Source of the DNA: Alphaproteobacteria bacterium
Lineage (GTDB): Bacteria > Desulfobacterota > Binatia > UBA12015
NCBI GenBank assembly: GCA_017853315.1
Contig: JAFMJW010000010.1
Coordinates: 1-37,706, forward strand
Length of the DNA stretch: 37,706 nt
Direction of reading: 5' to 3'
The translations under genes and the position numbers were made by a program. Positions within the stretch are counted from its first letter, which is position 1; every line of letters starts with the position of its first letter. Of this stretch, positions 1-37,706 are shown piece by piece. Below the pieces are notes generated by a model, which worked only from the letters and a program-made list of their open reading frames with translations, searched no databases and was not told where the DNA came from.

Positions 1-304
1 GCGCGGGCCCCGCCGCCGCATCCACCGTCGCGGGCCGGGCCGCCCCCGCGGCGGCGGGCTCCGCTTCGCCGCCCGCGCGCCGGGCGCGCGGCACGCGGGC
101 GCCCTCGGTCAGGAAGATCCCGCCCGCGATGCCGGCCACGAGCACGAGCGCGACCGGGGCGAGCATCCAGGGCCGGAAGCGGCGGCGAGGACGGCCGCCG
201 TCGAGCACGATCTCCGGCAGCTCGGCGGGATCGATCCGCTGGCGGCTCGCGCGACTGCGCGCGTCGTCCTGCGCCTTGCGCAGGACCTCGAGGATCGTGC
301 TCAA
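1..304 (-). CDS. GspB-like type II secretion accessory protein, N-terminal part
   Basis: The gene is cut by the left edge; only about 101 N-terminal residues are present. I read it from a TTG at 304-302 that overlaps the TGA of the upstream gspA-like gene (TTGA), so the two are translationally coupled. The protein begins STILEVLRKAQDDARSR, which resembles the amphipathic N-terminal motif (SYILDALRKAE-like) of GspB/ExeB proteins. A basic stretch (RPRRRFRP) is followed by one membrane segment at about residues 48-68, then an Ala/Pro-rich periplasmic linker running off the window. In the known ExeA/ExeB system the two proteins form an inner-membrane complex that helps the outer-membrane secretin assemble through peptidoglycan; the pairing here fits that. 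The C-terminal T2SSB domain that would settle the name is outside the window. Confidence 0.7.
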   Translation of the reverse strand, partial: MSTILEVLRKAQDDARSRASRQRIDPAELPEIVLDGGRPRRRFRPWMLAPVALVLVAGIAGGIFLTEGARVPRARRAGGEAEPAAAGAARPATVDAAAGPA

Positions 305-2478
305 TTCGGGCTCCCGTCGGCCCGGGACTCGGCCGGCGGCGCCGGCGGCGCCGCTTCGAGCACGGCCTGCGGTGCCAAGACCGCGAGGCGGGGCACACCC
401 TCGTCGGCGAGCGACTGGTAGAGCGCGATCATCGTCATCGGGCCCGCCTTGCCGTCGGCCGGGAGCTTGCGCGAGCGCTGGAAGCGCGAGACGGCGTCCG
501 TCGTCTCCGCCGAAAAGACCGTGGCGTCCGGTCCCTCGTAGACCCCGGCCGCGCGCAGGAGCCCGTGCAGCCTGCGGACGCGACGCCCGCTCGATCCCGA
601 TCGCATCGTGCCCATGCCTTTCAGGTCCTTCCAGTACACGTGCGCGCGCCCGGACCACGACTCGGCGAGCACGATCGGCGAGACGTCGACGACCGCGCGT
701 CCCGCGAGCACGTGCGCGACCTCGTCGTCGAGGCGCGTCACGGCGACGAAGCGCTGCGAGGACCCGTCGTCGGTGATCACCTCGAGGATCGCGGGCAGGT
801 CGAGGGACCGCAGCAGGTTCAGGTTGCCGGTGACCGGGAGGTACTCGAGCCCGCGCGCGCGGCCGATCGCGGCCAGATCGATCGTCGGACGCGCGGCCTC
901 CCGCGCGGACAACGGCTTCGCGCCCCACGCCCGCAGGAGCGCCTCGGTCGACTCGTAGGCGCTGTTGCCGCTGGTCGTCTGGCGCAGGGCCTCCGAGACG
1001 AGGAGTCGCTGGTCGGCGAGGCTCTCCGGCCGCTCGGTCGCGGGCTCCGGCGAACCCTCGGCGGCCGAGGGGGCCGCGGTCGCCTCGCCCCCCTCGGCCG
1101 CGGCGAGTCGCGCCTCGGGAGTCTCGTCGCCGCCGGGCGCCCCAGGACGCAGGGAGTCGGCCGCGGGCGGTTCGATCGCACCGGGGCGGACGACGGGTGC
1201 GCCCCCATCGACGACCGCCGCGACACCGTCGGCCGGAGCCTCGGCCGCCGCGAGCGCGACGGCTTCGTCCTGCGGCAGGGCCCCGGGTGCCGCGTCCCCC
1301 GCCGCGGCTTCCGCCTCGGCAGCCGCGACGGCGACGGACGGCTCGACAGATCGCTGGGCGACCGCGGGACGCGACCCGGAGGCGACCTGCGCCATTTCTT
1401 CCGCGGTCGCGGGCGCCACCGCAGACCGCGGCACGGCCGACTCGCCGACGCCTCGCAGCGCGTCGGACCCGCCGGCGGCCGAGATCACGGGCGCCGGGGC
1501 GCCGCTCTCCCCGCCCGGCGGCGCAGGAGCCGCCGTCTCGTCGACCATGGCCGCCCGCTGCGCGGGTGACCACTTCCACCACCAGGTGCCGCCGATCGCG
1601 ACGGCCGCCGCCGCCGCGAGAGACGCCGTGGCCCAGGCGGCCCGCCGGGCCCCGGCACGCGGCTGCGCGCGCGGCGGGAGGTGGCGCTCCAGGTCCGCGA
1701 TCGCACGCCGGGCGATCGCGCGCGTCACCTGGGGCGAACTCTCCGCGTAGGCGACCATGAGCGCCCGGTGCGCGGCCACGTTGATGAGCCGCGGCGTGCC
1801 GCGCGCATGCTCGTGGACGACCGCGATGGCCCCCTTGTCGAACAGGCTCCGGGTCTGGCCAGCGGTGCGGACACGGTGCGCGACGTACTGCGCGGTCTCG
1901 GCGCGGTCCATGCACCCGAGGTGCCAGCGCACGGTGATCCTCTGGTTCAGCTGCTCCAGGTCGGGGCGCGCCAGCAGCTGGCGGAGCTCGGGCTGGCCGA
2001 CCAGCACGACCTGGAGCAGCTTCGCCGACTCGGTCTCGAAGTTCGACAGCAGGCGGAGTTGTTCGAGGATGCCGCCGTCGAGCGACTGGGCCTCGTCGAC
2101 CACGAGCACCACGCGACGGCCCTGGGCCCGCTGCTCCACGAGCACCCGGTTCAGCCCCGCGAGCAGCTCGCGACGGGTGCCCGAGGACGGCGCTCCGAGC
2201 TCGTGGTTGATCTCCTCGAGCAGCTCGACCCCGGTCAGGACCGGGTTCAGGATGTAGGCGTACTTCGTCGTGTCGTCGGCCTCGCGCAGGAGTGCCCGCA
2301 GGAGCGTCGTCTTGCCGGCCCCGATCTCGCCGGTGATGCAGACGAAACCGGCCCCTTCGCGGATGCCGTAGACCAGGTGGCCGAGCGCCTCGCGGTGCTT
2401 CGACGAGAGAAACAGGTAGCGCGGGTCGGGCGTGAGCTGGAAGGGCAGCTCGTCGAGTCCGAAGAAGCGCTCGTACAT
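301..2478 (-). CDS. gspA: GspA/ExeA-like AAA ATPase with peptidoglycan-binding domain
   Basis: 725 residues, ATG start. The N-terminal half is the ExeA-type AAA ATPase: MYERFFGLDELPFQLTPDP opening typical of the family, Walker A GEIGAGKT at 50-57, Walker B VVLVVDEAQ at 123-131, sensor-like VVLVGQPEL near 157-165. A single membrane segment lies at about 281-302, followed by a long Ala/Pro/Glu-rich linker (about 305-490). The C-terminal part looks like the degenerate C39-peptidase-like domain of GspA (about 510-620) and then a PG_binding_1 domain (about 628-690, with VSRFQRSRKLPADGKAGPMT). Known role of the family: cytoplasmic ATPase anchored in the inner membrane, with periplasmic peptidoglycan binding, assisting secretin assembly. 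It is coupled to the GspB-like gene downstream. No other type II secretion genes are in the window, so the partner secretin could also be that of a type IV pilus or similar system. Confidence 0.88.
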   Translation of the reverse strand: MYERFFGLDELPFQLTPDPRYLFLSSKHREALGHLVYGIREGAGFVCITGEIGAGKTTLLRALLREADDTTKYAYILNPVLTGVELLEEINHELGAPSSGTRRELLAGLNRVLVEQRAQGRRVVLVVDEAQSLDGGILEQLRLLSNFETESAKLLQVVLVGQPELRQLLARPDLEQLNQRITVRWHLGCMDRAETAQYVAHRVRTAGQTRSLFDKGAIAVVHEHARGTPRLINVAAHRALMVAYAESSPQVTRAIARRAIADLERHLPPRAQPRAGARRAAWATASLAAAAAVAIGGTWWWKWSPAQRAAMVDETAAPAPPGGESGAPAPVISAAGGSDALRGVGESAVPRSAVAPATAEEMAQVASGSRPAVAQRSVEPSVAVAAAEAEAAAGDAAPGALPQDEAVALAAAEAPADGVAAVVDGGAPVVRPGAIEPPAADSLRPGAPGGDETPEARLAAAEGGEATAAPSAAEGSPEPATERPESLADQRLLVSEALRQTTSGNSAYESTEALLRAWGAKPLSAREAARPTIDLAAIGRARGLEYLPVTGNLNLLRSLDLPAILEVITDDGSSQRFVAVTRLDDEVAHVLAGRAVVDVSPIVLAESWSGRAHVYWKDLKGMGTMRSGSSGRRVRRLHGLLRAAGVYEGPDATVFSAETTDAVSRFQRSRKLPADGKAGPMTMIALYQSLADEGVPRLAVLAPQAVLEAAPPAPPAESRADGSPN

Positions 2479-2574
2479 GGCGTGCGTCGATCCCGGCGCC
2501 GGGGGCCCGGGGCGCGCCGCGGAGCGGGCGTGCCCCTCCCATCCTTAAACGGGTGCCCGGCCCGGGCTGTCAAA

Positions 2575-3648
2575 TCAGCGCGCCGGGGTCGGCGACACGT
2601 TCGGGCGGGATCGCAGGGGCCGGAAGACGGTGCGCCAGTCCCGACGAACGTCGACGACCACCCACCCTCGGCCCGGCGCCGCGTCGAGTGCGCGGTCGAG
2701 ACGTCCGACGGACGACTCCCGGTCGTAGGCCCACTCGCGCTCGGCGTCGGTGTGCCGAACGAGGACGCCGAGCCGCGGCCCGGGACCCGACGTCGTCCAC
2801 TCCAGCATCTCGAAGTCCCCGTCGGAGTTCCCGAACGCCGCGACCGGGCGCCTCCCGGCGTGACGCTGGATTCCCGCCGGCTTGCCGGGGCCGTCGTCGA
2901 CGAAGGCGATCGCCGGAAGGCGCGCGATCACGGGCTTGCCGTCCCTCGACTCGTACCGGGTCTCGATCGCGCTGCCGACGACCCTCTCCGGCGGGATGCC
3001 GTAGACTTCCTCGGCCCACGGCCGCATGAAGTCGATGCCGCCACCGGAGACGATGAACACTCGAAAGCCGTTCGCGCGCAGGAGGTCCAGGACCTCGAGC
3101 ATCGGCTGGTACACCATCTCGGTGTAGAGCCGGCCCGTCGCCGGGTGCCGCGCGGTCGCGATCCACTCCCGGACGACCGCCTCGAACTCCTCCGTCGTGA
3201 GCCCCGCGTGCGTCGCGACGACGGCCTCGACCAGCGCCCGCTGGTCGGACAGGGCCACGGCCGGACGTCCGGCCAGGATCGACGCGAACGGTTCCTTCTC
3301 CCGCCACTCGGGGTGCGAGGGCGCGAGCGCACGCACGCGGTCGACCACGAACTGCGCCTGCACGTAGGTCGGCTTCTCGGCCCAGAGCGTGCCGTCGTTG
3401 TCGAACACGGCGACCCGGGCGGCCGGCGCCACCCGGTCGGGCGAGCCGGCCCGGGTCGTCCGCTCGACGAAGTCGAGGATGGCGCGCCGGGCGGGCCCCT
3501 CGTTCCAGGACGGGAGCGGGTCCTTGCCCGCTCGCGCGGCCGCGGTGCCGGCCACCACGAAGGCGGCAAGCACCGCGGCCGCCACGACGAAGGGGGTCGA
3601 TCGGACGAGCGTGCGGCCGCTCGGGATCCGAAGGAAGGACCGGCTCAC
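2575..3648 (-). CDS. Exported HAD-superfamily phosphatase
   Basis: 357 residues from a GTG that lies only 7 bases after the sulfatase stop, so the two form an operon. A hydrophobic N-terminal segment (about 18-36) ending TAAARA looks like a signal peptide or anchor, placing the enzyme in the periplasm. HAD motifs are complete: motif I DNDGTLW with nucleophile D83 and acid D85, motif II SGGGIDF with S201, a lysine in DGPGKP (K256), and motif IV GNSDGD at 273-278. The cap insertion between motifs I and II and the overall layout resemble the phosphoserine-phosphatase-like branch (HAD type IB). The substrate cannot be read from sequence. Being cotranscribed with a sulfatase suggests joint attack on sulfated or phosphorylated esters, which is inference. 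Confidence 0.85.
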   Translation of the reverse strand: MSRSFLRIPSGRTLVRSTPFVVAAAVLAAFVVAGTAAARAGKDPLPSWNEGPARRAILDFVERTTRAGSPDRVAPAARVAVFDNDGTLWAEKPTYVQAQFVVDRVRALAPSHPEWREKEPFASILAGRPAVALSDQRALVEAVVATHAGLTTEEFEAVVREWIATARHPATGRLYTEMVYQPMLEVLDLLRANGFRVFIVSGGGIDFMRPWAEEVYGIPPERVVGSAIETRYESRDGKPVIARLPAIAFVDDGPGKPAGIQRHAGRRPVAAFGNSDGDFEMLEWTTSGPGPRLGVLVRHTDAEREWAYDRESSVGRLDRALDAAPGRGWVVVDVRRDWRTVFRPLRSRPNVSPTPAR

Positions 3649-3655
3649 CCTCGGC

Positions 3656-5281
3656 TCAGCCCCCGCTCTTCGTGACCTGCTCCATCACCCGGTCGAGGTT
3701 GAAGCTGCCCGGCTTCTGCCGCGGCGGGAACTCCTTGAAGCTCTGCAGCCACTGGCCCACGTAGCCGGCCGCCGGGGCGATCACGAACATGTGCTCGGCC
3801 CACCACCGGGGGTAGTCCATCGCCTCGGACTGCGCGCGCTCGAAGGGGTCCATGCGGAGGTTCGTGAGCTTGGGCGCGCGCAGTGCCGTGAAGGGCTCCA
3901 TCCAGACGTGGAAACCCTCGGCCTTCTGCTCGAGGAACATGACCTTCCAGTCCTGGTAGCGGAGCGCCGCGACGCTGCCGTCGTCGGTCCAGTAGAGGAA
4001 CTCCTTGCGCGGCCACGGCGCCTCGCCCCGGAGCGCGGGCCCGAGGTCGTAGCCGTCGAGGTGGACCTTGTAGGTCTTGCCGCCGAGTTTCACGCCCTTC
4101 AGCGAGTCCGCCACCGCGGCAGGATTGCCGGCCGCCGCGACGAGCGTCGGCAGCATGTCCTCGTGAGCGCCGACGTCGTTCACCACCGTGCCCGGCTTGA
4201 TCACGCCCGGCCAGCGGATGACGGTGGGAACCCGGTAGCCGCCCTCCCAGGGAGTGTTCTTCTCGCCGCGGAACATCGTCGTCCCGCCGTCGGGCCAGGT
4301 GAACGACTCGGCGCCGTTGTCCGTCGAGTACATCACGATCGTGTCGTTCTCGAGGCCGAGCTCCTTCAGCTTCGCGAGGATCCGGCCGACCTGCGCGTCG
4401 TGCTCGACCATGCCGTCGGCGTAGATGCCGAGGCCGCTCTTGCCCTGGGAATCGGGCTTCAGGTGGGTGAAGACGTGCATCCGCGTCGAGTTCCACCACA
4501 GGAAGAAGGGCTTGTCGGACTTCTTCGCGCGCTCCATGAAGTCGAGAGCCTTGGCCGTCACCTCCTCGTCGATCGTCTCCATGCGCTTGCGCGTGAGCGG
4601 ACCCGTGTCGGTGATCTTGCCGTCGGCTTTGCTGTCGATGACGCCGCGCGGGCCGTAGCGCTTCTTGAAGTCCTCGGACTTCGGGTAGTCCGGGTGCTCC
4701 GGCTCCTCTTCGGCGTTCAGGTGGTAGAGATTGCCGAAGAACTCGTCGAAACCGTGCTGCGTCGGCAGCGTCTCGTCGCGGTCGCCGAGGTGGTTCTTGC
4801 CGAACTGCCCGGTCACGTAGCCCTGCGCCTTCAGGAAGGTCGCGATCGTCGGATCCTCCGCCTTCATGCCCTCGGGCGCACCCGGGAGACCGACCTTCGT
4901 GAGCCCCGTGCGGATCGGCGACTGCCCGGTGATGAACGCGGCGCGACCAGCCGTGCAGCTCTGCTGGCCGTACCAGTCCGTGAAGACCGCGCCGTCGCGG
5001 CCGATCGAGTCGATGTTGGGCGTCCGGTAGCCCATCATCCCCATGTTGTAGGCGCCGACGTTGAAGTAGCCGATGTCGTCGCCCCAGAGGACGAGGATGT
5101 TCGGCTTGCGGGCGCCCGCGGCGGCCGCGGGTGCCCCGGCCGCAGGTGCTTCGGCGTGGGCGGACTCCGGCGGCCCGGACAGCGAGGTGACGACGCCGAG
5201 GATCGCGAGCACGACCCCGGCCCAGACGAGGACGTCGAAGACCCACGATCCCAGAGATGATTCCCGGTGACGAAAGGGCAT
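3656..5281 (-). CDS. Membrane-anchored Cys-type sulfatase (arylsulfatase family)
   Basis: 541 residues from the ATG at 5281-5279, chosen because AAGGAG stands 9 bases upstream; an upstream in-frame extension of 50 residues lacks support. A membrane segment at about 17-34 is followed by an Ala/Pro-rich linker, so the catalytic domain is probably periplasmic and tethered. Sulfatase hallmarks: NILVLWGDDIG with metal ligands D68/D69, the modification motif SCTAGRAAFITG with C109 as the residue converted to formylglycine, FGKNHLGD, and STDNGAES in the C-terminal half. C109-T-A-G-R is the C-x-A-x-R form of the signature rather than C-x-P-x-R. The enzyme hydrolyses sulfate esters; substrate unknown. 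It heads an operon with a HAD phosphatase and diverges from a LysR regulator. No formylglycine-generating enzyme is in the window. Confidence 0.93.
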   Translation of the reverse strand: MPFRHRESSLGSWVFDVLVWAGVVLAILGVVTSLSGPPESAHAEAPAAGAPAAAAGARKPNILVLWGDDIGYFNVGAYNMGMMGYRTPNIDSIGRDGAVFTDWYGQQSCTAGRAAFITGQSPIRTGLTKVGLPGAPEGMKAEDPTIATFLKAQGYVTGQFGKNHLGDRDETLPTQHGFDEFFGNLYHLNAEEEPEHPDYPKSEDFKKRYGPRGVIDSKADGKITDTGPLTRKRMETIDEEVTAKALDFMERAKKSDKPFFLWWNSTRMHVFTHLKPDSQGKSGLGIYADGMVEHDAQVGRILAKLKELGLENDTIVMYSTDNGAESFTWPDGGTTMFRGEKNTPWEGGYRVPTVIRWPGVIKPGTVVNDVGAHEDMLPTLVAAAGNPAAVADSLKGVKLGGKTYKVHLDGYDLGPALRGEAPWPRKEFLYWTDDGSVAALRYQDWKVMFLEQKAEGFHVWMEPFTALRAPKLTNLRMDPFERAQSEAMDYPRWWAEHMFVIAPAAGYVGQWLQSFKEFPPRQKPGSFNLDRVMEQVTKSGG

Positions 5282-5353
5282 GATGAGCGACTCCTTCTTC
5301 GGGACACCTTCCTCCCCATGGAATGAAGAGGCCCGGACTGGACTTGCCGATGG

Positions 5354-5425
5354 AGCCGTGAGCCTAACCCGCTCCAGGCCATGTGCAAAATGCATCGACT
5401 GCAAATCGGCCATAGGAGTCCGGCA
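5354..5425. promoter_or_regulatory. Divergent sulfatase/LysR control region with LysR-type box
   Basis: The 143-base gap between the sulfatase and lysR-type genes contains an AT-richer island. TGCATCGACTGCA at 5391-5403 fits the T-N11-A LysR consensus with TGCA at both ends; a third TGCA stands at 5384-5387. Reading the minus strand, TTGCAC (5388-5383) and TAGGCT (5366-5361), 16 bases apart, make a plausible sigma-70-like promoter for the sulfatase, with transcription starting near 5354. The box would then be centred about 43 bases upstream of that start, where a LysR activator commonly binds, and only about 20 bases before the lysR start codon, where it could autoregulate. This is motif reading only. 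Confidence 0.45.
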
Positions 5426-6489
5426 TGGCAATCGACCTTCCCCAGTGGCGCCACCTCCTCGCGGTCGCCGAGCACGGCTCGTTCGTCCGGGCGGCGGCCG
5501 CGGTCGGCCTGAGCCAGCCGGCCCTCTCGCGCAGCATCCAGAACCTCGAGCGCGATCTCGGCGCGCCGATGTTCGACCGCACGAGCTCGGGGTCGGTGCC
5601 GACGGACCTCGGTCGCCTGACGATCGCCCGGGCGCGCGACCTCGTCCGGATGGCCGACGAGCTCGACCGCGAGGCGCGCACCCGGCGGGAGGTCGAGGCC
5701 GGGCACGTCTCGGTCGGCGGAGGCCCCTTCCCGTCGGAGATGGTGCTGCCCCGCGCCGCCGCGGCGTTCACGAAGCGACATCCGAACGTGCGCCTCCACC
5801 TGACGTCGCGCAACTGGGAGGACCTGCTGCGGATGCTGCGGGCGCGCACCCTCGAGTTCTTCGTCGCGGAGCAGAGCTTGCTCGACGACGCGAAGGACGT
5901 CGAGGTCGAGCCGCTCGAGACCGGACACCCGTTGTTCTTCTTCGCGCGCGCCGGCCACCCGCTGCTGCAGCGAAGCGACTTCTCGGTCGCCGACCTCTTC
6001 GACTGGTCGATCATCGCCTCGAGCCGCATCCCGCCGCGCGTGCTCGACCCGCTCCTGCGGACGCGCGACGGCCGCCGGGCCGCGGGTGGCACCATCCGCC
6101 CCTTCCCCTCGATCGAGTGCGGGTCGGTCGGCATGCAGATCGGGATCGTCGAGCGCTCCGACACGATCGCGGTCTCGCCCATCGAGGTGGTGGCCGAAGG
6201 CCTCGAGCAGGGTCGGCTCGGCCTGCTCGCGACGGTGCCGTGGCTGCACCTCCAGTACGGGATCGTCCGCCTCGTCGGCCGCCCGCTCACCTCGGCCGCC
6301 GAGCGCTTCCGGAGTTTCGTCGTCGAAGCGGAAGCGGAGGCCACGCGGGAGGAAGCGCGGCTGCTCGAACGCTGGACGACGCCCGAGGGGCGGAGCCTCC
6401 GACCGAAGCGCGGCGCGGCCGCGCAGCCGGACGTTGCTCGCCCGCTCGCCTCTCCACGCCCCGGCCGGGGAGCGCGCTCCGGGACGTGA
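5425..6489 (+). CDS. LysR-family transcriptional regulator
   Basis: 354 residues; the ATG at 5425 has AGGAG six bases upstream. The N-terminal winged helix-turn-helix is clear (about 5-65: WRHLLAVAEHGSFVRAAAAV, then GLSQPALSRSIQNLERDLG), followed by the linker helix and a LysR substrate-binding domain (about 90-300). The C-terminal 40 to 50 residues, rich in Arg and Pro, extend beyond the usual length of about 300 and look disordered. The gene is transcribed away from the sulfatase-HAD operon, the classic arrangement for a LysR regulator controlling its neighbour, so I infer it responds to a sulfated or aromatic compound and controls the sulfatase. The ligand cannot be predicted. Confidence 0.93.
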   Translation: MAIDLPQWRHLLAVAEHGSFVRAAAAVGLSQPALSRSIQNLERDLGAPMFDRTSSGSVPTDLGRLTIARARDLVRMADELDREARTRREVEAGHVSVGGGPFPSEMVLPRAAAAFTKRHPNVRLHLTSRNWEDLLRMLRARTLEFFVAEQSLLDDAKDVEVEPLETGHPLFFFARAGHPLLQRSDFSVADLFDWSIIASSRIPPRVLDPLLRTRDGRRAAGGTIRPFPSIECGSVGMQIGIVERSDTIAVSPIEVVAEGLEQGRLGLLATVPWLHLQYGIVRLVGRPLTSAAERFRSFVVEAEAEATREEARLLERWTTPEGRSLRPKRGAAAQPDVARPLASPRPGRGARSGT

Positions 6490-6532
6490 GGCCCGTTGCC
6501 CGCCCGGGCGTCCCGTGACAGGGACGGAAGGC

Positions 6533-7297
6533 ATGGCGGGAGAGTGGTGGCGTCGGCTCCCGGCGGCCCAGCGCCGCGAGTACGAGCGAAGCGTCGCGAA
6601 GACCCACGTCGCGATCACGGCGGGCCCGGACCTGCGCGAGGTCGTGCTCGAGATCGAGCGGCACCTCGGGTCCGACGACCGCGCGGCCACCGAGCGCGCC
6701 TCCGCGAGACTCGTCGACCTCCTCTGCAGGAGGCTCGGGCTGCCGCGGGTGCGGGTGTCCGTCTCGGGCGTCCGACCGCGCGACCGTGGCGGCGAGTTGC
6801 ACGGCCTCTACGAGTCCGACGGCCGCACCCGGGAACTCATCACCGTGTGGATGCGGACCGCGCAGCGGCGCGACGTGGTCGCCGCGAAGACCTTCCTGCG
6901 GACCCTTCTGCACGAGGTCTGCCACCACCTCGACTTCTTCGGGCTCGACCTGCCGAACTCCTTCCACACCCAGGGCTTCTACCGACGCGAGTCGAGCCTG
7001 TACCGCGCCGTCACCCGGGGCACCCACCTCGCCGTCGTGCGTCGCGGCGTCCCCGGCACGCGGATCTCGCCCCCGGCGGGACGGCCCTCGCGGGCGGAGC
7101 GGGAGGCTGCCGAAGTCCGAGAACTCCAGGCGGAGGTCGACCGCGCCGCGCGGAGCCTCGGGATCGCGCCGAGGCGCCGCAGCCCCTCAGGGACGGAGGA
7201 GCCGATCAGCGGGATCGAGCTGCTGAGCGCCGTCGCGGCGAGCATCACCGCGCGCAAGCGCCGCGACGAGGACGGCCCAGGCGGCGAGGGTCGCTAG
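6533..7297 (+). CDS. HExxHH zinc-metalloprotease-like protein
   Basis: 254 residues from ATG 6533, preceded by GGAAGG close to the start codon. The protein opens WWRRLPAAQRREYERSVAKT and has no signal peptide or membrane segment, so it is cytoplasmic. Residues 127-132 read HEVCHH, a zincin-type HExxH motif with a second adjacent His, in the context LLHEVCHHLDFFGLDLPNSF, followed by HTQGFYRRESSLY. The spacing resembles SprT-like or other short bacterial metallopeptidase-like proteins, but I cannot assign a named family. The C-terminal 60 residues are Arg-rich and low in complexity. The last 111 bases overlap, tail to tail, the 3' end of the OPT transporter gene on the other strand. A catalytic role rests on the HExxH motif alone. 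Confidence 0.7.
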   Translation: MAGEWWRRLPAAQRREYERSVAKTHVAITAGPDLREVVLEIERHLGSDDRAATERASARLVDLLCRRLGLPRVRVSVSGVRPRDRGGELHGLYESDGRTRELITVWMRTAQRRDVVAAKTFLRTLLHEVCHHLDFFGLDLPNSFHTQGFYRRESSLYRAVTRGTHLAVVRRGVPGTRISPPAGRPSRAEREAAEVRELQAEVDRAARSLGIAPRRRSPSGTEEPISGIELLSAVAASITARKRRDEDGPGGEGR

Positions 7298-9238
7298 CGG
7301 CTCGAAGGCGCCGAGCGCACCCGGCTCGCGCAGGCGGAGCGCGCCGTCGCCCGCGAAGATCACGATCGCCGCGGCCGCGATTCCCGCGAGCGCCTCGCCC
7401 GCGATCATGCCCGAGGCGACCAGCGTCGAGCCGCCCTCGCCCGCGTGCTCCTTCGACGGATCGGTGGGCTCGAACTGGATCGACTCGTGCGGCCGATGGA
7501 CCCGCGGGACGGCGTCGCGGCGGTCGAGCCATCGCCGGACGAGCCCTCCGAGGAGCAGCGGCGCCGTCGTCGTGACCGGCAGGTAGAGTCCGATCGCGAA
7601 CGCGAGCGGCGTCGCGCCGACGAAGGCGGCGGCGACCGCGAGGCCGGCGCCGACCGACATCGGCCCCCACGGGAGCTCGCCGCGGGCGACGCCTTCCACC
7701 AGCGTCGCCATGAGGCGCGCCTGCGGCGCCGGCAGCATGTCCGAGCCGAGCCCCCAGGCGCGGTGGAGCAGCAGCAGCACCCACCCGGCGCGCAGCGCGG
7801 CCGCGAGCGTGCCCGCCACCTGCGCGAGCTGCACGCGCGAGGGCGTCGCCCCGATCAACGCGGCGGTCTTGAGATCCTGCGAGAGGTCGCCGGCCAGCGC
7901 GATCGAGATCGCGACGACCGCGCCGACCATGATGCTCGCCGCCATCGCCTCCGGACCGACCCGGCCCATCGACCGGAGCAGCCACGCGGTCGCGAGCAGG
8001 GCGGTGATCGTCATGCCCGAGACCGGCTGCGAGGTCGTCCCGACGAGACCCACGATCCGCGCCGACACGATCACGAAGAAGATCGAGAAGGCGACCGCGA
8101 GGAGCGCCTCGACCAGCGAGAGGCCGAAGTCGGGCACGAGCCAGAGCGCAAGCAGGCAGCCGAGGACGCCGAGCGGCGGCACCCAGGCCGGCAGGTCCCG
8201 GTCGGTGCGCACGACGAGCGGCGACGGCGCGAGGTCGCGGCCGAGAGCCGAGCGCGCCGAGCGCACGGCTTCGCGCAGGGCGCGCCCGATCGTCGGCACC
8301 ACGCCGAGCAGCGAGATCAGGCCGCCGGTCGCGACCGCGCCGGCGCCGACGAAGCGCACGTGGGCCTTCCAGAGCGCGGTCGCGTCGAGCGACGCGGCTT
8401 CGGCCGGGATGCCGAGGGCGAGCCCCGTCGGGGTGCCGGCCAGCAGGTCGGCGAGCGGCACGAGCACGGTCCAGGCGAGGATCCCGCCGGCAGCCATGAC
8501 GGCCGAGATCCGCGGGCCGATCAGGTAGCCGGCGCCGAGGAAGATCGGCGTCAGGTCGAAGCCGATCGTCGCCTTGTGCAGCGAGGCGAAGGTCCAGACG
8601 ACGCGATCGCTCCACAGCCCGAGCACCTGGGAGCCGACCAGGTAGGCGATCCCGAGGAGCAGCCCGACCAGGACCGGGCGCGCGCTGGTCCCGCCGCGGT
8701 CGCCCGCGATCAGCACCTCGGCGCACGCCGTTCCCTCGGGATAGGGCAGCGTGTCGTGCTCGTTCACGGTGAGGTCGCGCCGCATCGGGATCATCGAGAA
8801 GATCCCCAGCAGCCCCGCCGTCGCGCCCAGCAGGACGATCGTGCGGTTGGTCGGCTCGAGGTGCAGGAAGATCAGCGCGGGCACCGTGAAGACGACGCCG
8901 CCGGCGAGCGACTCGCCCGCCGAGCCCAGCGCGTGCACGACGTTGTTCTCGAGGATGGTCCCGCGGCGCAGGAGCCCGCGCAGCACCCCCATCGAGATCA
9001 CGGCCGAGGGGATCGAGGCCGAAACGGTCAGCCCGACCCGCAGCCCGAGGTAGGCGTTCACCATGCCGAAGGCGACCGACAGGATCGCGCCGAGCAGGAG
9101 AGCGCGCGGGGTGAGCTCGTCGGGCGAACTCCCCGTCGGGACGTAGGGAACCGGGCCGCGCGAACGCGGCGCGATTCGCGCGGCATCCTCCGAGCCCGCC
9201 CCGGAAGAGGCCGGCGCCGGGTGCGCGGGATCGCTCAC
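7187..9238 (-). CDS. OPT-family oligopeptide/metal transporter
   Basis: 683 residues from a GTG at 9238-9236 that overlaps the helicase stop (GTGA). The same frame stays open far upstream, but that stretch is antisense noise inside the helicase gene. After a 40-residue polar N-terminus the protein is a chain of about 14-16 hydrophobic segments. The first contains NAYLGLRVGLTVSASIPSAV (about 61-80), very like the opening of bacterial OPT proteins, and NEHDTLPYPEGTACAEVL matches the conserved NxxxLPFPxGxA motif. OPT proteins import oligopeptides or metal chelates by proton coupling; bacterial members are often uncharacterised, so the cargo is unknown. A hydrophilic insert (RPHESIQFEPTDPSKEHAG) lies before the last helices. 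Its 3' end overlaps the convergent metalloprotease-like gene by 111 bases. Confidence 0.9.
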   Translation of the reverse strand: MSDPAHPAPASSGAGSEDAARIAPRSRGPVPYVPTGSSPDELTPRALLLGAILSVAFGMVNAYLGLRVGLTVSASIPSAVISMGVLRGLLRRGTILENNVVHALGSAGESLAGGVVFTVPALIFLHLEPTNRTIVLLGATAGLLGIFSMIPMRRDLTVNEHDTLPYPEGTACAEVLIAGDRGGTSARPVLVGLLLGIAYLVGSQVLGLWSDRVVWTFASLHKATIGFDLTPIFLGAGYLIGPRISAVMAAGGILAWTVLVPLADLLAGTPTGLALGIPAEAASLDATALWKAHVRFVGAGAVATGGLISLLGVVPTIGRALREAVRSARSALGRDLAPSPLVVRTDRDLPAWVPPLGVLGCLLALWLVPDFGLSLVEALLAVAFSIFFVIVSARIVGLVGTTSQPVSGMTITALLATAWLLRSMGRVGPEAMAASIMVGAVVAISIALAGDLSQDLKTAALIGATPSRVQLAQVAGTLAAALRAGWVLLLLHRAWGLGSDMLPAPQARLMATLVEGVARGELPWGPMSVGAGLAVAAAFVGATPLAFAIGLYLPVTTTAPLLLGGLVRRWLDRRDAVPRVHRPHESIQFEPTDPSKEHAGEGGSTLVASGMIAGEALAGIAAAAIVIFAGDGALRLREPGALGAFEPLATLAAWAVLVAALARGDARRDGAQQLDPADRLLRP

Positions 9239-11241
9239 GGTGCCGCCTCCTCCTCTTCCTCCTCGACGAGCGTGACGGGCTCGAGGAGCTGGTGCGGCAC
9301 CGCGTCGAGGAGTCGCGACGGCCGTTGCGGGATCGTGCCGAGGCTCCGGTCCCACGCCGTCGCGGGCCAGGTGAGGATCAGGTTCTCCCGTGCGCGCGTG
9401 CAGGCCACGTAGAGGAGACGGCGCTCCTCCTCGATCTCGTCCTCGTCGACCGTCCAGGCCGAGGGGAAGCGCCCGTCGGCGAGGCCGATCACGAACACGC
9501 TGTGCCACTCGAGGCCCTTGGCCGAGTGGATGGTCGAGAGCACGAGCGACTCCCCCTCGGGCGCGTCGATCGCCATCGTGTCGCCCACCGCGTCGACCGG
9601 CGGCTCGAGCGCCATGTCGGCGAGGAAGCGCCCGAGCGCCTGGTAGCGCTCGGCGAGGATCGCGAACTGCTCGAGGTCGCGCATCCGCTTCGGCGCGTCG
9701 TCGCGGTGGACCCGCTCGAGCGTCGGCCGGTACTCGTCGACCACCCGCGCGACCAGCGCGGGCGGTCGCATCGACGACGCGTCGAGGGACGAAAGAAACG
9801 CGCCGAGCCTCGCCACCGCGGCCGACGCCGCCCCGCGCAGCCCCGCCACCGCGCCGGGAGTCCCGAGGCCGCGCAGGGACCCGTCGGGCGACGAGAGCCA
9901 GTCGATCACCGCCTCCGCGGCCCGGGGCCCGACGCCTTCCTGCAGGAGCAGGATGCGGTGCCACGAGATCGCGTCGCGCGGGTTCTCGAGCACCCGCAGG
10001 TGCGCCAGCACGTCCTTCACGTGGGCCGTCTCGATGAAGCGGAAGCCGCCGCGCTTCACGAACGGCACGCCCGCGCGCGCGAGCTCGAGCTCCAGGTCGA
10101 AGGAGTGGAACGAGGACCGGAACAGCACCGCGATCTCCGAGAGCGGCACGCCCTCCTCCGCGATGCCGAGGATCCGCTGCGTGACGAACAGGCTCTGCAG
10201 CCGCTCGTCGGGGGCCGGGACGAGCTGCGGACGGTCGCCGGCGACGCGACGGGTGAAGAGCGTCTTCGTGTAGCGCTCGCGCGCGGCCGCGATGACGGCG
10301 TTGCCGACGTCGAGGATCGCCTGGGTCGAGCGGTAGTTCTCCTCGAGCGTGACGACGCGCGTCCCCGGAAAGCGCTCGGGGAACGACATGATGTTGCGGA
10401 AGTCGGCGCCGCGGAAGCCGTAGATCGACTGCGCGTCGTCGCCGACGGCCATGACGTTGCCGCGCGGCCCCGCCAGCAGCTCGGTGATGTCGGCCTGCAG
10501 GTGGTTCGTGTCCTGGTACTCGTCGACCATGAGGTGGCGGAAGACGCCCCGCAGGCGCTCGGCGAACTCCGGGATCTCCCGCAGGCGGTCGCGAAAGTCG
10601 AGCAGGAGGTCGTCGTAGTCCAGCAGGTTGCGCTGGCGCTTGTAGTCGACGTAGGCGTCGCGGCAGCGCTCCACGTCGGGCACGTCCTCGGCGAGGTTCG
10701 GGTACTCGCTCTCGACCACGTCGGCGACGGTGAGCCCGCGGTTCACCGCGGCGCTGAAGATCGACGCGAGCGTCTGCTTGCGGGGAAAGCGGCGGTCCCG
10801 GCGGTCGAGCCCGAGCCTCGTGCGGGCGAGCCCGATCGCGTCCTCGGAGTCGGAGCGGTCGAGGATGCTGAAGACCTCGGGCCAGCCGAAGACGCGGGCG
10901 TAGCGGCGCAGCATCGTGTTCGCGAAGGAGTGGAAGGTGCCGCCGACGACCTCCTCGGCCCCGCCGCCCACCAGCGCCCCGGCGCGGCGCAGCATCTCCT
11001 GCGCGGCGCGCCGGGTGAAGGTGAGCAGCACGATCGAGCGGGCCGGGATGCCGGTTTCGACCATGCGCGCGACGCGGTAGACGAGCGTCCGGGTCTTGCC
11101 GCTGCCCGCGCCGGCGACCACCAGGACCGGGCCCTCGAGGGCGGTCGCGGCCTCGTACTGCGCGTCGTTCAGTTCGCCGCGGTAGTCGATGCGGAACGAG
11201 CGCGCCTCGCCCGCCGCGCGCCGGATCGTGAAGGTCGCCAT
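9235..11241 (-). CDS. UvrD/Rep-family ATP-dependent DNA helicase
   Basis: 668 residues from ATG 11241-11239; an extension upstream to 11319 is possible but begins with low-complexity Arg-rich sequence and lacks support. All superfamily 1A helicase motifs are visible: Walker A AGAGSGKT (43-50), motif Ia TFTRRAAQEM, motif II DEYQDT (240-245), motif III GDDAQSIYGFRG (267-278), motif IV ENYRST, motif V STIHSAKGLEW and motif VI RRLLYVACTRAR. The length fits Rep/PcrA/UvrD; the N-terminal part of motif II and GDDAQSIY are most like Rep/PcrA-type enzymes of many deltaproteobacteria. It unwinds DNA 3' to 5' in repair or replication restart. The C-terminus ends in a run of seven acidic residues within VEEEEEEAAP. 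Coupling to an OPT transporter through GTGA has no obvious functional reason. Confidence 0.93.
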   Translation of the reverse strand: MATFTIRRAAGEARSFRIDYRGELNDAQYEAATALEGPVLVVAGAGSGKTRTLVYRVARMVETGIPARSIVLLTFTRRAAQEMLRRAGALVGGGAEEVVGGTFHSFANTMLRRYARVFGWPEVFSILDRSDSEDAIGLARTRLGLDRRDRRFPRKQTLASIFSAAVNRGLTVADVVESEYPNLAEDVPDVERCRDAYVDYKRQRNLLDYDDLLLDFRDRLREIPEFAERLRGVFRHLMVDEYQDTNHLQADITELLAGPRGNVMAVGDDAQSIYGFRGADFRNIMSFPERFPGTRVVTLEENYRSTQAILDVGNAVIAAARERYTKTLFTRRVAGDRPQLVPAPDERLQSLFVTQRILGIAEEGVPLSEIAVLFRSSFHSFDLELELARAGVPFVKRGGFRFIETAHVKDVLAHLRVLENPRDAISWHRILLLQEGVGPRAAEAVIDWLSSPDGSLRGLGTPGAVAGLRGAASAAVARLGAFLSSLDASSMRPPALVARVVDEYRPTLERVHRDDAPKRMRDLEQFAILAERYQALGRFLADMALEPPVDAVGDTMAIDAPEGESLVLSTIHSAKGLEWHSVFVIGLADGRFPSAWTVDEDEIEEERRLLYVACTRARENLILTWPATAWDRSLGTIPQRPSRLLDAVPHQLLEPVTLVEEEEEEAAP

Positions 11242-11336
11242 CGCCGCGCCCGACCCTACCACACCGCTTCGCCGGAGCCGCCCGTCGCGGGTCGCGGGCG
11301 AGTGACTTCGCGGAACCACCGTGGCATGGTCCGCCC

Positions 11337-11639
11337 ATGGCGAACGACGAGGTCCCCCAGGGGCTCGCGATCCAGGCCGACCCCGCGACCGCGGTGGGGG
11401 CCTACGCGAACCTGCTCATGATCTCCCACCGGCGAGAGGAGTTCGTGCTCGACTTCCTGTTCGTCCAGCCCCAGCGGGGGCCGGGCGGCGAGGCGGTCGC
11501 GACGCTGCGCTCGCGGGTCATCTCCTCGCCGGCGCACGCCAAGCGCGTGCTCCGGGCGCTCGAGGAGAACCTCCGGCGCTACGAGGCGGCGTTCGGGGAG
11601 ATCGAGGAGGCGGACGACGCGCCTTCCACGATGCAATGA
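11337..11639 (+). CDS. DUF3467 family protein
   Basis: 100 residues, ATG start. The pattern YANLLMISHRREEFVLDFLF near 23-42, followed by LRSRVISSPAHAKRVLRALE and ENLRRYEAAFGEI, matches the small DUF3467 family. Members are single-domain cytoplasmic proteins of about 90-110 residues and unknown function; length here is full. It diverges from the helicase gene across 95 bases. Its stop codon overlaps the start of the TusA-like gene (ATGA), so these are cotranslated. The first of three tightly packed plus-strand genes ending at 12755. Confidence 0.85.
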   Translation: MANDEVPQGLAIQADPATAVGAYANLLMISHRREEFVLDFLFVQPQRGPGGEAVATLRSRVISSPAHAKRVLRALEENLRRYEAAFGEIEEADDAPSTMQ

Positions 11640-11890
11640 GCCCGGACGGCGCGCGAGCGGCGGGCGGTGCCGCGGCCGAGCGGATGGACCTGGTCGGCGT
11701 GAAGTGCCCGCTCAACTGGGCCCGGGCCAAGGTGCGGCTCGAGGACATGGAGCCCGGCGCGCGGCTCGCGCTGATCGTCGACGACCCGCGCGCCGTGCGC
11801 GACATCCCCCGCGCCGCCGAGGCGCACGGCCACGCGGTCGTCGAGGTGGTCGCCGAGGGCGCCCGCTGGCGGATCGAGATTGAGCGCTGA
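11636..11890 (+). CDS. TusA/SirA-like sulfur-carrier family protein
   Basis: 84 residues from the ATG inside the ATGA overlap with the DUF3467 gene. The core reads MDLVGVKCPLNWARAKVRLE, with C24 in a CPxN context, then GARLALIVDDPRAVRDIP and AHGHAVVEV, the order and spacing of the TusA fold. The family transfers sulfur as a persulfide on the CPxP cysteine in thiouridine synthesis, molybdopterin formation or sulfur oxidation. Here the second proline of CPxP is replaced by asparagine (CPLN), a variant seen in some stand-alone TusA-like proteins, so its partner pathway is open. No TusBCDE, DsrE or rhodanese gene is nearby. Confidence 0.82.
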   Translation: MSPDGARAAGGAAAERMDLVGVKCPLNWARAKVRLEDMEPGARLALIVDDPRAVRDIPRAAEAHGHAVVEVVAEGARWRIEIER

Positions 11891-12755
11891 CCGCCGCAAG
11901 CACGGGACCGGCGGCTCGCGCGGCACGGCCGGCCGGTTCACGACGCGGGAGATCGCGCGTCTCGCGAAGCTCTCGCCGCGCAAGGTCCGCGGCTGGGTCG
12001 AGGCCGGGATCCTCGTGCCGGCCCGCGGACCGAGGCGCCGCTACGAGTTCGCCCTGCGCGACCTCCTCCTGCTGCGCGCGGCACGGGACCTGCACGGCGC
12101 GGGCCTCGGACCGCACCGGATCGGCCGCCTCCTGCGGCAGATCGAGGCGCAGCTGCCGCGGGGGCGCGACCTCTCGAGCGTGAAGCTGCGCGTGGTCGAC
12201 GACGGGATCCTCGCGAGCGACGGCCGCCACTCCTGGAACGCCACCTCCGGCCAGATGCTCTTCGGCTGGGAGCGACGCGGCCCTGGCGCCGAGATCGTCC
12301 GGCTCGACGGCCCGCTTCCCGGCGAGGACGAGGGCGACGACGCCGCCGCGTGGAAGGCCTTCGCGAAGGCCCAGTCGCTCGAGCGGCGCGCCCCGGACGA
12401 CGCGATGGCCGCCTACCGCGAGGTGCTGCGGCTCGACCCTCGCGCCGTCCCCGCCCTCGTGAACCTCGGCCGCCTCGAGCACGAGTGCGGCCGCTGGGAC
12501 GAGGCGGAGCGCCTCTACCGCGAGGCGCTCTCGCTCGATCCCTCCGAGCGAAACGCCGCCTTCAACCTCGCCGTGCTCGCCGAGGACCGGGGCGACGTGC
12601 GTCTCGCGATCCGCCGCTACGAGCAGATGCTCCGCGGCGCGCCGGAGAGCGCCGACGCGCATCGTTGCCTCGCCCGGCTCCACGCCGAGCGCGGCGATCG
12701 CGAGGCCGCGCGGCGGCACACGATGCTCTATCGCCGGCTGCTGCGCCGCGGCTGA
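11880..12755 (+). CDS. MerR-type DNA-binding protein fused to TPR repeats
   Basis: 291 residues from a TTG at 11880 that overlaps the end of the TusA-like gene by 11 bases. Residues about 19-90 form a MerR-like winged helix: FTTREIARLAKLSPRKVRGW, VEAGILVPARG, RRRYEFALRDLLLLRAARDL, then a helix GLGPHRIGRLLRQIEAQLP. Instead of a MerR effector domain there is a short linker with an acidic patch (GEDEGDDAAA) and about four tetratricopeptide-like helical pairs (about 148-285), each with the A/Y...A.....DP spacing of TPRs, e.g. WDEAERLYREALSLDP. TPRs bind proteins, so this could be a regulator whose activity is set by a protein partner. Such MerR-TPR fusions occur in deltaproteobacterial-type genomes but have no assigned function that I can name. 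Confidence 0.82.
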   Translation: MSADRRKHGTGGSRGTAGRFTTREIARLAKLSPRKVRGWVEAGILVPARGPRRRYEFALRDLLLLRAARDLHGAGLGPHRIGRLLRQIEAQLPRGRDLSSVKLRVVDDGILASDGRHSWNATSGQMLFGWERRGPGAEIVRLDGPLPGEDEGDDAAAWKAFAKAQSLERRAPDDAMAAYREVLRLDPRAVPALVNLGRLEHECGRWDEAERLYREALSLDPSERNAAFNLAVLAEDRGDVRLAIRRYEQMLRGAPESADAHRCLARLHAERGDREAARRHTMLYRRLLRRG

Positions 12756-12797
12756 GGGAGCGGGCGCGCACGATCTCTCGCGCGCGCCCCGCGAGGC

Positions 12798-12819
12798 GCG
12801 GATCCCGGAGGGGACCCGC
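12798..12819. terminator. Candidate hairpin between convergent genes
   Basis: GCGGATCCC, loop GGAG, GGGACCCGC: nine positions pair with one A/C mismatch. It sits between the stop of the MerR-TPR gene (12755) and the stop of the acylase gene (12843), where both transcripts must end. There is no T-run, so it would be an atypical intrinsic terminator or an RNA-end stabiliser. Confidence 0.4.
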
Positions 12820-12842
12820 ACCCCGCGTGCGCCGCACGAGGC

Positions 12843-15716
12843 TCAGGGCACGTAGCGGAGCCGACGCCTGGCGTGGCTCGCGACGTCTCCCGGCGTGAGG
12901 CGCAGCTCGAAGACCTCGCCCCCGATCCACCCCGGGATGTGCGTGCCGTAATCGGTCTCCGGCGAGATCCGGTTGTAGTTCTCCGCGTCGCGCCCGCCGG
13001 GATTGCCGTTGTTGCCGCCCGGGAGCTGGTTCACCGCCCGGATGCCCTTGGGGTCGAGCACGGCGACGTGCCGCATCGACGGGCCGCCGGCGAACGACCA
13101 GGTGTCGGACGTGAGCGAGTAGTTGGCCGGGTTCACCGTGAAGCGGCCGCCGGGCGCCGCGAACGGGAAGAGGTCGAAGGTCGGCAGCCCGCCCTGTCCG
13201 AAGAAGTGCTGGAAGCGGGCCTGGTGGATCCTGCCCCAGAGCCAGGACGACTGCGGCTGCGACTCGAACTTGCCCGAGAGGAACGCGAGCCCGTCGGCGA
13301 GCGCTCGCAGCAGGATCACGTCGCGGGTCTCGACCTCGGCGGTTCGGCGATCGTCCCAGAGCCGGCTCTCGCCGTTCTCGCCCAGCGTGTGGACGCGACG
13401 CCCGGGCTCGGGACGGTTCACGTCGTCGAGGATGTGGAGCAGCGCCTTCGTCGGCTCGGCTCCGCCCGGAACGTTGACGCCGGTGCCCTCGAACTCGTCG
13501 GCGAGCACGAGGCGTGCGAGCCGCGACGAGAAGCCGCCGAAGATCGACGCGGCGACGGCGTCCGCCTTCTCCTCGTCCGAGACCGGCTCCGGCCGGGGCG
13601 TCGCGTCCTCGCGCACGTCGGCGAGGTCGATGCCCGAGACGAGATCCCACGCCACCGCCCCGGGGGCCGTGCCCGGCTTCGAGCGGCCCCATTCGCGCAG
13701 CCGACCGAGCGCCTCGGACATCGCGGGCGTGACGAGGTCGGGCCGGGCCTCGGCCGCGGCGAAGAGGTGCGGCAGGAGCCGCTCCGCCTCCTTGCTCTGC
13801 GTGTCGACCTGGTAGCGCGACATGTCCTCGAGCGACATCCGGGCGCCGGGCGCGCGCAGCCCCGCCGTGTTGTCGAGCATCTCGAGGATGCGCTGCTGGC
13901 GGAAGCCGAGGTCGTAGCTCGGCGCCAGGTAGACCGCGTCGTTCAGCGGGTCGTTGTCGAGCGTGTTGCCGATCTGGTCGTTGTTCGAGGTCGCGAGGAA
14001 GCCCTGCGGCGGGTTGGTCGCCTGCGGGATGCGATCGGCCGGCAGCCACGCCGTCTCGCCGTTCTCGTCGACCAGCCACTCGGCCTCGCCGGTGCCGGGC
14101 ATCGGCAGGTAGGGCACCGTGCCGGCCGGGCGCTGCGGCACCAGCACGTAGGGGAAGTAGGCGATGTTGCCGTCGACGTCCGCCCAGATCCAGTTCTGGC
14201 CGCCGACCGCGAAGTTGCGCAGCGCGCTGCGGAACTCCGCGACGTTGCGCGAGCGCTGCAAGTCGATCAGGAAGCGCGAGTCGAGCGTGACCTCGTGGCC
14301 GGTCCAGCGGAAGCTCAAGCCGGTCGCGGCGATTCCCTCGACGTCGTCGGTGAGCTCGGGGTCGGGAACCATCGGGCCGTGGTGCGGCACGACCTCGACG
14401 ACGTGGGTCACCGTCTCGCCGCGGTTCACGCGGAACTTCTCCTCGAGCCGGATCACCGGAACCTGGCGGCCGCGGAAGAGGACGGTGCGCGGGCTCGCGG
14501 GGTAGTCGGACGGGGTCGTGACCGTCTCGCGGTAGACGTCGGTCACGTCGAACACCGAGACCGTCGCGCCCCACGCGCCGCGGTCGTTCAGGCCGAGGAT
14601 GATCCCCGGCAGCCCGGGGAAGATGACGCCGTTCGCGTTCAGGTAGTCGCGGCTGCCGGGCCCGTCGCCCGAGGACGACAGCTGCACCATGTGCCAGATC
14701 GGCGGGTTGAAGAGCTGGAGGTGCGGGTCGTTCGCCATCATCGCGAAGCCCGACTCGGAGAGCTCAGGCGACACGAGCCAGTTGTTGCTGCCCACGCCCG
14801 AGAGCTCGGATCCCATCGGGTTCCAGCGCTCGGCCTCGCCGAGCGACCGCAGGATCGCGTCCAGCGTCGCGGCCGGCACGGGGGCCGGCGCCACGGCCGC
14901 GGACGGCGCCGAAGCGACGGCCTCGGGCCGCGCGCCGTTCTCCGCGGGCGGCAACACGGTCGCATTCGATGCCGGCGCGAAGCGATAGACGTCCTTCGCG
15001 AGGTCGTCGGGCAGCGTCGAGAGCACCCGCGCGAGCGAGATCTCCGAGGAGAGCGAGTTGGCGAGGTTGTAGGCCTGCAGTCGTCCGAGCGCGAGGGTGT
15101 CGCGCGGATCCCACGGCGCGAGATCGCCCGCGCCGAGCCCGATCAGCGCGAAGCCGTACTCGGGCGGCAGCTGCGCCCCGTTGCGGCCGTTCTTCAGGTC
15201 GTCGAGCCAGGCATTGATGCCCGAGGCGTAGGCCGTGACGTAGGACGCCGCCTCCGGGTCCTCGGCGGACAGCCGGTCCCAGAGGGCGTCCTGCAGGCGC
15301 CGGCCGTCGCGGGTCGTGAAGGCGGTCCGCAGCTGGACGTCGGTCGAAAGCGTGAGCGAGCCGAAGATCTCCGAGAGGCGCCCGGTCGCGTAGCGGCGCA
15401 GCGCGTCCATCATGAAGAAGCGCTGGCTCGCGGTGACGTAGCCCTGCGCGAACAGCACGCTGCGCGGGTCCTTGCCGTAGAGGTGCACGACGCCGTTGTC
15501 GTCGAACACCACGTCGACCGGAGCGCCGAGCCCCGCCATCGCGACCGACTGCTCGACCGGAAGCGCCTCGATCGGACTCCCGTTCGAGGTCTCGGTGCTG
15601 CAGCCCGACGCCAGCGCGCAGGCGAGCGGCAGCGCCGCGAGGGAGGCGGCGCGCAGGGCGCGGCGTGCCGCGCCCGGGATCGTCCGCGGAATCGAGATCT
15701 TCGATGCGAAGTTCAT
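12843..15716 (-). CDS. Penicillin acylase family (Ntn-hydrolase) lipoprotein
   Basis: 957 residues from ATG 15716-15714, with AAGGAG nine bases upstream. The N-terminus has a lipoprotein signal: basic residues, hydrophobic core LAALPLACALASGC, lipid-acceptor C39. The mature protein has the alpha-chain start (APVDVVFDDNGVVHLYG, then AQGYVTASQRFFMMD), a spacer rich in Ala/Pro (about 260-285), and the self-cleavage site GVGSNNWLV: cleavage before S310 frees the catalytic N-terminal serine of the beta chain. NDPHLQLFNPPIWHMVQL and FPGLPGIILGLNDRGAWG follow as in the family. Members cleave amides such as beta-lactam side chains or acyl-homoserine lactones; the substrate here is not predictable. 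It is transcribed alone, divergently from yifB across 178 bases, with no obvious operon partner. Confidence 0.93.
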   Translation of the reverse strand: MNFASKISIPRTIPGAARRALRAASLAALPLACALASGCSTETSNGSPIEALPVEQSVAMAGLGAPVDVVFDDNGVVHLYGKDPRSVLFAQGYVTASQRFFMMDALRRYATGRLSEIFGSLTLSTDVQLRTAFTTRDGRRLQDALWDRLSAEDPEAASYVTAYASGINAWLDDLKNGRNGAQLPPEYGFALIGLGAGDLAPWDPRDTLALGRLQAYNLANSLSSEISLARVLSTLPDDLAKDVYRFAPASNATVLPPAENGARPEAVASAPSAAVAPAPVPAATLDAILRSLGEAERWNPMGSELSGVGSNNWLVSPELSESGFAMMANDPHLQLFNPPIWHMVQLSSSGDGPGSRDYLNANGVIFPGLPGIILGLNDRGAWGATVSVFDVTDVYRETVTTPSDYPASPRTVLFRGRQVPVIRLEEKFRVNRGETVTHVVEVVPHHGPMVPDPELTDDVEGIAATGLSFRWTGHEVTLDSRFLIDLQRSRNVAEFRSALRNFAVGGQNWIWADVDGNIAYFPYVLVPQRPAGTVPYLPMPGTGEAEWLVDENGETAWLPADRIPQATNPPQGFLATSNNDQIGNTLDNDPLNDAVYLAPSYDLGFRQQRILEMLDNTAGLRAPGARMSLEDMSRYQVDTQSKEAERLLPHLFAAAEARPDLVTPAMSEALGRLREWGRSKPGTAPGAVAWDLVSGIDLADVREDATPRPEPVSDEEKADAVAASIFGGFSSRLARLVLADEFEGTGVNVPGGAEPTKALLHILDDVNRPEPGRRVHTLGENGESRLWDDRRTAEVETRDVILLRALADGLAFLSGKFESQPQSSWLWGRIHQARFQHFFGQGGLPTFDLFPFAAPGGRFTVNPANYSLTSDTWSFAGGPSMRHVAVLDPKGIRAVNQLPGGNNGNPGGRDAENYNRISPETDYGTHIPGWIGGEVFELRLTPGDVASHARRRLRYVP

Positions 15717-15894
15717 GGGTCGATTCTCCTTGGCTTCGGGATGGCGGCGGGTGCCCCGGGGCGGCCGCCGGGTGGCGAATCTAGTGCACGAAAGCCTGCG
15801 CGTGGAAATGCCCGGCGTGCCGTCTCGGGAGGCCTGCGCCGGGGCCCGCCGGCGGGCGACAACGGCCCATGCTCCCGCTGCGAGGAGGCCCCGC

Positions 15895-17421
15895 GTGACG
15901 GCCCGAGCCCTCTCCTGCGTCCTCGCGGGCGTCGCGGCGAGGCCGATCGAGGTCGAAGTCGACGTCGCCGGCGGGCTCCCGCACTTCGCGATCGTCGGGC
16001 TGCCGGGGGGCGCGGTCCGCGAGAGCAAGGACCGCGTCCGGGCGGCCCTGCGCAACGCCGGGCACCCCGCCCCGGAGCGGCGCATCACCGTGAACCTCGC
16101 GCCCGCGCACCTCCGCAAGGACGGCGCCGCCTTCGACCTGGCGATCGCGGCGGCGCTGCTCGCCGCCGACGGGCGCCTGCCCGCGCCCGCCCTCGAAGGC
16201 GCCTTCGTGCTGGGCGAGCTCTCGCTCGACGGCGGGCTGAAGCCGCTGCACGGCGTGCTGCCGATGGCGATCGCCGCGCGGCGCGCCGGCGCCTCCCGCC
16301 TCCTGCTCCCGCGCTCGAACGCGGCCGAGGCGGCGCTCGTCGCGGGACTCGACGCGATCGGGCTCGATTCCCTCGGGCACGCGATCGACGTGCTCGCCGG
16401 TCGCGTCGCCGCGGAGCCGACGAGACTCGACGCGGCGGCGCTCCTGCGCGGCTCGCGAGCGAACGACGTCGACTTCTCCGACGTGCGCGGCCAGGCGGTG
16501 GCCCGGCGCGCCCTCGAGATCGCCGCCGCCGGCGGGCACAACGCGCTGCTGCTCGGACCGCCGGGCTCGGGCAAGACGATGCTCGCGCGTCGGCTGCCGA
16601 CGATCCTGCCCGAGCTCACGCTCGAGGAGGCGCTGGAGGCGACGGCCGTCCACAGCGTCGCGGGCCTGCTCGGCGAGCGGCCGCTCGTCGCGACGCGCCC
16701 GTTCCGCGCGCCTCACCACACCGCCTCGGAGGCGGCCCTGGTCGGCGGCGGACGTCTCGCGCGGCCGGGCGAGATCTCGCTCGCGCATCGCGGTGTCCTC
16801 TTCCTCGACGAGCTGCCGGAATTTCCCGTGGCCGCGCTCGAAGCGCTGCGACAGCCGCTCGAGGAGCGCCGCATCGCCGTCTCGCGCGTGAGCGGGCACC
16901 ACGTCTTCCCGGCCGACGCGCTCGTGGTGGCGGCGATGAACCCCTGCCCCTGCGGATTCCTCGGCGACCCGACCCACCTCTGCAACTGCCCGCCCGGCGC
17001 CGCATCGCGCTACCGCCAGCGCATCTCGGGCCCGCTTCTCGACCGGCTCGACCTGCACGTCGAGGTGCCCGCGCTCGCGTGGGCCGAGCTCGTCGGCCCG
17101 GCCGCCGGCGAGGACTCCGCCGCGATCCGGTCGCGGGTCGCATCCGCACGCGCGCGCCAGCGCGAACGGCTCGGTCGACCCGGCGTGCGCTGCAACGCCC
17201 ACATGAATGGTCGCGAGATCGACCGCCACTGCGCGCTCGACGCGGGCTCGGAGCGCCTGCTCGAGACCGCGGTCGAGCGGCTCGGGCTCTCGGCGCGCGC
17301 CTTCTCGCGCGTCCGCAAGGTCGCCCGCACGATCGCCGACCTGGCCGCGCGGGAGTCCATCGGGGCGGCGGACGTCGCCGAGGCGCTGCAGTACCGCGTG
17401 CTCGACCGACGCCCGACGTGA
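15895..17421 (+). CDS. YifB/ComM family AAA ATPase (Mg-chelatase-like)
   Basis: 508 residues from a GTG with GAGGAGG about eight bases upstream, giving the normal family length. The N-terminal ChlI-type Lon-like domain starts ALSCVLAGVAARPIEVEVDV and contains FAIVGLPGGAVRESKDRVRA (about 31-50). The AAA core has Walker A GPPGSGKT (221-228), Walker B VLFLDE (301-306), RAPHHTAS (271-278), and the family's cysteine-rich loop NPCPCGFLGDPTHLCNCPPG (349-368), which probably binds zinc. The C-terminal Mg_chelatase_C region ends with ARAFSRVRKVARTIADL. In Gram-negative transformation ComM is a hexameric branch-migration helicase that widens integration of donor DNA; YifB is present in many bacteria not known to be competent. 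Confidence 0.94.
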   Translation: MTARALSCVLAGVAARPIEVEVDVAGGLPHFAIVGLPGGAVRESKDRVRAALRNAGHPAPERRITVNLAPAHLRKDGAAFDLAIAAALLAADGRLPAPALEGAFVLGELSLDGGLKPLHGVLPMAIAARRAGASRLLLPRSNAAEAALVAGLDAIGLDSLGHAIDVLAGRVAAEPTRLDAAALLRGSRANDVDFSDVRGQAVARRALEIAAAGGHNALLLGPPGSGKTMLARRLPTILPELTLEEALEATAVHSVAGLLGERPLVATRPFRAPHHTASEAALVGGGRLARPGEISLAHRGVLFLDELPEFPVAALEALRQPLEERRIAVSRVSGHHVFPADALVVAAMNPCPCGFLGDPTHLCNCPPGAASRYRQRISGPLLDRLDLHVEVPALAWAELVGPAAGEDSAAIRSRVASARARQRERLGRPGVRCNAHMNGREIDRHCALDAGSERLLETAVERLGLSARAFSRVRKVARTIADLAARESIGAADVAEALQYRVLDRRPT

Positions 17422-17798
17422 TCGCGCGGCGACGAGAAGGCTCCTCGTCGACCGCGGCATCCCCCGTTTCGCGATGGCGGCTCTTGGCGGGCCAGCTGCA
17501 ATTCGTGCGCGGGACCTACGCCTCCCGCGGCGGGAAGTCCTTCCTGTGCCTCTCCTCGACCCGGGAGCGCGACGGCGTGCGCAAGAGCCGGATCGTGCCC
17601 GAACTCTCGCCGGGCAACATCGTGACGACCCCGCGCACCGACGTCATGTACGTCGCCACCGGGCACGAACTCGTGGACCTGAAAGGCAAGTCCGTGCTCG
17701 ATCGGGCGCGGGCGCTGATCGGGATCGCACACCCGGATTTCCGCGAAGACCTCGAGCGGGCCGCATTCGAGCGACGGCTTCTCCCGCGACGCGCCTGA
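17418..17798 (+). pseudogene. Fragment of acetyl-CoA hydrolase/transferase (C-terminal domain only)
   Basis: A 126-residue open frame beginning with a GTG that overlaps the yifB stop (GTGA). From about residue 25 to 118 it matches the last part of acetyl-CoA hydrolase / 4-hydroxybutyrate CoA-transferase family proteins: GQLQFVRGTYASRGGKSFLC, SRIVPELSPGNIVTTPRTDV, DLKGKSVLDRARALIGIAHP and DFREDLERAA. Intact enzymes are roughly 430-630 residues, and the catalytic Glu domain is missing; upstream sequence in this frame is yifB and acylase coding DNA, so no hidden N-terminus exists. The usual TE-x-G motif reads TGHE, a further sign of decay. Either this is a truncated remnant of a lost gene or, less likely, a retained single-domain protein using the yifB overlap for translation. 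Confidence 0.75.
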
Positions 17799-17815
17799 CC
17801 GCGGGTCGGGCAGGC

Positions 17816-17830
17816 GATTCCGGCGGAATC
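17816..17830. repeat. Short perfect inverted repeat upstream of the first paralogue
   Basis: GATTCCG-G-CGGAATC, seven-base arms around one base, lies 115 bases before the first secreted paralogue and 18 bases after the acetyl-CoA hydrolase remnant. The one-base gap makes a hairpin unlikely, so a dimeric protein-binding site is the better reading. No copy stands before the second paralogue. Confidence 0.3.
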
Positions 17831-17945
17831 ACGGCGAAACCGCCTTTCTCCGGGCGCCGAACCGGGATTCTGCTCTGGACGAGCCCGGGGCTCCCGGTAC
17901 ACAAGAGGGGCCCGGTCGCCCGAGCGCACCCTGGACGACACCCGC

Positions 17946-18809
17946 ATGCACTCGACGACACCCCGGCTCGCCGCCCTCCTGTTCGCCAACGCCCTGCTCC
18001 TTCCGGGTCAGGCCCTGGCTCACAAGCCCTACTACAAGGCCTACCTGACCGACGTGGGCGGGCAGCGCAACGTCGCGCACGTGGAACTCGCGCCGACGCG
18101 GCAGGGACGCGTGAAACTGGAGATGAGCGAGCCGCTGCCGGGAGCCGGCACCGGTACGCTCGTCGTCACCGCCGCGCTGAACCGCGTCCCGGTCGCGCCG
18201 CTCACCTACGCGATCGACTCCCTGCAGGAGACGTGGCCGCTCGGGCTGGAAACCGCGAACCAGGACAAGGTCGAGATCCTCGACGTCGCGATCCTCGACG
18301 AGGCCGGCACCCCGTGGGGAAAACTCGGCACGGCCGGCCCCCCTCCGAACCAGAGCCTGCGCGGCAAGTATTCCTTCGTCGCTCCGCTCGTCTACGTCGT
18401 GGACACCGCGAGCGACGTCGCCTTCACGCGCGGGGGCGACACGATGCTGCTCCCCACGGGCTTCTGGACGGTCGGCTTCGACGCGCTTCGATCGCGTTCG
18501 ACCGGCGCGCACCTGAACGCCGTCGGGCTCTACGCCGAGATCGAGTTCCGCCGCAACGGCGGCCCGTGGGAGACGCAGTCGGTCGGTTTCGACGTGAAGA
18601 GCGGGAAGTCCCAGCCGAGCGGGCGACCGGGACTCCACTTCGGCTTCGCCCAGGGCGACGTGGTCGCGGTGAAGCGGGTCGAGGTCTTCGACCGGTTCGG
18701 CAACCTGTTCGCCAAGGTCGGCATCCGGATGGGCCTCGCCGGCAAGTACCGGGAGCGCCACGCCCTCGACACCTCGACCCCGATCGCGACCGGCGAACAC
18801 GACCACTGA
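17946..18809 (+). CDS. Secreted protein of unknown function, paralogue 1 (N-terminal His)
   Basis: 287 residues, ATG start. Residues 1-25 are a signal peptide ending QALA, and cleavage after it would leave a mature protein starting H26 (HKPYYKAYL). I do not recognise the family. The mature part is rich in predicted beta strand, has no cysteine, and ends with EHDH. It aligns without gaps over its whole 287 residues with the next gene, about 70 percent identical by eye, and identical over TGFWTVGFDALRSRSTGAHL-like and FDVKSGKSQPSGRPGL segments. Histidines kept in both are H26, H189 (GAHLNA), H272 (ERHALDT), H285 and H287. N-terminal His after signal cleavage is known in copper proteins such as CopC and LPMOs, so metal binding is possible but unproven. 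Confidence 0.85.
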   Translation: MHSTTPRLAALLFANALLLPGQALAHKPYYKAYLTDVGGQRNVAHVELAPTRQGRVKLEMSEPLPGAGTGTLVVTAALNRVPVAPLTYAIDSLQETWPLGLETANQDKVEILDVAILDEAGTPWGKLGTAGPPPNQSLRGKYSFVAPLVYVVDTASDVAFTRGGDTMLLPTGFWTVGFDALRSRSTGAHLNAVGLYAEIEFRRNGGPWETQSVGFDVKSGKSQPSGRPGLHFGFAQGDVVAVKRVEVFDRFGNLFAKVGIRMGLAGKYRERHALDTSTPIATGEHDH

Positions 18810-18925
18810 CCGGTCCGACCGGCCGCTGGCCCGGGACCGCGAGGCCCACGGGGGGCGGGCGTCCCGGGACATGGTTCGCGGGGCGCGGGCTTCGGCGCTG
18901 CGGCCTGCCGAATCGCCGAATTTCC

Positions 18926-18935
18926 TGCCTAGGCA
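18926..18935. promoter_or_regulatory. Perfect palindrome upstream of the second paralogue
   Basis: TGCCTAGGCA is a perfect ten-base palindrome in a locally AT-richer patch, 78 bases before the GTG of the second paralogue. It could be an operator. The 204-base gap (18810-19013) also contains GTCCCGGGAC at 18861-18870, but GC-only palindromes arise by chance in this genome. No clear promoter is visible. Confidence 0.3.
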
Positions 18936-19013
18936 AGCGCCGACACCCGCGCTATGGTCGCGGAACGTTCGGCGGCCCCGCGGCCGACCGGCCTTGCCCC
19001 CGGAGACCATCCC

Positions 19014-19877
19014 GTGCGCCCGTCGACGACCCGGCTTGCAGCCACGCTCCTGACCGCCGCCCTGTTCCTTCCGGCGACGGCCTTCGCTCACCGTCCCTAC
19101 TACCGGACCTACCTGGTGGACGAGGCGGCCACGCACAACGTCGCCTACCTGGAACTGAAGCCGACGGCGCAGGGGCGCGTGAAGCTCTACCTGAGCGAAG
19201 CGCTTCCCGGGAACGGCACGGGAACGCTCGTCGTCGACGTGCTCCTGAACCGCGTGGCGCTCGCGCCGCTCACCTTCTCGATCGACTCGGCGAAGGAGAC
19301 GTGGCCCCTCGGCCTGCCGACCAACAACCAGGACAAGCTCGAGATCCTCGACGTGAAGATCCTCGACGAGACCGGCGCCCCGTGGGCGAAGTGGGGCTCG
19401 GTCGGGCCGCAGCCGAACACGAACCTGCGCGGCAAGTACCTGTTCGTGTCGGCGCTCACCTACGTCATGGACACCGCGAGCGACGTGGCCTACACGCGCG
19501 GCGGCGACACGACGCTGCTTCCGAGCGGATTCTGGACGGTCGGCTTCGATGCGCTGCGGTCCCGCTCGACCGGCGCGCACCTGAACGCCGACGGCCTCTA
19601 CGGCGAGATCGAGTTCAGCCGCAACGGCGGCCCGTGGGAGACGCACTCGGTCCCCTTCGACGTGAAGAGCGGAAAGTCGCAGCCCAGCGGACGGCCCGGC
19701 CTGCAGTTCGGCTTCTCGCCGGGCGACGCGATCGTCGTGAAGCGGGTCGAGATCTTCGACAAGGCCGGCAACATGTTCGCGAAGATCGGCATCCGCATGG
19801 GGGCCCAGGGCCACTACGTCGAGCGCCACGCGCTCGACACGACGATCCCGCTGTCGACCGGAGAGCACGCCCACTGA
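19014..19877 (+). CDS. Secreted protein of unknown function, paralogue 2 (N-terminal His)
   Basis: 287 residues from the GTG at 19014, chosen over an ATG 60 bases upstream because it has GGAGA eight bases before it, gives a clean signal peptide (MRPSTTRLAATLLTAALFLP) and makes the protein exactly as long as paralogue 1. The signal ends TAFA, leaving H26 (HRPYYRTYL) as the mature N-terminus; the protein ends EHAH. Sequence and spacing follow paralogue 1 without gaps, so this is a tandem duplication with its own 204-base upstream region rather than an immediate operon overlap. Divergence is spread over the protein and conservation is strongest at 168-190 and 216-230. No domain recognised; likely periplasmic or extracellular. 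Confidence 0.85.
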   Translation: MRPSTTRLAATLLTAALFLPATAFAHRPYYRTYLVDEAATHNVAYLELKPTAQGRVKLYLSEALPGNGTGTLVVDVLLNRVALAPLTFSIDSAKETWPLGLPTNNQDKLEILDVKILDETGAPWAKWGSVGPQPNTNLRGKYLFVSALTYVMDTASDVAYTRGGDTTLLPSGFWTVGFDALRSRSTGAHLNADGLYGEIEFSRNGGPWETHSVPFDVKSGKSQPSGRPGLQFGFSPGDAIVVKRVEIFDKAGNMFAKIGIRMGAQGHYVERHALDTTIPLSTGEHAH

Positions 19878-19908
19878 CCGGCGGCGCCCGCCCGCGACGC
19901 GAGCGATC

Positions 19909-19939
19909 CCGCGGCGGATCGACGTCGTCGCCGTCGCGG
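19909..19939. terminator. Candidate stem between convergent genes
   Basis: CCGCGGCGG (19909-19917) pairs with CCGTCGCGG (19931-19939) at eight of nine positions around a 13-base loop that contains a further CGACGTCG palindrome. It lies between the stop of paralogue 2 and the stop of the radical SAM gene. No T-run follows on either strand, so terminator function is uncertain. Confidence 0.3.
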
Positions 19940-19974
19940 GGCGATCCCAGGCGCTCCGCCGGCCCCGGGAGCCT

Positions 19975-21078
19975 TCAGCCGGACTGCGTCGCCGGGTCGG
20001 GAGCCGGGCCGCCGCCCTCGGGCGTGAGGCGGCCGGGAACCAGGAAGTTCCCCATGATCGACTGGTAGGCCTCGCACGGCGTCCAGCACTGCGGGCAGTC
20101 GTAGTTCCAGATCTCCCGCTGGGTCGCGACCGAGGTCTGCGACGACCAGATCCGCCGCAGGTCGTAGTCGACGTCGCGCAGGTTGCCGAGCTTGCGGTCG
20201 TAGATCGTGCACGGGAACACGTTGCCCCACGAGTCGACGAAGCAGGAGGCCGACAGCGCGTGGCAGCGCATCGGCGTCCGCCCGGTCATGAGGTAGCGCT
20301 CGACCTGGGCGAGGTAGGCCCGCTCGAGATAGCCCACCGGGCCGAGCGGAACGCCGCGGAGCCGCGCCACCTGCTTCACCGCGGCGAGCATCTTGGTCGG
20401 CGGCACGTGCCGGCGGAGCTCGAGGTTCGCGTTGCCGAGGTAGTGCGGCGACTCGTGCACGATGTTGACGTGGAAGTCGCGGTAGGTGAGCCCCGGGATG
20501 ACCTTCTCGGCGGCGGCGTAGGCCTCGGGGAAGTGGTCCACGTTCTTCCCGGAGAGCGTCATCCCGAGCACGACCTCGACGCCCGGGATCTCGCGCAGGC
20601 GGCGGAAGGTCTCGACCTGCCGCTGCCATCCGCCCTCGATGCCGCGGATCTCGTCGTTGGTCGCCTCGTCGCCGTCGGTCGACACGGTGATGATGAGCTT
20701 CTCGGGGCGGCGCGCCATGATCGCGCGGGTGTTCTCGACGATCTTGTCCGTCAGGTAGCCGTTCGTCGGGAAGTGGAGGAGGAGCAGGTTCGGGCAGGAG
20801 TCGATCACCGCGTGCGCGACCTCGACGAAGTCCTTGCGCAGCGTCACCTCGCCGCCGGTGAGGTCGACCCACAGGAAGTCCCGCGACTTGCGCATGAACT
20901 CGCGGATCTCGTCGAGGCGCAGCTCGTCGCGCGGCTTCATCTGCCAGATGTTGCAGGTCTGGCACTTGTAGTTGCACCAGTAGGTGATGCAGAAGGTGAG
21001 CTTGAAGGGGTGGTCCGGGCGCCGGAAGTTCGCCTCGAAGGCCTTCCGCGCCAGCGCGAGGTAGGAGCGGGGCTTCAC
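19975..21078 (-). CDS. Radical SAM protein with SPASM-like C-terminal cysteines
   Basis: 367 residues from a GTG overlapping the epimerase stop (GTGA). The iron-sulfur/SAM motif is CNYKCQTC (C35, C39, C42) after FKLTFCITYW, followed by DLTGGEVTLRKDF, the GGE motif. The C-terminal region has further cysteines in SPASM-like spacing: C272, C279, C290 (VFPCTIYDRKLGNL), then C328, C331 and C335 (CPQCWTPC), probably binding one or two auxiliary clusters. The family includes enzymes that modify peptides, sugars or lipids; HpnH-like and MoaA-like relatives share the early motifs. Neighbours (epimerase, GT9, methyltransferase) suggest a role in a surface glycan or glycolipid, but this is inference. 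It is the last gene of the operon. Confidence 0.88.
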   Translation of the reverse strand: MKPRSYLALARKAFEANFRRPDHPFKLTFCITYWCNYKCQTCNIWQMKPRDELRLDEIREFMRKSRDFLWVDLTGGEVTLRKDFVEVAHAVIDSCPNLLLLHFPTNGYLTDKIVENTRAIMARRPEKLIITVSTDGDEATNDEIRGIEGGWQRQVETFRRLREIPGVEVVLGMTLSGKNVDHFPEAYAAAEKVIPGLTYRDFHVNIVHESPHYLGNANLELRRHVPPTKMLAAVKQVARLRGVPLGPVGYLERAYLAQVERYLMTGRTPMRCHALSASCFVDSWGNVFPCTIYDRKLGNLRDVDYDLRRIWSSQTSVATQREIWNYDCPQCWTPCEAYQSIMGNFLVPGRLTPEGGGPAPDPATQSG

Positions 21079-22127
21079 GTGATCGCCTCCAGCAGGCGGA
21101 GCGCCGGGTTCGGCTTCGGCGCGACCGACTGCCAGTTCCGGCAGTACCAGTCGTAGGCCTCGCAGGTGATCGCGACGTTGTCGCCCGAGGGCTCCCAGCC
21201 CAGCCGCTCGCGCGCCCGCGAGACGTCGAGCACGAAGTCGGCGTCGGCCAGCAGGTAGTGCTCGGGCACGATCGGGGAGATGCCGAAGACGTTCAGCACC
21301 CGCGCCGCGTTGCGCAGCAGCGGGGCCGGGATCGCGTGCACCGTCGAGCGGCTGCCGGCGTGGCGGATCAACGCCTCGACCTGCCGGCGCACCGTCGGCA
21401 CGCCCGCGGGGTCCGAGCCGACGTTCACGACGAGACCGGACGTCCCGGGCGTGGTCGCCGCGGCGATCGCCGCGCGCGCGACGTCGTCGGCGGAGACCAT
21501 CTGCACGCGGTTGCTCCCCGCGCCCAGCAGGAAGACCTTGCGGCCGCGGCGCACCCAGTCGAAGAGCAGCACGAAGACCCCGGTCATGCCGTCGCCGAAG
21601 AGGCTCATCGGGCGCAGCCAGGTGACGTCCTGGCCCTGCTCGACCGCGCGCCGGCAGAGAACCTCGGCGTCGAGCTTCGATCGCCCGTACGCGCCGATCG
21701 GATCCTTCGGGTGGGTCTCCTCGTCGACCGGGACCGTGCGGGGAATGCCGTAGACGGCGGAGCTCGAGATGAAGACCACCTTGCGCACGCCGCGCTCGCG
21801 CGCCACGTCGAGGACGTTCCTCACGCCGCCCAGGTTCATCTCGAAGATCTCCTCCTCGGAGCAGGAGGCGAACTGGGGCTTCATGCGTTGGCCGGCGGCG
21901 AGGTGGTAGATCGTCTCGACGCCGTCGACGGCGCGAGCGAGCACCTCGCGGTCGCGCATGTCGCCCTGCACGCCGGTCCACGTTCCGCCCTTCTCGGCGA
22001 CCTCGCGGGCGAGCGCGTCGGGCGTGGCGACGACGTCGAAGAGCCGCAGCCGGTCGCCCCGGGCCGCGAGGCGCGGCACGAGGCTCTGGCCGAGCACTCC
22101 CGAAGATCCGGTGACCAGGACGTCCAC
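21075..22127 (-). CDS. NAD-dependent epimerase/dehydratase (extended SDR)
   Basis: 350 residues, GTG start 25 bases after the GT9 stop. The Rossmann nucleotide-binding motif is GSSGVLG (7-13); SSSAVYG (121-127) supplies the catalytic Ser and YGRSK (147-151) the Tyr/Lys pair. Length and motif spacing match UDP-sugar epimerases/dehydratases and related NAD(P)-dependent enzymes of the extended SDR family. Substrate is not readable, but the nucleotide-sugar class is favoured by its place beside a glycosyltransferase. Other possibilities include a 3-beta-hydroxysteroid dehydrogenase-type enzyme. Its stop overlaps the radical SAM start, so the two are translated together. Confidence 0.9.
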   Translation of the reverse strand: MDVLVTGSSGVLGQSLVPRLAARGDRLRLFDVVATPDALAREVAEKGGTWTGVQGDMRDREVLARAVDGVETIYHLAAGQRMKPQFASCSEEEIFEMNLGGVRNVLDVARERGVRKVVFISSSAVYGIPRTVPVDEETHPKDPIGAYGRSKLDAEVLCRRAVEQGQDVTWLRPMSLFGDGMTGVFVLLFDWVRRGRKVFLLGAGSNRVQMVSADDVARAAIAAATTPGTSGLVVNVGSDPAGVPTVRRQVEALIRHAGSRSTVHAIPAPLLRNAARVLNVFGISPIVPEHYLLADADFVLDVSRARERLGWEPSGDNVAITCEAYDWYCRNWQSVAPKPNPALRLLEAIT

Positions 22128-22152
22128 GACTTCCTCCGACTTCCCCGCCCCG

Positions 22153-23403
22153 TCAGCTCGCGGCGGCGGCGCCCGCGGCGGACGCGGCCGGCGACGGGAA
22201 ACGCTTCTCGATCGCTTCCGCGACCTCGTCGACGCCGATTTCTCGCATGCAGACCGGGTCGACGCAGCGGCTCATCTTCAGGTTGTAGTTCGACAGGCAC
22301 GGGCTGCAGTAGAGCCCCTTGTAGAAGACGACGTCGCCCGGCCCGCGCGGCCCGTAGAGCCGCGGCTCCGTGGGTCCGAAGATCGCGACCGTCGGCGTCG
22401 CCACCAGCCCGGCGAGATGGATGATCGACGTGTCGTTCGAGACGATGAACTCCGAGGCCTCGAGCAGCCCGAGCAACTCGCCGACGTCGAGAGCGTCGCA
22501 CAGCGAGACGCAGCGGTCCGCGTGACGCATGCCGGCCATCGCCTCCCGCACGAGCTCGGCCTCCTCCGCCCCCTGCCCGGTGAAGACCACCCGGGCTCCG
22601 CGGTGCTCGACCAGCCGGTCGGCGAGCTCGCCGAAGCGCGTGGCGTCCCAGCGCTTGAGCGCGATCTTGTTGTAGTTCGGGCCCGTGCCCATGTGCATCG
22701 CGACGATCTCCCGGCCGGGTTCCGCCCCGGCGCGCTCGCAGGCGCGCCGTCGCGCGTCGGCGTCGACCGGGACGCGGACGCGCGGGGCCGGCACCAGGGC
22801 ACGACCCGAGGGCTGCGCGGTGCGCATGAAGATGTCGGCCATGTGGTCGGTGTCGGCGTAGGCGATGCGGTGCGTGTACAGCCAGCCGCGGGCCTGCCCC
22901 TCGGTGTTGAAGCCGATCCGGACGGGCGCGCCGGAGAGGAACCCGAACACCCCCGAGAGCTTCATGAACTGTTCGAAGTCGAGCACCGCGTCGTAGCGCC
23001 CGGAGCGCAGCACCGAGAGCAGCTCGGCCACCGACCGGACGAAGCTCGCCCAGGTCCGAACGTCGACCGAGAGCGTCCGGTCGACGAGACCGCTCTGGCG
23101 GAGAAGCGGGACGTTGCCGGGCAGGGTGAGGAAGTCGACCTCGCACTCGGGCCCGCCGGCGTGGCGCTTCATCGCCTGCAGCGTCGGCAGGATCATGGCG
23201 ATGTTGCCGAGCCCGTAGAACTTGATCGCGAGCACGCGGCGCGGCGGCGGGAGCGGATCGGGCGACTGCGGGGTGGTCGCGAGCAGCGGGGGCACGATGC
23301 TTCGCCCCCGCACCGCACCGGCGACGCGGCCGCCGAACCAGAGGAGCCAGGCGAGCCCGAGCCCGCCCCACCGGTCGATGTAGCGCGCGAGGTGGAGGTT
23401 CAC
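22153..23403 (-). CDS. Glycosyltransferase family 9 (heptosyltransferase-like)
   Basis: 416 residues from a GTG that overlaps the methyltransferase stop (GTGA). The GT-B N-terminal domain opens with VLAIKFYGLGNIAMILPTLQ (about 58-77), the ADP-heptose-LPS heptosyltransferase motif; the C-terminal domain has MHMGTGPNYNKIALKRWDAT and IVSNDTSIIHLAGLVATPTV then FGPTEP, the donor-binding region. Near the end is a cysteine cluster, C366-S-P-C369 and C380/C385 (CVDPVCMREI), seen in a subset of GT9 proteins and possibly binding a metal or [Fe-S] cluster. It acts at the inner membrane face, adding a sugar to a lipid-linked core or O-antigen-like glycan. The N-terminal 45 residues include a hydrophobic stretch absent from classical WaaC/WaaF. 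Confidence 0.9.
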   Translation of the reverse strand: MNLHLARYIDRWGGLGLAWLLWFGGRVAGAVRGRSIVPPLLATTPQSPDPLPPPRRVLAIKFYGLGNIAMILPTLQAMKRHAGGPECEVDFLTLPGNVPLLRQSGLVDRTLSVDVRTWASFVRSVAELLSVLRSGRYDAVLDFEQFMKLSGVFGFLSGAPVRIGFNTEGQARGWLYTHRIAYADTDHMADIFMRTAQPSGRALVPAPRVRVPVDADARRRACERAGAEPGREIVAMHMGTGPNYNKIALKRWDATRFGELADRLVEHRGARVVFTGQGAEEAELVREAMAGMRHADRCVSLCDALDVGELLGLLEASEFIVSNDTSIIHLAGLVATPTVAIFGPTEPRLYGPRGPGDVVFYKGLYCSPCLSNYNLKMSRCVDPVCMREIGVDEVAEAIEKRFPSPAASAAGAAAAS

Positions 23404-24335
23404 CGCTTCACCGCGAGCATCTCGACGCGCGCCTCCAGGCCCGTCCAGCGGCCGGCCTCGACGAGCGCCGTCACCCCGAGCCGCACCAGCGGCGAGAAGT
23501 CGTAGCGCCCCACGTAGGGCGACGCCCCGCGCACCCAGAGCGGGTCGAACCCGCACTCTCGCGCGAGCCGGCCGAGCGTCTCGCGCGTGAAGTACGTGTA
23601 ATGGTTCACCGCGAAGAACCGGCCCGCGAGCCCGCCGACCCGGGGCAGGCGGGCGAGGAGCTCGGCGCCGCGGAAGAGCGTCGACCGGCAGCACGGCACG
23701 GCGACGAAGAGCGCGCCGCCGGGGCGCAGCACCTCGCGCGCGTGCTCGAGGAAGCGGCGCGGATCGCCCGCGTGTTCCAGCACGTCGGACATCGCGACCG
23801 CGTCGACCGGCACGTCGGGGCGGAAGCCCTCGAAGTCGCCCACGACGACGTCGACGCCGAACTCCTCGCGGGCCTTCGCCGCGCAGGCGGGCGAGATCTC
23901 GATCCCGAGCGGCGAGAACCCGGCCTCGCGCGCGAGGTGGAGGAACAGCCCGGTGCCGATGCCGACGTCGACCAGCCGGCCGCCGCCGACCGCCTGCCGG
24001 ATCTCCTCGACCGACTCGCGGAAGCCGCGCACGACCGGATCGTCGGGATAGTTCCGGTAGTAGGCGGTGAACATCTCCGTGGTCTCCTCGCGGAGACCGC
24101 CTTCGAACGCCTCGATCTCTCGCCCGGCGATGACCTCGGCGGCCGGCAGCGGGTCCATGTAGACCGTCCCGCACGCGCAGTGGCGGAGCGAGACCTCGCC
24201 GGTCCGTCGCGCCCGCCCTCCCCGGTCGCCGCACACCGGGCAGGGGCGCGGCTCGCCCGCCACCTGCCCGTGCGCGACGGCGCGGGTCCCCGGGGCGGAG
24301 AGTCGCGCCGCGCCTGCACCTCCGGCCGTGCTCAC
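23400..24335 (-). CDS. Class I SAM-dependent methyltransferase with N-terminal zinc ribbon
   Basis: 311 residues from a GTG at 24335-24333; no better start is visible downstream of the divergent gene. An N-terminal zinc-ribbon-like motif, CPVC (C32, C35) and CAC (C53, C55), precedes GTVYMDPLP, a combination common in glycan-locus methyltransferases of the Methyltransf_23 type. SAM-binding motif I is VDVGIGTGLFL (122-132), followed by GIEISPACAAKAREEFGVDV and the SDVLEHAGDPRRFLEHAREV motif. The C-terminal part has HYTYFTRETLGRLARECGFD. It probably methylates a sugar or lipid-linked substrate; it is the first gene of the four-gene operon, and it diverges from chaA across 138 bases. Confidence 0.9.
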   Translation of the reverse strand: MSTAGGAGAARLSAPGTRAVAHGQVAGEPRPCPVCGDRGGRARRTGEVSLRHCACGTVYMDPLPAAEVIAGREIEAFEGGLREETTEMFTAYYRNYPDDPVVRGFRESVEEIRQAVGGGRLVDVGIGTGLFLHLAREAGFSPLGIEISPACAAKAREEFGVDVVVGDFEGFRPDVPVDAVAMSDVLEHAGDPRRFLEHAREVLRPGGALFVAVPCCRSTLFRGAELLARLPRVGGLAGRFFAVNHYTYFTRETLGRLARECGFDPLWVRGASPYVGRYDFSPLVRLGVTALVEAGRWTGLEARVEMLAVKR

Positions 24336-24435
24336 CGGTCTCGTCCTACCTGACCGGCACCCGGCCCGCGAGAGTCGCCCCCGGACGCGCCCGGCCCGGC
24401 GCCGATCCGGCTCGCGTGGAAGGAAAGGCTTCCGC

Positions 24436-24474
24436 TTGGCGCCCGCGGGGAGGTCCCCTAGTGTCTCTCCGCGA
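24436..24474 (+). promoter_or_regulatory. Candidate promoter for near-leaderless chaA transcript
   Basis: TTGGCG (24436-24441) and TAGTGT (24459-24464) are separated by 17 bases. Transcription would start around 24471, two or three bases before the ATG at 24474. The only ribosome-site-like sequence, GGGGAGG at 24447-24453, is about 20 bases from the ATG, too far to serve it. The hexamers match the sigma-70 consensus only partly (4 of 6 and 3 of 6). Confidence 0.35.
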
Positions 24475-25652
24475 TGCCGCCAAACCTCCCCGAGTCGAGC
24501 GGGCTCCGGCACGCGGGCCGCATCGTGGGCCGGGAGATCGCGATCGCGCTCGGGCTCGCCTCCGGCGCGGCGGTACTCGCCCACTGGTCGCCGCCCGGGC
24601 CGCCGGCCGGGGCCGCGAACATGGCCTGGACCGCCTGGCTCGTCGCCGCGATCCTCGCCTGCGCGTTCCGCGCGATGTCGCACGCCGACGAACTCGCCGA
24701 GCGCCTCGGCGAGCCGATCGGCACGATCCTCCTCACGGTCTCCGCGATCACGATCGAGGTCGCCGCGGTCTCCGCGATGATGATCGGCTCGCAGGCCGAC
24801 ACCAAGGTCGCGCGCGACACGATGTTCTCCGTGCTCATGCTCATCCTGAACCTCCTGCTGGGCGCCGCGATGATCGCCGGCGGCAAGCGGGAGACCGAGC
24901 AGGAGTTCAACGCGCAGTCGGCCGCCGCCTACCTGCCGCTCGTGATCGCGCTCGCGACGGTCACGCTCATCCTGCCGCGATTCACGACCAGCGAGGAGGG
25001 CGGCTGGATGAGCAACCCGATGCAGGCCTTCGTCGGGGTCGCCTCGCTCGTGATCTACGGCGTCTTCCTCGCGATGCAGACGACCCGGCACCGCGAGTTC
25101 TTCGCCTACCACGGCCACTCCGAGCGCATGGCCGACGCGGACGCGCTCTCCGAGTCGATCGGCGAGGGACCCGCGGCGAGGCAGGCGCCGCTCGGGCCGA
25201 CGGTCGCGCTCCTCGTCCTGAGCCTCGTGGCGGTGGTCGCGATCGCCGAGGGGCTCGCAGGCCGGGTGCGATCGCTCCTGGAAGCGACCGGCGTCCCGGG
25301 CGCGATCGGCGGCGTCTTCATCGCGGCGCTGGTGCTCGCGCCCGAGGGGCTCGCCGCGTTGCGGGCCGCCCGGCGCGACGACATGCAGCGCAGCGTGAAC
25401 ATCCTGCTCGGAAGCGCGCTCTCGACGATCGGCCTCACCGTGCCCGCCGTGATCGCGATCGCGTTCCTGACCGGCGCCGAACCCGAGTTCGGGCTCGAGC
25501 CGCCCTACATCGTGCTGCTCGTCTCGACCCTGCTGATCGCGACGGTGAACCTGGAGCGCGGGCGCACGAACGCTCTCCAGGGCGTCGTCCACCTGCTGCT
25601 GTTCCTCGCCTGGATCGCGACGATCCTCGACGAGGCGGCAGGGAGGCGGTGA
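24474..25652 (+). CDS. chaA: ChaA-type Ca2+(Na+)/H+ antiporter
   Basis: 392 residues with about 11 hydrophobic segments. The two CaCA repeats are clear: GEPIGTILLTVSAITIEVAA in the first half and LAPEGLAALRAARRDDMQRS then NILLGSALSTIGLTVPAVIA in the second, each carrying the conserved acidic residue (E in TIEV and APEG) that binds the cation. A hydrophilic, His-containing loop (about 203-232, YHGHSERMADADALSESIGE) separates the halves. Length and motifs fit ChaA of enterobacteria, which exports Ca2+ or Na+ (and K+) in exchange for protons under alkaline or salt stress. Inner membrane; not part of an operon. I do not see a regulatory element other than the candidate promoter. Confidence 0.92.
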   Translation: MPPNLPESSGLRHAGRIVGREIAIALGLASGAAVLAHWSPPGPPAGAANMAWTAWLVAAILACAFRAMSHADELAERLGEPIGTILLTVSAITIEVAAVSAMMIGSQADTKVARDTMFSVLMLILNLLLGAAMIAGGKRETEQEFNAQSAAAYLPLVIALATVTLILPRFTTSEEGGWMSNPMQAFVGVASLVIYGVFLAMQTTRHREFFAYHGHSERMADADALSESIGEGPAARQAPLGPTVALLVLSLVAVVAIAEGLAGRVRSLLEATGVPGAIGGVFIAALVLAPEGLAALRAARRDDMQRSVNILLGSALSTIGLTVPAVIAIAFLTGAEPEFGLEPPYIVLLVSTLLIATVNLERGRTNALQGVVHLLLFLAWIATILDEAAGRR

Positions 25653-25742
25653 TCGCCGCCTCGCCGTCGCAACGCCCGGCGCACGGACGCTCTGCCGCGC
25701 ACGCCGGCAGAAGCCACGACCGAACCCTCGAAGGAGACCTCG

Positions 25743-27503
25743 ATGCACTCGAACCGATCGCTGCCCCGATTCGTCGTGGGACTCGCACTCGCGGGCGTCC
25801 TCGCCGCACCCGCGGACGGACGCGCCCTGGCGGCCGCTCCCTCCATCCCGACGGTCGCGAACGGGAGGTTCGAGATCCCGCCCGCGGACGGCGACGGCTC
25901 GACCCTGACCGTCGCGGGGCCGTCGGATTTCCGCTTCCGGCAGTCCTTCCCGACGGGAACGCCGCCCTCGATGCCGCTGCGGGATTCCTCGGACGCACCG
26001 CTCGCCGACGGCATCTACCGCTGGGAGGTGCTCGACGCGCCGCCGGTCTCGCCCGCGACGCGAGAGGCGCTCGCAGCCGCCCGTGCGGCCGGCGACGAGC
26101 AGGCGATCGAGCGCATCCGGCGCGACGGCCTCCTGCCCGCCGCCCCCGCGAAGCGCAGCGGGAGTTTCCGCGTCGTCGACGGCACCGCGGTCCTCCCCGG
26201 CGCCGCGGAGGGCTCGGACTCGCCACGGGACCCGGCCGCCCCGGAGATTCCGCTCGCCGCCACCGTGATCCCGAACGACCTCGTCGTGGACGGAAGCGCC
26301 TGCATCGGGATCGACTGCGCAGACCCCGAAATCTTCGGGTTCGACACGCTGCGGCTCAAGGAGAACAACACCCGGCTGAAGTTCCTCGACACGAGCGGGG
26401 CGCCGTTTGCGACCCACGACTGGACGCTCGAGGCGAACGACACCGCGAGCGGCGGACTCGACCGATTCTCGATCCGGGACGAGGACGCGGCGACCACCCC
26501 GTTCACCGTCGAGGGAGGCTCGCCCAGCGCCGCCCTCTACGTCGACTCGTCGGGCCGGATCGGCTTCGGGACCCTCGCCCCGGCCATGGCTCTCCACATG
26601 CTGAACCCGAACACGCCGGGGATGCGCCTCGAGCAGACCTCGGGCGGCTTCGGAACCTACACCTGGGACGTCGCCGGCAACGAGGCGAACTTCTTCGTGC
26701 GCGACGTGAGTGGGGGAAGCCATCTCCCCTTCAGGATCAAGCCGGGCGCCCCGACGAACAGCCTCTTCGTCGCCTCCGACGGCGGGGTCGGGATCGGCAC
26801 CCAGACCCCCAACGCCCCCCTTCACGTGGCCCGGTCGGACGGGAAGGCGGAGCTCCGGGTCGTCGAGGGCTCGGTCGTCAGCGCGTCGCGCACGCTGCTC
26901 ACGCTGCGAAACAACGGGCCCGTCCTGGTGAAGTACGCCGACTCGAGCACCGGCACGAGCTGGATCGTGAAGCAGGGCAACGGGGCCTTCGTGTTCTCCA
27001 ACGCGGCGAGCGGCCAGCAGGAGCTCAAGCTGAACAACGACACCTCGATCGAGATGGGAGCCTCCGGGGGCACCGCGCGCTTCCGACTCGACCCCGCGGG
27101 CAACGTCGCGATCTCCGGCACGCTCAGCCAGGGCTCGGATCGCGCGTCGAAGATCGACGTCGCGCCGGTCGACGCGGAGCAGGTCCTCGACAAGGTCGCG
27201 GCGCTGCCGGTCAGCACGTGGCGCTACCGGGCCGACACCGGGAGTGTCCGCCACATGGGCCCCATGGCGCAGGACTTCGCGGCGGCCTTCGAACTCGGCG
27301 ACGACGAGCGGCGGATCGGGCTCGGCGACGTGGGCGGGGTCGCCCTCGCGGCCGTGCAGGGCCTCTCGCGCCGCGTCGATGCGCGCGCGGAGGAATTGCG
27401 CTCGCTACGCCGTCGCAACGAGGAACTCGAGCGTCGCAACGCTGCACTCGAACGTCGGCTCGACACGCTCGAGCGCAGCCTCGCGCCGGCCTCGGGCGGC
27501 TGA
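25743..27503 (+). CDS. Exported tail-fibre-like protein with peptidase S74 chaperone domain
   Basis: 586 residues, ATG with AAGGAG six bases upstream. A signal peptide (about 8-30, ending GRALA) means it leaves the cytoplasm. After a unique region (30-180) come fibre-like segments with the repeated motif G-x-x-G-x-G-T-x-x-P-x-x-x-L-H: GRIGFGTLAPAMALHM (271-286) and GGVGIGTQTPNAPLHV (347-362). The C-terminal S74 intramolecular chaperone starts at SDRASK, with S465 and K470 in the Ser/Lys dyad positions of endosialidase-type chaperones, then MGPMAQDFAAAFEL, and ends in a coiled coil (about 535-580). In phage fibres this domain trimerises the shaft and then cuts itself off. Host-encoded relatives are common in Myxococcota-like genomes; role in adhesion or surface display is inferred. 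Confidence 0.88.
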   Translation: MHSNRSLPRFVVGLALAGVLAAPADGRALAAAPSIPTVANGRFEIPPADGDGSTLTVAGPSDFRFRQSFPTGTPPSMPLRDSSDAPLADGIYRWEVLDAPPVSPATREALAAARAAGDEQAIERIRRDGLLPAAPAKRSGSFRVVDGTAVLPGAAEGSDSPRDPAAPEIPLAATVIPNDLVVDGSACIGIDCADPEIFGFDTLRLKENNTRLKFLDTSGAPFATHDWTLEANDTASGGLDRFSIRDEDAATTPFTVEGGSPSAALYVDSSGRIGFGTLAPAMALHMLNPNTPGMRLEQTSGGFGTYTWDVAGNEANFFVRDVSGGSHLPFRIKPGAPTNSLFVASDGGVGIGTQTPNAPLHVARSDGKAELRVVEGSVVSASRTLLTLRNNGPVLVKYADSSTGTSWIVKQGNGAFVFSNAASGQQELKLNNDTSIEMGASGGTARFRLDPAGNVAISGTLSQGSDRASKIDVAPVDAEQVLDKVAALPVSTWRYRADTGSVRHMGPMAQDFAAAFELGDDERRIGLGDVGGVALAAVQGLSRRVDARAEELRSLRRRNEELERRNAALERRLDTLERSLAPASGG

Positions 27504-27552
27504 CCGCCCCGACGCATTGCCCCCGATCGCCCGGCGGTGGTACCCGGACCCC

Positions 27553-27966
27553 GTGTCGCAGGTCCCGATCCACCCCGGGCTGTTCACGCTGCCGGGCGAC
27601 CCGCGCGGGCCGCGCCTTCTGGCCGCCCGGTGCCCGTCGTGCGCCGGCCTCCACTTCCCGGCCGGCGAGACCTGTCCCTACTGCGGGACCGACGGCTGCC
27701 GCGAGGAAGCGATCGGTGCCGAGGGCCGTCTCTGGCTGTGGACCGCGGTGCGCACCGCGCCGCCCGGCTACCGCGGCCCGGTGCCCTACGGCTTCGGCGT
27801 GGTCGACCTCCCCGAGGGCCTGCGCATCGTCTCGCGCCTCGCCTCGGCCGAGGTCGAACGGCTCCGCGAGGGACAGGCGGTGGACCTCGTGATCGAACCC
27901 CTGTTCACGAACGACGCGGGCGACGAGGTGCTCTCGTTCGCCTACGCACCGCGGGAAGCGCGATGA
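27553..27966 (+). CDS. DUF35 zinc-ribbon/OB-fold protein, thiolase partner
   Basis: 137 residues from a GTG at 27553. The zinc ribbon has CPSC (C27, C30) and CPYC (C41, C44), followed by an OB-fold with WLWTAVRTAPPGYRGPVPYG, FGVVDLPEGLRIVSRL, and a C-terminal FAYAP. This is the ChsH2/DUF35 type of acyl-CoA-binding subunit that pairs with thiolase-like proteins. Its stop overlaps the start of the thiolase-like gene (ATGA), the usual arrangement of the pair. In the steroid-degrading Ltp2-ChsH2 system the DUF35 subunit is needed for aldolase assembly and activity; a similar role here is inferred. Confidence 0.9.
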   Translation: MSQVPIHPGLFTLPGDPRGPRLLAARCPSCAGLHFPAGETCPYCGTDGCREEAIGAEGRLWLWTAVRTAPPGYRGPVPYGFGVVDLPEGLRIVSRLASAEVERLREGQAVDLVIEPLFTNDAGDEVLSFAYAPREAR

Positions 27967-29108
27967 AGGGCGGGCGCGCGGTCCACGTCGCCGGCGTCGG
28001 CCTCCATCCGTTCGGCCGCTTCGACGGGAAGGACGTGACGCGGCTCGGCCAGCACGCGGTGCGCGAGGCGCTCGCGGAGGCGGGCGTCGGCCGCGGCGGC
28101 TTCGGCGCGGCCTTCTGCGGCACGGTCTACACGGGCGTCGCCGCGGGCCACAAGGTGCTCTCGGGGCTCGGCCTCTCGGGCGTCCCGATCGTGAACGTCG
28201 AGGCCGGCTGCGCGAGCGGCGGCGCAGCGCTCTCGCTCGGCGCCGCCGCGATCGCCTCCGGTCAGCACGACCGCGTGCTGGTCTTCGGCATGGAGAAGAT
28301 GCCGCGCGGGATCATCCGCTCGAGCTTCTTCCCGCCGTGGTGCGAGGAGGCCGGCCTGTCGCCCGCCCCGGCCTACTTCGCTCTCCGCGCCCGTCGCCTG
28401 ATGCTCGAGTCGGGCGTGACCCGCGAGCACCTCGCTCGCGTGTCGGTGAAGAACCACGCGAACGGCGTGGACAACCCCTTCGCCATGTTCCGCAAGCCGT
28501 TCACGACCGAGCAGGTGCTCGCCTCGCAGGTGGTCTGCGACCCGCTCACGCTCTACATGCTCTGTTCGCCCAACGAGGGCGCGGCCGCGGTCGTGCTGTC
28601 GTGCGAGCCCGGCCCGGTCGGCCCGCCCGTGCGCGTGCTCGCCTCGGTGCTGCGCTCGCACCGCCCCGGCAGCGTGCTCGGCGAGCACACGCCGATGTCC
28701 GGCCTCCCCGGGGCCGAGCCGCCGACTCCGACCGAGACCGCGGCCCGCGAGGCCTGGGAGCAGGCGGGCATCGACCCGCGCGACCTCGACCTGGCCGAGG
28801 TGCAGGACACCGACTCGGGGCGCGAGATCCTGTCGGTCGAGGAACTCGGCCTCTGCGAGCGCGGCGGCGGCGGGCGCTTCGTCGAGGACGGCGTCGGCGA
28901 GAGGACGGGCCGCCTGCCCGTGAACCCGAGCGGCGGGCTGCTCTCGAAGGGCGAGCCGCTCGGAGCCTCGGCGCTGGGCCAGGTCGTCGAACTCGCCTGG
29001 CAGCTGCGGGGCTCGGCCGGCCCGCGACAGGTCGAGGGAGCGCGACTCGCGCTGGGCCACACCGTCGGACGCGGCGCGAACGCCTCGGTCGTCGTGCTCG
29101 GGCGCTGA
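27963..29108 (+). CDS. Thiolase-like protein (SCP-x/Ltp type) lacking the GHP histidine
   Basis: 381 residues, ATG in an ATGA overlap with the DUF35 gene. The thiolase fold is recognisable: NVEAGCASGGAALSLGAAAI with C83 at the nucleophile position, GMEKMP, and VNPSGGLLSKGEPLGASALG in the C-terminal half. The conserved His of GHPxGA is Glu here (E331), and the last catalytic Cys region reads GHTVGRGANASVVV (H366 instead of Cys). The loss of the His/Cys set argues against a standard Claisen thiolase; members paired with DUF35 include lipid-transfer-type proteins and retro-aldolases of side-chain degradation. Likely acts on an acyl-CoA substrate in the cytoplasm; which one is unknown, and no other beta-oxidation gene is in the window. 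Confidence 0.88.
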   Translation: MKGGRAVHVAGVGLHPFGRFDGKDVTRLGQHAVREALAEAGVGRGGFGAAFCGTVYTGVAAGHKVLSGLGLSGVPIVNVEAGCASGGAALSLGAAAIASGQHDRVLVFGMEKMPRGIIRSSFFPPWCEEAGLSPAPAYFALRARRLMLESGVTREHLARVSVKNHANGVDNPFAMFRKPFTTEQVLASQVVCDPLTLYMLCSPNEGAAAVVLSCEPGPVGPPVRVLASVLRSHRPGSVLGEHTPMSGLPGAEPPTPTETAAREAWEQAGIDPRDLDLAEVQDTDSGREILSVEELGLCERGGGGRFVEDGVGERTGRLPVNPSGGLLSKGEPLGASALGQVVELAWQLRGSAGPRQVEGARLALGHTVGRGANASVVVLGR

Positions 29109-29112
29109 CGCC

Positions 29113-29160
29113 GGACGACGAGCACCCGCCGGGGCGAGGCTCGCGCCCCGCGCGTCGTCC
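29113..29160. terminator. Nested hairpin between convergent thiolase-like and ptsP genes
   Basis: An outer stem of GGACGACG (29113-29120) and CGTCGTCC (29153-29160) encloses an inner stem of CGGGGCG (29130-29136) and CGCCCCG (29144-29150) with a seven-base loop. It fills the gap between the two stop codons almost exactly. Being symmetrical it would fold in both transcripts; no T-run is present on either strand. Confidence 0.55.
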
Positions 29161-31590
29161 CTACTGGTACATCTCGAGCAGCTCGATCGCGCCGAGCGAA
29201 CGCATCGTGTCGAAGATCGCGCTCTTCACGTCGGAGACGCGCGAGAGCGAGAGCACGTGGCGCGACAGCCCCGACGCCGCTTCCCAGGACACCGAGCGGA
29301 TGAGCTTCTTGATGACGGGAATGAAGAACGGCTCCATGCTGAGCTCGTCGAGCCCCAGGCCCAGCAGGACGAGCGTGCACATCGGGTCGGCCGCCATCTC
29401 GCCGCACATCGAGATCGTCTTGCCGGCCTCGTGGGCCGCGCGCGTGCAATGGTCGACCGCGGCCAGCACCGAGGGGTGGAGCGGCTGGTAGAGCGGCGCC
29501 ACCTTGCGGTTGTTGCGGTCGACCGCGAGCACGTACTGGATCAGGTCGTTCGTGCCGATCGACAGGAAGTCGCAGGCGGCGGCGAGCTGCGGCGCGAGCT
29601 GCACCGCCGAGGGCACCTCGATCATGACCCCGAGCGGCAACTCGGGGGCGTGCGGGATCCCCTCGCGGACGAGATGCTCCCGGGTCTCGGCGATGAGTTC
29701 CTTCGAGCGCTCGAGCTCCTCGAGCGAGGAGATCATCGGCAGGAGCAACCGGGTCGGGCCGGCGAGCGCCGCCTGCCAGATCGCGCGCAGCTGCACGGTG
29801 AAGAGCTCCGGCATCTCGAGCGAGACGCGGATCGAGCGCCAGCCGAGGAAGGGGTTCTGCTCCTGCGGCACGCGCAGGTAGGCCGGGTACTTGTCGGCGC
29901 CGAGGTCGAGGGTGCGCGCGGTGACCGGGCGACCCTCCATGCCGGAGATCACCTTGCGGTAGATGTCGAGCTGCTCGCGCTCGGTCGGGAACTCGCGGAA
30001 CGAGACGAACGGGAACTCGGTCCGGTAGAGCCCGATGCCCTCGGCGCCGTGGCGCTTGGCGAGCACGACGTCGCCGACCAGCCCGACGTTCGCGTTCAGC
30101 TGGACGCGGCGCCCGTCGGTGGTGGTCGCGGGGAGGTCGTGGAGGTTCTCGAGGCCCTCGTTGAAGGCGCGGTACTCGCCCTCCATGCGCTCGTACTCGC
30201 GCACGACGTCGGGGCCCGGCTGGCGGTAGACCACGCCGGCGTTGCCGTCGACGATCACCTCGTCGCCCTCGCCGACGACGCCGAGCAGCCGGTCCACGCC
30301 CACGACGGTCGGGATCTCGAAGGACTTCGCGAGGATCGTCGCGTGCGAGGTCACGCCCCCGGTCGCGAGCGCGATGCCGCAGAGGTTCTTCGGCTCGATC
30401 TCGGCGAAGTCGATGAGCGTGAGTTCGTCGGCGACGAGCACGCTGCCCTCCCCCGGCACCGACTGCGCCTGGCCGATGCCGAGCAGCAGGCGCACCAGCC
30501 GCAGCCCGATGTCCTTCACGTCGAGCGCGCGTTCCTGGAGGTAGGGGTCCTGGATGCCCTGGAAGGCCGCGAGGTATTCCTCGACGACGCGGCGGACCGC
30601 GTACTCCGCGCAGGCCCCCTCCTGGATCAGGTCGCGCACCCGCTGCTGGAGCGAGCCGTCGCTCAGCATGAGCAGGTAGGCGTCGAAGATCTTGCCGGTG
30701 CCCTCGGGCAGGATCGCGTGCATCTGGTCGCGCTGGCGCTCGAGCTCGGCGCTCGCCTCGTCGAGCGCGCGCTCGAAGCGCTCCGCCTCGCCGGCCGCGT
30801 CGTCGACCGGCCGGTCCTCGATGTCGGAGAACAGGATCTGGGGATGCAGCACGTGCGCGCGGCCGATGCCGAAGCCCGGTGAGGCGGCGATGCCGGTGAG
30901 CCGCTCGCCCGGGTCGCGCGCCTGGCGCACGTCGGCGGACGCCCGCTCCGCCTGCCGCTCGAAGGCCTGCAGGCGGCGCACCGTCTCGACCATGCGGCGG
31001 CGGATCTCGACCTGCTCCTGCTCCTTCACCTTCAGGCTGTCGAGCAGCCGGGCCTGCACGAGGACGCCGGAGAGCTGCCCCGCGATCGTGCGGAGCAGCC
31101 GGATCTCGTCCTCGGTGAACTGGCGACGGCGCAGGGTCTGCACGACCAGCACGCCGAGCGGGGCGCGGCGCTCGAGGACCGGCACGCCGAGGAACGAGTG
31201 GAAGCGTTCCTCGCGCGTCTCGGGGAAGAACTTGAACCGCGGGTGCACCGGGGCGTCGGGCACGACGACGGGCGTCATCGTCTCGATGACGAGCCCGGTG
31301 AGACCCTCGTCGGTGCGCATGCGGACGCGGCCGACGGCGCCGCGCTCGAGGCCGGTCGTCGCCCACAGCGTGAGCATCGTCGAGCCGGGGTCGAGCAGGT
31401 AGACCGAGCAGGCCTCGGTCCGCATCCGCTCGGCGACGACGTCCACGACCGAGTCGAGCGTCTCCTGCAGGTTGTCCGACTGCCCGATCAGCGAGCTCAC
31501 GTCCTCGAGCAGGCGCAGCCCGTGACGCGAGCGGATCGGCCCGTCCGCCCGTTCGCGGGAGGCCGAAGGACGGGGGTCGGAGGTCGACAT
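29161..31590 (-). CDS. ptsP: PtsP: nitrogen-PTS phosphoenolpyruvate-protein phosphotransferase
   Basis: 809 residues, ATG start. An N-terminal GAF domain (about 25-185) is joined by a helical linker (about 185-228) to a full enzyme I: HPr-interaction domain (from LTGIAASPGFGIGRAHVL, 231 on), the phosphorylated histidine in GGVTSHATILAKS (H416), and the PEP-binding barrel with TEFPFVSF, TLDLGADKYP, GVMIEVPSAV, SIGTNDLIQYVLAVDRNN and the CGEMAADP motif. In the nitrogen PTS, PtsP passes phosphate from PEP to NPr (PtsO) and then PtsN; GAF binds glutamine or 2-oxoglutarate in some species. No ptsO or ptsN is here. It diverges from the PBP1A gene, and its 3' end faces the thiolase gene. Confidence 0.95.
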   Translation of the reverse strand: MSTSDPRPSASRERADGPIRSRHGLRLLEDVSSLIGQSDNLQETLDSVVDVVAERMRTEACSVYLLDPGSTMLTLWATTGLERGAVGRVRMRTDEGLTGLVIETMTPVVVPDAPVHPRFKFFPETREERFHSFLGVPVLERRAPLGVLVVQTLRRRQFTEDEIRLLRTIAGQLSGVLVQARLLDSLKVKEQEQVEIRRRMVETVRRLQAFERQAERASADVRQARDPGERLTGIAASPGFGIGRAHVLHPQILFSDIEDRPVDDAAGEAERFERALDEASAELERQRDQMHAILPEGTGKIFDAYLLMLSDGSLQQRVRDLIQEGACAEYAVRRVVEEYLAAFQGIQDPYLQERALDVKDIGLRLVRLLLGIGQAQSVPGEGSVLVADELTLIDFAEIEPKNLCGIALATGGVTSHATILAKSFEIPTVVGVDRLLGVVGEGDEVIVDGNAGVVYRQPGPDVVREYERMEGEYRAFNEGLENLHDLPATTTDGRRVQLNANVGLVGDVVLAKRHGAEGIGLYRTEFPFVSFREFPTEREQLDIYRKVISGMEGRPVTARTLDLGADKYPAYLRVPQEQNPFLGWRSIRVSLEMPELFTVQLRAIWQAALAGPTRLLLPMISSLEELERSKELIAETREHLVREGIPHAPELPLGVMIEVPSAVQLAPQLAAACDFLSIGTNDLIQYVLAVDRNNRKVAPLYQPLHPSVLAAVDHCTRAAHEAGKTISMCGEMAADPMCTLVLLGLGLDELSMEPFFIPVIKKLIRSVSWEAASGLSRHVLSLSRVSDVKSAIFDTMRSLGAIELLEMYQ

Positions 31591-31682
31591 GGCCGAGGGT
31601 GTAGCACGGCGGCGACCGTTCGTGCCCGAGCCGGGCGCCCGGGGGTTGGCCCGGGCCTGCGGAAACCCGTAGAAGCGGGGCG

Positions 31683-34082
31683 GTGGCGGGATCGGGAAGG
31701 CGGCGGGGCGGGAGGCCGGCGCGGCGGCCCTTCAAGACGTTCGTCTTCGGCTTCCTGCTGCTCGCGCTCGCGGCCCTCGGCAGCGGCGCCGCGCTCGTCT
31801 ACCGCGAGTTCAACGAGAGCCTGCCGCCGGTCGAGAAGCTGCTCGACTGGCGCCCTCCGGTCGCCACCCGGGTGTACGCCGCCGACGGGTCGCTCCTCGG
31901 CGAGTTCTTCACCGAGAAGCGCTACCTGGCACCGATCCACAAGATCCCGCGCGGCGTCCAGTACGCCTTCGTCGCGGCCGAGGACTCGAAGTTCTTCGAG
32001 CACAAGGGCGTCGACCCGGCGGGCATCCTGCGCGCCGCGCTCAAGAACTCGCTCGCGGGCGGCACGCGCCAGGGCGGCAGTACGATCACCCAGCAGGTCG
32101 TGAAGTCGCTGCTGCTCACGCCCGAACGGAGCTACGAGCGCAAGGCGAAGGAGCTCGTGCTCGCCTACCGGCTCGAGAACCAGTTCACGAAGGACGAGAT
32201 CCTCTACGTCTACCTGAACCAGATCTACCTCGGCGACGGGGCCTACGGCGTGCAGGCCGCGGCGCGCGAGTACTTCGACAAGGACCTCTCCGAGCTCACG
32301 CTCGGCGAGACCGCGCTGCTCGCCGGCCTCCCGCAGGCCCCGAGCCGCTACGCGCCGCGCCAGCACCTGCGCGCCGCGAAGGCGCGGCAGCGCTACGTCC
32401 TCGAGCGCATGGTCGAGGAAGGCTTCGTCACCCGGGCCGAGGCCGAGCGCGCCGCCGCGGAGGCGATCACGATCTCGCCCGCGCGTCCCGCCGCCGCCGC
32501 GGCCGCGCCCTACTTCCTGCAGCACGTCCGCCACCTCCTCGAGCAGCGCTACGGCGCGACCGGCCCCGAGCAGCTCGGGCTGCAGGTCTGGACGACGCTC
32601 GACCTGCCGACCCAGCGGGCGGCCGAGAAGGCGGTCGCGGACGGCATCGAGGACCTCGACCAGCGCCAGGGCTTCCGCGGCCCGATCCGGCGACTCGACG
32701 GGAAGGCGCAGGAGGTGGTGGAGGCCGACGCGGCCGCCGACGCCGGGCGCACCGAACCGCTTCCCGCGGTCGGCAGCACGCTCGAGGCCGTCGTGGTGGC
32801 GCCGCGGGCCGGGGCGCGCCGCGACGGCTCGACGCCGCTCCACTGGGCGAAGGGCAACGCCTCGATCTCGCCGCGCGGGCTCGCCTGGGCGACCCGCACC
32901 GGCTGGGCGCCGCGACCGGGCGACGTGCTCGACGTGAAGGTCGTCGCGGGCGCCGCCGGCCGCCCCGAGCTCGTCCTCTCGGGAAGCAACGGGACGCAGG
33001 CGGCGCTGGTCGCGATGGCGCCGGCGAGCGGCGACGTCCGGGCGATGGTCGGCGGCGTCGACTTCGCCCAGAGCCAGTTCAACCGCGCGACGCAGGCGGT
33101 CCGCCAGCCGGGCTCGTCGTTCAAGCCGCTGGTCTACGCGGCGGCGCTCGACAACGGGTACACGCCGGCCTCGATCATCACCGACGCGCCGGTCTCCTAC
33201 GCGATGGGCGGCGGCGAGCGCTGGGCGCCGCAGAACTTCGACCACCGCTACCACGGCCCGACCACGCTGCGCGACGCGCTCACCTTCTCGCGCAACGTGG
33301 TGACGGTGAAGCTGGTCGACGCGATCGGGATCGACCGGGTCGTCGACTACCTGCCGCGCTTCGGCTTCGAGCGGCGCTTCCCGCGCAACCTCTCGATCGG
33401 CCTCGGGTCCTCCGAGGTCACGCTGCTCGAGATGATCGAAGCCTACGGCGTGTTCCCGAACCTCGGCGTCCGGGTGGAGCCGCGCTTCGTCACGCGCATC
33501 GTCGACGCGAAGGGACGGGTCGTGGACGACGGCGCCGTGCAGGGCAAGCGCGTCCTCTCGCAGGACACCGCCTACCTCATGGAGAGCATGATGCGCAGCG
33601 TGGTCGAGCAGGGAACCGGCAAGCGGGCCGCCGACCTCGGGCGCCCGGTCGCCGGCAAGACCGGCACCACCAACGACGGACGCGACGCCTGGTTCATCGG
33701 CTTCACGCCCGACCTTCTCGCGGGCGTCTGGGTCGGCTACGACCAGGACAAGACGCTCGGCGAGAAGGAGACCGGCGGCCAGGCCGCGGCCCCGATCTGG
33801 GAGAACTTCATGGCGCAGGCGACCGACGGAACCCCGGTGAACGACTTCCCGGTCCCCCGCGAGATCGTGCTGGTCAACATCGACCGCCGCTCCGGGCTGC
33901 GCGCCGACGGGGACACCGAGAGCCCCCGGCTCGAGGCGTTCAAGCGCGGGACCGAGCCGGTCACCTTCGCGCCGCCGGCGCGCGGCCGGCGCAAGCCCGC
34001 CGTCGACGAACTCGGCCTGCCGATCGAGGAGGACCTCGACGCCGAGCGGCTGCGCGACCTGCGCGCGAACCCGGGCACCTGA
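31683..34082 (+). CDS. mrcA: Penicillin-binding protein 1A (bifunctional transglycosylase/transpeptidase)
   Basis: 799 residues from a GTG. A basic cytoplasmic tail and one membrane anchor (about 18-40) lead to the GT51 glycosyltransferase with catalytic E100 in AEDSKFFEHKGVD, GGSTITQQVVK (131-141) and RKAKELVLAYRLE. A non-catalytic OB-like insertion (about 340-430) contains SISPRGLAWATRTGW. The transpeptidase has the active-site SSFK (S478-K481), SRN (536-538) and KTGTT (659-663). All three motifs are complete, so both activities should be present. It builds and cross-links peptidoglycan at the inner membrane. The ribosome site is weak. HDAC-family and tat genes follow in the same direction; with the HDAC gene only seven bases away they may form an operon. 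Confidence 0.96.
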   Translation: MAGSGRRRGGRPARRPFKTFVFGFLLLALAALGSGAALVYREFNESLPPVEKLLDWRPPVATRVYAADGSLLGEFFTEKRYLAPIHKIPRGVQYAFVAAEDSKFFEHKGVDPAGILRAALKNSLAGGTRQGGSTITQQVVKSLLLTPERSYERKAKELVLAYRLENQFTKDEILYVYLNQIYLGDGAYGVQAAAREYFDKDLSELTLGETALLAGLPQAPSRYAPRQHLRAAKARQRYVLERMVEEGFVTRAEAERAAAEAITISPARPAAAAAAPYFLQHVRHLLEQRYGATGPEQLGLQVWTTLDLPTQRAAEKAVADGIEDLDQRQGFRGPIRRLDGKAQEVVEADAAADAGRTEPLPAVGSTLEAVVVAPRAGARRDGSTPLHWAKGNASISPRGLAWATRTGWAPRPGDVLDVKVVAGAAGRPELVLSGSNGTQAALVAMAPASGDVRAMVGGVDFAQSQFNRATQAVRQPGSSFKPLVYAAALDNGYTPASIITDAPVSYAMGGGERWAPQNFDHRYHGPTTLRDALTFSRNVVTVKLVDAIGIDRVVDYLPRFGFERRFPRNLSIGLGSSEVTLLEMIEAYGVFPNLGVRVEPRFVTRIVDAKGRVVDDGAVQGKRVLSQDTAYLMESMMRSVVEQGTGKRAADLGRPVAGKTGTTNDGRDAWFIGFTPDLLAGVWVGYDQDKTLGEKETGGQAAAPIWENFMAQATDGTPVNDFPVPREIVLVNIDRRSGLRADGDTESPRLEAFKRGTEPVTFAPPARGRRKPAVDELGLPIEEDLDAERLRDLRANPGT

Positions 34083-34089
34083 GGTCGCC

Positions 34090-35106
34090 GTGCGGACCGC
34101 CGTCCTGGTCGACCCCCGCTACCGCGACCACGATCCCGGGCCGCACCACCCCGAGCGCCCGGAGCGGATCGACGCGGTCGAGGCGATGCTGCACGACTGG
34201 CGCGGCGCGCCGATCGAGCGCGTCCGGCCGCGGCTCGCCTCCGAGGGCGAGATCCTCGCCGTCCACGCGGCCCCGCTGCTCGAGGCCGTGCGAGCGACCG
34301 AGGGCAAGGCCCACGTCGCGATCGACGCGGACACCCACACCTCGGCCCGTTCCTACGAGACCGCGCTGCTCGCCGCGGGCGGCGTGCTCGAGCTCGCCGA
34401 CCTGGTCGCGCGCCGCGACGTGCAGAACGGCTTCGCCTTCGTCCGCCCCCCCGGCCACCACGCGACCCGCGCCCAGTCGATGGGCTTCTGCCTGTTCAAC
34501 AACGCGGCGGCCGCGGCCGAGCGCCTGCGCGCCGAGCACGGCCTCGAGCGGATCGCGATCGTCGACTGGGACGTCCACCACGGCAACGGCACCGAGGCGA
34601 TCTTCTACGACGACCCCGGGGTGCTCTACGTCTCGCTGCACCAGTACCCGTTCTACCCGGGCACCGGGGCCGCGACCGACCTCGGCCGCGGCGCGGGCAC
34701 CGGCTTCAACGTGAACGTCCCGTTCTCGGCCGGCGTGGGCGACCTGGGCTACGCGCTCGCGTTCCAGGAGGTGATCGAGCCGGTGCTGCGCCAGTTCGCG
34801 CCGCAGTTCGTGATCGTGTCGGCCGGCTTCGACTGCCACCACCGCGACCCGCTCGGCGGGATGGAGGTGACCGAGGAGGGTTTCCGGGCGATGACGCGCA
34901 GCCTGCTGTCCGTCGCGCGCGACTCCTGCGAGGGAAGGCTGCTCGCGATCCTCGAGGGCGGGTACGACCTGGACGCGATCCGCGGCTCGTCGCGCGCGGT
35001 GCTGGAAGAGCTCTGCCGGCCCGACCCGCCGGTCGAAGAGATGCTCGGCCCGGCGCACCTGTTCGAGCAGTTGAAGGGCATCCTCGCACCGCATTGGCGG
35101 CTCTGA
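34090..35106 (+). CDS. Histone-deacetylase-family hydrolase
   Basis: 338 residues from a GTG, seven bases after the PBP1A stop. HDAC superfamily motifs are complete: GPHHPERPERIDAV near the start, RPPGHHATRAQSMGFCLFNN with H123/H124, VDWDVHHGNGTEAIFYDD with zinc ligands D161 and H163, SAGFDCHHRDPLGG with D253, and the transition-state Tyr in EGGYDL (Y292). Bacterial members include acetoin-utilisation AcuC, acetylpolyamine amidohydrolases and true lysine deacetylases; the length and motif context fit the class II-like bacterial HDAC/AphA group. Substrate is not decided by sequence. Acts in the cytoplasm, as no signal is present. Confidence 0.93.
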   Translation: MRTAVLVDPRYRDHDPGPHHPERPERIDAVEAMLHDWRGAPIERVRPRLASEGEILAVHAAPLLEAVRATEGKAHVAIDADTHTSARSYETALLAAGGVLELADLVARRDVQNGFAFVRPPGHHATRAQSMGFCLFNNAAAAAERLRAEHGLERIAIVDWDVHHGNGTEAIFYDDPGVLYVSLHQYPFYPGTGAATDLGRGAGTGFNVNVPFSAGVGDLGYALAFQEVIEPVLRQFAPQFVIVSAGFDCHHRDPLGGMEVTEEGFRAMTRSLLSVARDSCEGRLLAILEGGYDLDAIRGSSRAVLEELCRPDPPVEEMLGPAHLFEQLKGILAPHWRL

Positions 35107-35157
35107 GCACCCCTTCCGCGATTGCCGGCTCCGGGGCCTTCGGCTAGCGTCCCGGGC

Positions 35158-35544
35158 ATGTTCGGCATCGGGATGCCCGAGATGGTGGTGATCCTCGTGG
35201 TCGCCCTGATCGTGCTCGGGCCGCGCCGCCTGCCGGAAGTCGCTCGCGCCCTCGGCAAGGGTCTCGCCGAGTTCCGCAAGGTGACCGGCGACGTGAACAA
35301 GGAGCTCGACGCCGCGCGCGCGATGATCGAGGCCGAGGCGCGCCAGCACGAGGCCGACCAGCGCCGCAAGTCGCGGGAGAAGGCGCTCGCCGAGGCGCAG
35401 GCGGCTCCGGCCGCGGTCGCAGGGACGGCCGCGGACGCAAGCCCCGTCGAGGGCGAGGGCACCGCGGCGCCCGGGAGCGCGACCGCCGCGGCCAGTACGC
35501 CGCCCTCCCCCGGGGCGGCGGGCGAAGGCGAAGCCCAGGCTTGA
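35158..35544 (+). CDS. Sec-independent (Tat) translocase TatA/TatB family subunit
   Basis: 128 residues from ATG 35158 (MFGIGMPEMVVILVVALIVL), giving the normal TatA/B start; an in-frame start 36 bases upstream would add a non-family leader. One membrane helix (about 4-20) with a polar E8, the hinge LGPRRLP, then an amphipathic helix EVARALGKGLAEFRKVTGDV and a charged helix with a low-complexity Ala/Pro/Gly tail from about residue 80. E8 and the tail length favour TatB, but the family boundary is not sharp and a single protein may serve both roles. The TGA overlaps the start of tatC (TTGA). Confidence 0.9.
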   Translation: MFGIGMPEMVVILVVALIVLGPRRLPEVARALGKGLAEFRKVTGDVNKELDAARAMIEAEARQHEADQRRKSREKALAEAQAAPAAVAGTAADASPVEGEGTAAPGSATAAASTPPSPGAAGEGEAQA

Positions 35545-36314
35545 GCAACGACGGCACCCCCGCGGCCGGCTCCGCCCACGGCGCGGCCGAGATGCCGCTC
35601 ACGGACCACCTCGAGGAGCTGCGCTGGCGACTGCTGGCGGCGCTGCTCGCCGTCGCCGGCGGCGCCTGCCTCGCCTACTGGTTCGCCGACTCGCTCTTCG
35701 AGATCCTCGTGCGCCCGCTCCACGAGGCCGCCAAGGGCCACGACGTCCGCCTGATCGGCACGGGACTCGCCGAGGCGTTCTTCACCAAGCTCAAGGTGTC
35801 CGCGATCGCGGGCTTCATCCTGGCACTGCCGTTCGTGCTGCTGCAGGTCTGGGGCTTCGTCGCGCCGGGGCTGCACAGCCACGAGCGCGCCTACGTCGTG
35901 CCGTTCGTGCTCTTCGGCACGCTCTTCTTCCTCGCGGGCGCGCTGTTCTGCTGGCGCTACGTCTTCCAGGTCGGCTACGGCTTCTTCATCGACCAGTACG
36001 CGTCGATCGGGATCGAGCCCGCGATCCGCGTGAGCGAGTACCTCTCGTTCAGCTCGCGGCTGATCCTCGCCTTCGGCCTGACCTTCGAGCTGCCGGTCGT
36101 CACCTTCTTCCTCGCGCGTACCGGGGCGATCGACCACATGAGCCTGATCCGCCCGTGGCGCTACGCGATCATCGGGATCGCGGTCGTCGCGGCCGTGCTG
36201 ACGCCGGGCCCCGACGTGGCGTCGCAGATGCTGCTCGCGGCCCCGCTCACCCTGCTCTACGTCGTAAGCATCGGCGTCGCCTGGGCGTTCCGGCGCGACG
36301 CGACCGAAGAGTAG
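35541..36314 (+). CDS. tatC: Twin-arginine translocase subunit TatC
   Basis: 257 residues from a TTG within the TTGA overlap with the TatA/B gene. Family motifs: MPLTDHLEELRWRLL at the N-terminal amphipathic region, the periplasmic loop FTKLKVSAIAGFILALPFVL, six membrane segments, FGLTFELPVVTFFLARTG, and the P-x-D of LTPGPDVASQMLLAAPL near the fifth and sixth helices. TatC recognises the twin-arginine signal peptide and, with TatA/B, exports folded proteins across the inner membrane. The two-gene tatAB/tatC order after a PBP1A and an HDAC-family gene suggests a single transcription unit, ended by the hairpin at 36322-36341. Confidence 0.95.
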   Translation: MSNDGTPAAGSAHGAAEMPLTDHLEELRWRLLAALLAVAGGACLAYWFADSLFEILVRPLHEAAKGHDVRLIGTGLAEAFFTKLKVSAIAGFILALPFVLLQVWGFVAPGLHSHERAYVVPFVLFGTLFFLAGALFCWRYVFQVGYGFFIDQYASIGIEPAIRVSEYLSFSSRLILAFGLTFELPVVTFFLARTGAIDHMSLIRPWRYAIIGIAVVAAVLTPGPDVASQMLLAAPLTLLYVVSIGVAWAFRRDATEE

Positions 36315-36321
36315 GCCTCGT

Positions 36322-36341
36322 CCCGCCTCACGAGAGGCGGG
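36322..36341. terminator. Perfect hairpin after tatC, overlapping the convergent gene's stop
   Basis: CCCGCCTC, loop ACGA, GAGGCGGG: a perfect eight-base stem starting eight bases after the tatC stop. It includes the stop codon of the DUF1295 gene on the other strand (36328-36330). It would fold in either transcript; a T-run is lacking. Confidence 0.55.
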
Positions 36342-37254
36342 GGAGCGGGATCATCGCACGCGTCCGGCGCGCGTACTCCTCGAAGCCGGGCCGACGCTCG
36401 GCGCTGCGCTCGTCGAGCATCGGGATGCTCGCGAACAGGAACATCGCGGTCATCGCGAGCGGCCCGAGGATCGTCCACCACCACGACGAGGGCGAGGCGG
36501 CCACGCCGAACAGCCAGAGGCCCCACCAGAAGGAGAGCTCGCCGAAGTAATTCGGGTGGCGCGACCACTTCCAGAGACCACGGTCCATGATCGCCCCCGG
36601 GCGCTTGTCGCGCGCGAACGCGCGCATCTGCTCGTCGGCGACGAGCTCGACCAGGATCGCGGCCGACGTGACCAGCACCGCCAGCACGTCGAGCGCGCCG
36701 AAGGGCCGCGTGCCGCGCGCGAGCGCCGGGACGAGCGCGAGCGAGCCGAGGAAGACCTGCAGGGTCGGGAAGACGTGGACGCCGAACAGGCTCGAGGCCC
36801 ACTTCGGCATCGGCGCGCGCTCGTAGAGCAGCGGGTAGCGCCAGTCCTCGTGGTGGAGTCCCGTCCAGCCCCGCGCCCAGTTCCAGGTGAGGCGCACCGC
36901 CCACGCGAGCACGAGGATCGCGACCGCCGCCTGCCTCACGCCGGAGACGCCCGGTCCCGCCTGCGCGATCCACCAGGCGACGAAGAACGGCGGCGCGACG
37001 CTCCAGAACGCGTCGTAGAAGCTGCCGTTGTCGAACGCCATGCTGAAGGCCCAGATCGCGAGCGTCGCCGCGAGGTCCGCGGCCGCGAGCGTCAGCAGGG
37101 GCCGCTCGGCTCCGAACAGGAGCGCCGTCCAGCAGCCGACCGCGAGCGCGACCAGGTAGGCCGCGCCGACCAGGGCGAAGGAGTCGAGGCGGCTGCGGCT
37201 CCCCGTCGATTCGCTTTCCGACATGGAACGGAGTGGGCCCGACCCCGCGGACAT
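36328..37254 (-). CDS. DUF1295 (steroid-5-alpha-reductase/ICMT-like) membrane protein
   Basis: 308 residues from the ATG at 37254, chosen because GGAG stands six bases upstream; an internal ATG at 37224 lacks a ribosome site. About six hydrophobic segments. The C-terminal signature DRGLWKWSRHPNYFGELSFW then WGLWLFG is the DUF1295/steroid 5-alpha-reductase-like motif, ending in a cytoplasmic helix RPGFEEYARRTRAMIPLPRL. Related proteins reduce enoyl lipids or methylate prenyl-cysteine with NADPH or SAM; DUF1295 members themselves are uncharacterised. Inner membrane. No operon partner; its 3' end meets tatC tail to tail. Confidence 0.88.
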   Translation of the reverse strand: MSAGSGPLRSMSESESTGSRSRLDSFALVGAAYLVALAVGCWTALLFGAERPLLTLAAADLAATLAIWAFSMAFDNGSFYDAFWSVAPPFFVAWWIAQAGPGVSGVRQAAVAILVLAWAVRLTWNWARGWTGLHHEDWRYPLLYERAPMPKWASSLFGVHVFPTLQVFLGSLALVPALARGTRPFGALDVLAVLVTSAAILVELVADEQMRAFARDKRPGAIMDRGLWKWSRHPNYFGELSFWWGLWLFGVAASPSSWWWTILGPLAMTAMFLFASIPMLDERSAERRPGFEEYARRTRAMIPLPRLS

Positions 37255-37353
37255 TTGCAACTCCGCGGGCGCACCGATCGCGACCTCCCGCCGACGAGCG
37301 CCGGTCGCGCGGCCCGCGGAGCGAACGCCCGGGGCGCCGGCGCGCCGGGCCCC

Positions 37354-37683
37354 TCAGTCCTCGCGCGCCCAGGTCGCGAGGAACCAGTCCTCGTGGCAGG
37401 CCGACGGCAGCGCCCGGTCCTCGAACGCGGGCGTGCCGTCGGCCCGGACCGAGTCGAGGATCCCGCTCGCGACCGACGTCCAGTCGGGCGTCGCGATCAG
37501 GGCGACGATCGCCCGATCCAGGTCGAGCGTCTCGACCGTGCGCAGGATCGCCACCCCCTCGTGGGACTCGAACAGGTGCTTCCAGAAGGCGATGTCGCGT
37601 CGCGAGACGAGCAGCGCCCGGGCGAGGAGCCCCGAGGCGCCGAGACGAGTCCAGCCCTCGGCCGGGCCGGGCGCGGACCTCAC
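37354..37683 (-). CDS. Small DUF4911-like protein, possibly extending past the edge
   Basis: 109 residues from a GTG at 37683-37681; the frame stays open to the right edge, so a longer start outside the window cannot be excluded. The middle, VSRRDIAFWKHLFESHEGVA then ILRTVETLDLDRAIVALIAT, looks like the short DUF4911 proteins of deltaproteobacteria. The C-terminus (PSACHEDWFLATWARED) is less conserved in my reading. No signal peptide or membrane segment. Function unknown. It is separated from the DUF1295 gene by 99 bases with no clear signal. Confidence 0.6.
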   Translation of the reverse strand: MRSAPGPAEGWTRLGASGLLARALLVSRRDIAFWKHLFESHEGVAILRTVETLDLDRAIVALIATPDWTSVASGILDSVRADGTPAFEDRALPSACHEDWFLATWARED

Positions 37684-37706
37684 CTTGCCGGGGCGGCCGG
37701 GGCCGG

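Follow-up and report, generated by a model that had tools for sequence, protein, structure and literature searches.

The window analyzed here is a stretch of 37,706 nucleotides from a bacterium of the class Binatia. On its forward strand, two adjacent genes, gene 1 (copy a, positions 17946-18809) and gene 2 (copy b, positions 19014-19877), each encode a protein of 287 amino acids and are separated by an intergenic region of 204 bp (18810-19013). Gene 1 starts with ATG and was delineated from its open reading frame, its translation and its homologues; its GC bias across codon positions speaks for coding. For gene 2, which was delineated from its translation, the longest open reading frame with an ATG start begins at position 18954 and would yield 307 amino acids. 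A GTG codon at position 19014 was taken as the start instead, since it lines up in the alignment with the starts of gene 1 and of the homologue in another genome of the same genus (G001). Pairwise alignment of the two products yielded 202 identities over 287 positions (70.4%) with zero gaps, and the E-value of 2.6e-137 marks this similarity as homology rather than chance. Neither protein contains a cysteine, and their C-termini read EHDH and EHAH. These measurements bear out the initial annotation, which had described adjacent genes of equal length (287 residues) whose products are gapless, about 70% identical, free of cysteine and terminated by E-H-x-H. It had also given both genes upstream regions of about 200 bases, which holds for gene 2 (204 bp) but not for gene 1 (147 bp). 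Judged by eye, the alignment of these two upstream regions revealed no obvious similarity, and neither a sigma-70-like promoter nor a terminator-like site was detected in a scan of the 204-bp region.

From the sequences, the pair looks like the product of a recent tandem duplication. The G001 genome contains a single homologue, and the gene order there is comM, a full acetyl-CoA hydrolase gene (440 amino acids), the homologue and a radical SAM gene. The corresponding order in the window is comM, a hydrolase fragment, the two homologues and the radical SAM gene. Synonymous divergence (dS) is 0.42 between the window copies versus 0.59-0.75 in comparisons with G001, and this lower value suggests that the duplication occurred after the split from G001 or that gene conversion took place. 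The protein tree instead groups copy b with the G001 protein (support 94/90). This grouping could be explained by a faster change in copy a. The dN/dS values are approximately 0.49 for copy a versus copy b and approximately 0.28 for copy b versus G001. A second, separate tandem pair of the family (L028 and L029, on contigs C15 of G447 and C114 of G446) belongs to another Binatia family and has a Uma2-like gene and nitrile hydratase genes in its vicinity. The hydrolase fragment in the window (17484-17798, forward strand) is a truncated acetyl-CoA hydrolase/transferase in which only positions 64-154 of the C-terminal-domain profile are left, apparently a gene that has decayed or been partly deleted beside the tandem duplication.

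Searches with the window proteins, the tested relatives and a family profile returned nothing relevant from Pfam, NCBIfam or the PDB sequences. Even at a Pfam threshold of E<=10, no family was obtained for the window proteins and three of four tested relatives, while the fourth produced only a spurious viral hit below the cut-off. The suspicion raised from the letters alone, that no domain is recognizable and that the family may be undescribed, is therefore upheld by the profile searches: by sequence comparison, the family is undescribed and contains no known domain. Homologues were identified in 8 of the 14 genomes of the window's GTDB family, and a different contig of the window's own genome encodes a divergent third paralogue. 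A search of 148 genomes of the class yielded strong matches outside this GTDB family in a single genus (G446/G447), which belongs to another family. Among 395 sampled genomes of the phylum, only the window's own genome gave matches, and none came from the sampled genomes of the rest of the phylum. No homologue was found in plasmids and phages by tblastn or in viral contigs by pattern scans. A scan of GTDB contigs gave no match with a single protein as the query; with the alignment as the query it recovered two loci, both of them known relatives in the window's GTDB family. As far as searched, the family appears confined to the class Binatia.

Both products start with a putative signal peptide that was recognized by sequence inspection. 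In copy a (17946-18020) it ends in A-L-A and is followed by HKPYY, with A23 and A25 (or G) conserved in the alignment; in copy b (19014-19088) it ends in A-F-A, is followed by HRPYY and was detected by a heuristic signal scan. This matches the earlier reading of an AxA-like signal end directly before H26-(K/R)-P-Y-Y. Cleavage is predicted between A25 and H26, on the basis of inspection and the heuristic scan, and would make H26 (codons 18021-18023 in copy a and 19089-19091 in copy b) the N-terminus of the mature protein. The conservation of this residue extends beyond the pair to the full-length homologues. In an alignment of 16 distinct full-length family members, H26 is identical in all 16, down to approximately 25% identity, and it directly follows a signal-like A-x-A (once A-x-G) in every one of them; all of these relatives come from one bacterial class and their conservation in part reflects shared descent. 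Among the 230 well-filled columns of the mature part, just 12 are invariant across the 16 sequences. H26 occupies one of them and is the sole invariant histidine of the whole protein, while positions 27-40 all vary. The residue is also kept in both copies of each tandem pair, in the window as well as in G446/G447.

As a control for histidine at the +1 position, the heuristic signal scan was applied to 954 predicted genes from the window's genus, family and class. It returned 189 signal-like N-termini, of which 8 have a histidine at +1, and 6 of these 8 are family members. The 2 remaining hits, out of at most 183 signal-like N-termini outside the family, both look like membrane proteins; the scan is crude, copy a having escaped it, and the count shows only that histidine at +1 is uncommon here. 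A repeat-level profile additionally detected secreted relatives with a single repeat in other families of Binatia. These relatives lack the histidine at their mature start (for example ...APAAKQYQSSL, ...ATPPPAKLYKTSV and ...GTKYQTSL), which makes the invariant histidine a trait of the two-repeat clade. One relative in G039 (L030/L060) contains two repeats after ...GWAHHEDGDEE, with the mature start HHEDGDEEGG. This protein is full of His/Asp/Glu-rich linkers and is possibly also metal- or calcium-binding.

The mature protein consists of two homologous repeats of approximately 120 residues each. Comparison of the repeat-1 and repeat-2 profiles with hhalign gave an E-value of 2e-22, and HMM cross-hits reached approximately 1e-20. 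With boundaries set by alignment, repeat 1 and repeat 2 of copy a correspond to positions 18021-18338 and 18360-18743, and those of copy b to positions 19089-19406 and 19428-19811. An AlphaFold2 model of repeat 1 of copy b, calculated from an 8-row repeat alignment, contains eight strands and no helix (pLDDT 89.5, pTM 0.80), and repeat 1 is confidently predicted to be an 8-strand beta-sandwich. The full-length model is poor (pLDDT 61, pTM 0.44); its FnIII matches in Foldseek were disregarded, with TM scores near 0.2 and rmsd values above 14. Two pairs of conserved acidic residues are common to both repeats (D107/D238 and D118/D249), and D165, D179, E198, D216 and E246 are specific to repeat 2.

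Foldseek detected no significant match of the repeat 1 model in the PDB. In a VIA search, the top six structural neighbors were all Cu/Zn superoxide dismutases (SODs) or SOD-like (Z 7.2-8.0, rmsd 2.6-3.5 over 89-96 residues), a Z near 8 being stated as the noise level of models like this one. The alignment with the Cu/Zn SOD fold of 9m58 (Z 8.0, rmsd 3.3 over 93 residues) lies at this level, as do the other Ig-like sandwiches that follow the SOD entries. CopC, LPMO and DUF1775 structures are absent among the matches listed, an absence that carries no weight. These neighbors are what a divergent Cu/Zn-SOD-like enzyme would produce. We nevertheless consider such an enzyme very improbable, as the scores do not rise above noise, a single invariant histidine takes the place of a conserved set of histidine ligands, and no Pfam family, SOD included, was matched.

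The initial annotation had suggested that a metal is bound through the N-terminal histidine together with other conserved histidines. It had listed H26, H189, H272, H285 and H287 as common to both copies, and exactly these histidines are indeed shared by the pair. Across the 16-member alignment, H26 is borne out as a conserved residue, but H189, H272 and H287 occur in only three proteins (copy a, copy b and the same-genus G001 orthologue), and H285 is limited to the window pair. H272 and the terminal H-x-H lie in a C-terminal tail (18744-18806 in copy a, 19812-19874 in copy b) that the alignment identifies as genus-specific. This tail is present only in copies a and b and the G001 orthologue, whose protein also ends in H-x-H despite an indel in the tail. 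In the other 13 relatives it is missing or swapped for a Pro/Thr-rich sequence. The members from G003, G004 and G008 (L006, L007 and L008) carry long Pro/Thr/Ser-rich C-termini (PTPTPEPTP), as if tethered or extracellular.

A single metal site formed jointly by H26, H189, H272 and the C-terminal HxH would be in keeping with the retention of H189, H272 and H287 in these three proteins and of the terminal motif across the indel. Three related proteins are too few to tell selection from shared descent, however, the 13 remaining relatives lack these histidines, and the tail falls in the low-confidence part of the full-length model, all of which makes such a joint site improbable. Since H189, H272 and the C-terminal HxH occur in no more than three proteins, all of one genus, a site built from H26, H189 and HxH is not the mechanism of the family, and the alignment leaves room for it as a genus-level addition at most. 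H272 and the C-terminal HxH could form a second, weaker metal site in this genus only.

The invariant predicted N-terminal histidine suggests that a metal ion such as copper is held by the protein's own tip. With a probability that we place slightly above even, the window genes are recent tandem duplicates encoding a secreted two-repeat protein in which the amine and imidazole of H26 bind Cu(II) or Ni(II) in a mono-histidine brace like that of YcnI. Signal peptidase would cut between A25 and H26 and thereby free the N-terminal amine. A transition-metal ion, with Cu(II) and Ni(II) as the most likely candidates, would then be chelated by this amine together with the imidazole. In the absence of another conserved histidine, acidic side chains, carbonyls or water would complete the site, an arrangement resembling the mono-histidine brace of YcnI/DUF1775. 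The acids that could serve in this way are D107 and E110 in repeat 1 or D165, D179, E198, D216 and E246 in repeat 2. The protein would reside in the periplasm or outside the cell, and its likely role would be metal binding, trafficking or buffering outside the cytoplasm rather than catalysis. A more specific version, in which an undescribed, Binatia-only family completes the N-terminal histidine site of the first repeat with acids that possibly come from the second repeat (an inter-repeat site), is tentative and falls clearly short of even probability.

The proposal that H26 binds a metal draws on the invariance of this residue at +1 next to the variable positions 27-40, on its retention in every copy of the two tandem pairs and throughout the two-repeat clade while single-repeat relatives lack it, on the rarity of histidine at +1 elsewhere, on published families of this type that bind Cu or Ni and, as a borderline point, on the Cu/Zn-SOD fold of the best structural neighbors of repeat 1, whose model itself contains no metal. 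Several observations speak against it. No second ligand can be named, and D107, D118 and D249 belong to the acids common to both repeats, whose role may be structural. No tryptophan equivalent to that of YcnI is invariant among the 16 sequences. A metal-gene context is also lacking: no metal-handling gene was recognized adjoining the family members examined, whose neighbors include comM, acetyl-CoA hydrolase, a radical SAM protein, biotin genes, a two-component system and PhyH. An outer-membrane efflux protein with no known substrate is encoded two genes away from the G007 member. The window's genome contains separate CopC-domain genes elsewhere; periplasmic copper handling thus probably exists in this organism, which says nothing about the window pair. 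A search for methane/ammonia monooxygenase genes in the window's GTDB family gave no match, but the control was equally silent. Within the window, an OPT-family transporter gene (7187-9238, reverse strand) lies approximately 9 kb from the pair, with no link shown; some OPT transporters carry metal chelates. On the other side, positions 25743-27503 (forward strand) encode a protein of 586 amino acids whose N-terminus resembles a signal peptide and whose C-terminus is a Peptidase_S74 (endosialidase chaperone) domain, better known from the tail proteins of phages.

The lack of a clear metal-gene context speaks for the main rival, a metal-free secreted or surface beta-sandwich of the adhesin type that binds a polymer or a small molecule. 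Here, H26 would be needed structurally, for example to dock the N-terminus on the second repeat, or would serve secretion or processing. Two tandem Ig/FnIII/SOD-like sandwiches are a common surface architecture, the Pro/Thr-rich tails of the G003, G004 and G008 members are typical of extracellular linkers, and the histidine is absent from the single-repeat relatives. What a metal-free surface protein leaves unexplained is an invariant histidine exactly at +1 while positions 27-40 vary, at a place where histidine is rare among the other signal-like N-termini. We regard this rival as possible rather than probable.

Among known metal proteins, the Cu/Zn SODs are borderline fold neighbors of repeat 1 only. 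The family has no sequence match to them, is tandemly repeated and lacks conserved SOD ligand histidines; the His/Asp set that holds Cu and Zn in these enzymes was not found, the whole protein having one invariant histidine. CopC and LPMOs expose an N-terminal histidine by signal cleavage. The window family resembles CopC (PF04234) and the LPMOs in this predicted feature and in the beta-sandwich, but their histidine brace includes a second histidine, of which no conserved counterpart exists here, and the window proteins matched no CopC or LPMO profile in Pfam or NCBIfam.

A closer parallel is offered by DUF1775/YcnI, in which a conserved N-terminal histidine that follows signal cleavage binds copper in a mono-histidine brace (PMC8424229). 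By analogy, the likeness consists of a secreted beta-rich domain, a histidine directly after the predicted cleavage site as the only histidine ligand and a likely role in metal homeostasis. YcnI differs in its cupredoxin fold, glutamate ligand, conserved tryptophan, C-terminal membrane helix and copC/copD or PCuAC neighbors, none of which were seen in the window family, and the DUF1775 profile of Pfam did not match the window proteins. A tryptophan lies next to the metal in approximately 95% of DUF1775 proteins (PMC8424229), and none of this kind is invariant among the 16 family members.

DUF4198, DUF6702 and the anglerases (Ang-1/2) likewise carry a conserved N-terminal histidine after signal cleavage, and binding of Cu2+ or Ni2+ has been shown for them (PMC12537917). 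The window family shares with them secretion and the conserved, here predicted, N-terminal histidine; DUF6702 and the anglerases are reported to be beta-sandwiches (PMC12537917). The window proteins matched no Pfam family, and the anglerases, unlike the window family, are fused to HupE/UreJ permeases. The N-terminal histidine is present in 16 of 16 window family members versus 79% of DUF4198 and 65% of DUF6702, with the window set being far smaller and more closely related. The signal-strapping study demonstrated metal binding in all four N-terminal-histidine families that it characterized, with examples chosen by its authors (PMC12537917), and this record raises the prior for a metal-binding role. 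With a perfectly conserved H26, two repeats, no known domain and no second conserved histidine, the family provides a clean test of whether a terminal histidine alone marks a metal site, in Binatota, an uncultured lineage with scant functional data. Taken together with these analogies, the sequences indicate that the window proteins probably represent a variant of the metal binders already known to use an N-terminal histidine.

Follow-up and report, generated by a model that had tools for sequence, protein, structure and literature searches.

A four-gene operon pairing a radical SAM enzyme with an Asp-less GT9 glycosyltransferase: a possible route to a surface sugar

Operon architecture

Within the 37,706-nt stretch of DNA analysed here (‘the window’), four genes—encoding a methyltransferase (MT), a glycosyltransferase (GT9), an SDR epimerase (EPI) and a radical SAM enzyme (rSAM)—resemble a compact production line whose product would be an unusual sugar of the cell surface (Table 1). 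The preliminary description had proposed a same-direction operon with GTGA overlaps at its first and last junctions; the sequence confirms this arrangement, and six named loci (L017–L022) repeat the order MT-GT9-EPI-rSAM. The named loci are the best 80 of the 161 candidates that a pattern scan yielded and that were confirmed. GT9 and EPI are spaced by 25 nt, both other junctions being four-base overlaps, and the non-coding space in the operon and at its flanks measures 97, 25 and 138 nt. The −4 gap of the EPI–rSAM junction is found in 9 of 12 same-strand pairs (window included).

Table 1. Genes and junctions of the operon
Feature	Position	Strand	Basis and remarks
Methyltransferase (MT), class I SAM	24335-23400	minus	First gene; Methyltransf_23 profile and sequence
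GT9 glycosyltransferase	23403-22153	minus	Glyco_transf_9 profile and predicted model
SDR epimerase (EPI)	22127-21075	minus	Epimerase profile and motifs
Radical SAM enzyme (rSAM)	21078-19975	minus	Radical_SAM and SPASM profiles, predicted model
GTGA stop/start overlap, MT/GT9	23400-23403	minus	Sequence
GTGA stop/start overlap, EPI/rSAM	21075-21078	minus	Sequence

A comparison of neighbourhoods in relatives, as had been suggested, bears the grouping out: GT9-EPI-rSAM is kept in all eight of the closest loci, with MT in front in six of them (drawn from the best 80 of the 161 candidates), and glycosyltransferase neighbours recur. The conserved order in L017–L022, together with a codon-position GC bias that backs the reading frames of EPI, rSAM and GT9, indicates that the operon is more than a chance arrangement. 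At MT, a GC-bias gene caller preferred an opposite-strand ORF; a self-trained caller recovers the gene with a later start, the start at 24335 being one choice among the in-frame starts.

MT matches Methyltransf_23 at 72.1 bits (cut-off 27) and carries, besides a DVGIGTG motif, an N-terminal CxxC…CxC zinc-ribbon-like motif (C32/C35/C53/C55), the cysteines of which may bind zinc. EPI is an extended SDR of the NAD-dependent epimerase/dehydratase type (Epimerase, 140.6 bits, cut-off 20.9), with GSSGVLG at position 7 and a Y147-K151 pair; its closest family is HpnA (TIGR03466), the cut-off of which it misses by far (110.3 against 367.65 bits). Across the loci, EPI lies within four genes of rSAM in only 22 of 81 (including the best 80 of 161 candidates).

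The radical SAM enzyme

With scores of 40.0 bits for Radical_SAM (PF04055, cut-off 29.5) and 27.8 for SPASM (PF13186, cut-off 21.5), and a C35-x3-C39-x2-C42 (CX3CX2C) core joined to a SPASM domain, rSAM belongs among the SPASM/twitch proteins. A full SPASM motif, holding two auxiliary clusters, has seven cysteines. The preliminary description had noted six further C-terminal cysteines, and all six are present (272, 279, 290, 328, 331 and 335), but only five are near-invariant: 272/290/328/331 occur in 84 of 84 rows and 335 in 83, whereas C279 is variable (62). The seven-cysteine motif is not seen across these 84 rows; on sequence grounds the C-terminal domain is a truncated, twitch-like SPASM, with cysteines enough for a predicted twitch cluster (one auxiliary cluster, four cysteines) that is plausible as an extra metal site.

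The fold neighbours of our predicted model (pLDDT 94.4)—SkfB (Z 24.1), BlsE (22.7), DesII (18.1), BtrN (17.4) and GDGT-MAS (15.2)—mix peptide, sugar and nucleotide enzymes, and do not settle the substrate. Radical SAM enzymes whose sugar role is known mostly take nucleotide sugars, aminocyclitols or antibiotics as substrates. No curated NCBIfam family reaches its cut-off among the best 25 of 40 matches at E ≤ 0.01, the best of those listed being TIGR03962 (56.8 against 265 bits); function is in any case hard to predict from sequence networks, according to PMC6231123.

BtrN, a twitch-domain radical SAM alcohol dehydrogenase (PMC9012708), shares with rSAM a radical SAM core plus truncated SPASM and C-terminal cysteines enough for one cluster; it is, however, absent from the sequence-matched solved structures, and rSAM has 367 residues against its 246. 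BlsE, a cytosylglucuronate decarboxylase, is a radical SAM enzyme that acts on a sugar and is matched weakly by sequence (profile A3, 1.9e-7), but the relative L075, of Geobacter sp. AOG1, reaches only 31.2 of 400 with the BlsE family TIGR04466, which is not among the window enzyme’s best 25 of 40 NCBIfam matches.

The best solved-structure match by sequence (1.6e-10), as well as by fold, is the sactisynthase SkfB, which has a twitch domain (PMC6231123). This match, and the several peptide maturases in the weak NCBIfam list, would fit a maturation system in which rSAM modifies a ribosomal peptide that the other genes decorate. Such a role is nonetheless very improbable: among the best 25 of 40 NCBIfam matches every peptide-maturase cut-off is missed, and glycosyltransferase-cluster neighbours are found at most of the loci (see below). 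SkfB, CteB and SuiB carry an N-terminal RRE (PMC6231123), whereas rSAM has no domain of that size; in our model the stretch ahead of the first core strand amounts to only some 25 residues, including a single helix. The preliminary description had named a peptide-modifying family with a nearby precursor peptide as the finding that would undo its proposal; beside the operon we find neither a precursor gene nor a gene-sized space for one (a local statement, for the three window intervals given above), and the space after rSAM is 25 nt in L018 and 7 nt in L021. Peptide maturation was set aside on family cut-offs, flanking space and the N-terminal domain.

The GT9 protein and its catalytic-base position

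GT9 is a member of its family by profile (Glyco_transf_9, PF01075; 106.6 bits, cut-off 22), and its predicted model (pLDDT 89.1) has the GT-B fold, the matches being WaaF (1psw, Z 32.6), WaaC (2gt1, Z 29.4) and TibC (Z 21.7). Like WaaC and WaaF, it has the GT9 domain and keeps the D/H active-site positions; unlike them, it has an extra N-terminal helix (residues 3–32), scores below the heptosyltransferase I, II and III cut-offs (77.0 against 185.3, 84.0 against 134.6 and 78.1 against 170.2 bits) and, at the position of the catalytic Asp, carries Asn. The base of the LPS heptosyltransferases, Asp13, is absent from GT9, where Asn67 aligns with the Asp of WaaC and of 3tov; in the GT9s of our set this position is Asn in 31 of 34, Ser in two and Asp in one (loci including the best 80 of 161). 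In every heptosyltransferase reviewed this Asp has been proposed as the base, and D13A loses 4688-fold (PMC5713226). This Asp-to-Asn change lies beyond what the preliminary description could see.

Other active-site positions are kept in the rows of the GT9 cluster: D324 in 34/36, H329 in 35/36, R251 in 32/36 and W252 in 33/36, two rows not being GT9. These two are 330-residue proteins (L041 and L043), left out of the 34 GT9s above and retained in the locus count below. The loss of the Asp throughout the branch, and the shared fold of PnsB1, a subunit of plant NDH complexes (Z 24.7), could suggest that GT9 is a non-catalytic scaffold or sugar-binding partner of rSAM; the kept positions, and the exchange of GT9 for GT2 at other loci, make us consider this quite unlikely.

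The C-terminal C-x2-C…C-x4-C cluster of the preliminary description is present (C366-x2-C369 and C380-x4-C385), and the loss in homologues that was to count against it did not occur: all 34 GT9s of the set retain the quartet. As a distinctive trait of the operon it fares worse: 79 of 87 GT9 rows of the phylum (83 distinct, 59 loci) have the quartet, and of the remaining eight, three show none of the four cysteines in the alignment and the rest miss one or two. We have rejected it as a special mark. TibC, a GT9-type heptosyltransferase, has an iron finger of four cysteines (PMC4358343), by which precedent the quartet is a plausible extra metal site. In both proteins the four cysteines lie in the C-terminal half; the spacing in TibC is C-x2-C-x15-C-x11-C against C-x2-C-x10-C-x4-C in GT9, and TibC keeps its Asp-110.

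Amphipathic N-terminal helices were considered as membrane evidence and gained us little: the helix of GT9 shows no more than a mild amphipathic character, reached by 154 of 5000 shuffles, and that of rSAM is indistinguishable from chance (797 of 5000).

In our GT9 tree—a quick tree, built with no bootstrap and leaving out the paralogue L100—the 31 Asn-type rows fall together on the same side of one branch (SH-aLRT 89). With midpoint rooting this branch joins the Asp branch and not a third, Ser/Gly branch, so the tree does not show kinship of the two Asp-less branches. By search, the best typed matches of the window GT9 after two Asn types are all Ser/Gly (L128–L134), ahead of any Asp type. 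Asn-type GT9s from GT9-anchored searches adjoin rSAM in 5/5 genomes, against 1/57 other loci (1.5-kb flanks); rSAM-anchored loci bias this association, and only these five genomes are free of the bias, three of them (L198/L199/L200) seeming to be the genomes of L072/L076/L056 by identical C-terminal stretches.

Ser/Gly-branch GT9s adjoin a decaprenyl-phosphate phosphoribosyltransferase (300.2 bits in L188 and 307.4 in L189, cut-off 234) and, in L188, a flippase-like protein (97.0 bits, cut-off 43.2), these neighbours being seen in one family, to which four of the eight Ser/Gly loci belong. A gene with at least three TM segments lies within the 1.5-kb flanks of 5/8 Ser/Gly loci against 4/47 Asp loci; at the Ser/Gly locus L191 neither a flippase nor a PMT protein stands beside GT9.

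Neighbourhoods across genomes

The neighbouring genes are those predicted by a self-trained codon model, under which coding density falls below 0.75 in L024, L029, L049, L055 and L084 and some starts come late (22097 for 22127 for EPI in the window), and were grouped as Louvain clusters of blastp hits, most families being named from one or two members (cluster 33 unscanned). A search of open-licence papers found nothing on this gene neighbourhood.

By sequence the rSAM family is widespread, unnamed and common to bacteria and archaea, with loci found in both. A GT2- or GT9-cluster gene lies within four genes of rSAM in 65/81 loci (including the best 80 of 161 candidates; L043 counts only via its 330-residue non-GT9 protein). 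The GT2 plus GT9 fraction is 0.45 at position −1 and 0.16 at +1, and 0.00–0.03 at −5/−6 and 0.02 at +5/+6 (84 rows, one contig appearing twice as L010/L046). In the same 81 loci the recurring neighbours are GT9, GT2, a NodU-type carbamoyltransferase and a B12-radical SAM protein, with SDR epimerases and membrane proteins of PMT type also recurring. The preliminary description had read a surface-glycan-like operon that makes a modified sugar or glycolipid by way of a radical step; that proposal is supported by these neighbourhoods, as is a surface-glycan role for the operon, whereas the GT9 cysteine cluster is not supported as a special mark of it.

GT9 and GT2 swap on the rSAM tree, the GT2 label changing 10 times (at least 8 forced) and the GT9 label 10 times (at least 9). 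The one GT2 scanned, from L061, is closest to AglJ (150.6, cut-off 325) and PpgS (83.9, cut-off 370), both lipid-carrier synthases. Membrane proteins of PMT clusters 13/17 lie within four genes of rSAM in 10/81 loci; cluster 9 (8/81 loci), which has a resemblance to GT-C, gave Pfam matches to TPR families alone when two of its members were scanned (both counts include the best 80 of 161). At the window and its eight closest loci, no gene of the GT2, PMT or TPR-membrane clusters lies within four genes.

Among these neighbours, the single B12-radical SAM protein put to a profile scan, that of L092, has HpnJ as its top match (171.7 of 577.6 bits), which, with the HpnA likeness of EPI and GDGT-MAS as a fold neighbour, would fit an rSAM acting on the lipid part of a glycolipid—a carrier or hopanoid-like chain—for which GT9, EPI and MT build the head group. 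The recurrence of sugar-related neighbours across loci speaks against this, as does our failure to find the squalene-hopene cyclase C-domain in the window’s own genome (95% complete); we regard it as unlikely, and hopanoid head-group synthesis was set aside on the missing cyclase.

The same genome contains LpxC and a heptose kinase, the latter 4.4 kb from an Asp-type GT9 on contig C75, indicating that core heptose has its own genes. Of its GT9 paralogues, L098 has the cysteine quartet and L097 and L100 are without it; in L100, moreover, Asn occupies the aligned position and no rSAM lies in its 3-kb locus, so Asn there is not exclusive to rSAM-linked GT9s. LpxC and the heptose kinase show that the cell is capable of LPS, and are consistent with nucleotide-sugar tailoring, whereby rSAM and EPI rebuild an NDP-sugar in the cytoplasm, MT methylates it and GT9 transfers it to a hydroxyl of lipid A-core or another glycan. 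The sugar-epimerase type of EPI agrees with this, as do the fold neighbours BlsE and DesII, which act on nucleoside- or nucleotide-linked sugars; the Asn where hydroxyl-transferring heptosyltransferases have their base, and the exchange of GT9 for a GT2 resembling lipid-carrier synthases, do not, and we hold it less likely than not.

A proposed lipid-carrier pathway

Our preferred reading, to which we give a probability of roughly 0.36, is that the gene products assemble and modify a sugar linked to a lipid-phosphate carrier, its destination being the cell surface. Gene content, conservation, neighbourhoods and the Asp-to-Asn change are observed; the chemistry of all four proposed steps, and their order, we infer. 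GT9 may be anchored at the membrane by its N-terminal helix and would transfer the sugar of a nucleotide donor onto a phosphate, for example that of polyprenyl phosphate. A nucleophile of this kind can do without a base, which would account for Asn standing where the catalytic Asp is expected. With the 5'-deoxyadenosyl radical, rSAM would take a hydrogen from the lipid-linked sugar and pass an electron to its auxiliary cluster, leaving an alcohol oxidised or the ring otherwise altered; EPI, the gene of which overlaps that of rSAM, would work on the same sugar, MT would then methylate it, and a flippase and GT-C transferase encoded elsewhere would put it onto a surface glycan.

Counting for the lipid-carrier pathway are the GT2/GT9 neighbours and their swapping, the likeness of the L061 GT2 to lipid-carrier synthases, the PMT membrane proteins, the Asp-less GT9, the Ser/Gly types among its best matches, the neighbours of the Ser/Gly branch and the separate genes for core heptose in the window’s own genome. 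Against it count the carrier-type clusters absent near the window and its eight closest loci, so that the link rests on more distant members; so too do the GT9 tree topology, the Asn of L100, L191, the single family behind four of the eight Ser/Gly loci, the weak amphipathicity of the N-terminal helices, the TPR-only matches of cluster 9, the 22/81 loci with EPI, and a peptide maturase, SkfB, as the nearest fold and sequence match of rSAM.

A more specific and speculative version, which we think improbable as it stands, makes rSAM and EPI an oxygen-independent counterpart of DprE1/DprE2 and the Asp-less GT9 a new polyprenyl-phosphate glycosyl synthase of GT-B fold: rSAM would oxidise a hydroxyl of the polyprenyl-phosphate-linked sugar to a ketone, electrons going to the auxiliary cluster, and EPI would reduce the ketone from the other face, inverting the centre. 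If true, rSAM and its relatives would make up a radical-enzyme class, widespread and unnamed, whose substrates are lipid-linked sugars. The recurrence of this family beside glycosyltransferases invites one to ask whether radical chemistry takes part in ordinary cell-surface glycans, and the family would give a marker for finding such loci; a GT9 branch lacking the catalytic base poses the question of how a GT-B transferase can work in that state, to which a phosphate acceptor is a direct candidate answer.

If the lipid-carrier reading is right, the Citrobacter three-component lipid-linked pentofuranose pathway (PPPRS, a MATE flippase, a GT136 GT-C and an auxiliary epimerase) and mycobacterial DprE1/DprE2 would follow the same logic, in which a lipid-phosphate-linked sugar is altered by an epimerase on its carrier, flipped and used by a GT-C (PMC11127046). 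A further likeness is the decaprenyl-phosphate phosphoribosyltransferase gene adjoining GT9s of another Asp-less branch. The window operon differs from the Citrobacter system in having rSAM and GT9, and no PPPRS, flippase or GT-C; synthase, flippase and GT-C are not encoded together there, none of the neighbour clusters lying within four genes in the window, and synthase and flippase genes sit beside other Asp-less GT9s, not that of the window. The sole large multi-TM gene near the window operon and the closest loci is ion-exchanger-like (window and L017).

The operon and its source genome

The window corresponds to contig C353 of a draft genome of 3.98 Mb (95% complete). The four genes and two GTGA overlaps claimed by the preliminary description are all found in its sequence: a methyltransferase, a family 9 glycosyltransferase (GT9), an SDR epimerase and a radical SAM protein, matching Methyltransf_23, Glyco_transf_9, Epimerase and Radical_SAM plus SPASM in Pfam. 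The operon is genuine and conserved. The named loci that match most closely bear the labels Deltaproteobacteria, Candidatus Binatia, Proteobacteria, 'bacterium' and Klebsiella pneumoniae; the last label, carried by a metagenome-assembled genome (L017; CAMBZJ010000006.1), is almost certainly wrong. L017 contains the entire operon within window-like neighbours, its radical SAM protein being 88% identical.

Other genes of the window
Feature	Position	Strand	Observation
Tandem gene 1	17946-18809	+	Signal-peptide-like start; opposite strand, directly past the radical SAM gene
Tandem gene 2	18954-19877	+	Signal-peptide-like start; similar by eye to tandem gene 1
Sulfatase family gene	3656-5281	-	PF00884, 172 bits

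The two tandem proteins have zero Pfam matches at E 0.001. Sulfatase relatives (neighbour cluster 12) recur close to the radical SAM gene in L025, L026, L029, L032 and L036.

Elsewhere in the genome LpxC is present, and a heptose kinase scores above its cut-off on contig C75, 4.4 kb from a GT9 with both the catalytic Asp and a cysteine quartet; the LPS core thus has genes of its own. The genome also holds matches to carbamoyltransferase (one), PMT_2 (23) and UbiA (4), none on the contig of the window; the C-domain of squalene-hopene cyclase was not found in this 95% complete assembly.

A GT9 branch lacking the catalytic aspartate

Judged by its modelled fold, the window protein is a real GT9 (WaaF, Z 32.6; 3tov, 32.4; WaaC, 29.4; TibC, 21.7), with a helix (residues 3-32) preceding the GT-B fold; against the heptosyltransferase models of NCBIfam it falls below every cut-off. 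The HMMER alignment places N67 opposite the Asp of both WaaC and 3tov—a residue that, in a heptosyltransferase review, is the proposed base common to all, D13A causing a 4688-fold drop (PMC5713226). In TibC, activity is likewise abolished or largely diminished when Asp-110, at the matching position, is changed to Ala (PMC4358343). Among the 34 GT9s of the radical SAM neighbourhoods, 31 have Asn at this position, two have Ser and one has Asp. The C-terminal cysteine cluster pointed out earlier is retained in full by all 34; as a special mark it fails, the quartet also being present in 79 of 87 background rows (59 loci of the phylum, searched from the GT9 side). The catalytic position in these rows is Asp in 60, Ser in 7, Asn in 2, Gly in 1, Glu in 1 and uncovered in 16.

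Both Asn loci of the GT9-anchored set adjoin the radical SAM gene, with a radical SAM match in one of the 57 others (L184, Asp type). A second GT9-anchored search (12 genomes) gave four matches, all Asn and all with the radical SAM gene next door; as one genome is common to both searches, the Asn-type GT9 lies beside it in 5/5 genomes, three of which seem already to be in the radical SAM-anchored set. Asn is not exclusive to such GT9s, since an own-genome paralogue (L100) has it in a locus without radical SAM, its C-terminal stretch being devoid of cysteine. On a GT9 tree (95 rows, quick method), a single change accounts for the 31 Asn rows and another for the 10 Ser/Gly rows, all residue groups together taking the minimum of three; midpoint rooting groups Asn with Asp rows, so that the Asn and Ser/Gly branches are not shown as nearest kin. 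By similarity search, the best typed matches to the window GT9 after Asn are Ser/Gly (L128-L134), Asp types lying further down, and the GT9 of L189 begins with a similar R-x-ID-x-W-x-G stretch.

An unnamed radical SAM family

Against the 25 best NCBIfam models shown (out of 40 at E <= 0.01), the radical SAM protein stays below every cut-off. The gene is patchy within the phylum, being matched at E <= 1e-30 in 6 of 247 genomes, its own included. A pattern scan of one genome per species (84,980 species) confirmed 161 relatives, the best 80 of which were kept (L017-L096); 65 of these carry a phylum label (21 phyla; 6 archaeal; labels as in the records).

In an 84-row alignment, which holds one contig twice (L010 and L046), the core cysteines C35, C39 and C42 are present in 78, 78 and 80 rows, the remainder being gaps. 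Towards the C-terminus C272, C290, C328 and C331 are found in all 84 rows, C335 in 83 and C279 in 62. A full SPASM carries seven cysteines; with fewer than that, the C-terminal domain fits, on sequence grounds, the twitch type. A twitch domain binds one auxiliary cluster (PMC9012708). The structure model is confident (pLDDT 94.4), matching SkfB (Z 24.1), BlsE (22.7), SuiB (21.9) and anSME (20.3) best, with viperins, MoaA, DesII (18.1) and BtrN (17.4) lower down; as peptide, nucleotide and sugar enzymes all match, the substrate cannot be read from the fold.

Gene neighbourhood of the radical SAM protein

The glycan role proposed at the outset is well supported: of 81 loci (the window plus L017-L096), 65 have a GT2- or GT9-cluster gene no more than four genes away from the radical SAM gene (in L043 its product is no GT9) and 16 have neither. 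The gene immediately before it on the same strand is a GT9 in 19/81, a GT2 in 13/81 and the epimerase in 12/81. The combined GT2 and GT9 fraction (84 rows) falls upstream from 0.45 at -1 to 0.00 at -5 and 0.03 at -6, and downstream from 0.16 at +1 to 0.02 at +5/+6, with 0.07 (2/27) at +7. Other recurrent neighbours within four genes are carbamoyltransferase (24/81), the epimerase (22/81), a second radical SAM (18/81), B12-radical SAM (16/81) and the methyltransferase (14/81). On the radical SAM tree the GT2 label changes 10 times (well-supported branches force 8 or more; shuffled mean 25.6) and the GT9 label 10 times (at least 9 forced; shuffled mean 23.4); partners therefore cluster, yet have swapped repeatedly.

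Membrane proteins within four genes comprise PMT clusters 13 and 17 (10/81 loci), TPR-membrane cluster 9 (8) and cluster 33 (2), together 20/81, or 32/81 with cluster 8 added. Scanned members of clusters 13 and 17 pass the PMT_2 cut-off, that of cluster 8 lies just below (25.6 vs 26.1), and two of cluster 9 match TPR families only (Pfam). Leaving cluster 8 aside, 13 of the 31 Asn-type GT9 loci have one of these clusters (four have 13 or 17, seven have 9 and two have 33).

A possible lipid-linked sugar pathway

The best single reading, a tentative one with a probability of 0.36, is that the operon serves a lipid-linked sugar. The closest worked-out logic is that of a three-component pathway described by Kelly and others, in which a sugar on undecaprenyl phosphate is epimerised there, flipped and used by a GT-C; the authors liken their epimerase to DprE1/DprE2 (PMC11127046). 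Were the GT9 acceptor a lipid phosphate, its phosphate would be the nucleophile and need no base, and the missing Asp would thus tie to lipid-phosphate carriers. The radical SAM protein would oxidise a sugar centre and the SDR reduce it, inverting that centre. BtrN, itself a twitch radical SAM enzyme, performs a two-electron alcohol oxidation in which its auxiliary cluster probably takes up the electrons (PMC9012708). The window radical SAM gene overlaps an SDR gene by GTGA. Against such oxidation-reduction, this cluster's SDR accompanies the radical SAM gene in only the 22 loci counted above. The main rival, only slightly less probable, is that these enzymes tailor a nucleotide sugar. Both the radical SAM family, as yet unnamed, and the GT9 branch, in which the catalytic base is missing, are novel forms of known kinds.

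Eight Ser/Gly GT9 loci were viewed in wider windows. In L188, L189 and L192 (one family; L192 judged by resemblance), UbiA-like and flippase-like proteins directly adjoin the GT9, with no radical SAM beside the set, which may be a lipid-linked sugar system so far unrecognised. The L188 and L189 UbiA proteins match decaprenyl-phosphate phosphoribosyltransferase (300.2 and 307.4 vs a cut-off of 234; NCBIfam), and in L188 and L190 the flippase exceeds the cut-off of TIGR00374 (97.0 and 51.2 vs 43.2; NCBIfam); both L188 genes and the L190 flippase were also run against Pfam. A PMT_2 protein lies two genes from the GT9 in L186, the protein directly upstream in L187 is just below that cut-off (24.1 vs 26.1), and the nearby radical SAM of L185 matches the B12-radical SAM cluster; L191 lacks UbiA-like, flippase-like, PMT and radical SAM genes beside its GT9. 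A gene with at least three predicted membrane segments occurs in the 1.5-kb flanks of 5/8 Ser/Gly, 4/47 Asp, 1/2 Asn and 1/1 Glu loci, the Asn locus with such a gene being the window (exchanger-like gene).

Other settings of the radical SAM family

L063, L085 and L087 (Fermentibacteria/Eisenbacteria) have no GT2 or GT9 within four genes; the radical SAM gene sits there in another common gene order with clusters 16 (resembling an ABC ATPase), 38 and 39, and the family may serve a different function in these loci. A second architecture, spanning archaea and several bacterial phyla, combines GT2, radical SAM and a NodU-type carbamoyltransferase, mostly with the cluster 8 membrane protein (L047, L048, L051, L054, L058-L062, L067, L073, L074, L078, L082-L084, L091, L093, L095); carbamoyltransferase pairs with GT2 in 18/81 loci and with GT9 in one. 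L075, L080, L081, L086, L092 and L094 carry two distinct SPASM radical SAM genes in tandem, in most cases overlapping by four bases; TPR-membrane and B12-radical SAM genes frequently accompany them, and the genomes include some labelled Geobacter and Nitrospira.
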